Source: Bacillus multifaciens
Lineage (GTDB): Bacteria; Bacillota; Bacilli; Bacillales; Bacillaceae_G
Direction of reading: 5' to 3'
NCBI RefSeq assembly: GCF_030756675.1
Contig: NZ_JAVBXD010000030.1
Location: 1-62,954, forward strand
DNA length: 62,954 nucleotides
Part shown: positions 1-62,954 of the stretch, piece after piece
Position numbering within the stretch: the first letter of the stretch is position 1
Layout of the letters: every line of letters begins with the position of its first letter
Made by a program: the position numbers and the translations under genes
Notes under the pieces: model-generated
Database searches by the model: none
The model's input: only the letters and a program-made list of their open reading frames with translations
What the model was told of the DNA's origin: nothing

Positions 1-1
1 G

Positions 2-376
2 TACTATTTCAAAAGTGATGTAGCTAGTTTGTATGAAATGCGGGAAAACAAAGAAGGTGGACAAGCTCCATACACGTTGAAAGATATTCCGAAAAGGTAT
101 GGATTTATGGTAGATGATTGTCCATTACCATTTACTGATGAAAAACGAGAAGGTATTAATCTGTATGGGTCATTATCAGTTACAATAAGAGGTTTTCAGC
201 AGTATGTACACAAAACAGACGATAGACTAGATAAAATAGAAAAGGTGATTATTGATGAAAATAACAGCAAACGCAGAAGTGTACGCAAAAGTCGTAGAAG
301 AACAACTAAACGCAGCCACGCAAGAGAAAAATATTTATTTAGCTCGCGTAATCGAATTAGAAGCAGAAAATCGTAA
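2..376 (+). CDS. C-terminal part of phage tail/spike structural protein (partial)
   Basis: The frame is open from the window edge, so only the C-terminal end is seen. The segment reading YGFMVDDCPLPF followed by EGINLY, SLSVTIRGFQQ and a short coiled coil (DDRLDKIEKVI) resembles the C-terminal chaperone-type domains (peptidase S74-like) of phage tail spikes; this is inference from pattern. The last ~40 residues are Arg/Lys/Ser rich and lie over the next ORF in another frame, so they are probably not the original C-terminus. A frame change just before position 253 would end the protein on a TGA that overlaps the next ATG, the usual phage arrangement. Its position before the lysis genes fits the end of a tail module. 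Confidence 0.5.
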   Translation, partial: YYFKSDVASLYEMRENKEGGQAPYTLKDIPKRYGFMVDDCPLPFTDEKREGINLYGSLSVTIRGFQQYVHKTDDRLDKIEKVIIDENNSKRRSVRKSRRRTTKRSHAREKYLFSSRNRIRSRKS

Positions 377-425
377 TTTAAGAGAAGAAAATGAGAAGTT
401 GAAACCAAAGTCTACTAATAAGTAA
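255..425 (+). CDS. Small coiled-coil phage protein, 56 aa
   Basis: An ATG at 255 is preceded by AAAGGTG at a spacing of about 7 and opens a 56-codon frame ending at TAA 423-425. The protein begins MKITANAEVYAKVVEEQLNAA and continues as a charged, Glu/Lys/Asn-rich helix (RVIELEAENRNLREENEKL) with heptad-like spacing, so it is probably a coiled coil. I do not recognise the family. Small proteins of this kind often sit between tail-fibre and holin genes in Bacillus siphophages. It overlaps the longer upstream reading frame by about 120 bases in another phase; the good ribosome-binding site and protein-like composition favour this frame as the real one. Confidence 0.65.
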   Translation: MKITANAEVYAKVVEEQLNAATQEKNIYLARVIELEAENRNLREENEKLKPKSTNK

Positions 426-616
426 GGCTTTTTTTATTTTTACAACAAAATACGGCTTTTAGTTATATTTCGAAGAATGTCTTTTTCTTTTGTTTAGTGG
501 TTTAATTGTTCAGGTACCTCCTTACCAGTTCTTTAAAATAATAAATTACAATATAAAGTTAATGTGTTATTATTTTAAACGTTATGTCTCACAAATTATT
601 ACATAGGAGGAAAACT

Positions 617-2044
617 ATGAAAAAGAAATTTATGTTAATGTTGCTACTGTTTGCTTTGATGGTAGGATTAAACCCTCATACAATAACACAGGCACAAACT
701 ACTAACACACAAGGTGAACAATTTGAGCAAGGGAAATATGATTTACAAGCTGAATCTCCTTTCGGGCAGAATTGGAATAGGAATTCACTTTATGCTGGAA
801 CAGAGAATCCTAAAGTGAAATGGGAGTATAAACTTTACCAAAAAGATACTAAAGAGATTCCTCAAAGTATTAGTACGCCAAGATTTGAAGCACAACCAGC
901 AATTGGACGTGATGGAACTATCTATGCAACAACCTTTACTGGATTTAATACACATGTGAATAAAAAGTTGTACGCTTTCAATCCAGATGGTTCGGTAAAA
1001 TGGAAGAAGGAAATTATGGGGGGAGGATACAACCCGCCCGTTATTGCTGAAGATGGAACTATTTATGTTGCTGCGGGTAATTTAATTGCTTTCAATCCAG
1101 ATGGTGTGATTAAATGGCAAACGAAAGGTTCACATATTATAGATACTCCTGTTTTGGATCGTGATGGTACAATTTATGTAAGAAATGTAGAAGGAAAAAG
1201 GTTAGAAGCCTATAATCCAGATGGTTCAAAGAAGTGGTCATCAAATGAATTTATTCGTGGATCGTATGGAAGTATTCTCATTTCAAAAGATGGCACGATT
1301 TATATATTAGACGTGGATCTTGGGAATAAATATCTCTATGCTTATGATAAAAATGGTAAGGAATTGTGGCATAAATATGTTAAGGGGGAATACGGCGGTA
1401 AGGGATTCACTTTAGGGATAAATAATGAAATACTTGTAAATACACAGGACAAATTATATGTTTTTGATAAGAATGGGAACATAGTGCATCAGTGGAAAGA
1501 AAAAGATAATGAAGGATTGCTTTCCGCACCTACGATTTCTTCTAAAGATGGAACAATTTATGTGGGTGGGAAAGGTTATATTTACGCATATAATCCAGAT
1601 TATTCCATAAAATGGAAATATCCCATTAAAAAAGGGTATCCTCAAGAGGCGCCTGTAATTGATAAAAATGGTGTAATTTATGCTGAAACAGATAGTGAAC
1701 TATATGCATTAAACCCCGATGGGACGCTTAAGTGGAGTTTGCCTAAATCAACAACATATTTTAGTGTTGGTGATGCTAATAAATCAATAGCAATTGGTAA
1801 AGATGGAACCTTATACATTCTTGGAAGATATATTTCATCAAATTCTGATGATAATTATACTTCCTTAATAGCAATTGGCGATGACTATACAGACAACGTA
1901 TGTACAAAAGAAAGTACATACATGGAGGTACTTAAATCACTTCGAGCAAAAAGTAAGAAAGCAAAATTAACAGAAGATGAAAAGAAAGAAGCGCGTGATA
2001 TTTTAAAAGAGTTATCCGACGATCTTGATAAGAAAGATAACTAA
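617..2044 (+). CDS. Secreted PQQ-like beta-propeller repeat protein (prophage cargo)
   Basis: The start is ATG 617 because AGGAGG lies just ahead; the in-frame ATG at 584 has no such site. A typical signal peptide (MKKKFMLMLLLFALMVG, ending near TQAQ) precedes about eight repeats of the form DGTIYxxxxxxLYAFNPDGSxKWxx, the blade signature of PQQ/quinoprotein-like propellers, from about residue 80 to 420. The last ~45 residues are charged and helical. No catalytic motif is seen, so a binding or structural role outside the cell is likely but unproven. The gene has its own A/T-rich leader and its own terminator and lies between tail and lysis genes, the layout of a prophage moron. Confidence 0.8.
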   Translation: MKKKFMLMLLLFALMVGLNPHTITQAQTTNTQGEQFEQGKYDLQAESPFGQNWNRNSLYAGTENPKVKWEYKLYQKDTKEIPQSISTPRFEAQPAIGRDGTIYATTFTGFNTHVNKKLYAFNPDGSVKWKKEIMGGGYNPPVIAEDGTIYVAAGNLIAFNPDGVIKWQTKGSHIIDTPVLDRDGTIYVRNVEGKRLEAYNPDGSKKWSSNEFIRGSYGSILISKDGTIYILDVDLGNKYLYAYDKNGKELWHKYVKGEYGGKGFTLGINNEILVNTQDKLYVFDKNGNIVHQWKEKDNEGLLSAPTISSKDGTIYVGGKGYIYAYNPDYSIKWKYPIKKGYPQEAPVIDKNGVIYAETDSELYALNPDGTLKWSLPKSTTYFSVGDANKSIAIGKDGTLYILGRYISSNSDDNYTSLIAIGDDYTDNVCTKESTYMEVLKSLRAKSKKAKLTEDEKKEARDILKELSDDLDKKDN

Positions 2045-2072
2045 ATTTGATTTTTTAAGAATTAAATAGATT

Positions 2073-2106
2073 GTGAAAAAAAGAGGGACAAACGTCTCTC
2101 TTTTTA
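2073..2106 (+). terminator. Rho-independent terminator after the beta-propeller gene
   Basis: AAAAAGAGGGAC and GTCTCTCTTTTT pair with one mismatch around an AAAC loop and run into a T-rich tail. It isolates the cargo gene from the holin gene. Confidence 0.7.
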
Positions 2107-2128
2107 TTTTGGAAAAGGAGGAAAATCA

Positions 2129-2539
2129 ATGAATCAAATTAGTTTGTTAGTAAAATCATTTATAGCAACATCTGGTGCATTCATCGGATATTTTTTAGGA
2201 GGTTGGGACGTGTCACTGAAAATTTTAGTTACAATGGCAGCAATTGATTATGCAACAGGGATGATTGCAGCAGGATATAACGGAGAGTTAAAAAGCAAAA
2301 TCGGATTTCGAGGCATTGCCAAAAAGGTAGTGCTTTTTTTATTGGTCGGAGCTGCTACTCAAGTAGATGCTGCGATTGGTAGCAACAATGCAGTACGTGA
2401 GGCAACTATCTTTTTTTTCATGGGAAATGAGTTACTTTCTATTCTTGAAAATGCTGGTCGTATGGGTATCAAGTTACCATCTGCATTAACAAACGCTGTT
2501 GAGATCTTAAATAGTAAAAACAAAGGAGAGAATAAATAA
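2129..2539 (+). CDS. Phage holin (toxin-secretion/phage-lysis holin family)
   Basis: This 136-residue protein has two to three hydrophobic segments (about residues 5-25, 28-48 and 68-100), with the conserved-looking stretch MAAIDYATGMIAAGYNGELKSKIGFRGIAKK. This pattern is typical of the phi-C31/Cph1-like holin family of Bacillus and Clostridium phages. Holins permeabilise the cytoplasmic membrane at a set time and let the endolysin reach peptidoglycan. A strong AAAGGAGG precedes the ATG. The stop codon TAA shares its last base with the endolysin start (TAATG), so the two are translationally coupled as a lysis cassette. Confidence 0.9.
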   Translation: MNQISLLVKSFIATSGAFIGYFLGGWDVSLKILVTMAAIDYATGMIAAGYNGELKSKIGFRGIAKKVVLFLLVGAATQVDAAIGSNNAVREATIFFFMGNELLSILENAGRMGIKLPSALTNAVEILNSKNKGENK

Positions 2540-3561
2540 TGACTAAACGTATTATCGATATTTCATACCACAACGGAAATCCAGATTGGGATGTATTAGC
2601 ACCACAATTAGATTTGGCTATTTGCCGAGTACAATACGGTTCGAATAAGAAAGATGTTAAATACAACGAGTATGTGGAGGCATTAGAATCATATGGCATT
2701 CCACATGCAGCATATGCTTATGGATGCTATGTCAGTGTAGCTGATGCAGTTGTGGAAGCAAAAGACTTCCTTGTTCGTGTTAATCCTAATGCAAAATTCC
2801 TAGTTTTAGATTGTGAGAAAGACACATTAGATGCTTGCGGTGGAGATAATCTAGCAGAAGCATCACAAGCGTTCATTAATACATTAAAAGATGCTGGCTG
2901 GAAAGTGGGTTTCTATGTATCTCATGAACTGTATCCACTTTACAATTTACAAAGTGTACAAGCTGATTTTCTTTGGATTCCACGATACAGTACAAACCCA
3001 CCAAAATACGCTTGTGACATTTGGCAGTATGCAGACGGTGAAACAGGTGGATGGCTTGATGGTATCGGAAAGGTAGACCTGAACTATCTGAACGGTGACA
3101 AGTCTTTAGAATGGTTTACAGGCGGTAGTACTCAATCCTTACAACTACAAGAAGATGTTTTAGGTTATCTTACAACTACTGCTGATGTAGCCAATATTCG
3201 TAAAGAACCTAATGTAAATGCACCTATTATGCGTCAAGCTACAAAAGGACAAGGTCATACTTATTATGAATGGTCTTATGATGGTTCTCACTTCTGGTAT
3301 CGAGTAAACCCAGAAAACTGGATGCGCGATGATACAGCAAGTATCAATAAAGACGGAAAATCTCAAGGTGTCGTTTGGGTAAACGGTACTGACATCAATT
3401 TACGTAGAGGTGCATCCACTGGTGACCCTGTTATGAATAAAATTACAAAGCGTTCTGCTTATGACGTTCATTATCGTTACGAAAATTGGATTTATGTAAC
3501 GGGCGAGGGCGTTGAAGGTTGGATGTATTTTGATGAGTCATATGTGAATTGGTTGAGATAA
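2539..3561 (+). CDS. Phage endolysin: GH25 lysozyme with C-terminal SH3-like domains
   Basis: Residues 1 to about 200 form a glycoside hydrolase family 25 (N-acetylmuramidase) domain: IIDISYHNG with D7, the acidic pair in LVLDCEK (D91, E93), and IWQYADG near residue 175. The C-terminal ~140 residues contain two bacterial SH3-like wall-binding repeats (TADVANIRKEPN...WYRV and TDINLRRGAS...WIYVTGEGVEGWM). The 340-residue length suits a Bacillus phage GH25 endolysin. There is no signal peptide, as expected for a holin-dependent enzyme. It overlaps the holin gene by one base and is followed by a strong terminator. Confidence 0.93.
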   Translation: MTKRIIDISYHNGNPDWDVLAPQLDLAICRVQYGSNKKDVKYNEYVEALESYGIPHAAYAYGCYVSVADAVVEAKDFLVRVNPNAKFLVLDCEKDTLDACGGDNLAEASQAFINTLKDAGWKVGFYVSHELYPLYNLQSVQADFLWIPRYSTNPPKYACDIWQYADGETGGWLDGIGKVDLNYLNGDKSLEWFTGGSTQSLQLQEDVLGYLTTTADVANIRKEPNVNAPIMRQATKGQGHTYYEWSYDGSHFWYRVNPENWMRDDTASINKDGKSQGVVWVNGTDINLRRGASTGDPVMNKITKRSAYDVHYRYENWIYVTGEGVEGWMYFDESYVNWLR

Positions 3562-3565
3562 CTAA

Positions 3566-3603
3566 CAAAAAGCCCTGATGAAGTAGAGCATCAGGGCTTT
3601 TTG
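3566..3603 (+). terminator. Terminator after the lysis cassette
   Basis: AAAAAGCCCTGATG and CATCAGGGCTTTTT form a perfect stem around AAGTAGAG, followed by T residues. It closes the late prophage transcript. Confidence 0.9.
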
Positions 3604-3747
3604 TTGTTTGACAAGATGACAGTTTCCTAATCAAACATTAGTTATGACATTACAAATACAAAAGTAGTTAGAAACCTTTCTATATAATTATAATGTTATA
3701 TTATATAGATAAAATATGTAATTTTGCATAATGTATATATTTAATAT

Positions 3748-3962
3748 TTAATCTTTTTTCTTTTGTTGTTTCATTTCTTCTAATTCTTGTTTGGTTTTTC
3801 TCCTGACTGTGACCTCTACTCCAAGGTAATGTTCATAAACTTCCTTGAATACATCTTCAATCTTTCGTTTCCCATATGTTACTTCGCCAATATATAATCA
3901 ATCTTTCGTTTCCCATATGTTACTTCGCCAATATATAAGTGAGACTTCTTTTCCCTAGCCAT
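3748..3962 (-). pseudogene. Small gene disrupted by a 41-bp tandem duplication
   Basis: On the minus strand an ATG at 3962, with GAGGAG about 12 bases ahead, starts MAREKKSHLYIGEVTYGKRKI, then stops after 27 codons. The cause is a 41-bp segment present twice in perfect tandem (3857-3897 and 3898-3938). Removing one copy restores a 57-codon frame that ends at the TAA at 3748-3750 and continues IEDVFKEVYEHYLGVEVTV, with a Lys/Gln-rich tail. I do not know the family; the size and place at the prophage edge suggest a phage or plasmid-type small protein. The identical repeat copies imply a recent event. Confidence 0.7.
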
Positions 3963-3968
3963 AGATAG

Positions 3969-4082
3969 TTAGTACTCCTCTTTAATCCAATATCCTCTAA
4001 CATCATATTTAATGACTCTGGCAAATCGGTATGAGATAGGAAGTATGGCAAGTTCATCTTTCAATAGGTTGTCAATGCAGGA
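3969..4082 (-). pseudogene. C-terminal remnant of an unidentified gene
   Basis: The minus strand holds about 37 open codons with protein-like content (DNLLKDELAILPISYRFA followed by RVIKYDVRGYWIKEEY) ending at TAA 3969-3971, but it has no start codon and an in-frame stop directly upstream. It ends seven bases before the start of the broken small gene, as if both were once one operon. This looks like the tail end of a decayed phage gene; the family is not recognised. Confidence 0.35.
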
Positions 4083-4341
4083 TTACTTATTTTAGTTTGT
4101 CTTTATAATAATTTTTATATGTACAGGAAAAATCCTTTTTTAAGGTCATATTTTTTTAGAAATTTAAGAAAAATGTATAGGGATTATAACAAGAAAAAAC
4201 GAATGTGATTGTGGAGCATATGAAAAGATATGAAGTTTTTAATAACAGAGAGTGAAAAGGACACGATCAATTAGCGATAGTATGGATGAGTTGAAATAAA
4301 AAATAATAAAACAAATCATTATAGACGAGAATATATATAGG

Positions 4342-4372
4342 AAGAGAGTGGCTGTTATTTGACCACTCTCTT
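4342..4372. terminator. Hairpin at the prophage/host boundary
   Basis: AAGAGAGTGG and CCACTCTCTT pair perfectly over 10 bp with a 10-base loop and run into TTTT. It probably stops transcription between the prophage edge and the yceD-rpmF unit. Confidence 0.6.
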
Positions 4373-4410
4373 TTGACCACCTGTACCACACTGACCACAG
4401 CTTGTACCAC
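4361..4410. repeat. Cluster of five ACCAC motifs
   Basis: ACCAC occurs at 4362, 4376, 4385, 4394 and 4406, alternating between GACCAC and GTACCAC contexts. Short clustered direct repeats like these can be protein-binding arms, for example near a phage attachment site, but no partner site is in the window. Confidence 0.4.
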
Positions 4411-4525
4411 ATTTATTATTTACTTTATGTCCATTTTGTACAAAAGGTAAAATAACACTAGACAAAAAGCCTTATTTTATCACATAATGGACACAGTGCT
4501 TTTACAGACGTGTAAAGAAAAAATA

Positions 4526-4554
4526 TTGACAAATATACAATGGCTAGCTATAAT
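4526..4554 (+). promoter_or_regulatory. Sigma-A promoter of yceD-rpmF
   Basis: A perfect TTGACA (4526-4531), a 17-base spacer and a perfect TATAAT (4549-4554) lie about 30 bases before the yceD ATG. Such a strong housekeeping promoter suits a ribosomal-protein unit. Confidence 0.9.
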
Positions 4555-4582
4555 TTTGTTTGTTGCCTTGAGGTGATATGAT

Positions 4583-5083
4583 ATGAAATGGTCGATTCAT
4601 CAATTGAACAAATATCGACAAAAAGGACTAACGTTAGATGAGATGGTAGATGTTAGTGAGATGAAAAATGTCGAGAAAGATGTTCGAGACATTACTCCTG
4701 TTCATGTGACAGGTAGAGTTGATTTTGGCTCTAACAAATTTACGTTTCATCTACATATAACAGGAAGCATGGTATTGCCATGTTCTAGAACGTTAGTAGA
4801 TGTAACATTACCATTTGACATTGAAACAACTGAGGTGTTCTTAGTTTCGAAAGAAGATTATGAAACTGAAGCAGATTTTCATTACTTAGAAGGAGAAGTA
4901 CTTGACTTACTCCCTGTAATTAAGGAAAATATACTATTGGAGATTCCAATGCAAATTTTCAGTGAGGATGTTTCAGAAGGAACACCGATGCAAGGTCGAG
5001 ACTGGCAAGTGATTTCGGAAAAAAGCGAAGAAAAACCTGTTGATCCAAGATTAGCAGGACTTGCGAAGTTTTTTGACAAATAA
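4583..5083 (+). CDS. yceD: DUF177/YceD family protein (ylbN)
   Basis: This 166-residue acidic protein belongs to the DUF177 (YceD) family, the partner almost always encoded just before rpmF in bacteria and in plants linked to 23S rRNA processing. Recognisable features are the N-terminal [10 protein letters not shown] start, the central barrel-like stretch HVTGRVDFG with [17 protein letters not shown], and a C-terminal [13 protein letters not shown]. The exact biochemical role in Bacillus is not settled. The gene follows a consensus sigma-A promoter and lies 61 bases before rpmF, so the two are co-transcribed. Confidence 0.88.
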
Positions 5084-5144
5084 TCAGAAGACCAGTTCGG
5101 GCTTTCGTATGAAAATAACTCTCTCTTTTAAGGAGGTGGGAAGA

Positions 5145-5318
5145 ATGGCAGTACCTTTTAGAAGAACTTCTAAAACAGTAAAAAGAAAGCGTCGCACGCA
5201 TTTCAAATTATCAGTACCTGGTATGGTAGAGTGCCCAAGCTGTGGTGAAGCAAAATTAGCTCACCGTGTATGTAAAGCATGCGGTACTTACAAAGGTAAA
5301 GAAGTAATCAGCAAGTAA
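5145..5318 (+). CDS. rpmF: 50S ribosomal protein L32
   Basis: The start is ATG 5145, preceded by AAGGAGGTG; the frame is open further upstream but only L32 sequence follows this codon. The 57 residues begin [19 protein letters not shown] and carry a zinc ribbon with four cysteines (CPSC near residues 30-33 and CKAC near 43-46). This is the zinc-binding form of L32, a component of the large ribosomal subunit near the peptidyl-transferase region. It forms a two-gene unit with yceD and is followed by a strong terminator. Confidence 0.97.
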
Positions 5319-5325
5319 TTGCAAA

Positions 5326-5365
5326 AAATAAACGCAGGAGGGAAACCTCCTGCGTTTATTTTTTC
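5326..5365 (+). terminator. Terminator after rpmF
   Basis: AATAAACGCAGGAGG and CCTCCTGCGTTTATT pair around GAAA and end in T residues; a near-ideal intrinsic terminator. Confidence 0.93.
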
Positions 5366-5446
5366 GCTTTTCTTTACATGTTATTCTTCTATCTTTTCTA
5401 GTAACTGCATATGTTTAATAAAAAATGCATAAGGAGGACTAGAGAG

Positions 5447-5968
5447 ATGGCAACGACAAGACAAGATGCATGGACTGATGACGAAGATTTACTTCTGGCA
5501 GAAGTAGTGCTCCGGCATATTCGCGAAGGAGGAACGCAGCTTTCTGCCTTCAAAGAAGTAGGGAGACATTTATCGCGGACACCTGCTGCTTGTGGATTTC
5601 GTTGGAATTCTTATGTGCGTAAACAATATAAAGAACGCATTGAAGAAGCGAAGCAAATACGGAAAGCTGAAAATTATGAAGTGCAAGAACAAAAGAAAGA
5701 GAAAGTGAGCTCTCTCTCAATAACGTTAGAAGATGTAATTGTCTTTTTGCAAAGCTATAAAAAAGAAGAAGAAAAAATGGAGTTATATAAAAAAATTGAA
5801 GCATTGCAAAAGGAAAAAGAAGGGCTTTTGCAGCAATTGTCTTTGTATGAAGAAGAATACCGTACTTTATTCGATTATATTGATCGAAAAAGAAACTCGA
5901 TGGTATTAGAGCCTTCTGAAAGAGAGAGAAAACGAGAAAAAGGAATACTTGAAAAAACATCAAAATAA
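5447..5968 (+). CDS. ylbO: RsfA-family prespore transcription factor (ylbO)
   Basis: ATG 5447 is chosen because AAGGAGGA lies ahead at normal spacing. Residues 1-60 form a Myb/SANT-like DNA-binding unit ([17 protein letters not shown], then [23 protein letters not shown]), followed by a long Lys/Glu-rich coiled coil (about residues 80-150). This is the pattern of B. subtilis RsfA and its paralogue YlbO, which modulate sporulation gene expression. The protein is 173 residues. The gene is convergent with ylbP, and the two share a bidirectional terminator. Function is inferred from family membership and conserved position. Confidence 0.85.
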
Positions 5969-5996
5969 AAACAGCTGTCACGCAGCTGTTTTTATT
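5964..5996. terminator. Bidirectional terminator between ylbO and ylbP
   Basis: AAAAACAGCTG and CAGCTGTTTTT pair around TCACG; A-rich and T-rich flanks let it serve both convergent genes. Confidence 0.9.
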
Positions 5997-5997
5997 T

Positions 5998-6468
5998 TTA
6001 AGCAGATTCACTTTTTGTAACCGTATTCAAATTTGCATTTGGATACCAAGTGTAGAAATCACTATCGTCAATGGTTACTTTTTCGAAGTGTAATTTCTCC
6101 CAAAAATCAGCAGAATGGACTCGGGCAATCGTTTTGATAGGAAGATGCAATTGTTTTGCATAATTGACAAGCATCTTACCGAATCCTTGTTTTTGGAATG
6201 TTGGTAACACCTCAAGTTTAAAAAGTTCTACATAAGGGCCAGAAAACAAATTGATACTGGACTGTTGTCTCGTATACAAGCTCATACGTGCGACAAGAGA
6301 ACCGCCGTAATAAACTCCATAAAAAGGGGATTCGCTATCGTTCTCGATAATATTTGCTTGTAAATCCTCCAGCATAGATAATTCTTCAGCACCGCATCCT
6401 TTGAATTTTTTAAACTCTTCTAACGTTTTATAATTGATGAGCAAGCGCTCAACTTTCGGAAAATGCAT
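5998..6468 (-). CDS. ylbP: GNAT-family N-acetyltransferase (ylbP)
   Basis: The start is taken at the ATG at 6468 (MHFPKVERLLINY), which has AAGGATG ahead; the longer frame upstream has no such site. The 156 residues include the acetyl-CoA-binding signature LEVLPTFQKQGFGKMLVNYAK near the middle, a GNAT motif A with Q-x-x-G-x-G. The substrate is unknown. B. subtilis YlbP occupies the same place between the RsfA-like gene and the ketopantoate reductase gene. It is transcribed opposite to its neighbours. Confidence 0.87.
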   Translation of the reverse strand: MHFPKVERLLINYKTLEEFKKFKGCGAEELSMLEDLQANIIENDSESPFYGVYYGGSLVARMSLYTRQQSSINLFSGPYVELFKLEVLPTFQKQGFGKMLVNYAKQLHLPIKTIARVHSADFWEKLHFEKVTIDDSDFYTWYPNANLNTVTKSESA

Positions 6469-6657
6469 AGAACCACATCCTTTTCTTGTTGTAAAATAAA
6501 GAAAAGTATAAATATTTACAATAATATTATAACGCATTTTTTAATTTTTATGAAGAAAAGAGATCATTCTTTCGATACTTTTTTTAGAAGTTTGCTAAAC
6601 TAATTTTATAAACTATAATAGTAAAGCTTTTGTTAGTAGGGAATTGTTATTATCGGG

Positions 6658-6688
6658 AACTTTTTACAATTGTTTTTTGTAAAAAGTT
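6658..6688 (+). repeat. 12-bp inverted repeat upstream of the ketopantoate reductase gene
   Basis: AACTTTTTACAA and TTGTAAAAAGTT are perfectly complementary with a 7-base loop, 63 bases before the start codon. There is no clean T tail, so it may be an operator or a leader hairpin rather than a terminator. Confidence 0.55.
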
Positions 6689-6750
6689 ATTCATAATATA
6701 TCTTTTGAATTTTGATGTATAGCGTGTTTAAAACGGGGGGCTTTTTAAAG

Positions 6751-7632
6751 ATGGAGATTGGAATTGTTGGGCCAGGCGCAATTGGACTTCTTTTTGCATT
6801 TTATTTACAAAAAAATGGGCAGGATGTCACACTGTATACACGAACGGTAGAGCAATCTGAGCGCTTGGAAAAGTGCGGGATTACATGTGTACAAAACGGT
6901 ATTAGGGAAACTGTATTTCCTCATGTTAGCCCTTTAGAGAATATAAACAATGGAAGACATGATTATACATTTGTTGCTGTAAAACAATATCATTTAGAAG
7001 ATGTAATACCGTATTTGCAAGCGAAAAAACGACTAGTTTTCTTACAAAATGGGATGGGACACCTTCATTTATTGCAGCAAATTCAAGGGGCTAGCGTTGC
7101 GGTGGGGATTGTAGAGCATGGAGCGAAAAAGGAAAATGTGAGCATTGTTCATCATACTGGGGTAGGGAGTACGAAATTTGGATTCATACATGGAGAAAGG
7201 AAGCAATTTGAACCATTGTTCACTGCATTTTCTTCGAATTTATTCCCGGTAGTGGTTGAGAATGATTGGAAGCAAACGATGATAAATAAGCTTGTCGTTA
7301 ATGCGTGTATTAACCCATTAACGGCACTGTTTGGTATACAAAATGGAGAGTTATTGACAAATCCCTCGTTTCACAAAGTGATGAAGCAAGTATTTTCAGA
7401 AGTAATGGGAGTTGTCGGCAACATACAATGTAAAGAGCATTGGGATCGTGTATGCACAGTATGCGAAAATACAGCTCACAACACTTCCTCTATGTTAACG
7501 GATATACACAATAATAGAAAAACAGAAATTGATGCAATTGTCGGTTATTTAATTCAAGAAGCGAAGAAACAACAAAAATCAGTTCCGACGCTGTCTTTTT
7601 TGTATCATTCTATAAAAGGATTAGAAAGATAA
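6751..7632 (+). CDS. panE: 2-dehydropantoate 2-reductase (ketopantoate reductase, ylbQ)
   Basis: This enzyme reduces 2-dehydropantoate to pantoate with NADPH in pantothenate and coenzyme A biosynthesis. The start is ATG 6751, so the protein is 293 residues and begins with the Rossmann motif MEIGIVGPGAIGLLFA (GxGxxG). Family features follow: VAVKQYHLEDV near residue 80, FLQNGMGH near 95 and the catalytic-region lysine in NKLVVNACINPLTALF near 180. The position matches B. subtilis ylbQ. The G-rich run ahead of the start could serve as the ribosome-binding site, at a long spacing. Confidence 0.92.
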   Translation: MEIGIVGPGAIGLLFAFYLQKNGQDVTLYTRTVEQSERLEKCGITCVQNGIRETVFPHVSPLENINNGRHDYTFVAVKQYHLEDVIPYLQAKKRLVFLQNGMGHLHLLQQIQGASVAVGIVEHGAKKENVSIVHHTGVGSTKFGFIHGERKQFEPLFTAFSSNLFPVVVENDWKQTMINKLVVNACINPLTALFGIQNGELLTNPSFHKVMKQVFSEVMGVVGNIQCKEHWDRVCTVCENTAHNTSSMLTDIHNNRKTEIDAIVGYLIQEAKKQQKSVPTLSFLYHSIKGLER

Positions 7633-7710
7633 GAGATATTCTTTGCTTTTATAACGAACATTGACTACAATTTGGTTGGTGAGAGATCAGGAGATGAAAG
7701 GAAGACGTAT

Positions 7711-9327
7711 ATGGAGATAAAAGAAATCTCTGTCCCGCTTCAAGGAGTTGTTGCGGACTATTTAAACCATGAAAAAGACATTCAAGAATGCTTTGATTAT
7801 CCGATAACGGAAGAGAGCTTTGTAAGACGTATACAAGATTTACGAAATAGACAGTATCCAAGGCAGGAGTTAGTATCGCATTTATTACAATATAATCAAG
7901 AATTACATGCAGGTGAAGAAACGCTTCAAAATATTCGTGCTTTGTTAGAGGAAGATACATACGTTATTGTAGGGGGACAGCAAGCTGGATTGTTAACTGG
8001 TCCTCTTTATACAATTCATAAAATTATCTCTATTTTACAACTTGCAAAGGAAAAAGAAGCTTCGCTTGGAGTACGAGTTGTTCCTGTTTTTTGGATTGCT
8101 GGGGAAGATCATGACATTGATGAAATTAACCATGCGTTCGTTACGAAAAACGGAAAAGTGAAAAAGACAATTTTTCATGAACGTCACCTGAATAAAACAA
8201 GTGCCTCTAAAACGGAGATTTCCATTGAGGATTGCAAACAATGGATTGAAGAAATATTTAAAACATATCCGGAAACAAAATATACAAAGGATGTAATTCG
8301 ATTTGTAGAAGAATGTTTACAGCAATCACGCACATATGTTGATTTTTTTGCACACCTTATTACAAAACTATTTGCGCATTCAGGTTTAATTCTTGTAGAT
8401 TCTCATCACCCTATGCTTCGGAATATTGAAGTTCCTTTTTTAAAAGAACTACTAGCCCGCTACAAAAATGTGCAAGTAGCACTTAACGACCAACAACGTG
8501 TATTACATGAGTTAGGGTATAAACCAATTATTGAGACAAAACAGAATGTCGTTCATATTTTTATGGAAATGAATGGTGAGCGTCTTTTGTTAGAAGAAGA
8601 AGAAGGGCGTTTTATTTGTAAAGAAGGGATGTATTCGTTTTCGTATGAGGAGATTATCGAACGTATAGAGAATCATCCTGAACAATTTAGTAACAATGTT
8701 GTAACTAGACCTCTTATGCAAGAATATATTTTTCCGACGCTTGCATTTATTGGTGGTCCGGGGGAGATTGCATACTGGAGTGAATTACAGCAAGTATTTC
8801 ATGCGCTGGATTTTCAAATGCCGCCTGTCGTTCCTCGTTTGACAATTAGTTATTTAGCGCGTGATATTGAAACTGATTTACAGGATTTGCAGATTCAAGA
8901 GAGCGAAGTGTTCCATAAAGGTATAGCTGCATTACGAGAAAAGTGGTTATCTATGCAAGTTGAAGAATCGGTAGATAGTCAATTCATGAATGCAACGGAG
9001 CAAATTGGAGCAATTCATGCATCTTTGCAGCAGTTTGTTCAGAAAGTGAGTCCAGGCCTTCGAGATTTTGCGGAGAAAAATGAATTGAAAATTATGCAAC
9101 AACTTGAATTGTTAGAGAAGACACTTCAAGCTGACTTAGAGAGAAAGTATGAAGTGCAGCTTAATAAATTCAGAAGAATTGATCACTCATTACAACCATT
9201 AGGTGCGCCGCAAGAACGGATATGGAATATTTGTTATTATTTAAACGGCTATGGGCTTGATTTTGTAGAGCGAGTTATGAAACAACCTTTTCGTTGGAAT
9301 GGAAAACATCATATGATTAAATTATAA
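7711..9327 (+). CDS. bshC: Bacillithiol biosynthesis cysteine-adding enzyme
   Basis: BshC joins cysteine to glucosaminyl-malate, the last step in making bacillithiol, the main low-molecular-weight thiol of Bacillus. The 538-residue length equals the family norm. Seen motifs are YVIVGGQQAGLLTGPLYTIHKI (about residues 85-106), PVFWIAGEDHDIDEINH (about 127-143), FIGGPGEIAYWSEL (about 347-360) and a long C-terminal coiled coil. ATG 7711 has GAAAGGAAG ahead; the frame is open upstream to 7672 without a better site. It is the last gene before the dcw cluster, as in other bacilli. Confidence 0.95.
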   Translation: MEIKEISVPLQGVVADYLNHEKDIQECFDYPITEESFVRRIQDLRNRQYPRQELVSHLLQYNQELHAGEETLQNIRALLEEDTYVIVGGQQAGLLTGPLYTIHKIISILQLAKEKEASLGVRVVPVFWIAGEDHDIDEINHAFVTKNGKVKKTIFHERHLNKTSASKTEISIEDCKQWIEEIFKTYPETKYTKDVIRFVEECLQQSRTYVDFFAHLITKLFAHSGLILVDSHHPMLRNIEVPFLKELLARYKNVQVALNDQQRVLHELGYKPIIETKQNVVHIFMEMNGERLLLEEEEGRFICKEGMYSFSYEEIIERIENHPEQFSNNVVTRPLMQEYIFPTLAFIGGPGEIAYWSELQQVFHALDFQMPPVVPRLTISYLARDIETDLQDLQIQESEVFHKGIAALREKWLSMQVEESVDSQFMNATEQIGAIHASLQQFVQKVSPGLRDFAEKNELKIMQQLELLEKTLQADLERKYEVQLNKFRRIDHSLQPLGAPQERIWNICYYLNGYGLDFVERVMKQPFRWNGKHHMIKL

Positions 9328-9362
9328 AATCTTGCTCACAAGAGCAGGATTTTATTTTTTTT
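9326..9362 (+). terminator. Terminator after bshC
   Basis: AAAATCTTGCTC and GAGCAGGATTTT pair with one G-T wobble around ACAA, followed by a run of T. Confidence 0.85.
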
Positions 9363-9721
9363 TGTGGAATTACCTGTAAAATAAATTTAATTATTGACTA
9401 TGTGGAACGGAAAGTATATGGATTGAAAGTAATCTGTTTCGGAAGAACAACACTATTTTGACAAAATGAAACAAAAAGAAGCGGATTATTATCTTTTTTC
9501 GACATGTTTTTATGAAATTTCCCGAAAAAGATGATAAAATTTAGTATATAATAAGATCAAACTATTATTTAGTAGGGAGTTGAATTCTTACTAATTACAA
9601 ACCTCACCAATCGAACTCTTATGGGAAATGATTTCAATTCTTTATCGTTTTTGGAATTGACTTTTAAAGAGGAATAAACAGATGATTCAAGAGGATTATT
9701 TTGCAAAAAGTAGGTGCAACA
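9363..9721 (+). other. Non-coding region before rsmH; no mraZ here
   Basis: These ~360 bases are A/T-rich and hold a TATAAT-like hexamer at 9547-9552 without a convincing -35. No frame encodes an MraZ-like protein, although many bacteria, including B. subtilis, have mraZ directly before rsmH. The longest protein-like piece is an 18-codon ORF at about 9620. The region is probably promoter and leader for the dcw cluster. Confidence 0.6.
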
Positions 9722-10654
9722 ATGTTTAAACATGTAACAGTTCTTTTAAAAGAAACAGTAGACGGTTTAGAAATTAAACCAAACGGTACATATGTAGATT
9801 GTACGTTAGGGGGTGGGGGACATAGTGCTTATTTACTATCTCAACTTTCTGAAGAAGGAAAACTAATTGCATTTGATCAAGATGAGGTTGCAATTCAAAG
9901 TGCAAAAGAAAAATTCTCTTCTTATGACGGTCAATTTATAACTGTAAAAAGTAACTTTCGCTATTTAAAGGAAAAGTTATTTGAATTAGGAATAACGGAA
10001 GTAGACGGTATTTTATTTGATTTAGGTGTTTCTTCCCCACAATTAGATACGCCAGAACGTGGATTTAGTTATCACCACGATGCTCCGCTTGATATGCGCA
10101 TGGATCAAGATGCCCCGCTAACAGCATATGACGTTGTAAACAGTTGGTCATATGAACAACTTGTAAGAATCTTTTTTCAATATGGTGAAGAAAAGTTTTC
10201 AAAGCAAATTGCAAGGAAAATTGAAGCGTACCGCGAAAAACAACCAATTGAAACAACCGGAGAACTAGTGGAGTTAATTAAAGAAGGAATTCCAGCTCCG
10301 GCAAGGCGGACTGGAGGACATCCTGCGAAGCGAGTATTTCAGGCAATTCGTATTGCAGTTAATGATGAATTGAAAGTATTTGAGGAAGCGTTGGAAGCGG
10401 CGATTGACGTGACGAAAACAGGTGGCCGAATTAGTGTGATTACATTCCACTCGTTAGAAGATCGGATTTGTAAAACGACATTTAAAAGAAACAGTACAAC
10501 ACCACAGCTTCCACCAGGATTGCCAATTATTCCTGATGAATACAAGCCAAAGTTAAAACTTATTACAAGAAAGCCAATTTTGCCTTCTGATGAAGAGTTA
10601 GAAGAAAATAATCGAGCACGTTCTTCGAAGCTGCGAATTGCTGAAAAGTTATAA
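9722..10654 (+). CDS. rsmH: 16S rRNA m4C1402 methyltransferase
   Basis: RsmH (MraW) methylates N4 of C1402 in 16S rRNA, in the ribosomal P site, using S-adenosylmethionine. The start is ATG 9722 with TAGGTG ahead, giving 310 residues beginning [11 protein letters not shown]. The methyltransferase motif I is [14 protein letters not shown] (about residues 22-35); [12 protein letters not shown] (about 103-114) and the C-terminal [12 protein letters not shown] (about 237-248) are family signatures. It is the first gene of the dcw cluster and lies 15 bases before ftsL. Confidence 0.96.
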
Positions 10655-10669
10655 AAAGGAGAGAGAGGT

Positions 10670-11026
10670 ATGACAAATTTAGCTGTTAAGTATAAAAAGC
10701 AAGAAGTAGAAGTACAATCTCAAGCTCCGCAGCAAGTAGGACAGCCAGCTGTAAAAACAAAAATTACAAGAATTGAAAAATTATTGTATGTAGTATTTAT
10801 TGGTTTCTTACTATATGCATGCATAGCTTTTATTGGTAATAAAGCAGCGTTATATGAAGCTGATGCTAAAGTAACAGAAATGGAAAGCAATCTCATAAAT
10901 CAACAAAAAGAAAACAAGGAATTACAAGCGGAAACTGAAAAGCTAACACGATATGATCGCATTGCAGAAATTGCAAAAAAACATGGACTTGAAATTAATG
11001 CGAATCATGTAAAAGGCTTAAATTAA
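10670..11026 (+). CDS. ftsL: Cell division protein FtsL
   Basis: This 118-residue bitopic protein has a basic cytoplasmic N-terminus, one transmembrane helix (KLLYVVFIGFLLYACIAFIG, about residues 36-55) and an extracytoplasmic leucine-zipper-like coiled coil (ADAKVTEMESNLINQQKENK onwards, to about residue 105). FtsL joins DivIC and DivIB in the divisome and activates septal synthesis by PBP2B and FtsW. Sequence conservation in this family is weak, so size, topology and position between rsmH and pbpB carry the assignment. A good AAAGGAGAGAG precedes the ATG. Confidence 0.92.
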   Translation: MTNLAVKYKKQEVEVQSQAPQQVGQPAVKTKITRIEKLLYVVFIGFLLYACIAFIGNKAALYEADAKVTEMESNLINQQKENKELQAETEKLTRYDRIAEIAKKHGLEINANHVKGLN

Positions 11027-11047
11027 TACAATAGGTGTGAAGAAGAG

Positions 11048-13219
11048 ATGAATATACGTAAATTTCATACCAACAAAGGAGCAGGATTCTTCATTAAGGT
11101 GTTTCTCCTGCTCTTTTTTCTGTTGTTAGCACGCTTTCTATATATTCAAGCAACGAAAACAGTGCATGGGGTAGACTTAAAGCCACTTGCACAGCAAAAG
11201 CACAATAAAGAGGGTGTCCTTGAAGCAAGTCGAGGAACGATTTACGATCAAAATGGTTACGTACTTGCCCAAGATGCAAATTCATATAAAATGGTTGCTT
11301 CACTTAAAGGACAAGAGTATGTGAAAGACAAAGAAGATGCTGCAGAAAAAATATCGAAAGTACTTGAGGTTGATAAAAAAGAAATTTTACAGTATTTAAA
11401 TAAAGATGCTGCGCAAGTAGAGTTCGGATCAATTGGAAAAAACTTAACGAAAGAAAAGAAAGATCAAATTAAGAATCTGAAGATAGATGGAATATCTTTT
11501 GTTACAGAAAAAGCAAGAATATATCCGAATGGAGATTTTGCTTCTTACATACTTGGATTTGCAAAACCAAATGATGAAGGAATTGCAGAAGGGAAATTTG
11601 GACTTGAACAAAGCTTAGATAAATATTTAAGAGCTTCTAACGGAAGCGTGAAGTATACAGGAGATACGAAAGGTATCGCGTTAGAAGGTGGAAAGCAGTC
11701 AGTGAAGCCGCCTAAAAACGGAGATAATGTATATTTAACAATCGATCAACGGATTCAAGGTTATCTAGAAGATTCGATGGAAGAGGCAGAAAAACATTAC
11801 GATCCGTCTATGTTAATTGGAGTTGTAGCAGATCCGAAAACAGGAAAGATTTTAGCGATGTCTAGCAGACCAAGTTATGATCCGAATAAACGAGATATTC
11901 AATACTTTTTAAATGACCCGATTGCCAATGCTTTTGAGCCTGGTTCAACGATGAAAATCTTCACATTAGCATCTGCCATTAATGAGGGGGTATACAAAGG
12001 TCAAGATTACTATCAATCTGGTAGATATAAAGTAGGGAATGAGGAAATTAAAGACCATAATGGCGGTGCAGGATGGGGTTCTATTACGTTTGATGAAGGC
12101 GTTGAGCGCTCATCGAACGTTGCCTTTGCTATTTTAGGAAATGAAAAGCTAGGACCGGATCGTTTTCGTCAATATATTCATAAGTTTGGTCTAGACGAAA
12201 AAACAGGTATTGATTTACCTGGAGAAGGCCAAAATACAATTTTATTTGATAAGAAAATCCAACAAGTAACAACAGCATTTGGACAAGGTTCTACTGTAAC
12301 CCCAATTCAGCTTGTACAAGCAGCTACTGCAATTGCAAATGATGGGAAAATGATGAAACCTTATGTGATTGATCAAATTGTAGATCCGATGGATGATAAA
12401 GTCGTCTTGAAACACCGTCCGGAGGAAGTAGGAAAACCAGTTACAAAAGAGACCGCAACGCAAGTAAGGCAACTGTTAGAACGAGTTGTAACATCGCCGA
12501 AAGGGACTGGAACGATGTATAAACTTGATGGCTATTCCGTTGGTGGTAAAACAGGAACAGCACAAATTCCAGATGGAAAAGGCGGTTATATGACAGGGAA
12601 GAATAATTATATTTTCTCCTTCCTTGGTATGGCGCCAATGGATGATCCGCAGCTTGTTGTATATTTAGCGATTAAACAGCCTAAATTGAAAGACACTGAA
12701 AATGGTGCACAGCCATTATCGGAAATGTTTAAATCTGTAACGAAAAATAGTTTGGAGTATTTAAAAATTAAGCCGAACGAAATAAAAGATGTGAAAAAGC
12801 AAGTAAACCAGCAGCAAGCTACTGTTCCAAATGTAACGGGTAAAACAATGGAAGAAGCACAGGGAATATTGGAAAAGGCGAAGTTTCGACCTGTTGTTTT
12901 AGGCGAGGGGAAAATCGGGCAACAAGTGCCAAAAGCGAACGAAAAAACGTTAACGGGTGATCGTGTATTCTTAGTAGGAAATCAACCGAAAATGCCGAAT
13001 ATTAATGGTTGGGCACTTCGTGATGTGATGAATTTAGCGAAAATATTAAATCTTGATTTGAAGCTTTCTGGTACAGGTTATGTAACAGAGCAAAGTGTCG
13101 CTGAAGGTACCCCTTTACAAGAAAGAACACAGGTAGAAGTAAAACTTGAACCGCCTCTTGAACCGCAGCAAGAAGCAGAGAAGGAACCAAATAAGAAGGA
13201 AAAGAAAGAGGGCACGTAA
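11048..13219 (+). CDS. pbpB: Penicillin-binding protein 2B, septal transpeptidase
   Basis: This class B PBP cross-links peptidoglycan at the division septum with FtsW. It has a membrane anchor (about residues 16-34), a dimerisation domain, and a transpeptidase domain with STMK (S300), SSN (S355-N357) and KTG (K501). Two C-terminal PASTA repeats follow from about residue 594 (VPNVTGKTMEEAQ, then MPNINGWALRDVM), and a Glu/Lys tail. Length 723 is close to B. subtilis PBP2B (716). It follows ftsL by 21 bases. The next gene, spoVD, is a sporulation paralogue 84 bases away. Confidence 0.97.
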   Translation: MNIRKFHTNKGAGFFIKVFLLLFFLLLARFLYIQATKTVHGVDLKPLAQQKHNKEGVLEASRGTIYDQNGYVLAQDANSYKMVASLKGQEYVKDKEDAAEKISKVLEVDKKEILQYLNKDAAQVEFGSIGKNLTKEKKDQIKNLKIDGISFVTEKARIYPNGDFASYILGFAKPNDEGIAEGKFGLEQSLDKYLRASNGSVKYTGDTKGIALEGGKQSVKPPKNGDNVYLTIDQRIQGYLEDSMEEAEKHYDPSMLIGVVADPKTGKILAMSSRPSYDPNKRDIQYFLNDPIANAFEPGSTMKIFTLASAINEGVYKGQDYYQSGRYKVGNEEIKDHNGGAGWGSITFDEGVERSSNVAFAILGNEKLGPDRFRQYIHKFGLDEKTGIDLPGEGQNTILFDKKIQQVTTAFGQGSTVTPIQLVQAATAIANDGKMMKPYVIDQIVDPMDDKVVLKHRPEEVGKPVTKETATQVRQLLERVVTSPKGTGTMYKLDGYSVGGKTGTAQIPDGKGGYMTGKNNYIFSFLGMAPMDDPQLVVYLAIKQPKLKDTENGAQPLSEMFKSVTKNSLEYLKIKPNEIKDVKKQVNQQQATVPNVTGKTMEEAQGILEKAKFRPVVLGEGKIGQQVPKANEKTLTGDRVFLVGNQPKMPNINGWALRDVMNLAKILNLDLKLSGTGYVTEQSVAEGTPLQERTQVEVKLEPPLEPQQEAEKEPNKKEKKEGT

Positions 13220-13238
13220 AAATAGGAGAAGTGTACGT

Positions 13239-13268
13239 GTTCTAATGAAACAAGTACAAGCATATATT
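13239..13268 (+). promoter_or_regulatory. Possible sigma-E promoter for spoVD
   Basis: CATATATT (13261-13268) matches six of eight bases of the sigma-E -10 consensus CATACAAT; a weak -35 candidate lies 14-15 bases ahead. Transcription would start near 13275, inside the left arm of the hairpin at 13264-13305. The call rests on a loose match and on the known sigma-E control of spoVD in B. subtilis. Confidence 0.35.
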
Positions 13269-13305
13269 GGAACAAGCTAGGCGTAAAGGAGGCTTGTTCC
13301 AATAT
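13264..13305 (+). promoter_or_regulatory. Hairpin holding the spoVD ribosome-binding site
   Basis: ATATTGGAACAAGC (13264-13277) and GCTTGTTCCAATAT (13292-13305) are a 14-bp perfect inverted repeat. The 14-base loop holds AAAGGAG of the Shine-Dalgarno sequence, and the right arm ends on the A and T of the spoVD start codon. A transcript reading through from pbpB would fold this site shut. Confidence 0.75.
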
Positions 13306-15220
13306 GCGTGTATCAAATGTAACAGTAAGAAAAAGACTTATTTTTGTGCTGATTTTTGGTATACTTATTTTTACAATTATTGATATTCGTCTTGGATATG
13401 TGCAGTTTTTTCTTGGTAATATGTTAACAGATCGTGCGAAAGATTCATGGAGTCGTAATATTACATTTGAACCTGAACGGGGGAAAATTGTAGATCGCAA
13501 TGGTGTTGAACTTGCAACAAATAAAAGTGCACCAACTGTCTTTGTGGTACCAAGGCAAATTGAAAAACCAGCAGAGACTGCAGAGAAATTAGCTGCAGTT
13601 TTAGGTGTGTCGAAAGAAGATGTTTATCAACGCCTTACGAAAAAAGAGTCTATAGTCAGATTAGACAAAGGCGGACGGAAAATTTCTCATGATAAGGCAA
13701 AAGAAGTTAGAGCTTTAAGTTTAAAAGGTGTATATATTGCTGAAGATTCAATTCGATACTATCCGTTTGGTAAGTATTTATCACATGTGCTTGGGTTTGC
13801 TGGGAGTGATAATCAAGGGCTTATGGGACTAGAGTCATTTTATGACAAAGAATTAAATGGTGATAAAGGATATGTCCGTTTTTTTGCTGATGCGAAAGGA
13901 CAGCGCATGCCAAATATTGGCGATGATTATAAAGAACCTGGTGACGGCTTGAACTTAAAGTTGACAATCGATTCGCGTATTCAAACAATTATGGAGAGAG
14001 AATTAAATATTGCAGAGTCTACATATCATCCAGATGGAATCATCGCGATTGCTATGAATCCAAATAACGGTGAAATTTTAGGTATGTCCAGCCGTCCGAG
14101 TTTTGATCCAGCAGATTTCAAGAGTGTTTCACCAGAAGTGTTTAACCGAAATCTTCCGGTCTGGAGTACATATGAACCAGGGTCCACATTTAAAATTATA
14201 ACACTTGCAGCTGCTTTAAATGAAAAATTAGTAGACTTGGAGAAAGATACGTTTTATGATGATGGAGCGGCAGAAGTTGGCGGCGCAAGATTGCGTTGCT
14301 GGAAAGCGGGGGGGCATGGCAGCCAAACGTTTTTAGAGGTTGTTCAAAACTCTTGTAACCCAGGTTTTATAGAACTTGGAGACCGTTTAGGAAAAGAAAA
14401 GCTGTTTCAATATATCCGTGATTTTGGATTTGGACAAAAAACAGGTATTGATTTACAAGGAGAAGGTAAAGGGATTTTATTTGATTTAAAAAAAGTAGGA
14501 CCTGTTGAACAAGCGACTACAGCGTTTGGTCAAGGAGTCTCTGTTACCCCGATTCAACAAGTAGCAGCAGTAGCGGCTGCTGTAAATGGAGGCACCTTAT
14601 ATCAGCCTTATATTGCGAAAGAATTCTTGGACCCAACTACGAACAAAGTAATTAGTAAAAAAACGCCTGTCGCAAAGAAAGATGTTATTTCCAAGGAAAC
14701 ATCTGAAAAGGTACGTTATGCACTTGAGAATGTTGTTGCGAAAGGATCAGGTAACAAAGCATATATTGATGGATATCGTGTTGGAGGGAAAACTGGTACA
14801 GCACAAAAGGTTAAAGATGGAAAGTATTTGGATAACAACTATATCGTATCATTTATTGGGTTTGCACCAGCAGATGATCCGCAAATTGTTGTATATGTTG
14901 CTGTAGATAATCCGAAGGGGATTACACAATTTGGCGGGGTTGTTGCTGCACCAATCGTTGGGAATATTCTTCGTGATGTCTTACCGGTTATGGGAGTAGA
15001 GCCTAGAAAAGAGCAAATTGAAAAGAAATTAACTTGGGATGAGACGCCTTTAGTTGAGGTCCCTAATATAGTAGGGATGGATCGAAAGGAATTACAAAGT
15101 CAACTTGTTGATCTACAAATTGATGCCAGCGGTGATGGAAGCAAAGTGGTTGAACAATCTCCAAAACCAGGTACGAAAGTAAAAGCAGGATCCAAGGTTC
15201 GAATATATTTTAATAAGTAA
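13304..15220 (+). CDS. spoVD: Stage V sporulation protein D (sporulation-specific class B PBP)
   Basis: SpoVD is the transpeptidase for spore cortex peptidoglycan and works with SpoVE. The 638 residues have an N-terminal membrane anchor (about 9-30), then a transpeptidase domain with STFK (S294), SCN (S350-N352) and KTG (K496), and one C-terminal PASTA domain (VPNIVGMDRKELQ onward, about 585-638). It differs from PbpB by the shorter tail and single PASTA unit. AAAGGAGG precedes the ATG but sits in a strong hairpin, so translation is probably conditional. A bcr-type repeat follows the gene. Confidence 0.97.
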   Translation: MRVSNVTVRKRLIFVLIFGILIFTIIDIRLGYVQFFLGNMLTDRAKDSWSRNITFEPERGKIVDRNGVELATNKSAPTVFVVPRQIEKPAETAEKLAAVLGVSKEDVYQRLTKKESIVRLDKGGRKISHDKAKEVRALSLKGVYIAEDSIRYYPFGKYLSHVLGFAGSDNQGLMGLESFYDKELNGDKGYVRFFADAKGQRMPNIGDDYKEPGDGLNLKLTIDSRIQTIMERELNIAESTYHPDGIIAIAMNPNNGEILGMSSRPSFDPADFKSVSPEVFNRNLPVWSTYEPGSTFKIITLAAALNEKLVDLEKDTFYDDGAAEVGGARLRCWKAGGHGSQTFLEVVQNSCNPGFIELGDRLGKEKLFQYIRDFGFGQKTGIDLQGEGKGILFDLKKVGPVEQATTAFGQGVSVTPIQQVAAVAAAVNGGTLYQPYIAKEFLDPTTNKVISKKTPVAKKDVISKETSEKVRYALENVVAKGSGNKAYIDGYRVGGKTGTAQKVKDGKYLDNNYIVSFIGFAPADDPQIVVYVAVDNPKGITQFGGVVAAPIVGNILRDVLPVMGVEPRKEQIEKKLTWDETPLVEVPNIVGMDRKELQSQLVDLQIDASGDGSKVVEQSPKPGTKVKAGSKVRIYFNK

Positions 15221-15262
15221 GTATGAAGGCATGTGTGTACGATATAATAACACTCAACTAAC

Positions 15263-15463
15263 TATATAAATACAAATTGAAAAACCGACATAAAAGCCCT
15301 TTCTTTTAGGTGGGCAAGAGCATCTGGCCGTGCATAGAAGCGGTCAGTTCCTTTTCCTACCACATGCGAAGTTTAAAACAAAGGGAGAAAGCAAGTGCAG
15401 GTCATGTTGTGTTCTGTATAGCAGTGACTTATATGTTGAAAAATCAAAATGGCTTTATATATA
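15263..15463 (+). repeat. bcr-type interspersed repeat, copy 1
   Basis: A ~200-bp element bounded by TATATAAATnCAA at the left and a TTTATATATA end at the right, with ACCGACATAAAA near the left end, TATGTTGAAAAATCA near the right end, and the core AGAAGCGGTCAG. Four more copies lie in this window. The ends are imperfect inverted repeats. It separates spoVD from murE; short ORFs inside it are not real genes. Confidence 0.8.
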
Positions 15464-15583
15464 GTAGTGAGTTGTTGGATTCACACTGTCTGTTCATGAA
15501 ATACATGACACTCTTAAATATGGAGTATTTTGAACGTATCCATTTATAAGGGATAAATAAAAGAGTAGAGAGGATTTAAAGAA

Positions 15584-17059
15584 ATGAAGTTGCATACACT
15601 CGTATCAAGTTTGCATGATTTTCCGGTCATTCCAAAAGAAAATCCAGAAATTACATCTATTGAAGCAGATTCACGTAAAGTGACAACTGGAAGTTTATTT
15701 GTATGTATAAAAGGTTTTACGGTTGATAGTCATGAATTTGCTATGCAAGCAGCCGCGCAAGGTGCGGCTGCTATTGTTGCGGAAAGGCCTATTGATGTTG
15801 ACGTTCCAGTTGTACTTGTTAAAGATACAGTACGTTCATTAGCAATGTTAGCTGATTATTTTTATGGACAGCCGACGCAAAAGTTACACTTAATTGGAAT
15901 TACAGGTACAAATGGAAAGACAACAACATCGCATATAATGGACGAAATTATGCGCGCACATGGACATAAAACAGGATTAATTGGAACAATTAATATGAAA
16001 ATAGGTGATGAAACGTATGAGGTGAAAAACACTACACCTGATGCATTAACATTACAAAAGACGTTCGCTAAAATGATCGAACAAAATGTAAATAGCGCTG
16101 TTATGGAAGTATCTTCACACGCTTTGCATCTTGGAAGAGTGCATGGATGTGACTATGATGTAGCGGTGTTTACAAACTTAACACAAGATCATTTGGATTA
16201 TCATAAAACGATGGAAGGGTATAAATATGCAAAAGGGTTGCTATTTGCACAGCTTGGTAATAGTTATCATCATAATCATGTAAAGTACGCTGTATTAAAT
16301 AATGACGACGCTGCAGCGATAGACTATACGAAAAATACAGCAGCAACAGTCATTACGTATGGGATTGATACAAAAAGTGATATAATGGCGAAAAACATTG
16401 AGATGACAAGTGCAGGCACGGCGTTTAAGCTTGTAACTCCAAGTGAAAGTATCGATATCACGATGAAATTAATTGGGAAGTTTAATGTATATAATGTATT
16501 AGCTGCAACAGCTGCATGTCTTGTTTCTGGTGTAGCGCTGCAAACAATTATTGACGTTGTGAAAGAATTAAAAGGTGTACCAGGCCGCTTTGAAGTTGTT
16601 GATAGAGGGCAAGATTATACTGTCATTGTTGATTATGCACATACACCAGATAGCTTAGAAAATGTATTGTTGACAACGAAACAATTTGCAAAAGGAAATG
16701 TGTATTGCATTGTTGGTTGCGGCGGAGACCGAGATCGTACGAAACGGCCAATTATGGCCAGTGTTGCATCGAAGTACGCAACGCATGCAATCTATACGTC
16801 AGATAATCCGCGCAGCGAACAGCCACAAGCAATTCTTGATGATATGATTGAAGGTATAAAAGGAAATAATTATGAAGTAATTGTTGAGCGAAAAGAAGCG
16901 ATATTTCATGCTGTATCAGAGGCAAAAGCTGGAGACATTATTGTAATTGCGGGTAAAGGGCATGAGACATATCAAATTATTGGTGCAGAAGTACATCATT
17001 TTGACGATCGTGAAGTTGCTGGAGAGGCAATTGCACAACGTTTAAGCATGAAAGAATAA
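15584..17059 (+). CDS. murE: UDP-MurNAc-tripeptide synthetase, meso-diaminopimelate adding
   Basis: MurE adds meso-diaminopimelate to UDP-MurNAc-L-Ala-D-Glu in the cytoplasm, using ATP. The 491 residues contain the ATP loop [13 protein letters not shown] (about 105-117), [14 protein letters not shown] (about 172-185) and the DNPR motif in TSDNPRSEQ (about 406-414). DNPR marks enzymes that add diaminopimelate rather than lysine, as expected for Bacillus. The upstream bcr repeat leaves murE more than 360 bases from spoVD, unlike its tight spacing to mraY (22 bases). Confidence 0.97.
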
Positions 17060-17081
17060 CAACAAGAGAGGGGGACTAAAT

Positions 17082-18053
17082 ATGCTTGAACAAGGATTAT
17101 TAATTACAGTTGGGGTGGCATTTTTAATTTCGGTTGCGTTGTCACCAATTTTCATTCCATTTTTACGTCGTTTAAAGTTTGGACAGAGCATTCGTGATGA
17201 AGGGCCAAAATCACATCAAAAGAAATCGGGAACACCGACTATGGGCGGAATTGTTATTTTTATTTCAATTATGATTACGTCTATTATTATGATGTTTAAG
17301 TTTCAAAAAGGCGCTGAGATGTACTTATTGCTTCTTGTTACATTTGGTTATGGGTTAATCGGATTTTTAGATGATTATATTAAAGTTGTTAAAAAAAGAA
17401 ATCTTGGTTTAACATCAAAACAAAAATTAGTGGGTCAATTTATTATTGCGGTAGCCTTCTTTATCATTGCAAAAGGACAGGGATTTGACACACATTTAAT
17501 GATTCCAGGAACAGAAATTAAGTTTGACCTACACTGGGCTTATTTTATTCTTGTGCTCTTTATGTTGATAGGAGCTTCAAACGCAGTCAATTTAACAGAT
17601 GGTTTAGACGGATTATTAGCAGGAACAGCTGCTATTGCATTTGGTGCGTATAGTATTATTGCGTTTGCTCAGGAACATTATACAGTCGCTATTTTTTGTA
17701 TGGCAGTCGTGGGGGCTGTATTAGGATTTTTAGTATTTAATGCTCATCCTGCGAAAGTGTTTATGGGAGATACAGGATCTTTAGCCCTTGGCGGTGCTTT
17801 AGCAGCTGTTTCTATTTTAACGAAAACAGAATTATTATTAGTTATCATTGGTGGAATGTTTGTTATTGAGACACTCTCTGTTATTATTCAAGTTGTGTCG
17901 TTTAAAACGCGAGGAAAGCGTGTATTTAAAATGAGTCCGCTTCATCACCACTATGAATTATGTGGTTGGTCAGAATGGCGAGTGGTTGTAACATTCTGGT
18001 CAGTTGGACTTTTATTTGCAGTGCTAGGAATTTATATCGGGGTGTGGATGTAA
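17082..18053 (+). CDS. mraY: Phospho-MurNAc-pentapeptide translocase
   Basis: MraY is the integral membrane enzyme that moves phospho-MurNAc-pentapeptide from UDP to undecaprenyl phosphate, making lipid I. The 323 residues contain about ten transmembrane helices. Active-site signatures are present: GFLDDYIKV (about 92-100), [15 protein letters not shown] (about 167-181) and the histidine cluster SPLHHHYE (about 285-292). The stop codon abuts the murD start (no gap), so the genes are translationally linked. Confidence 0.97.
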
Positions 18054-19406
18054 TTGAAAACGATAACTGACTATCAAAATAAAAATATTCTTGTATTAGG
18101 TATGGCAAAAAGTGGCTATGCTGCAGCTGTCTTATTAAAGAAACTTGGAGCAAATGTAATTGTAAATGATAGCAAGCCGCTAGTTGAAAATCCGTTAGCG
18201 ACAGAATTACAAAATCAAGGTATGAAAGTTGTATGTGGCGGCCATCCTTTAGAATTATTAGAAAAAAATATTTCTGTCGTTGTAAAAAATCCAGGGATTC
18301 CGTATTCAAATCCGTTACTTATAGCAGCAAAAGAAAAAAATATTCCGATTGTAACAGAAGTAGAACTAGCGTATCGTATTTCGGAAGCCCCGTTTATTGG
18401 GATTACAGGATCAAACGGGAAAACAACGACAACAACATTAACGTTTGAAATGTTAAAAGAAGGAGAAAAACACCCTGTTATTGCTGGAAATATCGGGACG
18501 GTGGCATGTGAAGTTGCGCAAAATATAACGAAACAAGAAGTGGTTGTAACAGAACTTTCTTCTTTTCAATTAATGGGGATTGAAACATTTCAGCCGAAGA
18601 TTGCGGTACTATTAAATTTATTTGAAGCACACTTAGATTATCATGGTACGAAGGAAGAATACGGTTTAGCAAAAGCGAATATCTTTAAAAATCAAACTGA
18701 AAATGACTATAGTATCATTAATGCTGACGATGATGATGTAATGATGTTTTCTGAGCAAAGTAAAGGACAAAAGGTATACTTTTCTACGACGAAAGTAATT
18801 GAAGAAGGTGCTTGTGTAAAAGACGGTGCTCTTTACTTCAAAGGTGAAAAGGTAATTGATGTTCAAGATATCGTATTGCCGGGGAAACATAATTTAGAAA
18901 ATATACTAGCTGCTATGAGTATTGCAAAGCTTATGGGAGTTGCGAATGAAGCAATTATAGTAGTTTTAAAACGCTTTACAGGTGTAAAGCATCGTTTAGA
19001 ATATGTAACGACGATTCAAAACCGTAAGTTTTATAATGATTCGAAAGCAACGAATATGCTGGCGACAGAAAAAGCGTTATCTGCATTTACAAACCCAGTT
19101 ATTTTATTAGCTGGTGGACTAGATCGCGGGAATGAATTTGACGATTTAATTCCATACTTTGAGCATGTGAAGACGCTACTTACATTTGGACAAACTGCAC
19201 CGAAACTTGTCAAAGCTGCAGAAAAGGCTGGAATAAAAGTTATTAAATGTGTCGATAATGTGGAACAAGCGGTACAAGAAGCATTTGCTCTGTCTGAAGA
19301 AGGAGATGTAATTCTCTTATCTCCTGCATGTGCAAGTTGGGATCAATTTAAAACATTTGAAGAAAGAGGAGACATGTTTATACAAGCTGTGCATAAGCTA
19401 GTATAA
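18054..19406 (+). CDS. murD: UDP-MurNAc-L-alanine:D-glutamate ligase
   Basis: MurD adds D-glutamate to UDP-MurNAc-L-alanine with ATP. The start is TTG at 18054, directly after the mraY TAA; the protein begins [21 protein letters not shown]. The ATP loop [12 protein letters not shown] lies near residue 120, followed by TELSSFQL (about 164-171) and the C-terminal [19 protein letters not shown] (about 420-438), all family signatures. Length 450 is standard. A terminator follows, so the gene ends a transcription unit; spoVE has its own leader. Confidence 0.96.
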
Positions 19407-19407
19407 A

Positions 19408-19452
19408 GTGAAAGAATCATCAGTGGATTATTTCTACTGATGATTCTTTTAT
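19408..19452 (+). terminator. Terminator after murD
   Basis: AAGAATCATCAGT and the mirrored ACTGATGATTCTT form a 13-bp stem around a short loop, followed by TTT. Confidence 0.9.
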
Positions 19453-19467
19453 AGGTAGGATAATATG

Positions 19468-19512
19468 AAATTTCTATTAGTGGGAGGTTTCAGCATCCAC
19501 TAATGGAAATTT
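19468..19512 (+). repeat. 16-bp hairpin between murD and spoVE
   Basis: AAATTTCTATTAGTGG pairs with CCACTAATGGAAATTT with one wobble and a 13-base loop. No good T-run follows, and it lies 145 bases before the spoVE start. It may be a leader structure for spoVE or a second stop signal. Confidence 0.6.
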
Positions 19513-19657
19513 TATAGGCAGTTATTTCGCACATATCTTCTTTGATTTTTCGCAATTTTGAGGTGGGAATCATGCTGCTAGATGGCTGAATAAATGAGGC
19601 TTCGGTTGTGAAGAAACTATGGTTAACGAAAAGCTGCATTCAAAGAGGTGATACTTA

Positions 19658-20755
19658 TTGCGGGCAAAGAAGACTCCTGACTTTATTCTTATTATTGTAA
19701 CATTGTTACTTTTAACAGTAGGAATGGTGATGGTGTACAGTGCTAGTGCTGTATGGGCTTCGTATAAAATGGGAGATTCATTCTTTTTTGCAAAGCGTCA
19801 ATTGTTATTTGCTGGGCTTGGTGTCGTTGCTATGTTTTTCATCATGAGAATTGATTATTGGGTATGGCGTACATATTCCAAATTAATTTTACTTATCTGT
19901 TTTGTTCTCCTTATTCTAGTTTTGATTCCTGGCATTGGACTAGTACGCGGCGGAGCGCGCAGTTGGATTGGGATAGGGGCATTTTCTATTCAGCCTTCTG
20001 AGTTTATGAAGTTTGCGATGATTATTTTTTTAGCGAAATTTTTATCGGAAAAACAAAAAATGATCACATCTTTTAAACAGGGATTACTTCCTTCACTTAG
20101 TTTTGTATTTGTAGCATTTGGTATGATTATGTTGCAACCAGATTTGGGAACAGGAACTGTAATGGTTGGAACTTGTATCGTTATGATTTTTGTTTCGGGA
20201 GCACGGATTTTTCATTTTGCTATGTTAGGACTTATAGGAGTTGCAGGGTTTGTAGGGCTGATTGCATCGGCACCGTATCGAATAAAACGGATTACATCTT
20301 ATCTAGATCCATGGGCAGATCCGCTTGGAAGTGGATTTCAAATTATTCAATCGCTACTTGCAATCGGACCGGGAGGATTATTTGGCCTTGGTCTTGGTCA
20401 AAGTAGACAAAAATTTCTTTACTTACCAGAGCCGCAAACAGACTTTATTTTTGCGATTCTGTCTGAAGAATTAGGTTTTATTGGTGGTTCGTTTGTGTTA
20501 TTATTATTTAGTCTGTTGGTATGGCGCGGGATTCGTGTAGCGTTAGGGGCGCCAGACTTATACGGTACTTTTTTAGCAGTCGGGATTGTGGCGATGATTG
20601 CGATTCAAGTAATGATTAACATCGGCGTTGTAACTGGGTTAATGCCAGTTACAGGAATTACCTTACCATTTTTAAGCTATGGTGGGTCCAGCTTGACCCT
20701 TATGTTAATGGCGGTTGGAGTGTTACTAAATATAAGTCGTCATTCTCGCTACTAA
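19658..20755 (+). CDS. spoVE: Stage V sporulation protein E (SEDS glycosyltransferase)
   Basis: SpoVE is the FtsW/RodA-type peptidoglycan polymerase for spore cortex, partner of SpoVD. The 365 residues show about ten transmembrane helices with the SEDS signatures QPSEFMKFA (about 111-119), MLQPDLGTG (about 152-160) and the C-terminal GITLPFLSYGGSS (about 334-346). The start is a TTG at 19658 with AAGAGGTG ahead. It has its own leader after the murD terminator, consistent with mother-cell expression, though no clear sigma-E promoter was identified. Confidence 0.93.
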   Translation: MRAKKTPDFILIIVTLLLLTVGMVMVYSASAVWASYKMGDSFFFAKRQLLFAGLGVVAMFFIMRIDYWVWRTYSKLILLICFVLLILVLIPGIGLVRGGARSWIGIGAFSIQPSEFMKFAMIIFLAKFLSEKQKMITSFKQGLLPSLSFVFVAFGMIMLQPDLGTGTVMVGTCIVMIFVSGARIFHFAMLGLIGVAGFVGLIASAPYRIKRITSYLDPWADPLGSGFQIIQSLLAIGPGGLFGLGLGQSRQKFLYLPEPQTDFIFAILSEELGFIGGSFVLLLFSLLVWRGIRVALGAPDLYGTFLAVGIVAMIAIQVMINIGVVTGLMPVTGITLPFLSYGGSSLTLMLMAVGVLLNISRHSRY

Positions 20756-20781
20756 ACCCTGTTTTTATGACAGGGTTTTTC
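20751..20781 (+). terminator. Terminator after spoVE
   Basis: AAACCCTGT and ACAGGGTTT pair closely around TTTTATG, followed by TTC; a compact terminator overlapping the stop codon. Confidence 0.85.
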
Positions 20782-20922
20782 GTATGTAAAAATAGAAATT
20801 ATGCGATTGACATATGGATAGCATACAGTGAAATTTACTATGAGTAAGGTTAGCACAACAAATTGTACTTTTATTGTCCGAAATTAGCGGGATAATAGAA
20901 AAAGGAAGCGGAGGAATAGGCA

Positions 20923-22026
20923 GTGCGAGTATTAGTCAGTGGTGGCGGAACGGGCGGGCACATTTATCCAGCTCTTGCGTTAATTCGAGAAATCAAAAAA
21001 ATACATCCAGAAGCAAGGTTTTTATATATTGGTACAGAAAATGGTTTAGAAAGCAAAATTGTTCGCAAAGCTGGTATACCATTTCAATCTATAGTTATTA
21101 GTGGTTTTAAGCGGAAATTATCAATTGATAATGTGAAAACGGTGATGCGTTTTGTAAAAGGTGTACAGGATAGCAAACGATATATACGTCGTTTTAATCC
21201 AGATGTTGTAATTGGAACAGGTGGTTATGTATGTGGTCCAGTTGTATACGCAGCAGCTAAACTTGGTATTCCAACAATTGTACATGAACAAAATAGTGTA
21301 CCTGGTGTAACAAATAAATTTTTGAGCCGTTACGTGAATAAAGTAGCGGTATGTTTTGAAGACGCAGCAGAACATTTCCCGCAAAATAAAGTTGTGATGA
21401 CAGGAAATCCTCGTGCTTCAGAAGTGCTGAAGCAAAATGGTATGAGAGGAAAGCGCTCTGTAGGTTTATCTCTTTCCAAAAAATCAGTGCTAATTTTTGG
21501 TGGAAGTAGAGGCGCTAGACCAATTAATGACGCGTTTTTAGAAGCAATTGAACAATTTGGTAATAAAACTTATGAAGTATTGTATGTTACAGGTGAAGTG
21601 CATTATGATAAAGTGATGGAATTGGTGAAACAAAAAGGGAATCCACACAATGTTATCATTAAGCCGTTTATTGATAATATGCCTGAAGTACTTACAGGAG
21701 TGGATCTTGTTGTTTCACGTGCAGGTGCTACAACGCTAGCTGAGTTGACAGCTTTAGGAAAACCAAGTATCTTAATTCCAAGTCCATATGTAACAAACAA
21801 TCACCAAGAGAAAAATGCCCTTTCTGTCGTTGAGAAAGGAGCAGCGAAGATGCTTCTTGAGAAAGAGTTAACAGGTGAAACACTTCTTGGCGATATTGAT
21901 GAGATTTTATTGGATACACAGAAATTACAAAATATGAAACTAGCTGCAAAACAGTTAGGAATTCCAGATGCAGCAAACAAGTTATTTGAAGTAATGAAAA
22001 AACTTGTAGAAAATAACGTAAGGTGA
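20923..22026 (+). CDS. murG: UDP-GlcNAc:lipid I N-acetylglucosamine transferase
   Basis: MurG adds GlcNAc to lipid I on the inner membrane face to make lipid II. The start is GTG 20923 with GCGGAGGA ahead; the protein begins [20 protein letters not shown], the family's N-terminal glycine loop. Other signatures are [11 protein letters not shown] (about 91-101), HEQNSVPG (about 124-131) and the C-domain [24 protein letters not shown] (about 266-289). Length 367 is normal. About 170 bases separate it from spoVE, so it may have its own promoter. Confidence 0.96.
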
Positions 22027-22076
22027 ATGCCCTGCATACTACTGTAGTATAGAGATTTAATATGGGGGAGAGCATC

Positions 22077-22982
22077 ATGAAACAATTAGCAAACGAACTT
22101 ATGGAAGCGCAAGTAGGAAAAGTATTAGAAAATGAACCATTAGCTCGTTATACAACGATGAAAATAGGTGGTCCAGCAGATATCTTAGTAATTCCAAGCA
22201 ACGTGGAAGGTGTAGAAAAATCGTTAGAGCTTGTGAAAAAGCATGGAACAAAGTGGACTGCAATTGGTCGTGGATCTAATCTGCTTATCTCAGATAACGG
22301 AATTGAAGGTGTTGTCATTCGATTAGGAGAGGGTTTGGATCATTTAGAAGTGACTGGAACAAATGTCCGTGTAGGAGGAGGATATCCTCTTATCAAGCTT
22401 TCAACTTTACTAAGCCGTCAAGGACTCGCAGGATTAGAGTTTGCTAGTGGAATTCCGGGAAGTGTAGGCGGAGCCGTTTATATGAATGCAGGTGCTCATA
22501 AATCGGATATGTCTGAAATTTTGAAGAGAGCTCGTGTGTTGTTTGAAGATGGAAAGATTGAGTGGCTAACGAAAGAAGAACTAGACTTTTCTTATCGTAC
22601 ATCTGTTTTACAAAAGAAGTGCCCTGGTATAGTACTAGAAGTGGAATTGCAGTTGGAAGAAGGAAATCGTGACGAAATTATTGGTATTATGCAAAAAAAT
22701 AAAGATTATCGTCGTGATACACAACCCTGGAATCATCCTTGTGCAGGAAGTATTTTTAGAAATCCGCTACCAAACTATGCAGGTAATCTAGTCGAAAAGG
22801 CTGGACTGCGCGGTTATCAAATTGGTGGTGCGAAAATTTCAGAAATGCATGGGAATTTTATTGTAAATACAGGTGCAGCATCAGCTCAAGATGTTCTTGA
22901 TTTAATCGCTTTTGTAAAGAAGACAATAAAAGAACAGTTTGGGATAAATATGTATACCGAAGTAGAAATCATTGGAAGATAA
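22077..22982 (+). CDS. murB: UDP-N-acetylenolpyruvoylglucosamine reductase
   Basis: MurB uses NADPH and FAD to reduce the enolpyruvyl group and form UDP-MurNAc. The start is ATG 22077, with GGGGGAG ahead; an upstream in-frame ATG at 22062 overlaps that ribosome-binding site. The 301 residues contain [15 protein letters not shown] (about 25-39), GRGSNLLIS (about 62-70), [19 protein letters not shown] (about 120-138) and the catalytic GSIFRNP (about 222-228). It follows murG by 50 bases and lies before divIB. Confidence 0.96.
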
Positions 22983-23025
22983 CAGTTGTCTGTCCCGCTT
23001 ATTGTCATTTATGATATAATAAGAA

Positions 23026-23054
23026 GCAGAACGGCATGCATAACATGCCGTTCT
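23026..23054 (+). repeat. Hairpin between murB and divIB
   Basis: AGAACGGCATG and CATGCCGTTCT pair perfectly over 11 bp around a short loop. The following bases (TTATGTT) are a poor T tail, so it may be a weak terminator or a processing or stability element in the divIB leader. Confidence 0.65.
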
Positions 23055-23078
23055 TTATGTTACATAGGGGGAGCGTAC

Positions 23079-23825
23079 ATGAAGAATAGTAAAGTTATTA
23101 AGTTACAAGATCGTGTACCAAAGTTAAAAAATCAGAAGAAGAAAAAACAAGGAAATAATCGATTAATTTTATATGTATCGATTTTATTTTTATTGGTGCT
23201 TTTTTTAATTTATTTTCAATCTCCGCTTAGCAATATAAAGCAGATTACAGTTCATGGTAATCATTATATGACGGATGAACAAATAATGGAGCAGACAGGA
23301 ATTACATATAAAACAGGTTATTTTCGTGTAGTCGGTCATCAAGCAGAAGAGAATTTAAAAAAGCAAAAGGAAATTAAAAATGTCCATGTGAAAAAACAAT
23401 TTCCAAATAAAATTGTTATCGACGTTGAGGAATATGTGACAATTGGCTACATTAATAAAGATGGTAAATTATATCCCCTTTTGCAAAATGGAAAATCATT
23501 AGATGCTCTTCCAAATGGGAAGTTGCCAGTTGCTGCACCGATTTTTATTCCTTTTGACGAAAAGAAAATGAAAGAATTGATTGCTGAACTAGAAAAATTA
23601 ACACCAGCTGTTCTTCGATCCATTTCAGAAATTCAATACAAACCAACAGATTTGTATGCAGATCATCTTACATTGTATATGAATGAGGGATACGAAGTAA
23701 GTGTGGTGATTCAAGACTTTGCAAAACGAATGGAAGCTTACCCTCTTATTATTAAGAATTTATCGCCAGATAAAAAAGCAATTATTCATCTAGAAGTAGG
23801 TGCTTATACTGAATATATCAATTAA
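23079..23825 (+). CDS. divIB: Cell division protein DivIB/FtsQ
   Basis: DivIB is a bitopic divisome protein working with FtsL and DivIC. The start is ATG 23079 with AGGGGGAG ahead. The 248 residues have a basic N-terminus, one transmembrane helix (LILYVSILFLLVLFLIYF, about 28-45) and a POTRA domain (ITVHGNHYMTDEQIMEQTGI, about 59-78, on to about 120), then the beta domain. This order matches family structure. No ylxW, ylxX or sbp genes follow, unlike B. subtilis; about 400 non-coding bases lead to ftsA. Confidence 0.94.
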   Translation: MKNSKVIKLQDRVPKLKNQKKKKQGNNRLILYVSILFLLVLFLIYFQSPLSNIKQITVHGNHYMTDEQIMEQTGITYKTGYFRVVGHQAEENLKKQKEIKNVHVKKQFPNKIVIDVEEYVTIGYINKDGKLYPLLQNGKSLDALPNGKLPVAAPIFIPFDEKKMKELIAELEKLTPAVLRSISEIQYKPTDLYADHLTLYMNEGYEVSVVIQDFAKRMEAYPLIIKNLSPDKKAIIHLEVGAYTEYIN

Positions 23826-24231
23826 ATGATATAAAAGGTGGTAAAGTAGATACTTTGATTGTAAAATATGTTTTGTTAGGAAAAATAGGAATGTATTCTT
23901 GAAAATTATGTAATTTAGTCATATTTTTTCCTGTTTTCTTTTTTAATATAATCTTAGGTGCAAGTTTCACTTTTCTAGAAGTACATCTTAGTGTAGACTT
24001 ATAATTGGCGGTAATCTTTGTATTTAGAGAAGATTATTTCAAAATATAACAGCGATTTGCATATTATTGTTATAAAAGTGAATGAATGCCAAATAAAAAT
24101 AAGAAAAATATAGTGTTAAAAAAGGGAAACTCATAAATACGTTGAATATTTTTCTTATAACATAGTAAAGCAACGATTGTTGTTCCATATATTGATTTTT
24201 ATGGTATAAATAAAGAAGGAGGTGCCAGAGA
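23826..24231 (+). other. Non-coding region with ftsA leader
   Basis: These ~400 A/T-rich bases contain no credible ORF. A TATAAT-like hexamer lies near 23947 and an AGGAAAAA element near 23878 could belong to a sigma-H promoter, as known for ftsA in B. subtilis; neither has a convincing partner. The ftsA ribosome-binding site AAGGAGGTG ends the region. Confidence 0.45.
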
Positions 24232-25557
24232 ATGAACAGCAATGAAATATATGTTAGTCTTGACATCGGTACATCCAATGTTAAAGTCATAATTGGCGAG
24301 ATGGTCAATGACGCTTTAAACATTATTGGTGTTGGAAATGTAAAGTCAAATGGTTTGAAAAAGGGCTCCATTGTTGACATAGATGAGACTGTACAATCGA
24401 TTAAAAAGGCTATCGAACAAGCTGAACGCATGGTAGGAATACACATTGAACGAGTTGTTGTAGGTGTAAATGCAAATCAAGTACAGCTTCTTCCTTGTCA
24501 TGGAGTAGTCGCTGTTTCAAATGAAGACCGTGAAATTGGAAACGAAGATGTGCTTCGGGTACTTGATGCAGCACAAGTTGTGTCAATTGCACCAGAGCGC
24601 GAATTTATTGATGTGGTACCTCGACAGTTTATCGTAGACGGTCTCGATGAAATTAATGATCCGCGCGGAATGATTGGCGTACGTTTAGAAATGGAAGGTA
24701 CATTAGTTACAGGCTCGAGAACATTGTTACATAATTTACTTCGATGTGTAGAAAAAGCGGGCCTTGAAATAATTGATATTTGCCTTCAGCCATTAGCAGC
24801 ATCAGCAGTTGCTTTATCGAACGATGAAAAAAATAGAGGGGTTGCTCTTGTTGACATCGGTGGAGGTTCGACGACATTATCAATTTTCCAAGATGGAGAA
24901 TTACAAACAACAAGTATATTACCGATTGGCGGAGATCATATTACAAAAGATATTGCCATCGGTTTGAAAACATCAACTGAAAATGCCGAACAAATTAAGC
25001 TGAAATATGGACATGCTTTTTATGATACAGCATCTGAGGAAGAAGTGTTTACTGTTTCAATGATGGGTAGTGATCAAACAGAGCAATATTCTCAAGTAGA
25101 GTTAGCTGATGTCATTGAAGCTCGTGTAGAGGAAATTCTTATACTTGTACAAGATGAGGTACAAAAATTTGGCATTAAACAGTTACCAGCTGGTTATGTA
25201 CTTACTGGTGGTGTTGTTTCTATGTCTGGTATTCTTGATCTTGCAAATGACATTCTACATCAAAATGTTCGTATTGCGACGCCAGATTATATTGGTGTAC
25301 GTGAACCACAATATACAATTGGTGTTGGACTTATTAAAAATGCATACCAAAAAGCTAAGTTGCGAGGAAAGAGTATGCAGGAAAAGCAGGAAAACTTTGA
25401 ATTACAGCATACACATGCACCAGTACCTGCTGCAGTGCAACAACCGGCAAAGCAAAAGCCTCGTAACAATAATAACAACAATAATAACAATAACGATAAT
25501 AACAATGAACGAATGATGTCAAAAGTGAAGCGTGTATTCCGATATTTATGGGATTAG
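24232..25557 (+). CDS. ftsA: Cell division protein FtsA
   Basis: FtsA is an actin-like ATPase that anchors FtsZ filaments to the membrane. The 441 residues contain the phosphate-1 motif YVSLDIGTSNVKVIIGE (about 7-23), VALVDIGGGSTTLSIF (about 204-219) and VLTGGVVSMSGI (about 323-334). The last residues (MMSKVKRVFRYLWD) form the amphipathic membrane-targeting helix. Just before it lies a striking run of asparagines encoded by AAC/AAT triplets, a flexible linker that is probably variable in length. It precedes ftsZ by 39 bases. Confidence 0.97.
   Translation: MNSNEIYVSLDIGTSNVKVIIGEMVNDALNIIGVGNVKSNGLKKGSIVDIDETVQSIKKAIEQAERMVGIHIERVVVGVNANQVQLLPCHGVVAVSNEDREIGNEDVLRVLDAAQVVSIAPEREFIDVVPRQFIVDGLDEINDPRGMIGVRLEMEGTLVTGSRTLLHNLLRCVEKAGLEIIDICLQPLAASAVALSNDEKNRGVALVDIGGGSTTLSIFQDGELQTTSILPIGGDHITKDIAIGLKTSTENAEQIKLKYGHAFYDTASEEEVFTVSMMGSDQTEQYSQVELADVIEARVEEILILVQDEVQKFGIKQLPAGYVLTGGVVSMSGILDLANDILHQNVRIATPDYIGVREPQYTIGVGLIKNAYQKAKLRGKSMQEKQENFELQHTHAPVPAAVQQPAKQKPRNNNNNNNNNNDNNNERMMSKVKRVFRYLWD
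25462..25509 (+). repeat. AAC/AAT microsatellite encoding a poly-Asn linker in FtsA
   Basis: About 15 consecutive triplets are AAC or AAT with one GAT interruption. The tract encodes the linker between the FtsA body and its membrane helix, and as a simple repeat it is prone to length change. Confidence 0.8.
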
Positions 25558-25596
25558 GTTTGAACGCGAAAAATGAGGTTCTAGGGGGATTTCGAC

Positions 25597-26748
25597 ATGT
25601 TAGAGTTTGATACTACACAAGATCAATTAGCAAATATAAAAGTTATTGGTGTTGGCGGCGGCGGAAACAATGCTGTCAATCGTATGATTGAAAATGGTGT
25701 ACAGGGCGTGGACTTTATCGCCGTAAACACAGATGCACAAGCACTAAATTTATCAAAAGCTGAAACAAGAATGCAAATCGGTGGTAAATTAACGCGCGGA
25801 CTTGGTGCTGGAGCAAATCCAGAAGTAGGAAAAAAAGCTGCTGAAGAAAGTAAAGAACAAATTCAAGAAGCACTTCGTGGTGCGGATATGGTCTTTGTCA
25901 CAGCTGGTATGGGCGGTGGAACTGGGACAGGAGCAGCTCCAGTTATTGCACAAATTGCAAAAGAGCTAGGCGCATTAACAGTTGGAGTTGTAACTCGCCC
26001 ATTTACATTTGAAGGTCGCAAGCGTGCAACGCAAGCTACATCTGGAATTGCTGCGTTTAAAGAAAATGTAGATACAATTATTGTTATCCCGAATGATCGT
26101 ATTTTAGAAATTGTGGATAAAAATACACCAATGCTTGAAGCGTTCCGGGAAGCAGATAATGTATTACGTCAAGGTGTTCAAGGTATTTCTGACTTAATTG
26201 CAACGCCTGGTCTTATTAACTTAGACTTTGCAGACGTAAAAACAATCATGTCTAACAAAGGTTCTGCCTTAATGGGTATTGGTATCGGAACTGGTGAAAA
26301 CCGTGCGACAGAAGCGGCAAAACGCGCGATTTCTAGTCCATTGTTAGAAACATCTATTGATGGTGCACAAGGTGTTATTATGAACATTACAGGTGGCACG
26401 AATTTAAGTTTATATGAAGTACAAGAAGCAGCAGATATTGTAGCTTCAGCTTCAGATCCGGAAGTAAATATGATTTTCGGTTCAGTAATTAATGAAGGTT
26501 TAAAAGATGAAATTGTTGTAACAGTGATTGCAACAGGTTTTGATGATAGCATCTCAATGCAACCACCTAAGCCACTTACTCGTCCTACAGCAACTTCTAC
26601 TAAAAGTGTGCAGCAATCAGTACAACCGGTTAAACAACGTGAAGTAAAGCGTGAGGTTATGCGTGAAGAGCCAGTTGTGAATGATCGTCACGCAGATGTA
26701 GATGATATCGATATCCCAGCATTTTTACGTAATCGTCGCAGACGCTAA
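25597..26748 (+). CDS. ftsZ: Cell division protein FtsZ
   Basis: FtsZ is the tubulin-like GTPase that forms the Z ring. The 383 residues contain [17 protein letters not shown] (about 14-30), the tubulin signature [10 protein letters not shown] (about 107-116) and [11 protein letters not shown] (about 165-175). A variable linker (about 318-365) precedes the C-terminal peptide [14 protein letters not shown], which binds FtsA, SepF and other partners. It is the last gene of the dcw cluster, followed by two terminators. Confidence 0.98.
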
Positions 26749-26770
26749 GGGAGCGATTATAAAGTGAAAC

Positions 26771-26806
26771 TTTAAGCAGTGGGGACTCCCCACTGCTTAT
26801 TCTTTA
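26771..26806 (+). terminator. Terminator after ftsZ (first)
   Basis: AAGCAGTGGGGA and CCCACTGCTT pair around CTCC and lead into TATTCTTT. It ends the dcw transcript. Confidence 0.85.
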
Positions 26807-26870
26807 AACCAATCAAGCTCTTCCTGTTCATAGGTAGCGAGATGAATTTTCGTATATCATGGAATATAAA

Positions 26871-26917
26871 AAAGGCAACCAACTATGCATTATAGATGGT
26901 TGCCTTTTTTTATTCTT
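26871..26917. terminator. Second terminator after ftsZ
   Basis: AAAAAAGGCAACCA and TGGTTGCCTTTTTTT flank a ~15-base loop. A-run and T-run on opposite sides allow use on either strand. Confidence 0.85.
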
Positions 26918-26967
26918 TTTATCCCGCTATTTTTGGTTAGTAAAATCCTTACTGATAGAAGTTTTGC

Positions 26968-27174
26968 TTTATATATAAAACCATTTTAAATTTTCGACAT
27001 ATAGCTTGCTGCGATGCAGAAAAAAGGAAGCTGCACTTGCTTGCTATCTCTGGTTTTCACTGCGCATGTGGCCGAAAAAGGCCCTGACCGCTTCTATGCA
27101 CGGACAGATTCTCTCGCCCACCTAAAAAGAATGGTTTTATGTCGGTTTTTTAATTTGGATTTATATAGATATAA
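26968..27174 (-). repeat. bcr-type interspersed repeat, copy 2 (inverted)
   Basis: The minus strand carries the same element as at 15.3 kb, with ACCGACATAAAA, AGAAGCGGTCAG and a TTTATATATA end, in the opposite orientation. It lies just upstream of the spoIIG promoter. The ORF across it is a by-product of the repeat. Confidence 0.8.
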
Positions 27175-27262
27175 ATTCCGTTACTTACTCAAAGAAAGCC
27201 CTTTTTTTAGATGACAAATTATTCCTCAAAGTTTCAAAATAACAAGAAATCCCTTCCGTAAA

Positions 27263-27296
27263 TTGACACACTTTTCCATTGGATATGCATTATACT
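27263..27296 (+). promoter_or_regulatory. spoIIG promoter with 22-base spacer
   Basis: TTGACA (27263-27268) and TATACT (27291-27296) are separated by 22 bases instead of 17. This abnormal spacing is the hallmark of the B. subtilis spoIIG promoter, which needs phosphorylated Spo0A. A possible degenerate 0A box (TGACAAA) lies near 27215. Confidence 0.8.
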
Positions 27297-27328
27297 AGTC
27301 TCAACTTTATAAAAAAGAGGTGAACCGT

Positions 27329-28246
27329 TTGGTTGTTTACGCCGACATTATATGGTTATTAAATGTCTGCATTGATTTTCTTTTACTTTTATTAACAGCA
27401 ATTGTTTTAAAACAGAAAGTGAAAAGGTGGAGACTAGTGCTTGGCGCATGTATCGGTTCAACAATTGTTGTTTTTGCATTCACGCCGTTAGCATCGTTGA
27501 TGACACATCCTGTAATGAAATTAATATATTCATTTCTTATAGTTTATGCTGCATTTGGCTTTATTCGTTTTCGAACATTTCTACAGAGGGTTTTAACGTT
27601 TTATTTTGTAACGTTTATGGTAGGAGGTGGTCTCGTTGGAACACACTTTTTTCTTCAAACAAATGACATGATGAATGGACTAATTTCGACGAAATCTATT
27701 TCGTATGGTGATCCTGTAAGTTGGTTGTTTGTTATCATTGGGTTTCCTGTTATTTATTATTTTTCTAAAAAGAGAATTGAGGATGTAGAAGTGACAAAAA
27801 TTCATTATGAGCAAATTGTGAAAGTAGATATCAAAATTGATATAAATGATATTCAACTAGATGGATTGATTGATAGTGGAAATCAATTACATGACCCGCT
27901 TACAAAAACACCAGTTATGATTATCCATGTTTCTTCTTTGGAACATGTGCTCCCGCAATGGCTAATAGAACAAGTTCAAATGAAAACGGCTATTCCTTAT
28001 ATACCAGATGAAGAATCACAATGGGCAACTCGTTTGCGTTTAATTCCATACCGAGCTGTAGGGATTAATCAACAATTTTTATGGGCGTTTAAACCTGACT
28101 ATGTGCAAATTGATCATGAAGGTACGAAGTTGATTGTAAATAAAGTATTAATTGGTTTGAATGCCCAGCAGTTATCAGCGAATGGAGAGTATCAATGTAT
28201 TCTACATCCAAAAATGTTATTGTCACAAAAAATAACAATTGCTTAA
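27329..28246 (+). CDS. spoIIGA: Sporulation protease SpoIIGA (pro-sigma-E processing)
   Basis: SpoIIGA is the membrane aspartic protease that cuts pro-sigma-E in the mother cell after septation. I place the start at TTG 27329: AGAGGTG lies seven bases ahead, and the product then aligns with the usual family N-terminus (VVYADIIWLLN). The in-frame GTG at 27320 lies inside that site. Five hydrophobic helices fill the first ~150 residues, and the catalytic motif GLIDSGNQL has Asp at about residue 182. The gene precedes sigE by 21 bases in the spoIIG operon. Confidence 0.94.
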   Translation: MVVYADIIWLLNVCIDFLLLLLTAIVLKQKVKRWRLVLGACIGSTIVVFAFTPLASLMTHPVMKLIYSFLIVYAAFGFIRFRTFLQRVLTFYFVTFMVGGGLVGTHFFLQTNDMMNGLISTKSISYGDPVSWLFVIIGFPVIYYFSKKRIEDVEVTKIHYEQIVKVDIKIDINDIQLDGLIDSGNQLHDPLTKTPVMIIHVSSLEHVLPQWLIEQVQMKTAIPYIPDEESQWATRLRLIPYRAVGINQQFLWAFKPDYVQIDHEGTKLIVNKVLIGLNAQQLSANGEYQCILHPKMLLSQKITIA

Positions 28247-28267
28247 TACAGAAACGGAGGGATTGGG

Positions 28268-28984
28268 TTGAAATTGAAATTTCGGTTAACGTATCTTTGG
28301 TATAAATTATTACTAAAACTTGGAATTAAGACCGATGAAATTTACTATATCGGTGGAAGTGAAGCATTGCCACCTCCATTAACAAAAGAAGAAGAAGAAA
28401 TTTTGCTGCAAAAACTACCAAAAGGAGATGAAACAGCAAGGTCGCTTTTAATAGAACGCAATTTACGTCTTGTTGTATACATTGCTAGAAAGTTTGAAAA
28501 TACAGGAATTAATATCGAGGATCTTATTAGTATTGGAACTATTGGTTTAATTAAAGCGGTTAATACATTTAATCCAGAAAAAAAAATCAAACTTGCAACG
28601 TATGCATCAAGGTGTATCGAGAATGAAATATTGATGCATTTGCGGAGAAATAATAAAAATCGTTCGGAAGTATCATTTGATGAGCCGCTTAATATTGATT
28701 GGGATGGAAATGAACTATTGTTATCAGATGTTTTAGGAACAGATGAAGATATTATTACAAAGGATTTGGAAGCAACTGTTGACCGTCATTTACTTATGAA
28801 AGCATTGCATCAATTAAATGATCGAGAGAAGCAAATTATGGAACTTCGTTTTGGTTTAGATGGTGGAGAAGAAAAAACACAAAAGGATGTTGCTGATATG
28901 CTTGGAATTTCTCAGTCCTATATATCACGTTTAGAAAAACGAATTATTAAAAGGCTTCGCAAAGAATTTAATAAAATGGTATGA
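28268..28984 (+). CDS. sigE: RNA polymerase sigma-E precursor (mother cell)
   Basis: Sigma-E drives early mother-cell transcription in sporulation. The TTG start at 28268 has GGAGGG ahead. The 238 residues begin with the ~27-residue pro-sequence ([18 protein letters not shown]), cut by SpoIIGA near [13 protein letters not shown]. Region 2 ([27 protein letters not shown]) and region 4 ([17 protein letters not shown] and a helix-turn-helix ending SYISRLEKR) are complete. It is co-transcribed with spoIIGA; about 80 bases separate it from the sigG hairpin. Confidence 0.97.
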
Positions 28985-29063
28985 GGTTAAGCGGTCGATT
29001 GTCTCGTTATAAATAATGTAAGTTTCATTTGATAAAGTGCAATAAATGAATATGTGCATAAAA

Positions 29064-29116
29064 TTCCCTCCTAAGGAGATACTTTACACTGTACAGCAAC
29101 TCCCGATAGGAGGGAA
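29064..29116 (+). promoter_or_regulatory. Hairpin covering the sigG ribosome-binding site
   Basis: TTCCCTCCTA (29064-29073) and TAGGAGGGAA (29107-29116) are perfectly complementary, and the right arm is the sigG Shine-Dalgarno sequence. In B. subtilis a similar stem silences spoIIIG in read-through transcripts from spoIIG; the forespore promoter starts inside it and frees the site. Confidence 0.85.
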
Positions 29117-29120
29117 CACT

Positions 29121-29900
29121 TTGACGAGAAACAAAGTAGAAATTTGCGGTGTTGATACATCTAAACTTCCAGTACTAAAAAACGAAGAAATGCGGCGGCT
29201 ATTTCGAGAAATGCAAAGCGGTGATATAAGCGCAAGAGAGAAACTAGTAAACGGAAACTTACGTCTTGTACTGAGCGTCATCCAAAGATTTAACAACAGA
29301 GGGGAGTTTGTTGATGATTTATTTCAAGTTGGCTGCATTGGACTTATGAAATCCATTGATAATTTTGATTTAGGCCAAAATGTTAAATTTTCAACATATG
29401 CTGTACCAATGATTATCGGAGAGATTCGAAGATATTTACGTGATAATAATCCAATACGAGTATCGCGTTCCTTGCGAGATATTGCGTATAAAGCGTTGCA
29501 AGTACGTGAAAAACTTATTGCTGAAAATTCGAAGGAACCGACAGCAATGGATATTGCAAAAGTACTTGATGTGACGCATGAAGAAATTGTGTTTGCACTT
29601 GATGCAATTCAAGACCCCGTTTCATTATTTGAGCCGATATATAACGATGGTGGAGATCCAATTTTTGTTATGGATCAGTTAAGTGATGATAAACAAAGGG
29701 ACGAGCAATGGGTCGAAGAGCTGGCATTAAAAGAAGGAATGAAGCGATTAAATGAACGAGAAAAGATGATTATTCGTAAACGTTTCTTTCAAGGGAAAAC
29801 ACAAATGGAAGTGGCCGAGGAAATTGGGATTTCTCAAGCACAAGTGTCACGCCTTGAAAAATCGGCAATTAAACAAATGAATAAAACAATTCAAGGGTAA
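29121..29900 (+). CDS. sigG: RNA polymerase sigma-G (late forespore)
   Basis: Sigma-G directs late forespore genes. The start is TTG 29121 with AGGAGGG four bases ahead; the product begins LTRNKVEICGVDTSKLPVL, matching the conserved N-terminus, and upstream in-frame codons are leader. The 259 residues contain region 2 (LRLVLSVIQRFNNRGEFVDD, CIGLMKSIDNF), region 3 (NPIRVSRSLRDIAY) and region 4 (LNEREKMIIRKRFFQGKTQ with the helix-turn-helix GISQAQVSRLEK). Translation from spoIIG read-through is probably blocked by the hairpin over its ribosome-binding site. Confidence 0.97.
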   Translation: MTRNKVEICGVDTSKLPVLKNEEMRRLFREMQSGDISAREKLVNGNLRLVLSVIQRFNNRGEFVDDLFQVGCIGLMKSIDNFDLGQNVKFSTYAVPMIIGEIRRYLRDNNPIRVSRSLRDIAYKALQVREKLIAENSKEPTAMDIAKVLDVTHEEIVFALDAIQDPVSLFEPIYNDGGDPIFVMDQLSDDKQRDEQWVEELALKEGMKRLNEREKMIIRKRFFQGKTQMEVAEEIGISQAQVSRLEKSAIKQMNKTIQG

Positions 29901-29938
29901 GGTCTCATCATTTATGATGAGACCTTTTATATATATAT
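29899..29938 (+). terminator. Terminator after sigG
   Basis: AAGGTCTCATCAT and ATGATGAGACCTT pair around TT and lead into TTTATATATA. The end abuts the next bcr-type repeat. Confidence 0.9.
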
Positions 29939-30127
29939 AAATCCAAGTTAAAAAAACGACATAAAAACCCTTTTCTTTTTAGGTGGGCGAGAGCATCCGG
30001 CCATGCGTTGAAGCGGTCAGTTCCTTTTTCTTCCACATGCAAAGTTCAAACAAAGGGAGAAAGAGAGTGCAGAATCTATTTTTCTTCATAGTAATGTATA
30101 TGTTGAAAGATCAAAATGAGTTTATAC
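29930..30127 (+). repeat. bcr-type interspersed repeat, copy 3
   Basis: Same order of motifs as the other copies: TATATAAATCCAAG, ACGACATAAAA, GAAGCGGTCAG and TATGTTGAAAGATCAAAATG near the right end. It fills most of the gap between sigG and ylmC. B. subtilis has ylmA in this interval; none is seen here. Confidence 0.78.
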
Positions 30128-30430
30128 CGTATTGAAGAAAGATTTTGTTCATAGGAAGGATAGGGAGTTCATATGATAACTATAAAGAAAAATTTTTGTA
30201 CGTAAAGAATATATGCTTAAAGCGTGAAGGTTTACTTTATCTCACTATTCACGGAAAGGTTGGTTCTACCACTTTAAGATTCAGAGAGAAGTGGAGAAGG
30301 TAGGTGTGTGATAACTGCTGGCGTGCTCTCGTTTAGTGAGAGACAGATGCTGGAAGATTTACTATATTTGCACACTAAAGTCGAATTTGTGACGGGATTA
30401 GGTAAGTATGAGATAAAGGAGAGGATGACA
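30128..30430 (+). other. Leader of ylmC
   Basis: About 300 bases without a firm gene. From 30308 (GTG) the ylmC frame is open upstream for 41 codons with fairly protein-like content, but the strong AAAGGAGAGG lies just before ATG 30431, so this is taken as leader. No complete promoter was identified. Confidence 0.4.
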
Positions 30431-30709
30431 ATGCTACGTATTTCAGAGTTTCAAATGAAAGATGTTGTCAATGTATCCGATGGAAAAAGACTTGGAAATA
30501 TTGGAGATATCGACATTGATATGAGAACAGGGAAGATTCAGGCAGTTATAATTACAAAGCAAGGAAAAATGTTAGGGTTATTCGGAAAAGAAGAAGAATT
30601 TGTAATTCCTTGGAAACAAATTGTAAAAATAGGCGAAGATGTTATTTTAGTTCGAGCGGATCACGTTCCAACTGTTACAGAAACAATACAAACACCGACA
30701 ACTTCTTAA
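30431..30709 (+). CDS. ylmC: YlmC/YmxH-family sporulation protein (PRC-barrel)
   Basis: A small single-domain PRC-barrel protein: LRISEFQMKDVVNVSDGKRLGNIGDIDID is the opening strand pattern, followed by KIQAVIITKQGKMLG and FVIPWKQIVKIGEDVILV. The 92-residue length fits the YlmC/YmxH group, which is conserved in endospore formers; its molecular role is unknown to me. ATG 30431 follows AAAGGAGAGG. It lies between sigG and pgeF, as in B. subtilis after removal of ylmA. Confidence 0.85.
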   Translation: MLRISEFQMKDVVNVSDGKRLGNIGDIDIDMRTGKIQAVIITKQGKMLGLFGKEEEFVIPWKQIVKIGEDVILVRADHVPTVTETIQTPTTS

Positions 30710-30824
30710 AGAATATTACAAATTTCTCTTTTTTTTATGTTGTCATTATGGAAAAATAAAAGTATGGTAAAATAGACAGGAAGTACCATACTTTTTATGT
30801 TATTTTATTATAAGGAGCCTTTTT

Positions 30825-31643
30825 ATGAGAGAACCATTTACATATAAGGACGGTATGTTACATTTACATATGTGGGAAGAACTTGGAAACATTATAGCTG
30901 GATTTACTACAAAAGAAGGTGGAGTGAGTACCGGCCCCTTTCATACAATGAATCTAGGGTTACACGTTCATGACAATGTAGAAGATGTTCATGAAAACCG
31001 GAGCCTTTTAGCAGAAAAGTTGCACGTTTCATTAGAAACTTGGATTTGTTCGGAACAAGTTCATGATCGTCATGTTGTAAAAGTAGGTAAGCAAGAGAAA
31101 GGAAAAGGTGTCTTTTCTTATGAAGATGGTATTCCTAATACGGATGGTATATATACGACGGATACAGATGTGTTGTTAACATCTTGTTATGCGGATTGTG
31201 TCCCACTCTACTTTTATGCACCATCTTATAGAATGATTGGACTTGCGCATGCTGGCTGGAAAGGAACTGTAAAAGGAATTGCAAATGAAATGATCGGCAA
31301 GTGGAATGCGGAAGGTATACCGCTTGATGATATACATGTTGCTATTGGTCCGTCTATTGGCGCGTGTTGTTATGTTGTAGATGATCGCGTATTATCTGCT
31401 GCTAAACAAGTGCTTCATGGTTCTGTTCCATATGAAATGATTTCTGAGGGACAATATGCAATAGATTTAAAGGAAATAAATCGTTTGCTATGTTTACAAG
31501 CTGGGATTAAAGAAGAAAATATTGCGATGTCATCTTTTTGTACAAGCTGTGAAACGCAATTATTCTTCTCACATCGCCGCGACCAAGGAAAGACAGGAAG
31601 AATGCTTAGTTTTATTGGTTTTAAGGAGGCTGGAAAGCGGTGA
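30825..31643 (+). CDS. pgeF: Peptidoglycan editing factor PgeF (multicopper laccase-like, YlmD)
   Basis: The 272-residue protein belongs to the YfiH/LACC1 family; E. coli YfiH corrects misincorporated residues in peptidoglycan precursors and homologues show purine-nucleoside or oxidase activities. Metal-binding signatures are present: the His of EQVHDRHV (about 70-77), SCYADCVPLYFY (about 123-134) and LAHAGWKGTVKGIA (about 142-155). Its stop overlaps the GTG start of ylmE. It heads the ylmD-ylmE-sepF-ylmG-ylmH-divIVA run, which has cell envelope and division roles. Confidence 0.9.
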   Translation: MREPFTYKDGMLHLHMWEELGNIIAGFTTKEGGVSTGPFHTMNLGLHVHDNVEDVHENRSLLAEKLHVSLETWICSEQVHDRHVVKVGKQEKGKGVFSYEDGIPNTDGIYTTDTDVLLTSCYADCVPLYFYAPSYRMIGLAHAGWKGTVKGIANEMIGKWNAEGIPLDDIHVAIGPSIGACCYVVDDRVLSAAKQVLHGSVPYEMISEGQYAIDLKEINRLLCLQAGIKEENIAMSSFCTSCETQLFFSHRRDQGKTGRMLSFIGFKEAGKR

Positions 31644-32314
31644 CAGTACAAGGGAATTTAGAATGTGTCGGGCAAGAAGTTGAAAGAGCATGTCAGCGAG
31701 TGAATCGATCCTTAGACGAAATTACACTTGTTGCTGTTACAAAAACAGTAGGTATTGAAAAGACAAATGAAGTGTTACAAGCTGGGCTTGTACATCTTGG
31801 TGAAAATCGCAATGAAGGTTTTTTGCAGAAGTATGAGTATTTTGGAAGCAAAGCGACATGGCACTTTATCGGATCATTGCAAACTAGAAAAGTAAAAGAG
31901 ATCATAAATGAAGTTGATTATTTACATTCACTTGATCGTCTTTCACTTGCAAAAGAAATTCAAAAACGAAGAGCGAAACCAATTCGCTGCTTTGTTCAGG
32001 TAAAAACCTCAGCAGAAGAGTCTAAACAGGGGCTAGACATAGATGAGACAATTGACTTTATTTACAACTTACAACAATTTGATAAAATTGAAGTTGTCGG
32101 ATTGATGACAATGGCACCTTACACAGACGATGAAATGCAAATTCGCAGTTGTTTTCAAATGTTGCGTAAACTGCAAAAGCAAGTACAAGATTTAAACTTA
32201 TCGAATGCTCCGTGTCTGGAGTTATCAATGGGGATGTCAAATGATTATACAATTGCAATTGAAGAGGGCGCTTCATTTATTCGTTTGGGAACGATTTTAG
32301 TGGGAAAAGAATAG
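31640..32314 (+). CDS. ylmE: PLP homeostasis protein (YggS/YlmE family)
   Basis: A pyridoxal-phosphate-binding protein of the YggS/PLPBP family that maintains vitamin B6 and amino-acid balance rather than acting as a known enzyme. The 224 residues form a single TIM barrel. The PLP lysine is in LVAVTKTVG (about 30-38); [13 protein letters not shown] (about 52-64), [11 protein letters not shown] (about 74-84) and the phosphate-binding [16 protein letters not shown] (about 194-209) are family marks. GTG start overlaps pgeF by four bases. Confidence 0.93.
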
Positions 32315-32333
32315 AAGGAAGGAGAATTTTATT

Positions 32334-32795
32334 ATGAGTTGGTCAAAAGTAAAGTACTTCTTTTTTGACACACCAGAAGAGCGAGAAGCACAATATGCTT
32401 ACGAAAAGGAGCAAACTGAAATGAAAAAACAGCAGGACCCAGAGCAGGATATTCCTCTTGCAAAGGTACCACCGAAACAAAATGTAGTAAGCATTGAAAC
32501 AGCGAAACAACCTTCGAAAGTTGTTTTATTAGAGCCGCGTACGTACTCAGAGGCACAAGGGATTGCCGATCATTTGAAAGGTCGCCGTGCAGTTGTGATT
32601 AATTTACAACGCATGTCTACAGATCAAGCGCTGCGTATCGTTGATTTTCTAAGTGGAACTGTATATGCAATCAGCGGGGATATTCAAAAGCTAGGTCCAA
32701 AAACATTTATATGTACGCCGGATAATGTAGATATTGTTGGAGCAATTTCTGAATTGTTTGGTGAAGAAGAAGATACAAATACAAAAAGGTGGTAG
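32334..32795 (+). CDS. sepF: Cell division protein SepF
   Basis: SepF binds the FtsZ C-terminus and membrane, bundling protofilaments at the division site. The 153 residues start with the short membrane-binding amphipathic helix ([16 protein letters not shown]), followed by a variable acidic linker and the conserved core from about residue 60 ([20 protein letters not shown], then [20 protein letters not shown] and [12 protein letters not shown]). It follows ylmE by 19 bases and precedes ylmG by 6. Confidence 0.96.
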
Positions 32796-32801
32796 TGCGC
32801 T

Positions 32802-33068
32802 ATGACAATAATTTTTCAAATATTGTACTATCTGTTTCAATTTTATTCATATGCGCTTATTATTTATATTCTTTTATCTTGGGTTCCGGGAGCAAGAGAG
32901 TCAACATTTGGTGATTTCCTTGCCCGTATTTGTGAGCCGTATTTAGAACCATTCCGGAGATTTATTCCACCACTTGGTGTAATTGATATATCTCCAATCG
33001 TGGCAATCCTTGTACTAAATTTAGCGAGTTCAGGATTAGTGCGTGTATTTGAATTTTTTTTGAGGTAA
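32802..33068 (+). CDS. ylmG: YggT-family membrane protein YlmG
   Basis: The 88-residue protein has two hydrophobic helices (about residues 3-24 and 64-85) and the YggT signature [18 protein letters not shown] followed by [13 protein letters not shown]. YggT/YCF19 proteins take part in nucleoid and division-related processes in bacteria and chloroplasts; the exact role in Bacillus is not known. It sits tightly between sepF and ylmH. Confidence 0.92.
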
Positions 33069-33078
33069 GAGAATATAG

Positions 33079-33852
33079 ATGAGCATTTATGAACATTTTA
33101 GACCTGAAGAAATGGTTTTTGTTGATAAAGTATTAGAATGGAAGCACGCAGCAGAAGAATATCATCAAATAAAACTTACCGATTTTCTTGACCCGCGGGA
33201 ACAACAAATTGTTTCGATGATTGTTGGACATCAAGGAGATACTGCGTTTCAGTTATATGGTGCTGCTTCCAGTGCAGAAAGAAAACGGGCGTTAATTTAT
33301 CCTAATTACCTTATGCCGAATACAGAAGAATTTCAAATAGAAATATTAGAAATTGACTATCCTTCTAAATTTTATTCACTGGAGCATCGTCAAATATTAG
33401 GAGCATTTATGTCACTTGGTTTAAAGCGAGAGAAATGCGGAGATATTTGGCTCCAAAACGATCGTGCCCAAATTGTAGTTGCAAAAGAAGTTGTATCGTA
33501 TATAGGAATGAATTTACAATCAATTGGAAAAACAAAAGTATCTTTATCGCCTGTGTCTACTGATCATGCATTACATATAGAAGATCAGTGGAATGAAAAG
33601 TCGGGGACAGTATCATCACTGCGAGTAGATGTATTACTAGCAGAAATGTTTCATGTATCTCGTCAAAAGGTTCAACCGTTCATTAAAAATGGTCTTGTGA
33701 AAGTGAATTGGAAAGTCGTTGAGCAATCTGCTTACGAATGCTTTCCGGGAGACGTATTTTCTGTGAGAGGTTTTGGCAGAAGTAAATTACTCACTGTTGA
33801 AGGAAAAACAAAGCGCGATAAATGGAGAATTTTGTATGGAATCTTAAAATGA
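33079..33852 (+). CDS. ylmH: S4-domain RNA-binding protein YlmH
   Basis: YlmH proteins bind stalled 50S subunits carrying peptidyl-tRNA; a role in ribosome quality control has been described in B. subtilis. The 257 residues have an N-terminal region with TDFLDPREQQIV (about 32-43), and a C-terminal S4 fold from about residue 180 (LRVDVLLAEMFHVSRQKVQP, then FIKNGLVKVNWK). It lies 10 bases after ylmG and 93 before divIVA. Confidence 0.93.
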   Translation: MSIYEHFRPEEMVFVDKVLEWKHAAEEYHQIKLTDFLDPREQQIVSMIVGHQGDTAFQLYGAASSAERKRALIYPNYLMPNTEEFQIEILEIDYPSKFYSLEHRQILGAFMSLGLKREKCGDIWLQNDRAQIVVAKEVVSYIGMNLQSIGKTKVSLSPVSTDHALHIEDQWNEKSGTVSSLRVDVLLAEMFHVSRQKVQPFIKNGLVKVNWKVVEQSAYECFPGDVFSVRGFGRSKLLTVEGKTKRDKWRILYGILK

Positions 33853-33945
33853 TTTCTTTTTTTAGAAGGAAAGTCTCCCATTTTGTCGAAGAAAAGATAT
33901 AATTAAAAAAGGAAATTTTAGATAACCTACTTGGAGGTGGCGTTT

Positions 33946-34452
33946 GTGCCGTTAACACCGTTAGATATTCATAATAAAGAATTTAGTCGTGGTTTTCGTG
34001 GCTATGATGAGGATCAAGTAAATGAATTTCTTGATCAAGTCATCAAAGATTATGAATTAGTAATTCGTGAGAAGAAGGCGTTAGAAGAAAAAGTCGCACA
34101 ACTAGAAGGGAAATTAGAACATTTCTCTAATATTGAAGATACATTGAATAAATCTATCGTTGTAGCGCAAGAAGCAGCAGAAGAAGTTAAACGTAATGCA
34201 CAAAAAGAGGCGAAATTAATTGTTCGTGAAGCAGAGAAAAATGCGGACCGTATTATTAATGAAGCGCTAGTAAAATCAAGAAAAGTGGCATTTGATATTG
34301 AAGAATTGAAAAAGCAGGCAAAAGTGTTCCGTACACGTTTCCGTATGCTATTAGAAGCGCAGCTTGAAATGTTAAACAATGATGATTGGGACAAGCTAAT
34401 TGAGTTAGAAGAAGAGGTAGATGAGCTTCTTAAGAAAGAAGAAACAGTGTAA
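33946..34452 (+). CDS. divIVA: Septum and pole site protein DivIVA
   Basis: DivIVA senses membrane curvature at septa and poles and recruits Min and sporulation partners. I place the start at GTG 33946, with TTGGAGGTGG ahead, so the product begins (V)PLTPLDIHNKEFSRGFRGYD, the conserved membrane-binding N-terminus; the frame is open to a TTG at 33931 that overlaps the ribosome-binding site. Long coiled coils fill residues 30-155 (NIEDTLNKSIVVAQEAAEEV, then KLIVREAEKNADRIINEAL). Total 168 residues. ileS follows after a T-box leader. Confidence 0.96.
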   Translation: MPLTPLDIHNKEFSRGFRGYDEDQVNEFLDQVIKDYELVIREKKALEEKVAQLEGKLEHFSNIEDTLNKSIVVAQEAAEEVKRNAQKEAKLIVREAEKNADRIINEALVKSRKVAFDIEELKKQAKVFRTRFRMLLEAQLEMLNNDDWDKLIELEEEVDELLKKEETV

Positions 34453-34499
34453 ACTTGACGTTTTTCGCTTTATTACATATAATTCTATACAACATAATT

Positions 34500-34752
34500 T
34501 TTTAGAAAAACGAAGATAGGGATAAGTACTTTTTTCATACCTTATATAGCGAACTGAGGACGGTGTAAGCTCAGGATAAGGAGAGAATGGGAATATCACC
34601 CTGGAGTTCCTCGCTGAACAACAAAGTAAGTAGAGGCGTGTATTCGCGTTAAGAATATAAAGAGGATTACTATATGTAGTAGTCTACTAGGGTGGTACCG
34701 CGGGAGACCTTCTCGTCCCTTTTTGGGGATGAGAAGGTCTCTTTTTTATTCC
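34500..34752 (+). promoter_or_regulatory. Isoleucine T-box leader of ileS
   Basis: The T-box sequence AGGGTGGTACCGCG lies at 34689-34702, with a terminator (GAGACCTTCTC with GAGAAGGTCTC and a T run) directly after. The specifier candidate is ATC (34595-34597), preceded by GAAT and followed by A, the usual setting. Uncharged tRNA-Ile would stabilise the antiterminator and allow ileS expression. Confidence 0.93.
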
Positions 34753-34805
34753 ATTTTATCTAGAAAAAATGTCATTCTTTTATATAATCAAGGAGGAATT
34801 TGAGC

Positions 34806-37571
34806 ATGGAGTATAAAGATACATTATTAATGCCAAAAACTGAATTTCCGATGCGTGGAAATTTACCGAAACGTGAGCCTGTCATGCAAGAGACATGGGC
34901 AGAAATGAACATTTATGAAAAAGTACAAGAACGTACAAAAGGACGCACGCTATTTGTGCTGCATGATGGACCGCCATATGCGAACGGTGATATTCATATG
35001 GGACATGCGTTAAATAAAGTATTAAAAGACTTTATTGTTCGTTATAAATCAATGATGGGATACTGTGCACCATATGTACCAGGTTGGGATACACACGGAT
35101 TACCAATTGAGCAAGCTTTAACAAATAAAGGTGTTAAGCGTAAAGAAATGACAGTTGCTGAATTCCGTAAACTTTGTGAAGAATATGCATACGAGCAAGT
35201 AAATCGTCAGCGCGAGCAATTTAAACGTTTAGGTGTACGCGGTGATTGGGATCATCCATACATTACATTAGAGCCAGCATATGAAGCACAGCAAATTAAA
35301 GTATTTGGTGAAATGGCGAAAAAAGGTTATATCTATAAAGGACAAAAACCTGTTTACTGGTCTCCAACGAGTGAGTCTGCGTTAGCTGAAGCGGAAATTG
35401 AGTATAAAGATAAAAAATCTGCATCTATTTATGTGGCGTTCCCTGTAAAAGATGGAAAGAATGTTTTAGAAGGCGACGAAAAATTCATTATTTGGACAAC
35501 GACACCTTGGACGTTGCCAGCTAACTTAGGTATTTCTGTTCATCCAGAACTTGAATACAGCATTGTGAAAGTGGCGGATGCGAAATATATCATTGCTTCT
35601 GAGTTATTTGAAACAGTTGCGAAAACATTAGAGTGGGAAAATGCTGAAGTTGTGAAAACAGTAAAAGGTAGCGAAATGGAATATACAACGGCCAAACACC
35701 CATTCTATGACCGTGATTCTCTAGTTATGCTTGGTGAGCATGTTACAACAGATGCTGGTACAGGGTGTGTACATACAGCACCTGGACATGGGGAAGATGA
35801 CTTCCTAGTTGGAAAGCAATACGGTTTAGAAGTTCTTTGTCCAGTTGATGATAAAGGGGTATTAACAAGCGAAGCTCCTGGATTTGAAGGATTATTCTAT
35901 GATAAAGCAAATAAACCAATTACAGAAAAATTAGAAGAGGTTGGTGCGTTATTAAAATTAACATTTATTACGCATTCTTATCCGCATGACTGGAGAACGA
36001 AACAACCAATTATTTTCCGCGCAACGGCACAGTGGTTTGCATCTATTGAAGCGTTCCGCAAAGAGTTATTACAAGCTGTGGAGGAAACAAAATGGGTACC
36101 AGCTTGGGGGGAAACTCGTCTTCATAACATGGTTCGTGACCGTGGTGACTGGTGTATTTCTCGTCAACGTGCATGGGGTGTTCCGATTCCTGTATTCTAT
36201 GCAGAAAATGGTGATCCAATTATTACAGATGAGACAATTAATCATGTGGCAGCGTTATTCCGTGAACATGGTTCGAACGTATGGTTTGAACGTGAAGCGA
36301 AAGATTTACTACCAGAAGGCTTTACACACCCATCTAGTCCAAATGGTGAATTCCGTAAAGAAACAGACATTATGGATGTATGGTTTGATTCTGGTTCTTC
36401 TCATCAGGCTGTATTAGAAGAGCGTGATGATTTGCAACGTCCAGCTGATTTATATTTAGAAGGATCTGACCAATATCGAGGTTGGTTTAACTCTTCATTA
36501 TCAACAGCAGTTGCGGTAACAGGTAAAGCGCCGTATAAAGGTGTCTTAAGTCACGGCTTCGTACTTGATGGTGAAGGTCGTAAGATGAGTAAGTCTATTG
36601 GAAACATTGTTGTACCGAAGAAAATTATGGACCAATTAGGCGGCGATATTTTACGTTTATGGGTATCTTCAGTTGATTATCAATCTGATGTACGTATTTC
36701 TGATGATATTTTAAAACAAGTAGCAGAAGTATATCGTAAAATTCGTAATACATTCCGTTTCTTATTAGGGAACTTAGCTGATTTTGATCCAAGTAAAGAT
36801 GTGGTATCTGCTGCGAAGCTTCGTGAAGTAGACCGCTACATGTTAGTGAAATTAAATGACTTAATTGCAAAAGTGAAAGATGCTTATGAAACATATGAAT
36901 TTGCTGCTGTATATCATGCGATTCATAACTTCTGTACAATTGATTTAAGTTCATTCTATTTAGATTTTGCAAAAGATATTTTATATATCGAATCAGAAAA
37001 TAATCAGGACCGTCGTGCAATTCAAACGGTACTATATGATGTACTTGTTGCATTAACAAAACTTGTAACGCCAATTTTACCGCATACAGCAGATGAAGTA
37101 TGGCCATATATCCCTGGAGTAGTAGAAGAGAGCGTCCAATTAACTGATATGCCAGAATCTGTAGAAGTAGAAGATGCTGAAGAGTTAAAAGGAAAATGGG
37201 ATGCATTTATGACACTTCGCGATGATGTATTAAAAGCGTTAGAAGATGCGCGTAATGCAAAAGTGATTGGTAAATCATTAAACGCAAGTATCACACTTTA
37301 TCCAACAGCAGAAATGAAAGAATTGTTACAATCCATTACAGAAGATGTGAAACAATTATTTATCGTTTCTGAGTACAATCTTGGTGGAATGATGGAAGAA
37401 GCACCAGCTGATGCACCGAAATATGAACATACAGCTGTTGTTGTAGCGCAAGCAACTGGTGAAACGTGCGAACGTTGCTGGGTTGTCTCTGAGACAGTAG
37501 GAAGTAATGCAGATCATCCAACATTATGTAAGCGTTGCGGAGAAGTTGTAACAGAACATTATGTAAAATAA
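34806..37571 (+). CDS. ileS: Isoleucyl-tRNA synthetase
   Basis: IleS charges tRNA-Ile. ATG 34806 is chosen because AGGAGG lies nine bases ahead; the TTG at 34800 is too close to it. The 921 residues contain the HIGH-type motif [13 protein letters not shown] (about 56-68), the CP1 editing insertion ([12 protein letters not shown], about 232-243), KMSKS in [10 protein letters not shown] (about 592-601) and the C-terminal zinc finger CERCW with CKRCG (about 888-912). The short, bacterial form with the Zn finger is typical of Bacillus. Controlled by the T-box upstream. Confidence 0.98.
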
Positions 37572-37575
37572 TGAA

Positions 37576-37618
37576 ATAAAAGAATCGACTGCATACAAGG
37601 CAGTCGATTTTTTTTTCT
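37576..37618 (+). terminator. Terminator after ileS
   Basis: AAGAATCGACTGC and the partner GCAGTCGATTTTTTTT flank a short loop (ATACAAG); a strong stem with a long T run. Confidence 0.92.
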
Positions 37619-37702
37619 TCCTTGGAAGGAAAAATGTGTGTGCGGTAATCGTGTGCGTTTCGGATAAACTAACGATACATTCCAGCCGGGAGGGACGCAC
37701 TT

Positions 37703-38035
37703 GTGACTGACACATACATGGAGATTCAAGCAGAACTACAATTAATGCAGCGAGAATTACAGGAGAGATTAGCAAAAGAAGAGTTGTATGCGTATAATGT
37801 AGAATTTGGTCAAGAATTGTTAGGTATCGTTAAAACAGATGTGAAAAATAAATTATTATTGCATGATATGAGAGAAGATTTAAAAGATGTAGAGCGAGCA
37901 CTTTGGAAAATGGAAATTGGGATGTATGGAATTTGTGAAGAAACCGGACAAAGAATGACACTTAGACAATTAAAGGGAATGCCAATAGCACGTACAGTCC
38001 ATGAATGTTTCTATGGAAAAGTAAAAACACCTTAA
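37703..38035 (+). CDS. ylyA: TraR/DksA-type protein, YlyA-like
   Basis: The 110-residue protein has an N-terminal coiled coil (about 1-60) and a C-terminal DksA-like ribbon (MEIGMYGICEETGQRMTLRQ, then GMPIARTVHECFYGK). In the usual DksA/TraR finger four cysteines bind zinc; here only two remain (ICEE and HECF), so zinc binding is probably lost. B. subtilis YlyA, encoded at the same place between ileS and lspA, binds RNA polymerase and affects sigma-G-dependent genes; the same role is inferred. The start GTG 37703 has GGGAGGG eight bases ahead. Confidence 0.85.
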   Translation: MTDTYMEIQAELQLMQRELQERLAKEELYAYNVEFGQELLGIVKTDVKNKLLLHDMREDLKDVERALWKMEIGMYGICEETGQRMTLRQLKGMPIARTVHECFYGKVKTP

Positions 38036-38156
38036 AGATAACAATATTATATTACCTAATTCATTTTATTTTATGCTCTCATGCGATGCTTCATTGTGAA
38101 AACATAGCAGCTATGCTAAAATTTTGAGGTACACTGTCATTGTGGGGGAAACGAAA

Positions 38157-38615
38157 ATGATATATTATTTAATAGCATTATTTGTGATTGCCATTGATCA
38201 AGTATCAAAATGGATTATCGTGAAGGAAATGGAGTTAGGTGAGAGCATTCCAATTATTGATAATGTGCTGTATATAACGTCTCACCGCAATCGCGGAGCT
38301 GCATGGGGCATTTTAGAAAATAAAATGTGGTTCTTCTATGTTATTACAGTCATCTTTGTTGTTTTTATTCTGTTTTATATGAAGAAATACGCAAAGACAG
38401 ACAAGCTTCTCGGCATTTCGCTTGGTCTTATTCTAGGCGGGGCAATTGGTAATTTTATTGATCGTGTCGTACGAAAAGAAGTTGTTGATTTTATTCATAC
38501 GTATATTTTTTCATACAACTTCCCTGTATTTAACGTTGCAGATTCGGCATTATGTGTGGGTGTGGCATTAATTATTATTCAAACATTACTAGAAGGAAAG
38601 AAAGCAAAGGAGTAA
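38157..38615 (+). CDS. lspA: Lipoprotein signal peptidase (signal peptidase II)
   Basis: LspA cuts the signal peptide of prolipoproteins after diacylglyceryl transfer. ATG 38157 follows GGGGGAA; the open frame upstream lacks a site. The 152 residues have four membrane helices, with [11 protein letters not shown] (about 13-23), the catalytic aspartates in [18 protein letters not shown] (about 98-115) and [13 protein letters not shown] (about 122-134), all conserved. The gene ends four bases before ylyB. Confidence 0.97.
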
Positions 38616-38618
38616 ATA

Positions 38619-39527
38619 ATGAGCGAAGTAGTACAAGTAACAGTTACAGAAGAGAACAAAAGTGAACGGATTGATAAGTTTCTTGCAGGGGTGAACAATG
38701 AATGGTCTCGTTCACAAGTACAGCAATGGATTAAAGATGGTGTTGTAACGGTAAATGGAAAAGACATCAAAGGGAATTATAAAGTAAAAACAAATGATGA
38801 AATTACAGTTACGATTCCAGAGCCAGAATCATTAGATATCCTTCCAGAAGATATGAATTTAGAGATTCATTATGAGGATAGTGATGTACTTGTTGTAAAC
38901 AAGCCACGCGGCATGGTTGTACATCCTGCACCAGGGCATACGAGTGGTACGTTAGTGAATGGCTTAATGTATCATTGTAAAGATTTATCAGGTATTAACG
39001 GTGTAATGCGTCCGGGGATTGTCCATCGCATAGATAAAGATACATCTGGATTATTGATGGTGGCAAAAAATGATATGGCACATGAGGCGCTTGTCAATCA
39101 GCTTGTAGAGAAAACGGTAACGAGACGTTATCAAGCAATTGTTCATGGTGTTATTCCTCATGATAAAGGAACGATTGATGCGCCAATTGGTCGTGATAAA
39201 CAAGACCGTCAAAGTATGACCGTTGAAGAAAAAGGAAAACATGCTGTGACACACTTCCGTGTATTAGAACGTTTTAATAACTTCACTCATGTAGAGTGTC
39301 AACTAGAAACAGGCCGTACGCATCAAATTCGTGTACATATGAAATATATTGGATATCCACTTGCAGGTGATCCGAAATATGGACCAAAGAAAACATTTGA
39401 TATAAATGGTCAAGCTTTACATGCAGGTATTTTAGGTTTCATTCACCCACGTACAGGTGAATATTTAGAGTTTGAAGCACCAGTTCCACAAATTTTTGCC
39501 GATCTTTTAAATGATTTACGAAAATAA
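38619..39527 (+). CDS. ylyB: RluA-family 23S rRNA pseudouridine synthase (YlyB)
   Basis: The 302 residues have an N-terminal S4 RNA-binding domain (RIDKFLAGVNNEWSRSQVQQ, about 18-37) and an RluA/RluD-type catalytic domain with the key aspartate in IVHRIDKDTSGLLMVAKN (about 135-152) and CQLETGRTHQIRVHMKYIGY (about 225-244). Family members convert uridines in 23S rRNA helix 69 to pseudouridine; the exact site for YlyB is inferred. It is the last gene before the pyr promoter. Confidence 0.95.
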   Translation: MSEVVQVTVTEENKSERIDKFLAGVNNEWSRSQVQQWIKDGVVTVNGKDIKGNYKVKTNDEITVTIPEPESLDILPEDMNLEIHYEDSDVLVVNKPRGMVVHPAPGHTSGTLVNGLMYHCKDLSGINGVMRPGIVHRIDKDTSGLLMVAKNDMAHEALVNQLVEKTVTRRYQAIVHGVIPHDKGTIDAPIGRDKQDRQSMTVEEKGKHAVTHFRVLERFNNFTHVECQLETGRTHQIRVHMKYIGYPLAGDPKYGPKKTFDINGQALHAGILGFIHPRTGEYLEFEAPVPQIFADLLNDLRK

Positions 39528-39529
39528 TA

Positions 39530-39558
39530 TTGACAATCGCTATAAAAACTGACATAAT
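39530..39558 (+). promoter_or_regulatory. pyr operon promoter
   Basis: TTGACA (39530-39535), a 17-base spacer and CATAAT (39553-39558) start just past the ylyB stop codon. Transcripts enter the first PyrR-controlled attenuator. Confidence 0.88.
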
Positions 39559-40270
<712 letters not shown>

Positions 40271-40400
40271 AGCCCTTTTAAATGTAGTCCTGTGAGACTG
40301 CCAAAGGGTCTTGGCTTTCATATGTCTAGTTTGACATACGTAAGTATAGGACTCTTTGTGCATAGACACAAAGAGTTTTTTTATTGCAAGTTTTTAACAT
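40271..40400 (+). promoter_or_regulatory. PyrR-regulated attenuator 2 (pyrR-pyrP)
   Basis: The segment has the PyrR-binding loop TAGTCCTGTGAGACTG near 40285-40300 and a terminator at 40351-40383 (ACTCTTTGTG with CACAAAGAGT, then T run). The layout is the second of three standard pyr attenuators. Confidence 0.9.
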
Positions 40401-40417
40401 TGGAGGAGGAGATAACA

Positions 40418-41701
40418 ATGGAACAAAAGCCAGTGTTAGACATTCATGAAGTACCGAAACCAGGAAAATGGTTATTGTTAAGTATACAACATTTATTCGC
40501 AATGTTTGGGGCAACGGTGCTTGTGCCATTCTTAACAGGATTAAGTCCAGCAGTTGCTTTAATTTCAAGTGGATTAGGAACGCTAGCATTCCTAATTGTG
40601 ACGAAAGGGCAAGTACCTGCTTATCTCGGATCATCGTTTGCATTCATTGCACCGATTATTACAGCAAAAGCAGCAGGTGGTCCAGGAGCAGCTATGCTTG
40701 GCGGAATGATGGCAGGGCTAGTTTACATGTTAGTTGCACTAGGAATTAAAAAATCCGGATCAAACTGGATTATGAATCTCTTACCGCCAATTGTAGTGGG
40801 ACCAGTTGTTATGGTAATTGGACTGGGGCTTGCACATACTGCGGTAAATATGGCAATGAATAATGCGGACGGAAAATATAGCTTTACACACTTTTCAGTC
40901 GCACTCGTAACATTAGCAATTACAATTATCTGTTCGATTTTTGGAAGAGGATTCTTTAGCATCATACCAGTTTTAATTGGAATCATTGGTGGCTATATCT
41001 TTGCTTACACTCAAGGATTAGTTGATTTGAAACCAGTAATAGAAGCAAAATGGTTTCAAATGCCAGACTTCATAGTACCATTTGTCACATACACACCAGA
41101 ATTTTCGTGGAAAATCGTCCTAGTCATGGTACCAGTTGCAGTTGTAACAATTTCAGAACATATCGGACATCAAATTGTACTTGGAAATGTAATAAATAGA
41201 GATTTAATTGAAAAACCAGGTTTGCACCGCTCTATTATGGGAGACGGCATTGCAACGTTTATCGCATCCACAATTGGAGGGCCACCAAATACAACATATG
41301 GTGAAAATATTGGAGTGCTTGCGATCACAAGAGCATACAGCGTGTACTTATTCGTCGGATCGGCAGTACTTGCAATTATCTTCGGGTTTATTGGGAAAAT
41401 CTCAGCACTGATCCATTCGATTCCAACCGCAGTGATGGGCGGTGTATCGATCTTACTTTTCGGTGTTATCGCATCAAGCGGTTTACGCATGTTAGTAGAT
41501 GAGGGAATAGATTTAGGAGATAAGCGCAACCTAATGATTGCATCTGTTATACTAGTCATTGGAATCGGCGGTGCAGTGCTTCATATTGGTGAGTCTTTTC
41601 AAGTAGAAGGCATGGCCCTTGCAGCATTAGTGGGAGTACTGTTGAATCTAGTTTTACCTGAAATGAAAACGAAAAAGCAATCAAAGCGAATTGCTTCATA
41701 A
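40418..41701 (+). CDS. pyrP: Uracil permease
   Basis: PyrP imports uracil by proton symport (NCS2 family). ATG 40418 follows TGGAGGAGGAG; the longer frame starts inside the attenuator. The 427 residues are mostly hydrophobic with 12-14 membrane helices; family marks include QHLFAMFGATVLVPFLTGLS (about 21-40), ISEHIGHQIVLGNV (about 246-259) and GGPPNTTYGENIGVLAITRAY (about 287-307). Confidence 0.97.
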   Translation: MEQKPVLDIHEVPKPGKWLLLSIQHLFAMFGATVLVPFLTGLSPAVALISSGLGTLAFLIVTKGQVPAYLGSSFAFIAPIITAKAAGGPGAAMLGGMMAGLVYMLVALGIKKSGSNWIMNLLPPIVVGPVVMVIGLGLAHTAVNMAMNNADGKYSFTHFSVALVTLAITIICSIFGRGFFSIIPVLIGIIGGYIFAYTQGLVDLKPVIEAKWFQMPDFIVPFVTYTPEFSWKIVLVMVPVAVVTISEHIGHQIVLGNVINRDLIEKPGLHRSIMGDGIATFIASTIGGPPNTTYGENIGVLAITRAYSVYLFVGSAVLAIIFGFIGKISALIHSIPTAVMGGVSILLFGVIASSGLRMLVDEGIDLGDKRNLMIASVILVIGIGGAVLHIGESFQVEGMALAALVGVLLNLVLPEMKTKKQSKRIAS

Positions 41702-41790
41702 AGGCAGCCTTTTAATTCAGTCCTGTGAGACGGAAAGGGGTGTGTAGTTTGTTACACCCTAGTCTCACACGGCTAGGGTGTTTTTTATGC
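41702..41790 (+). promoter_or_regulatory. PyrR-regulated attenuator 3 (pyrP-pyrB)
   Basis: The PyrR loop CAGTCCTGTGAGACGG (about 41718-41733) and a terminator at 41754-41786 (ACACCCTAG with CTAGGGTGT, then T run) follow pyrP. This attenuator sets expression of all downstream pyr genes. Confidence 0.9.
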
Positions 41791-41841
41791 AGTTGATGTT
41801 ATATAAATTCAAAAGTATGATCATAAAAACTAGAAAGATGA

Positions 41842-44031
<2,190 letters not shown>

Positions 44032-44035
<4 letters not shown>

Positions 44036-45129
44036 AAAGACAGCTTATCTTAGAAGATGGAACAATTTTAATTGGAAAAGGTTTCGGCGGAGAAATTGAA
44101 AAATCAGGTGAAGTGGTATTTACAACAGGAATGACTGGATACCAAGAGACATTATCTGATCCATCTTACTGCGGTCAAATCGTAACATTTACGTATCCGT
44201 TAATTGGAAACTACGGTATTAACCGTGACGATTTTGAATCTATTCATCCATCTGTAAATGGGTTAATTGTAAATGAAATTTGTGATCATCCATCTAACTT
44301 CCGTAATGAAATTTCGTTAGATGATTACTTAAAAGAAAGAAATATTCCCGGGCTAGCAGGAATTGATACAAGAAAATTAACACGAAAAATTCGTCAATAT
44401 GGAACACTACGCGGACGTCTTTGTAACATGGATGCGGATGTAGAGTACATCGTTAGCCAATTAAAAGCGACAGTATTTACAGATCATGTAAAACGTGTAT
44501 CAACAAAAGATCCATACCCAAGCCCAGGCCGTGGTCATCGTGTTGTACTTGTTGACTTCGGAATGAAACACGGTATTTTACGAGAATTAAATAAACGCGA
44601 TTGTGATGTAATTGTTGTACCTTACAATACAACAGCTGAAGAGATTTTACGATTAAATCCAGACGGTATCATGTTAAGTAACGGACCTGGGGATCCAAAA
44701 GATGTACCAGAAGCAATTGAAATGATTAAAGGCATCCTTGGAAAAGTACCATTATTCGGAATTTGCCTTGGGCACCAATTATTTGCACTAGCATCTGGTG
44801 CAAATACAATCAAATTAAAATTTGGTCACCGTGGTTTAAATCATCCTGTAAAACATTTAGAAACTGGAAAAGTTGCGATTACATCTCAAAACCACGGATA
44901 CGCAGTAGAAGAAGAGTCCGTAGCAACTACCGATCTTGAAATTACACACGTTGCATTAAATGATGGTACAGTAGAAGGTCTTCGTCATACGAAGTTCCCA
45001 GCATTTACAGTGCAATATCATCCAGAAGCATCAGCAGGACCAGAAGATGCAAACAACTTATTTGAAGACTTCTTAACAATGATTGAAAACTTTAAGAAAG
45101 AAGGGGAAGAGTTATGCCAAAACGCCTAG
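44032..45129 (+). CDS. pyrAA: Carbamoyl phosphate synthetase, glutaminase subunit (pyrimidine-specific)
   Basis: The small subunit releases ammonia from glutamine for carbamoyl phosphate synthesis. ATG 44032 follows AAAGGAG. The 365 residues show the N-terminal CarA domain ([15 protein letters not shown], about 37-51), the class I glutaminase nucleophile in [16 protein letters not shown] (about 243-258) and the catalytic His/Glu in [10 protein letters not shown] (about 328-337). Overlaps pyrC by four and pyrAB by 16 bases. Confidence 0.97.
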
Positions 45130-48100
45130 ACATTAACACAATTTTAGTAATCGGATCAGGACCTATTGTAATCGGGCAAGCAGCGGAGTTTGACTACTCT
45201 GGAACGCAAGCTTGTCAATCTCTTAAAGAAGAAGGTTACAAAGTAATCCTTGTAAACTCTAACCCAGCAACAATTATGACGGATACTGCAACAGCAGATA
45301 AAGTATATATTGAACCATTAACATTAGAATTTGTAAGCCGCATTATTCGTAAAGAGCGCCCGGATGCAATCTTGCCAACACTTGGTGGACAAACGGGATT
45401 AAACATGGCTGTTGAACTTGCGAAATCAGGTGTACTTGAAGAGTGCGGAGTTGAAATTTTAGGAACAAAATTATCAGCAATTGAGCAAGCGGAAGATCGT
45501 GATTTATTCCGTACATTAATGCACGATTTAAACGAACCGGTACCACCAAGTGAAATTATTCATACGCTTGATGAAGCATATGAATTTGTAAAAGAAATTG
45601 GCTATCCAGTAATTGTTCGTCCTGCATTTACGCTAGGCGGAACTGGCGGTGGTATTTGCGATAATGAAGAAGAGCTAATTGAAATTGTAACAAGTGGTCT
45701 AAAACATAGTCCAGTAACACAATGTTTATTAGAAAAAAGTATCGCTGGTTTTAAAGAGATTGAATATGAAGTAATGCGTGATGCAAACGATAATGCGATT
45801 GTAGTATGTAATATGGAAAATATTGACCCAGTTGGTGTGCATACAGGAGATTCAATCGTTATTGCACCTAGCCAAACATTAAGTGACCGTGAATATCAAA
45901 TGCTTCGTAATACTTCATTAAGAATTATTCGTGCATTAGGAATTGAAGGTGGATGTAACGTTCAGCTTGCACTTGATCCGCATAGTTTCCAATACTATGT
46001 AATCGAAGTAAATCCACGTGTAAGTCGTTCATCCGCATTAGCATCAAAAGCAACAGGATATCCAATTGCAAAATTGGCAGCGAAAATTGCAGTCGGCTTA
46101 ACGCTTGATGAAATTGTAAACCCGGTTACACAAAAAACATATGCATGCTTTGAACCAGCATTAGACTATGTGGTTTCTAAAATTCCACGCTGGCCATTTG
46201 ATAAATTTGAATCAGCAAACAGAACGCTTGGCACACAAATGAAAGCGACTGGGGAAGTCATGTCTATCGGTCGTAATTTAGAAGAATCATTATTAAAAGC
46301 AGTTCGTTCTTTAGAGCTTGGTATTTATCATTTAGAGATTGATCATTTAAAAGAGCTTGATAAAGAAACAATGAAAAAACGTATTATAAAAGCAGATGAT
46401 GAGCGTCTGTTCGTTGTAGCAGAAGCAATTCGTCAAGGTGTAACGAAAGAAGAAATTAATGCATGGTGTGAAATGGACTTCTTCTTCTTACAAAAAGTTG
46501 AAAACATCGTAAACATGGAGCGTAACGTTAAAAACCATGTAGGTGATATGGAAGTATTACAAGAAGCAAAAGCAATGGGATTCAGTGATCATTACATCGC
46601 AGCTGCTTGGGGTAAAACAGAACGTGAAATTTACGATATGCGTAAAGAAAACGGCATGACACCAGTATTCAAAATGGTAGATACATGTGCAGCGGAATTT
46701 GAGTCTGCAACGCCTTACTACTACAGCACATATGGCGATGAAAATGAATCAATCGTGACAGAGCGTAAAAGTGTAGTCGTTCTTGGTTCAGGTCCAATTC
46801 GCATCGGTCAAGGTGTCGAGTTTGACTATGCAACAGTTCATTCTGTATGGGCAATTAAAGAAGCTGGTTACGAAGCAATTATTGTAAATAATAACCCAGA
46901 AACAGTTTCAACAGACTTTAGTATTTCAGATAAATTATATTTTGAACCACTTACAATTGAAGATGTAATGCACATTATCGATTTAGAAAAACCAGAAGGC
47001 GTAATCGTACAATTTGGTGGTCAAACAGCAATTAACTTAGCGGCAAAATTACAAGAACGCGGCGTGAAAATTTTAGGTACATCACTAGAAGATTTAGATC
47101 GCGCAGAAGACCGTGATAAATTTGAAGCAGCTTTAACAGAACTAGGCATTCCACAGCCAGTTGGAAAAACAGCAACGACTGTAGAACAAGCGGTAGCAAT
47201 CGCTGAAGAAATTGGTTACCCAGTATTAGTAAGACCATCTTACGTACTAGGTGGGCGTGCGATGGAAATCGTATATCGTCAAGAAGAACTACTGCACTAC
47301 ATGAAAAATGCGGTTAAAGTTCATGCGGATCATCCAGTATTAATTGACCGTTACATGGTTGGTAAAGAAATTGAAGTAGATGCAATTTCAGACGGTGAAA
47401 ATGTATTCATTCCAGGTATTATGGAACATATTGAACGCGCTGGAGTTCACTCTGGTGACTCAATTGGAGTATACCCACCGCAAAGCTTATCTGCAAAACT
47501 GAAAGAACAAATTATCGAAAATACAATTGCACTTGGAAGAGGATTAAACATTGTTGGATTACTGAATATCCAGTTTGTAGTATTCAAAGACGAAGTGTAT
47601 GTAATTGAAGTAAACCCACGTGCGAGTCGTACAGTACCATTCTTAAGTAAAATTACAGGTGTACCAATGGCGAATATCGCAACAAAAGTTATTTTAGGTC
47701 AAAATCTTGTAGAACAAGGATATGAAACTGGATATCGCCCAGAAGAGAAAGAAGTGTATGTAAAAGCTCCGGTATTCTCTTTTGCGAAACTACGTTCTGT
47801 TGATACAACATTAGGGCCTGAAATGAAATCAACAGGGGAAGTAATGGGGAAAGACTTAACGCTTGAAAAAGCATTATATAAAGGACTTGTTGCTGCTGGA
47901 ATCAATATTCCAACGCACGGATCTGTAATCATCACAGTAGCAGATAAAGATAAAGAAGAAGCAATGGAAATCGCAAAACGATTCCATGAAATTGGCTATA
48001 ACTTATTAGCGACAGCAGGAACTGCGAAATCATTAACAGACCAAGGTGTTCCAGTTCAAGTTGTAAACAAAATTGATTCTGAAGACTATAACTTGCTTGA

Positions 48101-48328
48101 TATTATTCGCCAAGGAAAAGCGCAATTTGTTATTAACACATTAACAAAAGGAAAACAACCAGCGCGTGATGGCTTCCGTATTCGTCGTGAGTCTGTAGAA
48201 AATGGTGTAGCATGCTTAACGTCACTAGATACAACAAGAGCAATTTTACGCGTACTAGAGTCTATGACATTTTCAGCTCACGCAATGAAAGAATTTGCGG
48301 GGGCTGAGCGTCACGAGGTGGTACATGC

Positions 48329-48332
<4 letters not shown>
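45114..48332 (+). CDS. pyrAB: Carbamoyl phosphate synthetase, large subunit
   Basis: The large subunit makes carbamoyl phosphate from bicarbonate, ammonia and two ATP. The 1072 residues hold two homologous ATP-grasp halves: [18 protein letters not shown] (about 13-30) with [12 protein letters not shown] (about 169-180), and [17 protein letters not shown] (about 560-576) with [15 protein letters not shown] (about 708-722). A C-terminal allosteric domain follows (about 930-1072). The 4-base overlap ATGA links it to pyrK. Confidence 0.98.
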
Positions 48333-50016
<1,684 letters not shown>

Positions 50017-50018
50017 AC

Positions 50019-50735
50019 ATGTCACAATCTTTAATTGTTGCACTAGATTTTCCGGGTAAGGCAGAGGTTGAACAGTTTTTAAGTCACTTTGAAGGGGAAC
50101 AATTATTTGTCAAAGTTGGTATGGAACTGTTTTATAAAGAGGGACCTGCTATTATCACGTATCTTAAAGAAAAAGGACATCAAATTTTTCTAGATTTGAA
50201 ACTTCATGATATTCCGAACACAGTAAAAAGTGCAATGCGCAATTTAGCTAGTTTAGAAGTTGATATGGTAAACGTTCATGCTGCTGGGGGAAGCCGCATG
50301 ATGAAATATGCGCTTGAGGGATTAGAGGAAGGTAAGAAAGAAGGAAAAGAGAGACCGATTTGTATTGCAGTTACACAGCTAACAAGTACATCGGAAGAAG
50401 TAATGAAAAAAGAGATTGGCATTGAGAAAACGTTAGAAGAAGCGGTTGCTCACTATGCGAAATTAACAAAAGAAAGCGGTTTGGACGGCGTTGTTTGTTC
50501 AACACTTGAAGTACCAAAACTACGCGAAGTATGCGGAGACGCTTTCGTAACAGTAACACCGGGGATTCGTCTTGCAAGCGACGATGTAAATGACCAAGTG
50601 CGCGTAGCAACGCCAAAACGTGCACGTGAACTAGGCTCTAGTTATATCGTAGTAGGACGTAGTATTACAAAAGCAGAAAATCCGCTAGAGGCGTATCGAA
50701 TTGTAAAAGAACAGTGGGAGGGTGTAACAATATGA
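50019..50735 (+). CDS. pyrF: Orotidine 5'-phosphate decarboxylase
   Basis: PyrF decarboxylates OMP to UMP. ATG 50019 is preceded by AAGGAGCTGGAAG in the pyrD end; the frame is open further upstream without a fit. The 238 residues contain [10 protein letters not shown] (about 5-14), the catalytic [14 protein letters not shown] (about 57-70, D-x-K-x-x-D) and the phosphate site [11 protein letters not shown] (about 182-192). Overlaps pyrE by four bases. Confidence 0.97.
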
Positions 50736-51364
50736 AAAAACAAATTGCATCTCATTTATTAGATATCGGAGCAGTATTCTTACAACCAAATGATCCATTT
50801 ACATGGTCTTCTGGCATGAAATCACCAATTTATTGTGATAACCGTTTAACGTTATCATACCCAGAAGTACGCGGGGCGATTGCTGCAGGATTAGAAGAAT
50901 TAATTCAAACACACTTCCCATCTGTAGAAGTTATTGCAGGTACAGCAACAGCAGGTATTGCGCACGCTGCTTGGGTAAGCGATCGTATGAACTTACCAAT
51001 GTGCTATGTACGCAGCAAGGCAAAAGGTCATGGTAAAGGAAACCAGATCGAAGGTAAAGCAGAAAAAGGCCAAAAAGTTGTCGTAGTAGAAGATTTAATT
51101 TCAACTGGCGGTAGTGCAATCACTTGTGTAGAGGCACTTCGCGAAGCTGGTTGTGAAGTATTAGGAATCGTATCAATCTTCACATACGAACTGGAAGCAG
51201 GAAAAGAAAAATTAGCAGCAGCAAACGTTGCATCATACTCTTTAAGCGACTACACTGCACTTACAAAAGTAGCTGCAGAAAAAGGTATGATTGGCGAAGC
51301 AGAAACAAAGAAACTACAAGAATGGCGCAAAAATCCAGCTGATGAGGCTTGGGTTACAGCGTAA
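50732..51364 (+). CDS. pyrE: Orotate phosphoribosyltransferase
   Basis: PyrE transfers the phosphoribosyl group of PRPP to orotate. ATG 50732 follows GGGAGGGTG. The 210 residues have the substrate region [20 protein letters not shown] (about 26-45), [16 protein letters not shown] (about 97-112) and the PRPP loop [20 protein letters not shown] (about 118-137). It is the last gene of the pyr operon and is followed by a terminator. Confidence 0.97.
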
Positions 51365-51367
51365 TGA

Positions 51368-51408
51368 TAAAGAAAACACGACCGAGGGGGAAACGCGGTC
51401 GTGTTTTT
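51368..51408 (+). terminator. Terminator of the pyr operon
   Basis: AAAACACGACCG and CGGTCGTGTTTT pair around GAGGGGGAAACG and continue into T residues. Confidence 0.93.
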
Positions 51409-51492
51409 TACATTCATGGACTACATGGTTCATTATCTCAAAATTCAGAGAAAATAAAGGGGAGTTACAGAAATCATTATCTATCAATCTTA

Positions 51493-51945
51493 TTATAAAA
51501 AATAAGGTAGGTAATAAAGTATGCCAATACCAATACTTACAGTTGATAAAATTATCGTTCCTAATACAAGAGGATTTAAAGAAAGGCGGAATACTGCTAC
51601 TGATCCTAAATCCACACCACCGCTATGATATTTATCAAAAATTTTAGCCTTGTTTCTTTGAATCGTAACGAAATAAGGAATGAGCCAAATGCAACATAAT
51701 AATAAAATACTTCCCATAACTAAACTTTCTAAGGCAGATACTTTGAAAAAAACTGAGAGGCGCCAGATTACTAGTAATTCGAAGAAGATGGTCATGGCTG
51801 TTAAGATGACCTTTCTCCACTTTTCACTAAGCCTTTTTAAAATTGTTGTATTAAGAAATTGCTCGGTTTTATCCCATGCAAATGCTAAAAAGAAGATACA
51901 ACAAACAAAAATGAGATTGACTAGAATTTTTAATAATGGGTACAT
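51493..51945 (-). CDS. Hypothetical membrane protein, 150 aa
   Basis: The ATG at 51945 has AAAGGAAT ahead. The 150 residues have about four hydrophobic helices (about 5-23, 44-68, 73-92 and 125-148) joined by basic loops (NTTILKRLSEKWRK and QRNKAKIFDKYHSGG). I recognise no family. Nothing nearby suggests a function; the gene is convergent with the pyr operon and likely monocistronic. Confidence 0.65.
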   Translation of the reverse strand: MYPLLKILVNLIFVCCIFFLAFAWDKTEQFLNTTILKRLSEKWRKVILTAMTIFFELLVIWRLSVFFKVSALESLVMGSILLLCCIWLIPYFVTIQRNKAKIFDKYHSGGVDLGSVAVFRLSLNPLVLGTIILSTVSIGIGILYYLPYFL

Positions 51946-52005
51946 ATGTTATTCCTTTCTTTTCTTGTTTTATAATAGGCAGTCTAAGTATTCGTACTAG
52001 AGCGT

Positions 52006-52686
52006 TTATGTAAGTATATGAATTAGCTCATACAACGATTGTATAGTTGGAACACTGCATTGTTGTTTTTTATTACATCGATCTAACCATATTCCATGCA
52101 TACCAGCATTTTTACTACTTAGGGCATCTGTTTCTAATCTGTCTCCTATATAATAGCAATCTTGAATTGGGGATTTTGCTTTCATACTAGCTATTTGAAA
52201 GATAGCAATATTTGGTTTTGCGACCCCTACTCTACTAGAGGTGATGATTGGGTTAAAATAATGTAAGATGTTTAAACGACTTAGTTTTTCAATTTGTTGA
52301 TCATAATCTCCATTACTAATAATTCCCATTAGATAACCTTTTTGCTTTAAAGTATCTAATACATCCATTACATCTTCATACACTACCCATTTTTCTTTAT
52401 ATAAGGATAAATATAAGTTGAATTTCTGATCAGCTTCTTCGTTTGTTAAGAGTACGCCATACTTTTGAAAAAGGCCTATCATTCTGAACCTTTTTTGTTC
52501 TTGAAATGATAGTTTATTACATAAAAATTGATTGAAGTATTGTTCTGAGAGTTGATTCCATAGTTTGCTAGCTTCAAGTTCCTCACCAGAAAAAATGTGA
52601 CTATACTCACGAAAGAAGTCAAGAATACCATTTCTTTCAGCAAGTTCATAATCAAGTAAAGTACCATCAATATCAAAGAAAATCAT
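52006..52686 (-). CDS. HAD-superfamily hydrolase (YjjG-like nucleotidase/phosphatase)
   Basis: The 226-residue protein has all four HAD motifs: motif I IFFDIDGTLLDYE (about 2-14, DxDGT), motif II GIISNGD (about 117-123), motif III lysine in GVAKPNIAIF (about 154-163) and motif IV YYIGDRLETDALSSKNAG (about 178-195). The cap is of the C1 helical type. Closest in style to YjjG/YfnB-type enzymes that dephosphorylate nucleotides or small phosphates; the substrate is not known. AAGGAG precedes the ATG at 52686. Confidence 0.88.
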   Translation of the reverse strand: MIFFDIDGTLLDYELAERNGILDFFREYSHIFSGEELEASKLWNQLSEQYFNQFLCNKLSFQEQKRFRMIGLFQKYGVLLTNEEADQKFNLYLSLYKEKWVVYEDVMDVLDTLKQKGYLMGIISNGDYDQQIEKLSRLNILHYFNPIITSSRVGVAKPNIAIFQIASMKAKSPIQDCYYIGDRLETDALSSKNAGMHGIWLDRCNKKQQCSVPTIQSLYELIHILT

Positions 52687-52717
52687 GAATAGTGCTCCTT
52701 AAAAAATGGAATAAAAG

Positions 52718-52910
52718 TTATATATAAATCCAAATAAAAAAGCGACATAAAACCATTCTTTTTCAGTAGGCGAGTACATCTAGCCGTGTATAGAAGCGGT
52801 CAGGGCCTTTTTCTACCACATGCGAAGTTCAAACAAAAGGAGAAAGTGAGTGCATGCTCTTCTACATAGTAGCAATCTATATGTCGAAAAATTAAAATAG
52901 ATTCATATAG
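52718..52910 (+). repeat. bcr-type interspersed repeat, copy 4
   Basis: TATATAAATCCAAAT at the left, then GCGACATAAAACC, AGAAGCGGTCAG, TATGTCGAAAAATTAAAA and a degenerate TTCATATAG end. Same order and spacing as the other four copies. It lies between the HAD gene and the small membrane protein gene. Confidence 0.78.
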
Positions 52911-53165
52911 TTATTGCTTTTTATCTACTTCCTTTTCACCCTTTACAAATAATAGCGTTATATAAGAAACAAGAAATGAAAAAATACTATACATCCCGAC
53001 CCAAAAGAAAAATGATCGATTAAACAAGGTTACTGCCAATATAAGAAAAATCGCAAACGTTATAATAGGCATCGTATAATACGTTTTTGTAATCCGTGTA
53101 CCAATAACAGAGAAAATAAAGACAAGCAATGGACAAACAAGTAATGCGAATATAAATTCACTCAT
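52911..53165 (-). CDS. Small membrane protein, possibly DUF2651-like
   Basis: The 84 residues have three hydrophobic helices (about 4-23, 30-48 and 51-75) and a charged tail (KGEKEVDKKQ). Size and pattern resemble the DUF2651 (YbeF-like) group of Bacillus; this is a guess from memory. AAGAGGA precedes the ATG at 53165. The stop codon directly abuts a bcr-type repeat, which may have replaced the natural end. Confidence 0.6.
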   Translation of the reverse strand: MSEFIFALLVCPLLVFIFSVIGTRITKTYYTMPIITFAIFLILAVTLFNRSFFFWVGMYSIFSFLVSYITLLFVKGEKEVDKKQ

Positions 53166-53192
53166 GCGCTGTCCTCTTTTCCTATAAGTTTG

Positions 53193-53867
53193 TTATTTTC
53201 CTGTCAGACGCTTTTCTGTACTCGTTTCTTTTCCTTCTAATCGCTTCGTAAATGTATTTCGCCAGCTTTCTGATAGAGAATCAACTGCTAATATGCTCTT
53301 TATTCCTTTTATATTATGTTTATCGTGGTGCATCATTTCGTTTGCGAAGGCAATTGTTATGTGATGCTCATTTTGTTCTATTAACTTCATTTCATCAGAA
53401 GGGGAAACAGTTCCCTCCTCTAACACTCGTACGTAAAAACCAGTAAATCCTGTATTTTGAACAAGAAGCGGGAAATCTTTTCGATCGTAGCGATAAGATA
53501 ACTTATAGCAAGGTTGTCTCGGCTGCGTTACTTGAACGAGCGCTTCACCTATTTTATATATACCACCAATGCATATATCTGATTCCAGTAATCCGGTTAC
53601 TGTTAAGTTTTCTCCGAATGCCCCGTATGGAAGTTGCTGCGCTAGCTCTTGTTCCCAATATGGATAATGTTCAAAGGGATATATACAAACAGCTTTATCT
53701 TTTCCGCCGTGGTGTTTTAAATCAGCTTGACCGTCGCCTTCGAAGTTGAGTGTCGATAAATATAACGGTCTGTTAACACTTGCTTTAAAGAGGCCGGTTT
53801 CAATTTCTTTTCCTTGAAACTGTAATTTTTGCGGTGTTCCGATATTGAGGGAAATAATGTGTGGCAT
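53193..53867 (-). CDS. MOSC-domain protein (YiiM/YflK-like)
   Basis: The 224 residues carry a MOSC domain (molybdenum cofactor sulfurase C-terminal type): DLKHHGGKDKAVCIYPFEHY (about 49-68), GAFGENLTVTGLLESDICIG (about 81-100), IGEALVQVTQPRQPCYKL (about 105-122, with the conserved Cys) and a C-terminal helical tail. YiiM-like proteins move sulfur or reduce hydroxylamino compounds with a molybdenum cofactor; the actual substrate is unknown. AAAGGAG precedes the ATG at 53867. Confidence 0.88.
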   Translation of the reverse strand: MPHIISLNIGTPQKLQFQGKEIETGLFKASVNRPLYLSTLNFEGDGQADLKHHGGKDKAVCIYPFEHYPYWEQELAQQLPYGAFGENLTVTGLLESDICIGGIYKIGEALVQVTQPRQPCYKLSYRYDRKDFPLLVQNTGFTGFYVRVLEEGTVSPSDEMKLIEQNEHHITIAFANEMMHHDKHNIKGIKSILAVDSLSESWRNTFTKRLEGKETSTEKRLTGK

Positions 53868-54113
53868 AAATATTACTCCTTTCTGTTATTGTATATGGTT
53901 TATATTACCATAAATGAGATGGGGATTACCGTATTTATAGAAAAATTCGCACACTTTCGAATAGAATGTCATTTCGCGGGTTGCTTATAGCAGAAGTTAC
54001 ATGTGGAAATAATTTCACTTATCGTAATGAAATAAGAATGACATACAGAAAAAAATAATGAGTAAATGTTATAATGAAAGTAATCCTAAATATGGAATAT
54101 AATGGAGGGTTTA

Positions 54114-54494
54114 ATGGCGAAAAAAATAGGTTTTTACGGCTTAAATGGTTGTTTTATTTTATCTATTATTTTAAATCATCTAATTGAAAGTAATTGGATA
54201 AACATTGTTTTTGTTGCTGGAATTATTTTTGCTTTACTATACAGGTGGGACGATATTCGAAATTTAAATAAGAAAAAGAAACTAATTTTTACGATCGAAT
54301 TTATTATTCTAGTACCTACTGTAGCATTTCTCTTAATAGAAGGTCAGAAGAAAATGGCTGTTATGTCATTTTTTCAAGAGTGGTTATTTTTAGCGAAATT
54401 CGTTTATATATTTGTAATTTTAATCGTTTCTGGAATGATTGTTTCCACAGTGAATAGAAAGTTATTATTATATGACGATACATCTAATGCATAA
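54114..54494 (+). CDS. Hypothetical membrane protein, 126 aa
   Basis: ATG 54114 follows GGAGGG; the upstream ATG at 54102 overlaps that site. The 126 residues have four helices (about 6-22, 27-43, 58-76 and 87-110) with a KKKKK-rich loop between helices two and three. I do not recognise the family. It lies just before the T-box array but is not followed by it as a unit, since the array has its own terminators. Confidence 0.6.
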   Translation: MAKKIGFYGLNGCFILSIILNHLIESNWINIVFVAGIIFALLYRWDDIRNLNKKKKLIFTIEFIILVPTVAFLLIEGQKKMAVMSFFQEWLFLAKFVYIFVILIVSGMIVSTVNRKLLLYDDTSNA

Positions 54495-54546
54495 AAAATA
54501 TTGCTTTTTCACCTTATTTATTATAGGATAATCATTAAGTAAATAA

Positions 54547-54796
54547 GATAAGCGATGAATGGAATAAAGTAGTGTATATTCTCCCTGTTAAAGAGAGCTG
54601 ACGGTTGGTGCAAGTCAGTACATAGAATAACATGAATTACAATCCAGGAGCATCTTCTTCGAGCGAATTGTAAGGGGAAGACGGTGAAGAGCCGTTATAG
54701 AGAATGAAGAGATTGACATATAAAGTTTGTCAATAATTAGGGTGGTACCGCGAATAAAATCGTCCCTACTGATTAGTTTCAGTAGGGATTTTTTGT
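54547..54796 (+). promoter_or_regulatory. Tyrosine T-box leader, copy 1 of 3
   Basis: Stem I features (AGAGAGCTGACGG and GGTTGGTGCAAG), the specifier candidate TAC at 54638-54640 (after GAAT, before A), the T-box AGGGTGGTACCGCG at 54739-54752 and a terminator (TCCCTACTGA with TCAGTAGGGA and a T run) at 54762-54796. TGGT in the T-box suits tRNA with discriminator A, as for tRNA-Tyr. Confidence 0.92.
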
Positions 54797-54819
54797 ATTT
54801 TCATAACAACTAAATAATA

Positions 54820-55069
54820 GATAAGCGAGGAATGGAATAAAGTAGTGTATGTTCTCCCTGTTAAAGAGAGCTGACGGTTGGTGCAAGTCAGTGCAAAGAA
54901 CAGCATGAATTACAGTCCAGGAGCATCTTCTTCGAACGAATTGTAAGGGGAAGACGGTGAAGAGCCGTTATAGAGAATGAAGAGATTGACATATAAAGTT
55001 TGTCAATAATTAGGGTGGTACCGCGAATAAAGTCGTCCCTACTGATTAATTTCAGTAGGGATTTTTTGT
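54820..55069 (+). promoter_or_regulatory. Tyrosine T-box leader, copy 2 of 3
   Basis: A near-identical copy exactly 273 bases after the first: specifier TAC at 54911-54913, T-box at 55012-55025 and its own terminator. A few substitutions are visible (for example AGCGAGG for AGCGATG and ACAGTCC for ACAATCC). Confidence 0.92.
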
Positions 55070-55092
55070 ATTTTCATAACAACTAAATAATA

Positions 55093-55342
55093 GATAAGCG
55101 ATGAATGGAATAAAGTAGTGTATGTTCTCCCTGTTAAAGAGAGCTGACGGTTGGTGCAAGTCAGTACAAAGAACAGCATGAATTACAATCCAGGAGCATC
55201 TTCTTCGAGCGAATTGTAAGGGGAAGACGGTAAAGAGCCGTTATAGAGAATGAAGAGATTGACATATAAAGTTTGTCAATAATTAGGGTGGTACCGCGAA
55301 TGAAATCGTCCCTACTGATTAATTTCAGTAGGGATTTTTTTA
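55093..55342 (+). promoter_or_regulatory. Tyrosine T-box leader, copy 3 of 3
   Basis: A third copy again 273 bases on: specifier TAC at 55184-55186, T-box at 55285-55298, terminator with T run ending about 55342. It is the last of the array before the permease leader. Confidence 0.92.
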
Positions 55343-55407
55343 TTTGCTTTTAAAAGTAGAAGTATTTAAATGTATGAATGATGATTATGTCTTTAGGAGG
55401 CTTAATT

Positions 55408-55437
55408 GTGGATGAGATTTACATGTCTTTATTCTGA
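55408..55437 (+). other. 9-codon mini-ORF after the T-box array
   Basis: TTAGGAGG lies eight bases before a GTG at 55408 that reads MDEIYMSLF and stops at TGA. The good ribosome-binding site makes translation plausible. It could be a leader peptide or the cut-off start of a gene formerly controlled by the T-boxes. Confidence 0.4.
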
Positions 55438-55446
55438 AAAAATGGA

Positions 55447-55650
55447 TTTATATAAATCCAAACTAAAAAACCGACATAAAACCATTTTTTCTCGGTGGGC
55501 GAGAGCAACTGGCCGTGCATAGAAGCGGTCAGTGCCTTTTTCTGCCACATGCGGGGTTTTAAAACAAAAGGAGAAAGCAAGTAGCGGTCATGTTATATTC
55601 TGCATAGCAGCGATTTATATGTCGAGAAATCAAATTGGATTTATATAGAT
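55447..55650 (+). repeat. bcr-type interspersed repeat, copy 5
   Basis: TTTATATAAATCCAAAC, ACCGACATAAAACC, AGAAGCGGTCAG, TATGTCGAGAAATCAAATTGG and a TTTATATAG end. The left border lies in the perfect palindrome GGATTTATATAAATCC. It sits in the leader between the T-box array and the permease gene. Confidence 0.8.
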
Positions 55651-55700
55651 CATATAAATTAACTCATTCGCCAAGTAAAAATAGTGATGTAAAGGAGGTG

Positions 55701-55723
55701 AATAGCCATGGAAGATGGCTATT
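55701..55723 (+). promoter_or_regulatory. Hairpin over the start of the upstream ORF
   Basis: AATAGCCAT (55701-55709) and ATGGCTATT (55715-55723) pair perfectly around GGAAG. The left arm includes the first two bases of the start codon at 55708, and the right arm covers the first Tyr codon. Confidence 0.7.
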
Positions 55724-55821
55724 ATTATGTAAGATTACTTGCAAAACCATTAAAAAAATTAGGAACAGAAAGAGGAAAAAAGAATGAAGAAGGATGGTTT
55801 AAAGAAAGAGTTATTACCTAG
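55708..55821 (+). CDS. Upstream ORF with three consecutive Tyr codons (leader peptide candidate)
   Basis: AAAGGAGGTG precedes an ATG at 55708. The 37-residue product begins MEDGYYYVRLLAKPL, with TAT TAT TAT at codons 5-7, then a basic segment; it stops at TAG 55819-55821, 38 bases inside the permease gene, in another frame. Because the permease leader carries tyrosine T-boxes, three tyrosine codons at the start of a translated leader look like a second tyrosine sensor. Ribosome stalling here could change access to the permease start at 55784. No family match is known to me. Confidence 0.55.
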   Translation: MEDGYYYVRLLAKPLKKLGTERGKKNEEGWFKERVIT

Positions 55822-57148
55822 ACATGTTCAATTTTTAGCGTTAGCGGGAATGATTGGTACGGGTATTTTTAAAGGTAGTGGAGATACTTTAGGGATTGCC
55901 GGGCCTGGCGTAATTATTTCGTACTTACTTGGTGGATTATTAATGATGATTGTTATGGTGGCTTTAGCTGAAATGGCTGTTGTTTACCCAAATCATAATG
56001 TTCAACATTTAGTTCATAAGGCTTTTGGATTTCATGTATCATTTGTAGTTGGATGGCTATACTGGATTAACTGGACGCTTGTTACAATTGTAGAAATATT
56101 AGCTGCAGGATCTTTTTTACAGTTTTGGTTTTCGAATGTACCTCTTTGGTTACTAAGTGCTGTTTGTGCGCTTTTAGTTGTGGGGATTAACAGTTTTCAG
56201 GTGAAATTTTATGGCGAAATGGAATTTTGGTTTGCTAGTATAAAAATTTTGGCACTTGTATTATTCATCCTTTTAGGTGGAGCAGTCTTATTCGGACTAA
56301 CGAATTTTGCTCCATCGACACCAACGGAACATTTACTTGGACATGGAGGATTCTTTCCAAATGGTATTAAAGGAGTTTTTAGTGCTTGTTTTATTGTAAT
56401 GTTTTCGTTCGGAGGATCTGAGTTAATAGGGGTAGCAATTTCTGAGACAAAAGACGTTGAAAAGGTTTTACCTAAAGTGATAAAGGGTGTTGTTTGGCGC
56501 GTTATCATATTTTATATCTTACCCATTACAATTATTGCGGGATTAATACCTTGGAATAAAGTTGCAGGAAATGAAAGTCCATTTATACAAGTAATGAATG
56601 CAATTGGTATTCCGGGTGTTGCACACATCATGAATTTTGTTTTATTAACTGCAGTTCTTTCAGCTGCGAATTCAGGAGTTTTTGCTACTTCCAGAACAAT
56701 GGTTGCGTTAGCTGAAAAAGGAGAAGCGCCAAAAATATTGAAAAAGACTGCGAAATCAGGTGCACCAATCATTGCAATTTCTTTGAATGGCTTATTATTA
56801 TTGATAGGGGCAGGCCTAGCATTCTTTGCTCCAGATAGTATTATCGGAACAATGATGACAATTCCAGGATTTACAATGTTATTGCTTTGGCTAAGTATTT
56901 GCTTTGCGCAACTTAAATTACGTCCTACTTATTCAACAATGCCAAATTTTAAAATGAGGTTATTTCCAACTACGACTATTATTGGAATCGTAGGATTGTG
57001 TATTATTTTCATAGGCTCAACGTTTAGTAATGGGATTTCAGTCGGAACAGTGGTTTGTTTTACAACTTTAGCAATTTTAATTGGTGTTGCTTTATTTAAA
57101 GGTCGGAATAGAAAGAAAGAAGACACACCATTAAAGCATATAAGTTAA
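55784..57148 (+). CDS. APC-family amino-acid permease, probable tyrosine/aromatic uptake
   Basis: The 454 residues form about 12 membrane helices with the amino-acid/polyamine/organocation signature ALAGMIGTGIFKGSGDTLGIA (about 16-36), the PNHNVQHLVHKAFGFHVSFV segment (about 69-88), and FSFGGSELIGVAISE (about 207-221). Such permeases bring amino acids in by proton or sodium symport. Substrate is inferred from regulation: three T-boxes with TAC specifiers point to tyrosine. The ribosome-binding site (AGAGGA) is modest and lies inside the overlapping upstream ORF. A hairpin and intergenic sequence follow. Confidence 0.85.
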   Translation: MKKDGLKKELLPRHVQFLALAGMIGTGIFKGSGDTLGIAGPGVIISYLLGGLLMMIVMVALAEMAVVYPNHNVQHLVHKAFGFHVSFVVGWLYWINWTLVTIVEILAAGSFLQFWFSNVPLWLLSAVCALLVVGINSFQVKFYGEMEFWFASIKILALVLFILLGGAVLFGLTNFAPSTPTEHLLGHGGFFPNGIKGVFSACFIVMFSFGGSELIGVAISETKDVEKVLPKVIKGVVWRVIIFYILPITIIAGLIPWNKVAGNESPFIQVMNAIGIPGVAHIMNFVLLTAVLSAANSGVFATSRTMVALAEKGEAPKILKKTAKSGAPIIAISLNGLLLLIGAGLAFFAPDSIIGTMMTIPGFTMLLLWLSICFAQLKLRPTYSTMPNFKMRLFPTTTIIGIVGLCIIFIGSTFSNGISVGTVVCFTTLAILIGVALFKGRNRKKEDTPLKHIS

Positions 57149-57298
57149 ATTCATGAGGGCAATAAGTCTAGCGTATTTTAAAACTTGATAGAGTAGGGAC
57201 ATTAATCCAATAACCATCAGAGCACGCTTCTATTGAATAGGTGTGCTCTGTCATGTTTGAAGAGAAAGAGTGTGAGTCTGGGGCGAAAGAAAGTATAT

Positions 57299-57342
57299 AA
57301 TTTCATTTACCAAAATAAAAGCGTCTTTTATGTAAATGAAAT
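57299..57342 (+). repeat. Inverted repeat after the permease gene
   Basis: TTTCATTTAC and GTAAATGAAA form a 10-bp perfect stem with a second inner pairing (TAAAA with TTTTA). No T run follows. It may be an mRNA end structure or a binding site. Confidence 0.5.
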
Positions 57343-57403
57343 AAAGTTCAACTAATCATCAAGGTCTTACTTCCCAAAAGTAGCGGGATAAATCAAAGTC
57401 ATA

Positions 57404-57447
57404 ATAAAAAGATGTACTACTTCACGTATACAGTAATACATCTTTTT
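57404..57447. terminator. Bidirectional terminator between permease and DinB remnant
   Basis: AAAAAGATGTACT pairs with AGTAATACATCTTTTT over most of its length around a ~13-base loop, with A and T runs on the two sides. Confidence 0.75.
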
Positions 57448-57452
57448 GTATA

Positions 57453-57683
57453 TTATTTTACGGAATGAGCTTGTTGCATCTTTTTAATAATTCGAATTTG
57501 TCCACGATGACTCAATTCATCTTCAAACACATGAAACCATTTGAAATAATTGTTTGCTGGCTTATCGTACCAAAATGTAGTTGTTTTAAATAACCATTCG
57601 TTTGGAAGTGATTGAAATGTAGCACTTCTTTTTCTAGCGAAGTCAGTAGATGAGAATCTAGAATCCATTCTATTCTGTCGCAT
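57453..57683 (-). pseudogene. DinB-family protein, C-terminal half only
   Basis: The 76-residue frame ends with NYFKWFHVFEDELSHRGQIR, the DinB/YfiT-like metal-site signature in which H-x-x-E-x-x-x-H-R binds a divalent metal. Full-length members are about 150-170 residues with another His near the N-terminus; the first half is missing here. It directly follows a truncated GH4 gene on the same strand, so the locus was probably broken during an insertion or deletion. Confidence 0.6.
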
Positions 57684-57696
57684 TTATTCACGTTAT

Positions 57697-58663
57697 TTAG
57701 ATTGTCTCCAAAACTGCTGCCCCTTTAAATTGAGGTAACCAGTCACCATGTGCTTCAATAAGGTCATCGCATAATGAAACGATATCATCGATAGACAGTT
57801 CTGCCGCAGTATGTGGATCAAGTATTGCAGCTTGGTAAACGTGTTCTCTCTTACCTGTTATAGCTGCTTCAATGGTAAGAAGCTGGGTATTGATGTTAGT
57901 ACGGTTCAGCGCCGCCAGCTGTTCAGGAAGTTCTCCTACATAACAAGGTGTAATTCCGCTCCGATCAACCAGGCACGGAACTTCAACCACGGCTTTTTCC
58001 GGAAGGTTACTGATTAAGCCGCCTGTATTCATTACATTTCCGTGGAGTCTAAATGGTTTATCAGTTTCAATTGTATCAATGATATAAGAAGCGTATTCAT
58101 GTGTACGTTTATGCGTCAGATTTTTGTTGTTAACAAGGTCTTCACGCATTTTCACCCAGTCCTCAATTTGATTGATACAGCGGCGCGGGTATTCATCAAG
58201 TGGAATGTTCAACTTATCGATGAGTTCTGGATAATTCTTTTTGATGAAGTATGGATGATATTCAGCATTATGCTCGGATGATTCCGTTACGTAATAGCCG
58301 AAACGGTTCATCAGTTCCAAACGAACCATATCATTATGCTTTTCTTTTTGTTTTTCAGCCGCACGTCTCTTGATTTCCGGGTACAAGTCTTTCCCATCTC
58401 TTGTCACTTCTAACAGCCAGGCCATATGATTGATTCCGGCAATTTTCCACTGGACATTTTCTTTATCCATTCCAAGCAAACGAAATAAGTACGGAACACA
58501 AACTTGGACGCTGTGGCACAATCCGACCGTTTTTACGCCGCCGTAACGAATCATAGCCGCCGTTAACGTCGCCATTGGGTTTGTATAGTTTAAAAACCAA
58601 GCATCCGGACAAACTTCACGGATATCTTTGGCAAAATCAAGCATTACCGGAATTGTTCGTAAT
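57697..58663 (-). pseudogene. GH4 family alpha-galactosidase (melA-like), 5' end cut off by a transposon
   Basis: On the minus strand the frame encodes the C-terminal ~320 residues of a glycoside hydrolase family 4 enzyme, which uses NAD+ and a divalent metal. Seen are LRTIPVMLDFAKDIREVCPD, FLNYTNPMATLTAAMIRYG, TVGLCHSVQ (metal Cys), IAGINHMAWLLEV and EYHPYFIKKN. The N-terminal Rossmann domain of ~110 residues is absent. The break lies exactly at a 38-bp Tn3-type inverted repeat, whose GGGG end abuts the gene. Residues coded beyond 58663 belong to the transposon. Confidence 0.85.
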
Positions 58664-58701
58664 GGGGTCCCACCAACAAAACGCGAATTTCGTACGCTAA
58701 G
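58664..58701. mobile_element. Tn3-family 38-bp terminal inverted repeat
   Basis: The segment starts GGGGTCCCACC and ends GTACGCTAAG and is exactly 38 bases, the canonical length and end sequences (GGGG...TAAG) of Tn3-family transposon ends. It points the element to the right, towards the resolvase. The opposite end and a transposase are not found in the window. Confidence 0.8.
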
Positions 58702-58732
58702 CAAATTTTTAAAAAGAAAAAGATGATTTTCT

Positions 58733-58745
58733 GTACGCTAAGCGT
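58733..58745. repeat. Second TACGCTAAGC copy, palindromic
   Basis: GTACGCTAAGC recurs 41 bases after the inverted repeat's inner end. TACGCTAAGCGTA is a palindrome around a central A. It may be a residue of another transposon end or a binding site. Confidence 0.45.
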
Positions 58746-58801
58746 AAAACTTATTAAATAAGTTATTTATTACTTAACCAATAATATGGGCCAGTAATAG
58801 A

Positions 58802-58942
58802 TGTTGCAAAAATTAACATTTATGCAACACTCCACTTGAGCTTGATTTTTATGGCGTCATAACGTTGCATATATTATGTTGCAAATTGAATCCCGAAAAT
58901 GATACGATATTTGTAGCAAAAAAGAAAAATAGACTTATGCAA
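58802..58942. other. Probable res recombination site of the resolvase
   Basis: A 28-base segment (58802-58829) starts TGTTGCA and ends TGCAACA as inverted ends, the size of a res site I. Further TTGCA/TGCAA pairs at about 58864-58883 and a TATGCAAC at about 58936 could be sites II and III. The site lies directly before the resolvase gene, as in Tn3-type elements. Confidence 0.55.
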
Positions 58943-58959
58943 CGTTAGGAGAACAAAAA

Positions 58960-59547
58960 ATGAATTACGCATATATTCGAGTATCAACCCCGCAACAAGA
59001 TTACACATTCCAGAAAAAAGCAATACTTACATATTGTGAAATAAACCAAATTGAATTGTTAGAAGTATATATTTTTGAGGAAAAGCAAAGCGGTAAAAAT
59101 ATGGATAGAGAACAATTCCAAATTCTTATGCAAAAATTAAATCCAGGTGATACACTTATTGTCTATAAATTAGATCGTTTAGGTAGAAATCTTTCTGATA
59201 TGATTCGTACCCATGAAAAACTGATTAAAAATGACATTGGCATCATTGCTATTAATGATAACATTGATACTCGGAAAAAAGATGACATGACTACTAAAGT
59301 AATGGTTACAATCTTATCTTTATTCGCTGATATTGAACGGAACTATATATTGGAGCGAACACAGGCTGGTCGTATGAAGTATGTAGAAAATGGCGGGAAA
59401 CTGGGGAGAACGCCTAAAATTAATAAGTCTAAAACTGATTTGATACTTGAGTTACTTGAACAGGGAAAAACGAAACAGGAGATTGCTGATTTTTTAAATG
59501 TTGACAGAACTACTGTTTATCGCACATTAAAACGAAATGGTTATTAG
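58960..59547 (+). CDS. tnpR: Serine recombinase (Tn3-type resolvase, TnpR)
   Basis: The 195 residues begin MNYAYIRVSTPQQDYTFQ with catalytic Ser9, followed by LIVYKLDRLGRNLSDMI (about 67-83), SLFADIERNYILERTQAGR (about 128-146) and a C-terminal Hin-type helix-turn-helix (KTKQEIADFLNVDRTTVYRT, about 171-190). It resolves cointegrates at res. AGGAG lies ahead of the ATG. A Tn3-type end lies 258 bases upstream, but no transposase gene follows, so this is a transposon remnant or a minimal element. Confidence 0.93.
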   Translation: MNYAYIRVSTPQQDYTFQKKAILTYCEINQIELLEVYIFEEKQSGKNMDREQFQILMQKLNPGDTLIVYKLDRLGRNLSDMIRTHEKLIKNDIGIIAINDNIDTRKKDDMTTKVMVTILSLFADIERNYILERTQAGRMKYVENGGKLGRTPKINKSKTDLILELLEQGKTKQEIADFLNVDRTTVYRTLKRNGY

Positions 59548-59602
59548 GTAATTTATTGATAACAAGTGCTATCTATGTATCTGGTCTTCAAAGAATATTT
59601 GG

Positions 59603-59665
59603 CCATAAAAAACTGTACCTCCAATTGTTAGTTATGTCTAGGAATTAGAGGTACAGTTTTTTTCT
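59603..59665 (+). terminator. Terminator after tnpR
   Basis: AAAAACTGTACCTC and GAGGTACAGTTTTTTT form a 14-bp stem around a ~22-base loop, with a long T run. Confidence 0.8.
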
Positions 59666-59667
59666 AT

Positions 59668-59730
59668 TTACACACGTACAGCTGTACCACTTACCGCAAC
59701 CATTAGCATTCCGTCGCGATTGCTCCGTCT
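59668..59730 (-). pseudogene. UPF0145/YbjQ C-terminal remnant
   Basis: The minus strand reads SNRDGMLMVAVSGTAVRV followed by a stop at 59668. The GxMLMVxxSGTAVxV ending is the signature of the UPF0145 (heavy-metal-binding-like) family C-terminus. Only about 20 codons match; the rest of the ~100-residue gene is gone. Confidence 0.5.
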
Positions 59731-59776
59731 TCTCTTATAGTAAAATAAGTATTTGAACAGCAAAGTACTTAAGATA

Positions 59777-60174
59777 TTAACTAATAAACCTTATGAACTT
59801 ATATTTTTTATTCAATCTATAGAAATCTTGCAACAAAAATACAATTGTGATGATAGCCATGAGACCATTAACCGTAAGAGCTATTACAATCGATAATTCA
59901 GTGGTAGGTAATAACATGATGCATAGTGAAACAATAGATGCAATAAAAGGAACAGCTTTTCTTGTTCTTGTTATGCAAAACTCTTCGCTTTTTTTAGTTG
60001 TGGCATGATTCTACCGATGATTAACAAGAAAGGGGTGGTAGCCAAGATTCCTAGCCATCCGAGAGTGCTTTCGATAAACCAAGGTAAAAATGGCATGGAT
60101 GAAGTAAATATAAATAAATTCAGTATGAACAGAAATAATTGAATGAGAGATAATTTTATATGTATTTGTTGCAT
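59777..60174 (-). pseudogene. Small membrane protein gene with a frameshift
   Basis: From ATG 60174 (GAGGTG ahead) the frame codes 67 residues with two hydrophobic helices and stops after KKAKSFA. One base away the next frame stays open and adds TRKAVPFIASIVSLCIMLLP, further hydrophobic sequence and a basic tail (RLNKKYKFIRFIS), ending at 59777. Together they make a ~130-residue protein with four helices. A single-base change near GAAGAGTTTTGC explains the break. The family is unknown. Confidence 0.5.
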
Positions 60175-60204
60175 TTTGTTTCACCTCAGAAAAATGAATA
60201 AAAT

Positions 60205-60252
60205 GAAAGTGGGTCATTAATAGGCATAAGCTCCATAATATGACCCACTTTC
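60205..60252. terminator. Bidirectional terminator upstream of the secreted-protein gene's end
   Basis: AAAGTGGGTCAT and ATGACCCACTTT pair perfectly around a ~23-base loop. It lies between the frameshifted gene and the convergent end of the 747-residue gene. Confidence 0.7.
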
Positions 60253-60332
60253 ACACATCGTACTTCATTCTTTATAAGAGATAAGGCTATTAAAAATCTG
60301 TTACTTTATTCAAATTTTATTATATACTTTTC

Positions 60333-62576
60333 CTATTTCTTAGTAACAAGTCCCTCATTGTTAGTTTCAATGTATCTCTGGCCAAAATCATGATTATTAA
60401 TATAGCCCTTAAAGTTTTGGTAAATTACACCATCAGGGCCAGCGGCATAAGAATCGTTTTTGCTGAGACTGAACAAGCCATTTTTAGCCATTTCTGAATT
60501 GTTAGTATGGAAGAAATATAATTTCCCATCAATGTTTTGAAAACCAGATACCTTTTCACCTTTATCGTTCATATAGAATGTGCTACCATTAATATCAACA
60601 AAGCCTGTCAGTAGAGCATGTCCCTCGTGATTAAAGTAATATCTTTTCCCATCAATGTTTTCATGACCATCAAAATTAGACATTCCTCCATCATGAAAAT
60701 GGTATTTTTTACCATCAATTTCCTTCCAACCAGTATAGTAACCTCCTTCTTCTAAGCTGTAATATACCAATATAGGATGAGGTGCATAAACTTTGGAAAT
60801 CCCGATTTTTCTAGGAGAACCATCCTTTTCAAAGAATAACATTTTCCCCTCAAAAGAAGCAGTCGTCACATCATCTATAGATTCTCCATCCAGCCTAGAA
60901 ACCTTCTCAAGTGCGCCTTTATCACCAGAAAAATGAAGAATAATATTTTGATCTTCTAAACGTACTTTCCTATTCGTTGATCCCGCCCGACTTTCGAAGT
61001 AATAAATCTTACCATCAATTTCTCGTAGACCTTTTTCAACAAACGCTCCGGAAGCATCAGAATATGCGGAATATCCTTCGCTGTGACTTGTCCATGCTGA
61101 TCGCTGTAAAACACCGTTATCATCAAAATTGTAGAACTTATTATCAATAGGTGTGTCCCATGAATGTCCATTTAACAAGCTATAATCATTTTGAAAATAA
61201 TACGTCTTACCTTCGATTTCCTGCCAACCCTTCAATAAGAATCCATCGGAACCTGCATAATAATGAACGTCAGAAATGTTTACCCAACTGTTCTTTATCA
61301 TGTTTCCAGAAGAATCTTTTGCAAGCAATTTATGACGCTCATATTCATCAGCTACGATCTGTATTCCGTCATACTGCTGTTTCTCATTTTCTTTACCAGG
61401 ATACCACTCTCTTAACCAATTATGAATTTCATTGTTGGTTTTTGCAGTGAAACGAAGTTCAGATTTAAAACTCCAATCCCTACCAAATTCGTAAAGATAC
61501 ATATTACCAGCCAAACTTACTCCATTTTGGTTATTCAAACGGAATTGAAATTCACCCTGACCAGAATTCTCAATCTGAACAAGTTCAAACAATTCATTAT
61601 CACCAATTGAATCAGAGTATTGGAGATTGTTTCCTTCGTTTCCTGAAAGGTATTGTGAACCTTTTTTTACAAACACCTTATTCGATCCTTTTTTATAAGG
61701 AATAATTTGATAAGATTCACCACTATTTAATTTAATAAATGGTAATGCGATAGGTGTTTCTAGAGTCAATTTCGTATCTGCAAATACATTTACTACTCGG
61801 TCACTAAAATCTTCACGGGCTTTCGAGTCATTCGTAACATAATTAGAAAGAACCTCTTTACCTACCGGCTCTGAAGTAGCTGTTCCTAATTGTCGTTTTT
61901 CGTGTGGTAGTTCATTAAAGAGATCCTTAAAATTCACACGAATATCAAGCACACCACCTTTAGTATAAGCATTTGGGAATTCTTCTCTTACAAATTTATC
62001 TGCTAAACCAGTGTAATGACCTTTATTGCTACTTTCTAGATAAAAGGTTTGCCAGTTTGCAAGAGCAACCCCTGTCTTTCCTTCATCTAATTGTTTTTGT
62101 GTAATATACAAAATATCATGTTTAGATAGTGATGGCTCATCAGGAGTTAAGTCTACGATTGTACCAGCTTGCTTAATACGAAGTTGTTGCCCATGCTTGA
62201 TTGTTTTATATTCAACCTTCCCATCGGGATAAGCAAGTTTAACCTTCTTACTAAAATTTTGATCTTTATAAAAATCAAACACACTAATTCCAAACTCTCC
62301 TTTTTGGAAAGTAGGAGCTTTGTAAGCACTGTTTTCAACCCCGCGGTTATAAGTGTATTTTGCATCGGTTTCTTCTAAAAACTTAACAAACGGCTCTTTT
62401 AAAAACGCATCATAAATACCTCCAAATGTTGTAACAATCGTTCCAAACGTATCAACATCTGCCTTAACCTTACTTTCCGTTAATGGACCTGCTAATGGGC
62501 TAGCACTGAATAAAATCCCCATCGCAATTCCTACAGGTAGGACTTTGGGTATCCTTTTTTTGTACTTTTCATTCAT
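60333..62576 (-). CDS. Secreted multi-repeat protein, toxin/adhesin-like, 747 aa
   Basis: ATG at 62576 (GAGGA eight bases ahead) starts MNEKYKKRIPKVLPVGIAMG, a signal peptide ending near ESKVKA. Residues ~45-270 (start VDTFGTIVTTFGGIYDAFL) belong to no family I know. Residues ~270-420 have lectin-like, beta-rich content (SGESYQIIPYKKGSN, NGVSLAGNMYLYEF). From ~448 to the end lie at least six repeats of the type GWxEIxGKxYYF, found in choline- or glucan-binding proteins and large clostridial toxins. Binding to surface sugars is likely; an enzymatic or toxic role is open. It is monocistronic, with ~370 bases of leader. Confidence 0.75.
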   Translation of the reverse strand: MNEKYKKRIPKVLPVGIAMGILFSASPLAGPLTESKVKADVDTFGTIVTTFGGIYDAFLKEPFVKFLEETDAKYTYNRGVENSAYKAPTFQKGEFGISVFDFYKDQNFSKKVKLAYPDGKVEYKTIKHGQQLRIKQAGTIVDLTPDEPSLSKHDILYITQKQLDEGKTGVALANWQTFYLESSNKGHYTGLADKFVREEFPNAYTKGGVLDIRVNFKDLFNELPHEKRQLGTATSEPVGKEVLSNYVTNDSKAREDFSDRVVNVFADTKLTLETPIALPFIKLNSGESYQIIPYKKGSNKVFVKKGSQYLSGNEGNNLQYSDSIGDNELFELVQIENSGQGEFQFRLNNQNGVSLAGNMYLYEFGRDWSFKSELRFTAKTNNEIHNWLREWYPGKENEKQQYDGIQIVADEYERHKLLAKDSSGNMIKNSWVNISDVHYYAGSDGFLLKGWQEIEGKTYYFQNDYSLLNGHSWDTPIDNKFYNFDDNGVLQRSAWTSHSEGYSAYSDASGAFVEKGLREIDGKIYYFESRAGSTNRKVRLEDQNIILHFSGDKGALEKVSRLDGESIDDVTTASFEGKMLFFEKDGSPRKIGISKVYAPHPILVYYSLEEGGYYTGWKEIDGKKYHFHDGGMSNFDGHENIDGKRYYFNHEGHALLTGFVDINGSTFYMNDKGEKVSGFQNIDGKLYFFHTNNSEMAKNGLFSLSKNDSYAAGPDGVIYQNFKGYINNHDFGQRYIETNNEGLVTKK

Positions 62577-62954
62577 AACGTCATTCCTCACTTTGTATGT
62601 ATGTTTTTCCCTACTTATTAAAAAAAATTAATGTTCGGAAGTTCATCATAGTTTAAAAAACTTTCAAATTCCTTGCATAAGTGTTACAAAAGTCTTTCGT
62701 GAAATTATAAAAATTATGATATCTGGTAACTTTTTTAATATAAAACACTATTTATTTCCTTTATTAACCAATAAATAGGAGACTTACCTATTACCACCAA
62801 GCTAAGAATGGGAAGTGATTGTGTATTTCTCTACATTCTCCATACTAACTTCTTTCCTACAATCAATTTGATATCGTTCATTGTATATCGTTAGAAACCC
62901 TTACAAAATACAGAAATCCAAGTACAGAAAAGGTACACATGTTATTGTTAGCGT
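62577..62954 (-). other. Leader/promoter region of the secreted-protein gene
   Basis: About 375 bases to the window end without a credible ORF on either strand. I looked for a PlcR box (TATGNAN4TNCATA) and found none. The region is A/T-rich; no complete promoter could be assigned with confidence. Confidence 0.35.

Follow-up and report, generated by a model that had tools for sequence, protein, structure and literature searches.

A tyrosine-codon leader ORF between tandem tyrosine T-boxes and a permease gene in Bacillus multifaciens as a candidate second tRNA sensor

The locus described here raises the question of what a short open reading frame (ORF) with a run of tyrosine codons is doing at the start of a permease gene that already lies behind three tyrosine T-boxes. 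The window, i.e., the whole stretch of DNA analysed, comprises 62,954 nt of contig NZ_JAVBXD010000030.1 of Bacillus multifaciens. The ORF list and the domain search place an amino-acid permease of 454 amino acids (PF00324) at 55784..57148 on the + strand. The nearest NCBIfam models are those of the GABA permease and AroP, neither of which reaches its cut-off. As Tyr T-boxes precede the gene, its product presumably carries tyrosine and is a tyrosine or aromatic amino acid transporter. The search of a plasmid collection gave three matches, all below 60% identity, and a weak match to a dispersed repeat alone.

Three matches to the T-box family RF00230 were found on the + strand, at 54546..54770 (151 bits), 54819..55043 (145.4 bits) and 55092..55316 (148.4 bits), all of which exceed the gathering threshold of 93. 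They are part of a 273-bp unit repeated three times in tandem; the first T-box lies in unit 1, and units 2 and 3 are 96% and 92% identical to this unit. The specifier, read from the specifier place in the covariance-model alignment, is UAC (Tyr) in each T-box, in agreement with the tyrosine T-boxes anticipated by the original prediction. The terminator scan assigned an intrinsic-terminator-like stem to each of them (54762-54789, 55035-55062 and, on the + strand, 55308..55335).

A copy of a dispersed repeat of about 200 nt, with bounds set by hand, lies between the third T-box and the leader ORF (55439..55655, + strand) and contains an extra terminator-like stem upstream of the leader (55508-55533, terminator scan). 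The window holds five copies of this repeat, at 15263-15461, 26972-27170 (- strand), 29931-30126, 52721-52910 and 55439-55655; the others are 77-86% identical to the last, which sits in the 5' UTR of the permease. This copy stretches the gap between the T-box core and the leader start to 421 nt, vs 81-139 nt in the orthologs, and is outside the conserved mechanism.

The leader ORF itself occupies 55708..55821 on the + strand and was delimited by ORF translation and ortholog comparison. Its 37 codons encode a peptide starting with MEDGYYY (MEDGYYYVRLLAKPLKKLGTERGKKNEEGWFKERVIT), and the TAT TAT TAT run at codons 5-7 (55720..55728, +) is the proposed stall site. A Shine-Dalgarno (SD) sequence, AAAGGAGGTGA, precedes it at 55691..55701 (+), and relatives also carry an SD. 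According to the ORF list of the window, the 3' end of the leader overlaps the permease gene by 38 nt in a different frame (55708-55821 vs 55784-57148), and the SD-like sequence of the permease, AAAGAGGA (55769..55776, +; sequence reading, folding and ortholog alignment), is situated within the leader. The anatomy had been predicted from the letters of the window, namely a 37-codon ORF with a strong ribosome-binding site, three TAT codons (5-7) and an end 38 bases inside the permease in another frame, and all of it was confirmed, the ribosome-binding site being near-perfect. Between the last Tyr codon and the permease start lie 55 nt, against 46-56 nt in relatives, and the distance from leader start to permease start is 67-77 nt in the window and relatives. 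The window scan found no + strand promoter-like site from T-box 3 up to the start of the permease gene.

Ortholog regions were picked out by exact matches to an 18-residue peptide of the permease; at least 160 nt of upstream sequence was required, and identical regions were counted once. The resulting 13 distinct regions are the window, one from Ectobacillus, two gene copies from Gottfriedia and nine of the Terribacillus type (six from titled records and three from further genomes). A leader ORF with its own SD lies between the T-box terminator and the permease in all 13. One further region (L009), which shares its contig with L136 and has a short upstream part, was left out, its leader being present nonetheless; in another (L022), only 26 nt upstream are visible, and no leader shows there. 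The scan of the contig collection gave 12 distinct loci. The leader occurs in each of the nine with 79-85% identity, from Terribacillus, Virgibacillus sp. 7505 (as named in the record title), Ectobacillus antri and Gottfriedia endophytica, and is absent from the three more distant ones. In the whole-genome search, 2 of the 19 genomes from the Ectobacillus/Gottfriedia family and 10 of the 159 from the Terribacillus family proved to have an ortholog, and the search of 398 genomes of the same class at E 1e-190 added none to the two already known.

In 13/13 orthologs, the SD and the start are kept, residue 2 is acidic and position 5 is Tyr. Tyr is also found at position 7 in 12/13, the exception being the Gottfriedia copy with Phe T-boxes, and some Terribacillus-type leaders have Phe or His at position 6. 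The leaders begin with MEDGYYY in the window and Ectobacillus, MESDYYY and MESDYYF in Gottfriedia, and MDDDYYY, MDDDYHY or MEDGYFY in the Terribacillus type, while across the orthologs the start codon switches between ATG and GTG and the Tyr codons between TAT and TAC. Of the 13 leaders, 11 reach 38 nt into the permease, that of one Gottfriedia copy reaches 53 nt and that of Ectobacillus 4 nt; judged by geometry only, the leader crosses the permease SD and start in every ortholog.

The mean pairwise identity among seven lineage representatives amounts to 22% upstream, 59% in the SD, 44% in the spacer, 80% in leader codons 1-7, 32% in codons 8-13, 47% in codons 14-19, 74% from the permease SD to its start and 83% in permease codons 7-20. 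It falls directly past leader codon 7 and rises again at the permease SD. Pairwise differences within leader codons 2-7 number 28, 62 and 109 at codon positions 1, 2 and 3, respectively. When columns were shuffled within these codons, the observed amino-acid identity was reached in 967 of 5000 trials, which is not significant as a test of frame conservation. These data bear on the idea that the ORF arose by chance or is left over from a former permease start. Short ORFs are frequent in such sequence, and the permease SD and start can account for the conservation of the second half; against this, the SD, start and codons 1-7 are conserved in all 13 orthologs, and the codon matching presented below is also seen before unrelated genes. 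Such an origin is largely refuted already, and we consider it hardly tenable.

The start codon of the leader is enclosed in a perfect 9-bp hairpin, AATAGCCAT/ATGGCTATT, at 55701..55723 (+), with a folding energy of -11.7 kcal/mol. The hairpin had been foreseen and is real in the window; the gating role ascribed to it, by contrast, was not upheld. The number of pairs is 9/9 in the window and Ectobacillus (in the latter with three G-U pairs and -9.1 kcal/mol). The two Terribacillus subgroups reach 8/9 and 6-7/9, and the two Gottfriedia copies only 2/9 and 4/9. In a control in which the 7-nt flanks were swapped among the orthologs, leaving the coding part of the hairpin unchanged, 86 of 117 pairs were observed against a mean of 84.0, and 2589 of 20000 swaps reached or exceeded the observed value. 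As the pairing is no better than in flank swaps, the start hairpin was excluded from the mechanism, and the gating of the leader start was rejected as a general feature.

Attenuators of the erm type possess conserved hairpins that conceal the SD of the gene until the leader ribosome stalls. A structure-based translational attenuation, in which the leader-start hairpin or a hairpin at the permease SD switches upon a ribosome stall, would fit the perfect window hairpin, its full counterpart in Ectobacillus and the 151-nt region, which folds more stably than shuffled sequences (z -3.2). The erratic pairing just described speaks against it, as does the predicted accessibility of the permease SD, which varies between 0.25 and 0.99 across relatives with no common masking structure. 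We regard this explanation as very improbable.

In our opinion, the locus is probably a tandem tRNA-Tyr sensor that acts on both transcription and translation and in which stalling relieves an occlusion of the permease start. The three Tyr T-boxes would set whether the mRNA is completed, and the leader ORF would set whether the permease on the finished mRNA is translated. When charged Tyr-tRNA is available, ribosomes loaded at the strong leader SD would pass the Tyr codons, cover the permease SD and start and hinder initiation there. When it is scarce, a ribosome would stall at leader codons 5-7, the permease start would be open to a second ribosome, and permease synthesis would go up. Given the size of the ribosome footprint, a stall at these codons would leave the permease SD uncovered, and the distance of the last Tyr codon from the permease start would allow the second ribosome to initiate. 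Occlusion relieved by stalling is favoured because of the reach of the leader into the permease and the rule reported for rtpLP, the leader peptide of the at operon. From the sequence, we infer a translated leader, a ribosome stall within it and this direction of the effect.

The opposite sign would result from positive coupling, whereby translation of the leader delivers or recycles ribosomes to the permease start and tyrosine starvation lowers permease translation. The leader covers the permease SD in all 13 orthologs, and the Ectobacillus leader has a stop that shares 4 nt with the permease start (ATGA), a classic coupling layout. In the remaining 12 regions, however, the leader ends inside the gene and in another frame, at 38 nt in 11 of them and at 53 nt in one. 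A stop at 38-53 nt inside a gene is too distant for ordinary reinitiation. Moreover, the permease has its own SD, and the sign of the coupling would run counter to that of the T-boxes, so that we find this reading unlikely. The anatomy, the conservation, the spacing and the matching between leader codons and T-box specifier are seen directly in the sequences.

This matching is apparent in the window, where the three UAC specifiers and the three TAT codons of the leader stand for the same amino acid, and in Gottfriedia. There, two adjacent permease genes (L007, 222-4365) each have their own T-boxes and leader: copy 2 combines two Tyr T-boxes with the leader MESDYYYL, and copy 1 combines two T-boxes of specifier UUC (Phe) with MESDYYFF. 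In the same genome, three Tyr T-boxes and the leader MSDDYYDYLYEF, which starts M-S-D-D, precede an aromatic amino acid hydroxylase (PF00351, NF010657). B. cereus-group phenylalanine hydroxylase has been described as T-box regulated (PMC2494555). A positive control, the at operon of genome G142, has the leader MESDWRRT behind a T-box with specifier UGG.

A search with free residues was based on a pattern consisting of a T-box core, an SD and M-[D/E]-x-[D/G], with any residue allowed after codon 4. It was run on 397 genomes of the order holding Ectobacillus, which we take to be Bacillales. Matches occurred in 8 of the 397 genomes, a lower bound since the pattern misses known positives, and the reversed pattern gave none. 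The pattern ended in a non-G letter and required GGAGG 35-65 nt past the core; the positives missed were the at operon of G142, two Terribacillus-type regions (G016 and G229), Ectobacillus and Gottfriedia. All 8 matches carry the amino acid of the specifier at leader position 5. They comprise a Tyr leader before a permease (G394), leaders before anti-TRAP genes (MEEGWW, MDDGWW and MESDWS), leaders before TrpRS genes (MEDGWWW at L224, where the TrpRS ORF is only 102 codons as read, and LDDDWW at L225) and, behind a GAC (Asp) T-box, leaders before non-discriminating AspRS genes (EDDDDNDN and DDDDDNDN; assignment of L222 by NF003483). The Asp cases are less telling, as the pattern itself demands Asp/Glu at position 2 and Asp/Gly at position 4. 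A first Tyr-leader pattern, with a gap of 3-9 that was too narrow, missed known Terribacillus-type leaders. Its four matches were one Ectobacillus leader and three starts of a 199-codon ORF without T-box cores (L141-L143), which were rejected.

Several side observations concern these loci. The AspRS leaders at L222, L223 and L331 contain codons for Asp as well as Asn, as though each of the two amino acids connected with the enzyme were sensed, and G384 has a second AspRS copy with a short, apparently decayed gene. At L225, about 65 nt past the T-box core, the LDDDWW leader runs in the TrpRS frame without a stop codon, which would yield an N-terminally extended TrpRS; this arrangement is not accounted for by occlusion. 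In Ectobacillus (L162, 298-430), a Trp T-box and a strong SD are followed by a two-codon ORF, M-K-stop, and a transporter-like gene; this ORF without Trp codons is an exception and maybe a degraded leader.

In the 17 leaders compared, 39 of the 68 residues at positions 5-8 are cognate to the specifier; shuffling of the specifier labels gave a mean of 14.1, and 0 of 100000 shuffles reached 39, figures that are somewhat favourable because some of the 17 (the hydroxylase leader, L028, and the AspRS-2 leader, L331) were recognised partly by their codons. After collapsing the set to 10 leaders, 22 of 100000 shuffles reached the observed value. The specifier of G142 was assumed in this test, its UGG reading having come later. 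A triple cognate run is not required, as indicated by the Phe and His variants at position 6 and by two at-operon leaders that contain one Trp codon only.

These results weigh on the proposal that the leader is a device for loading ribosomes or stabilising the mRNA without sensing any amino acid, its Tyr codons being incidental. A strong SD and an acidic N-terminus are indeed shared with leaders for other amino acids, as such a device would have it, but positions 5-8 match the T-box specifier across four amino acids, including the Tyr/Phe pair of Gottfriedia, and we judge this proposal rather improbable. As for the second, translational Tyr sensor of the original prediction, it is supported by the conservation of the ORF, its SD and the Tyr codons and by codons that track the specifier; the hairpin gate had to be abandoned.

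How widespread the arrangement is was assessed among more distant permeases and T-boxes. An SD-led Tyr leader of this kind was present at 0 of 88 distant permease loci (89 alignment rows; aligned N-terminal identity below 80%), 18 of which have T-box cores. Several of these 18 combine Phe and Tyr T-boxes, the last one about 80 nt before the start. When the SD requirement was dropped, 45 of the 89 rows had an upstream chance ORF whose codons 4-9 contain two for Tyr or two for Phe, so codon content alone is little proof. Six loci (L098, L100, L102, L103, L106 and L107) encode permeases with 51-52% identity and have tandem T-boxes near the start and no leader; the specifiers are two Tyr at L100 and a Phe and Tyr pair at the other five. 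Two loci without T-box cores (L129 and L132) have related Phe-rich 34-codon ORFs (MDKNRFFD... and MEENGSFD...) that start 140-142 nt and stop 35-37 nt before the permease and are perhaps Phe leaders of a different kind.

The T-box survey was based on 175 matches, of which 30 became loci and 80 regions were taken, and covered 149 array-ending T-boxes. These came from 11 genomes and, in a twelfth, from a single locus, the genomes being partly picked for their matches. Cognate leaders follow 14 of the 149, to which the in-frame L225 is added, and 134 have none. Any SD-led small ORF is found at 35 of the 149: the 14 cognate ones and 21 others that were judged by eye only. By these counts, the leader module is a minority feature.

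Taken together, it is quite likely that a minority of Bacillales T-box genes carry a reusable second module, composed of AAGGAGGTGA, M-[D/E]-x-[D/G] and specifier-cognate codons, which overlaps or abuts the gene start and is swapped as T-box specificity changes. The cases are Tyr (permease, and hydroxylase with M-S-D-D), Phe (permease paralogue), Trp (anti-TRAP and TrpRS) and Asp with Asn (AspRS). If so, RNA contact during transcription and ribosome stalling during translation, combined for Tyr, Phe, Asp and the Trp synthetase, would define a class. The Gottfriedia permease copies would then be a natural experiment: they differ in both sensors, and Tyr and Phe starvation should switch one each. 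Being short and overlapping the gene, such leaders are easily overlooked in annotation; an SD and M-acidic-x-D/G right behind a T-box terminator provide a search rule for more.

Among known systems, the T-box leader (RF00230) is represented here by three full matches with Tyr specifier; a T-box alone works via its own RNA structure, and the window adds a separate leader ORF downstream. Transcription attenuation leaders of the trp, his and ilv type are short ORFs in which codons for the regulated amino acid form a run, and the window likewise has a short ORF with a cognate codon run. Unlike them, it has no + strand terminator-like site from the leader start to the permease start (55708-55784, terminator scan), and the leader overlaps the gene, which suggests control at translation. 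The His leader peptides of Firmicutes hisS and hisZ are described as replacing T-boxes (PMC2965389); they resemble the window in having cognate codons in bacilli and differ in not being combined with T-boxes.

The closest relative is the at operon of B. subtilis, whose T-box and rtpLP work was reportedly done by Chen and Yanofsky in 2003 and 2004. To our knowledge, no other mRNA has been described that senses one tRNA at two steps. The literature describes a Trp T-box and the leader peptide rtpLP before rtpA, the anti-TRAP gene (PMC2311275, PMC11255114, PMC4027176), three Trp codons in rtpLP, with full leader translation blocking that of RtpA (PMC2311275), and the control of anti-TRAP translation by uncharged tRNA-Trp (PMC11255114, PMC4027176). 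The original prediction knew of no described pairing of T-boxes with a Tyr leader peptide; for Trp, such a pairing is on record, and among the matches listed, no title or abstract opening concerned a T-box paired with a leader peptide for Tyr, Phe or Asp. As in the window, a T-box and a codon-matched leader ORF stand in series, so that one tRNA would be sensed twice, and the at-operon leaders of four genomes share the M-acidic-x-D/G start and the AAGGAGGTGA SD. The window differs in reading Tyr (or, in the paralogue, Phe) instead of Trp, in controlling a permease instead of a regulator gene, in having two or three tandem T-boxes and in the 38-nt overlap of the leader with the gene start. The Tyr version would be a variant of the at-operon type, the family with swappable codons is the novel part and, if it holds, the at operon would be a single instance of a programmable tRNA sensor with two steps and not a curiosity.
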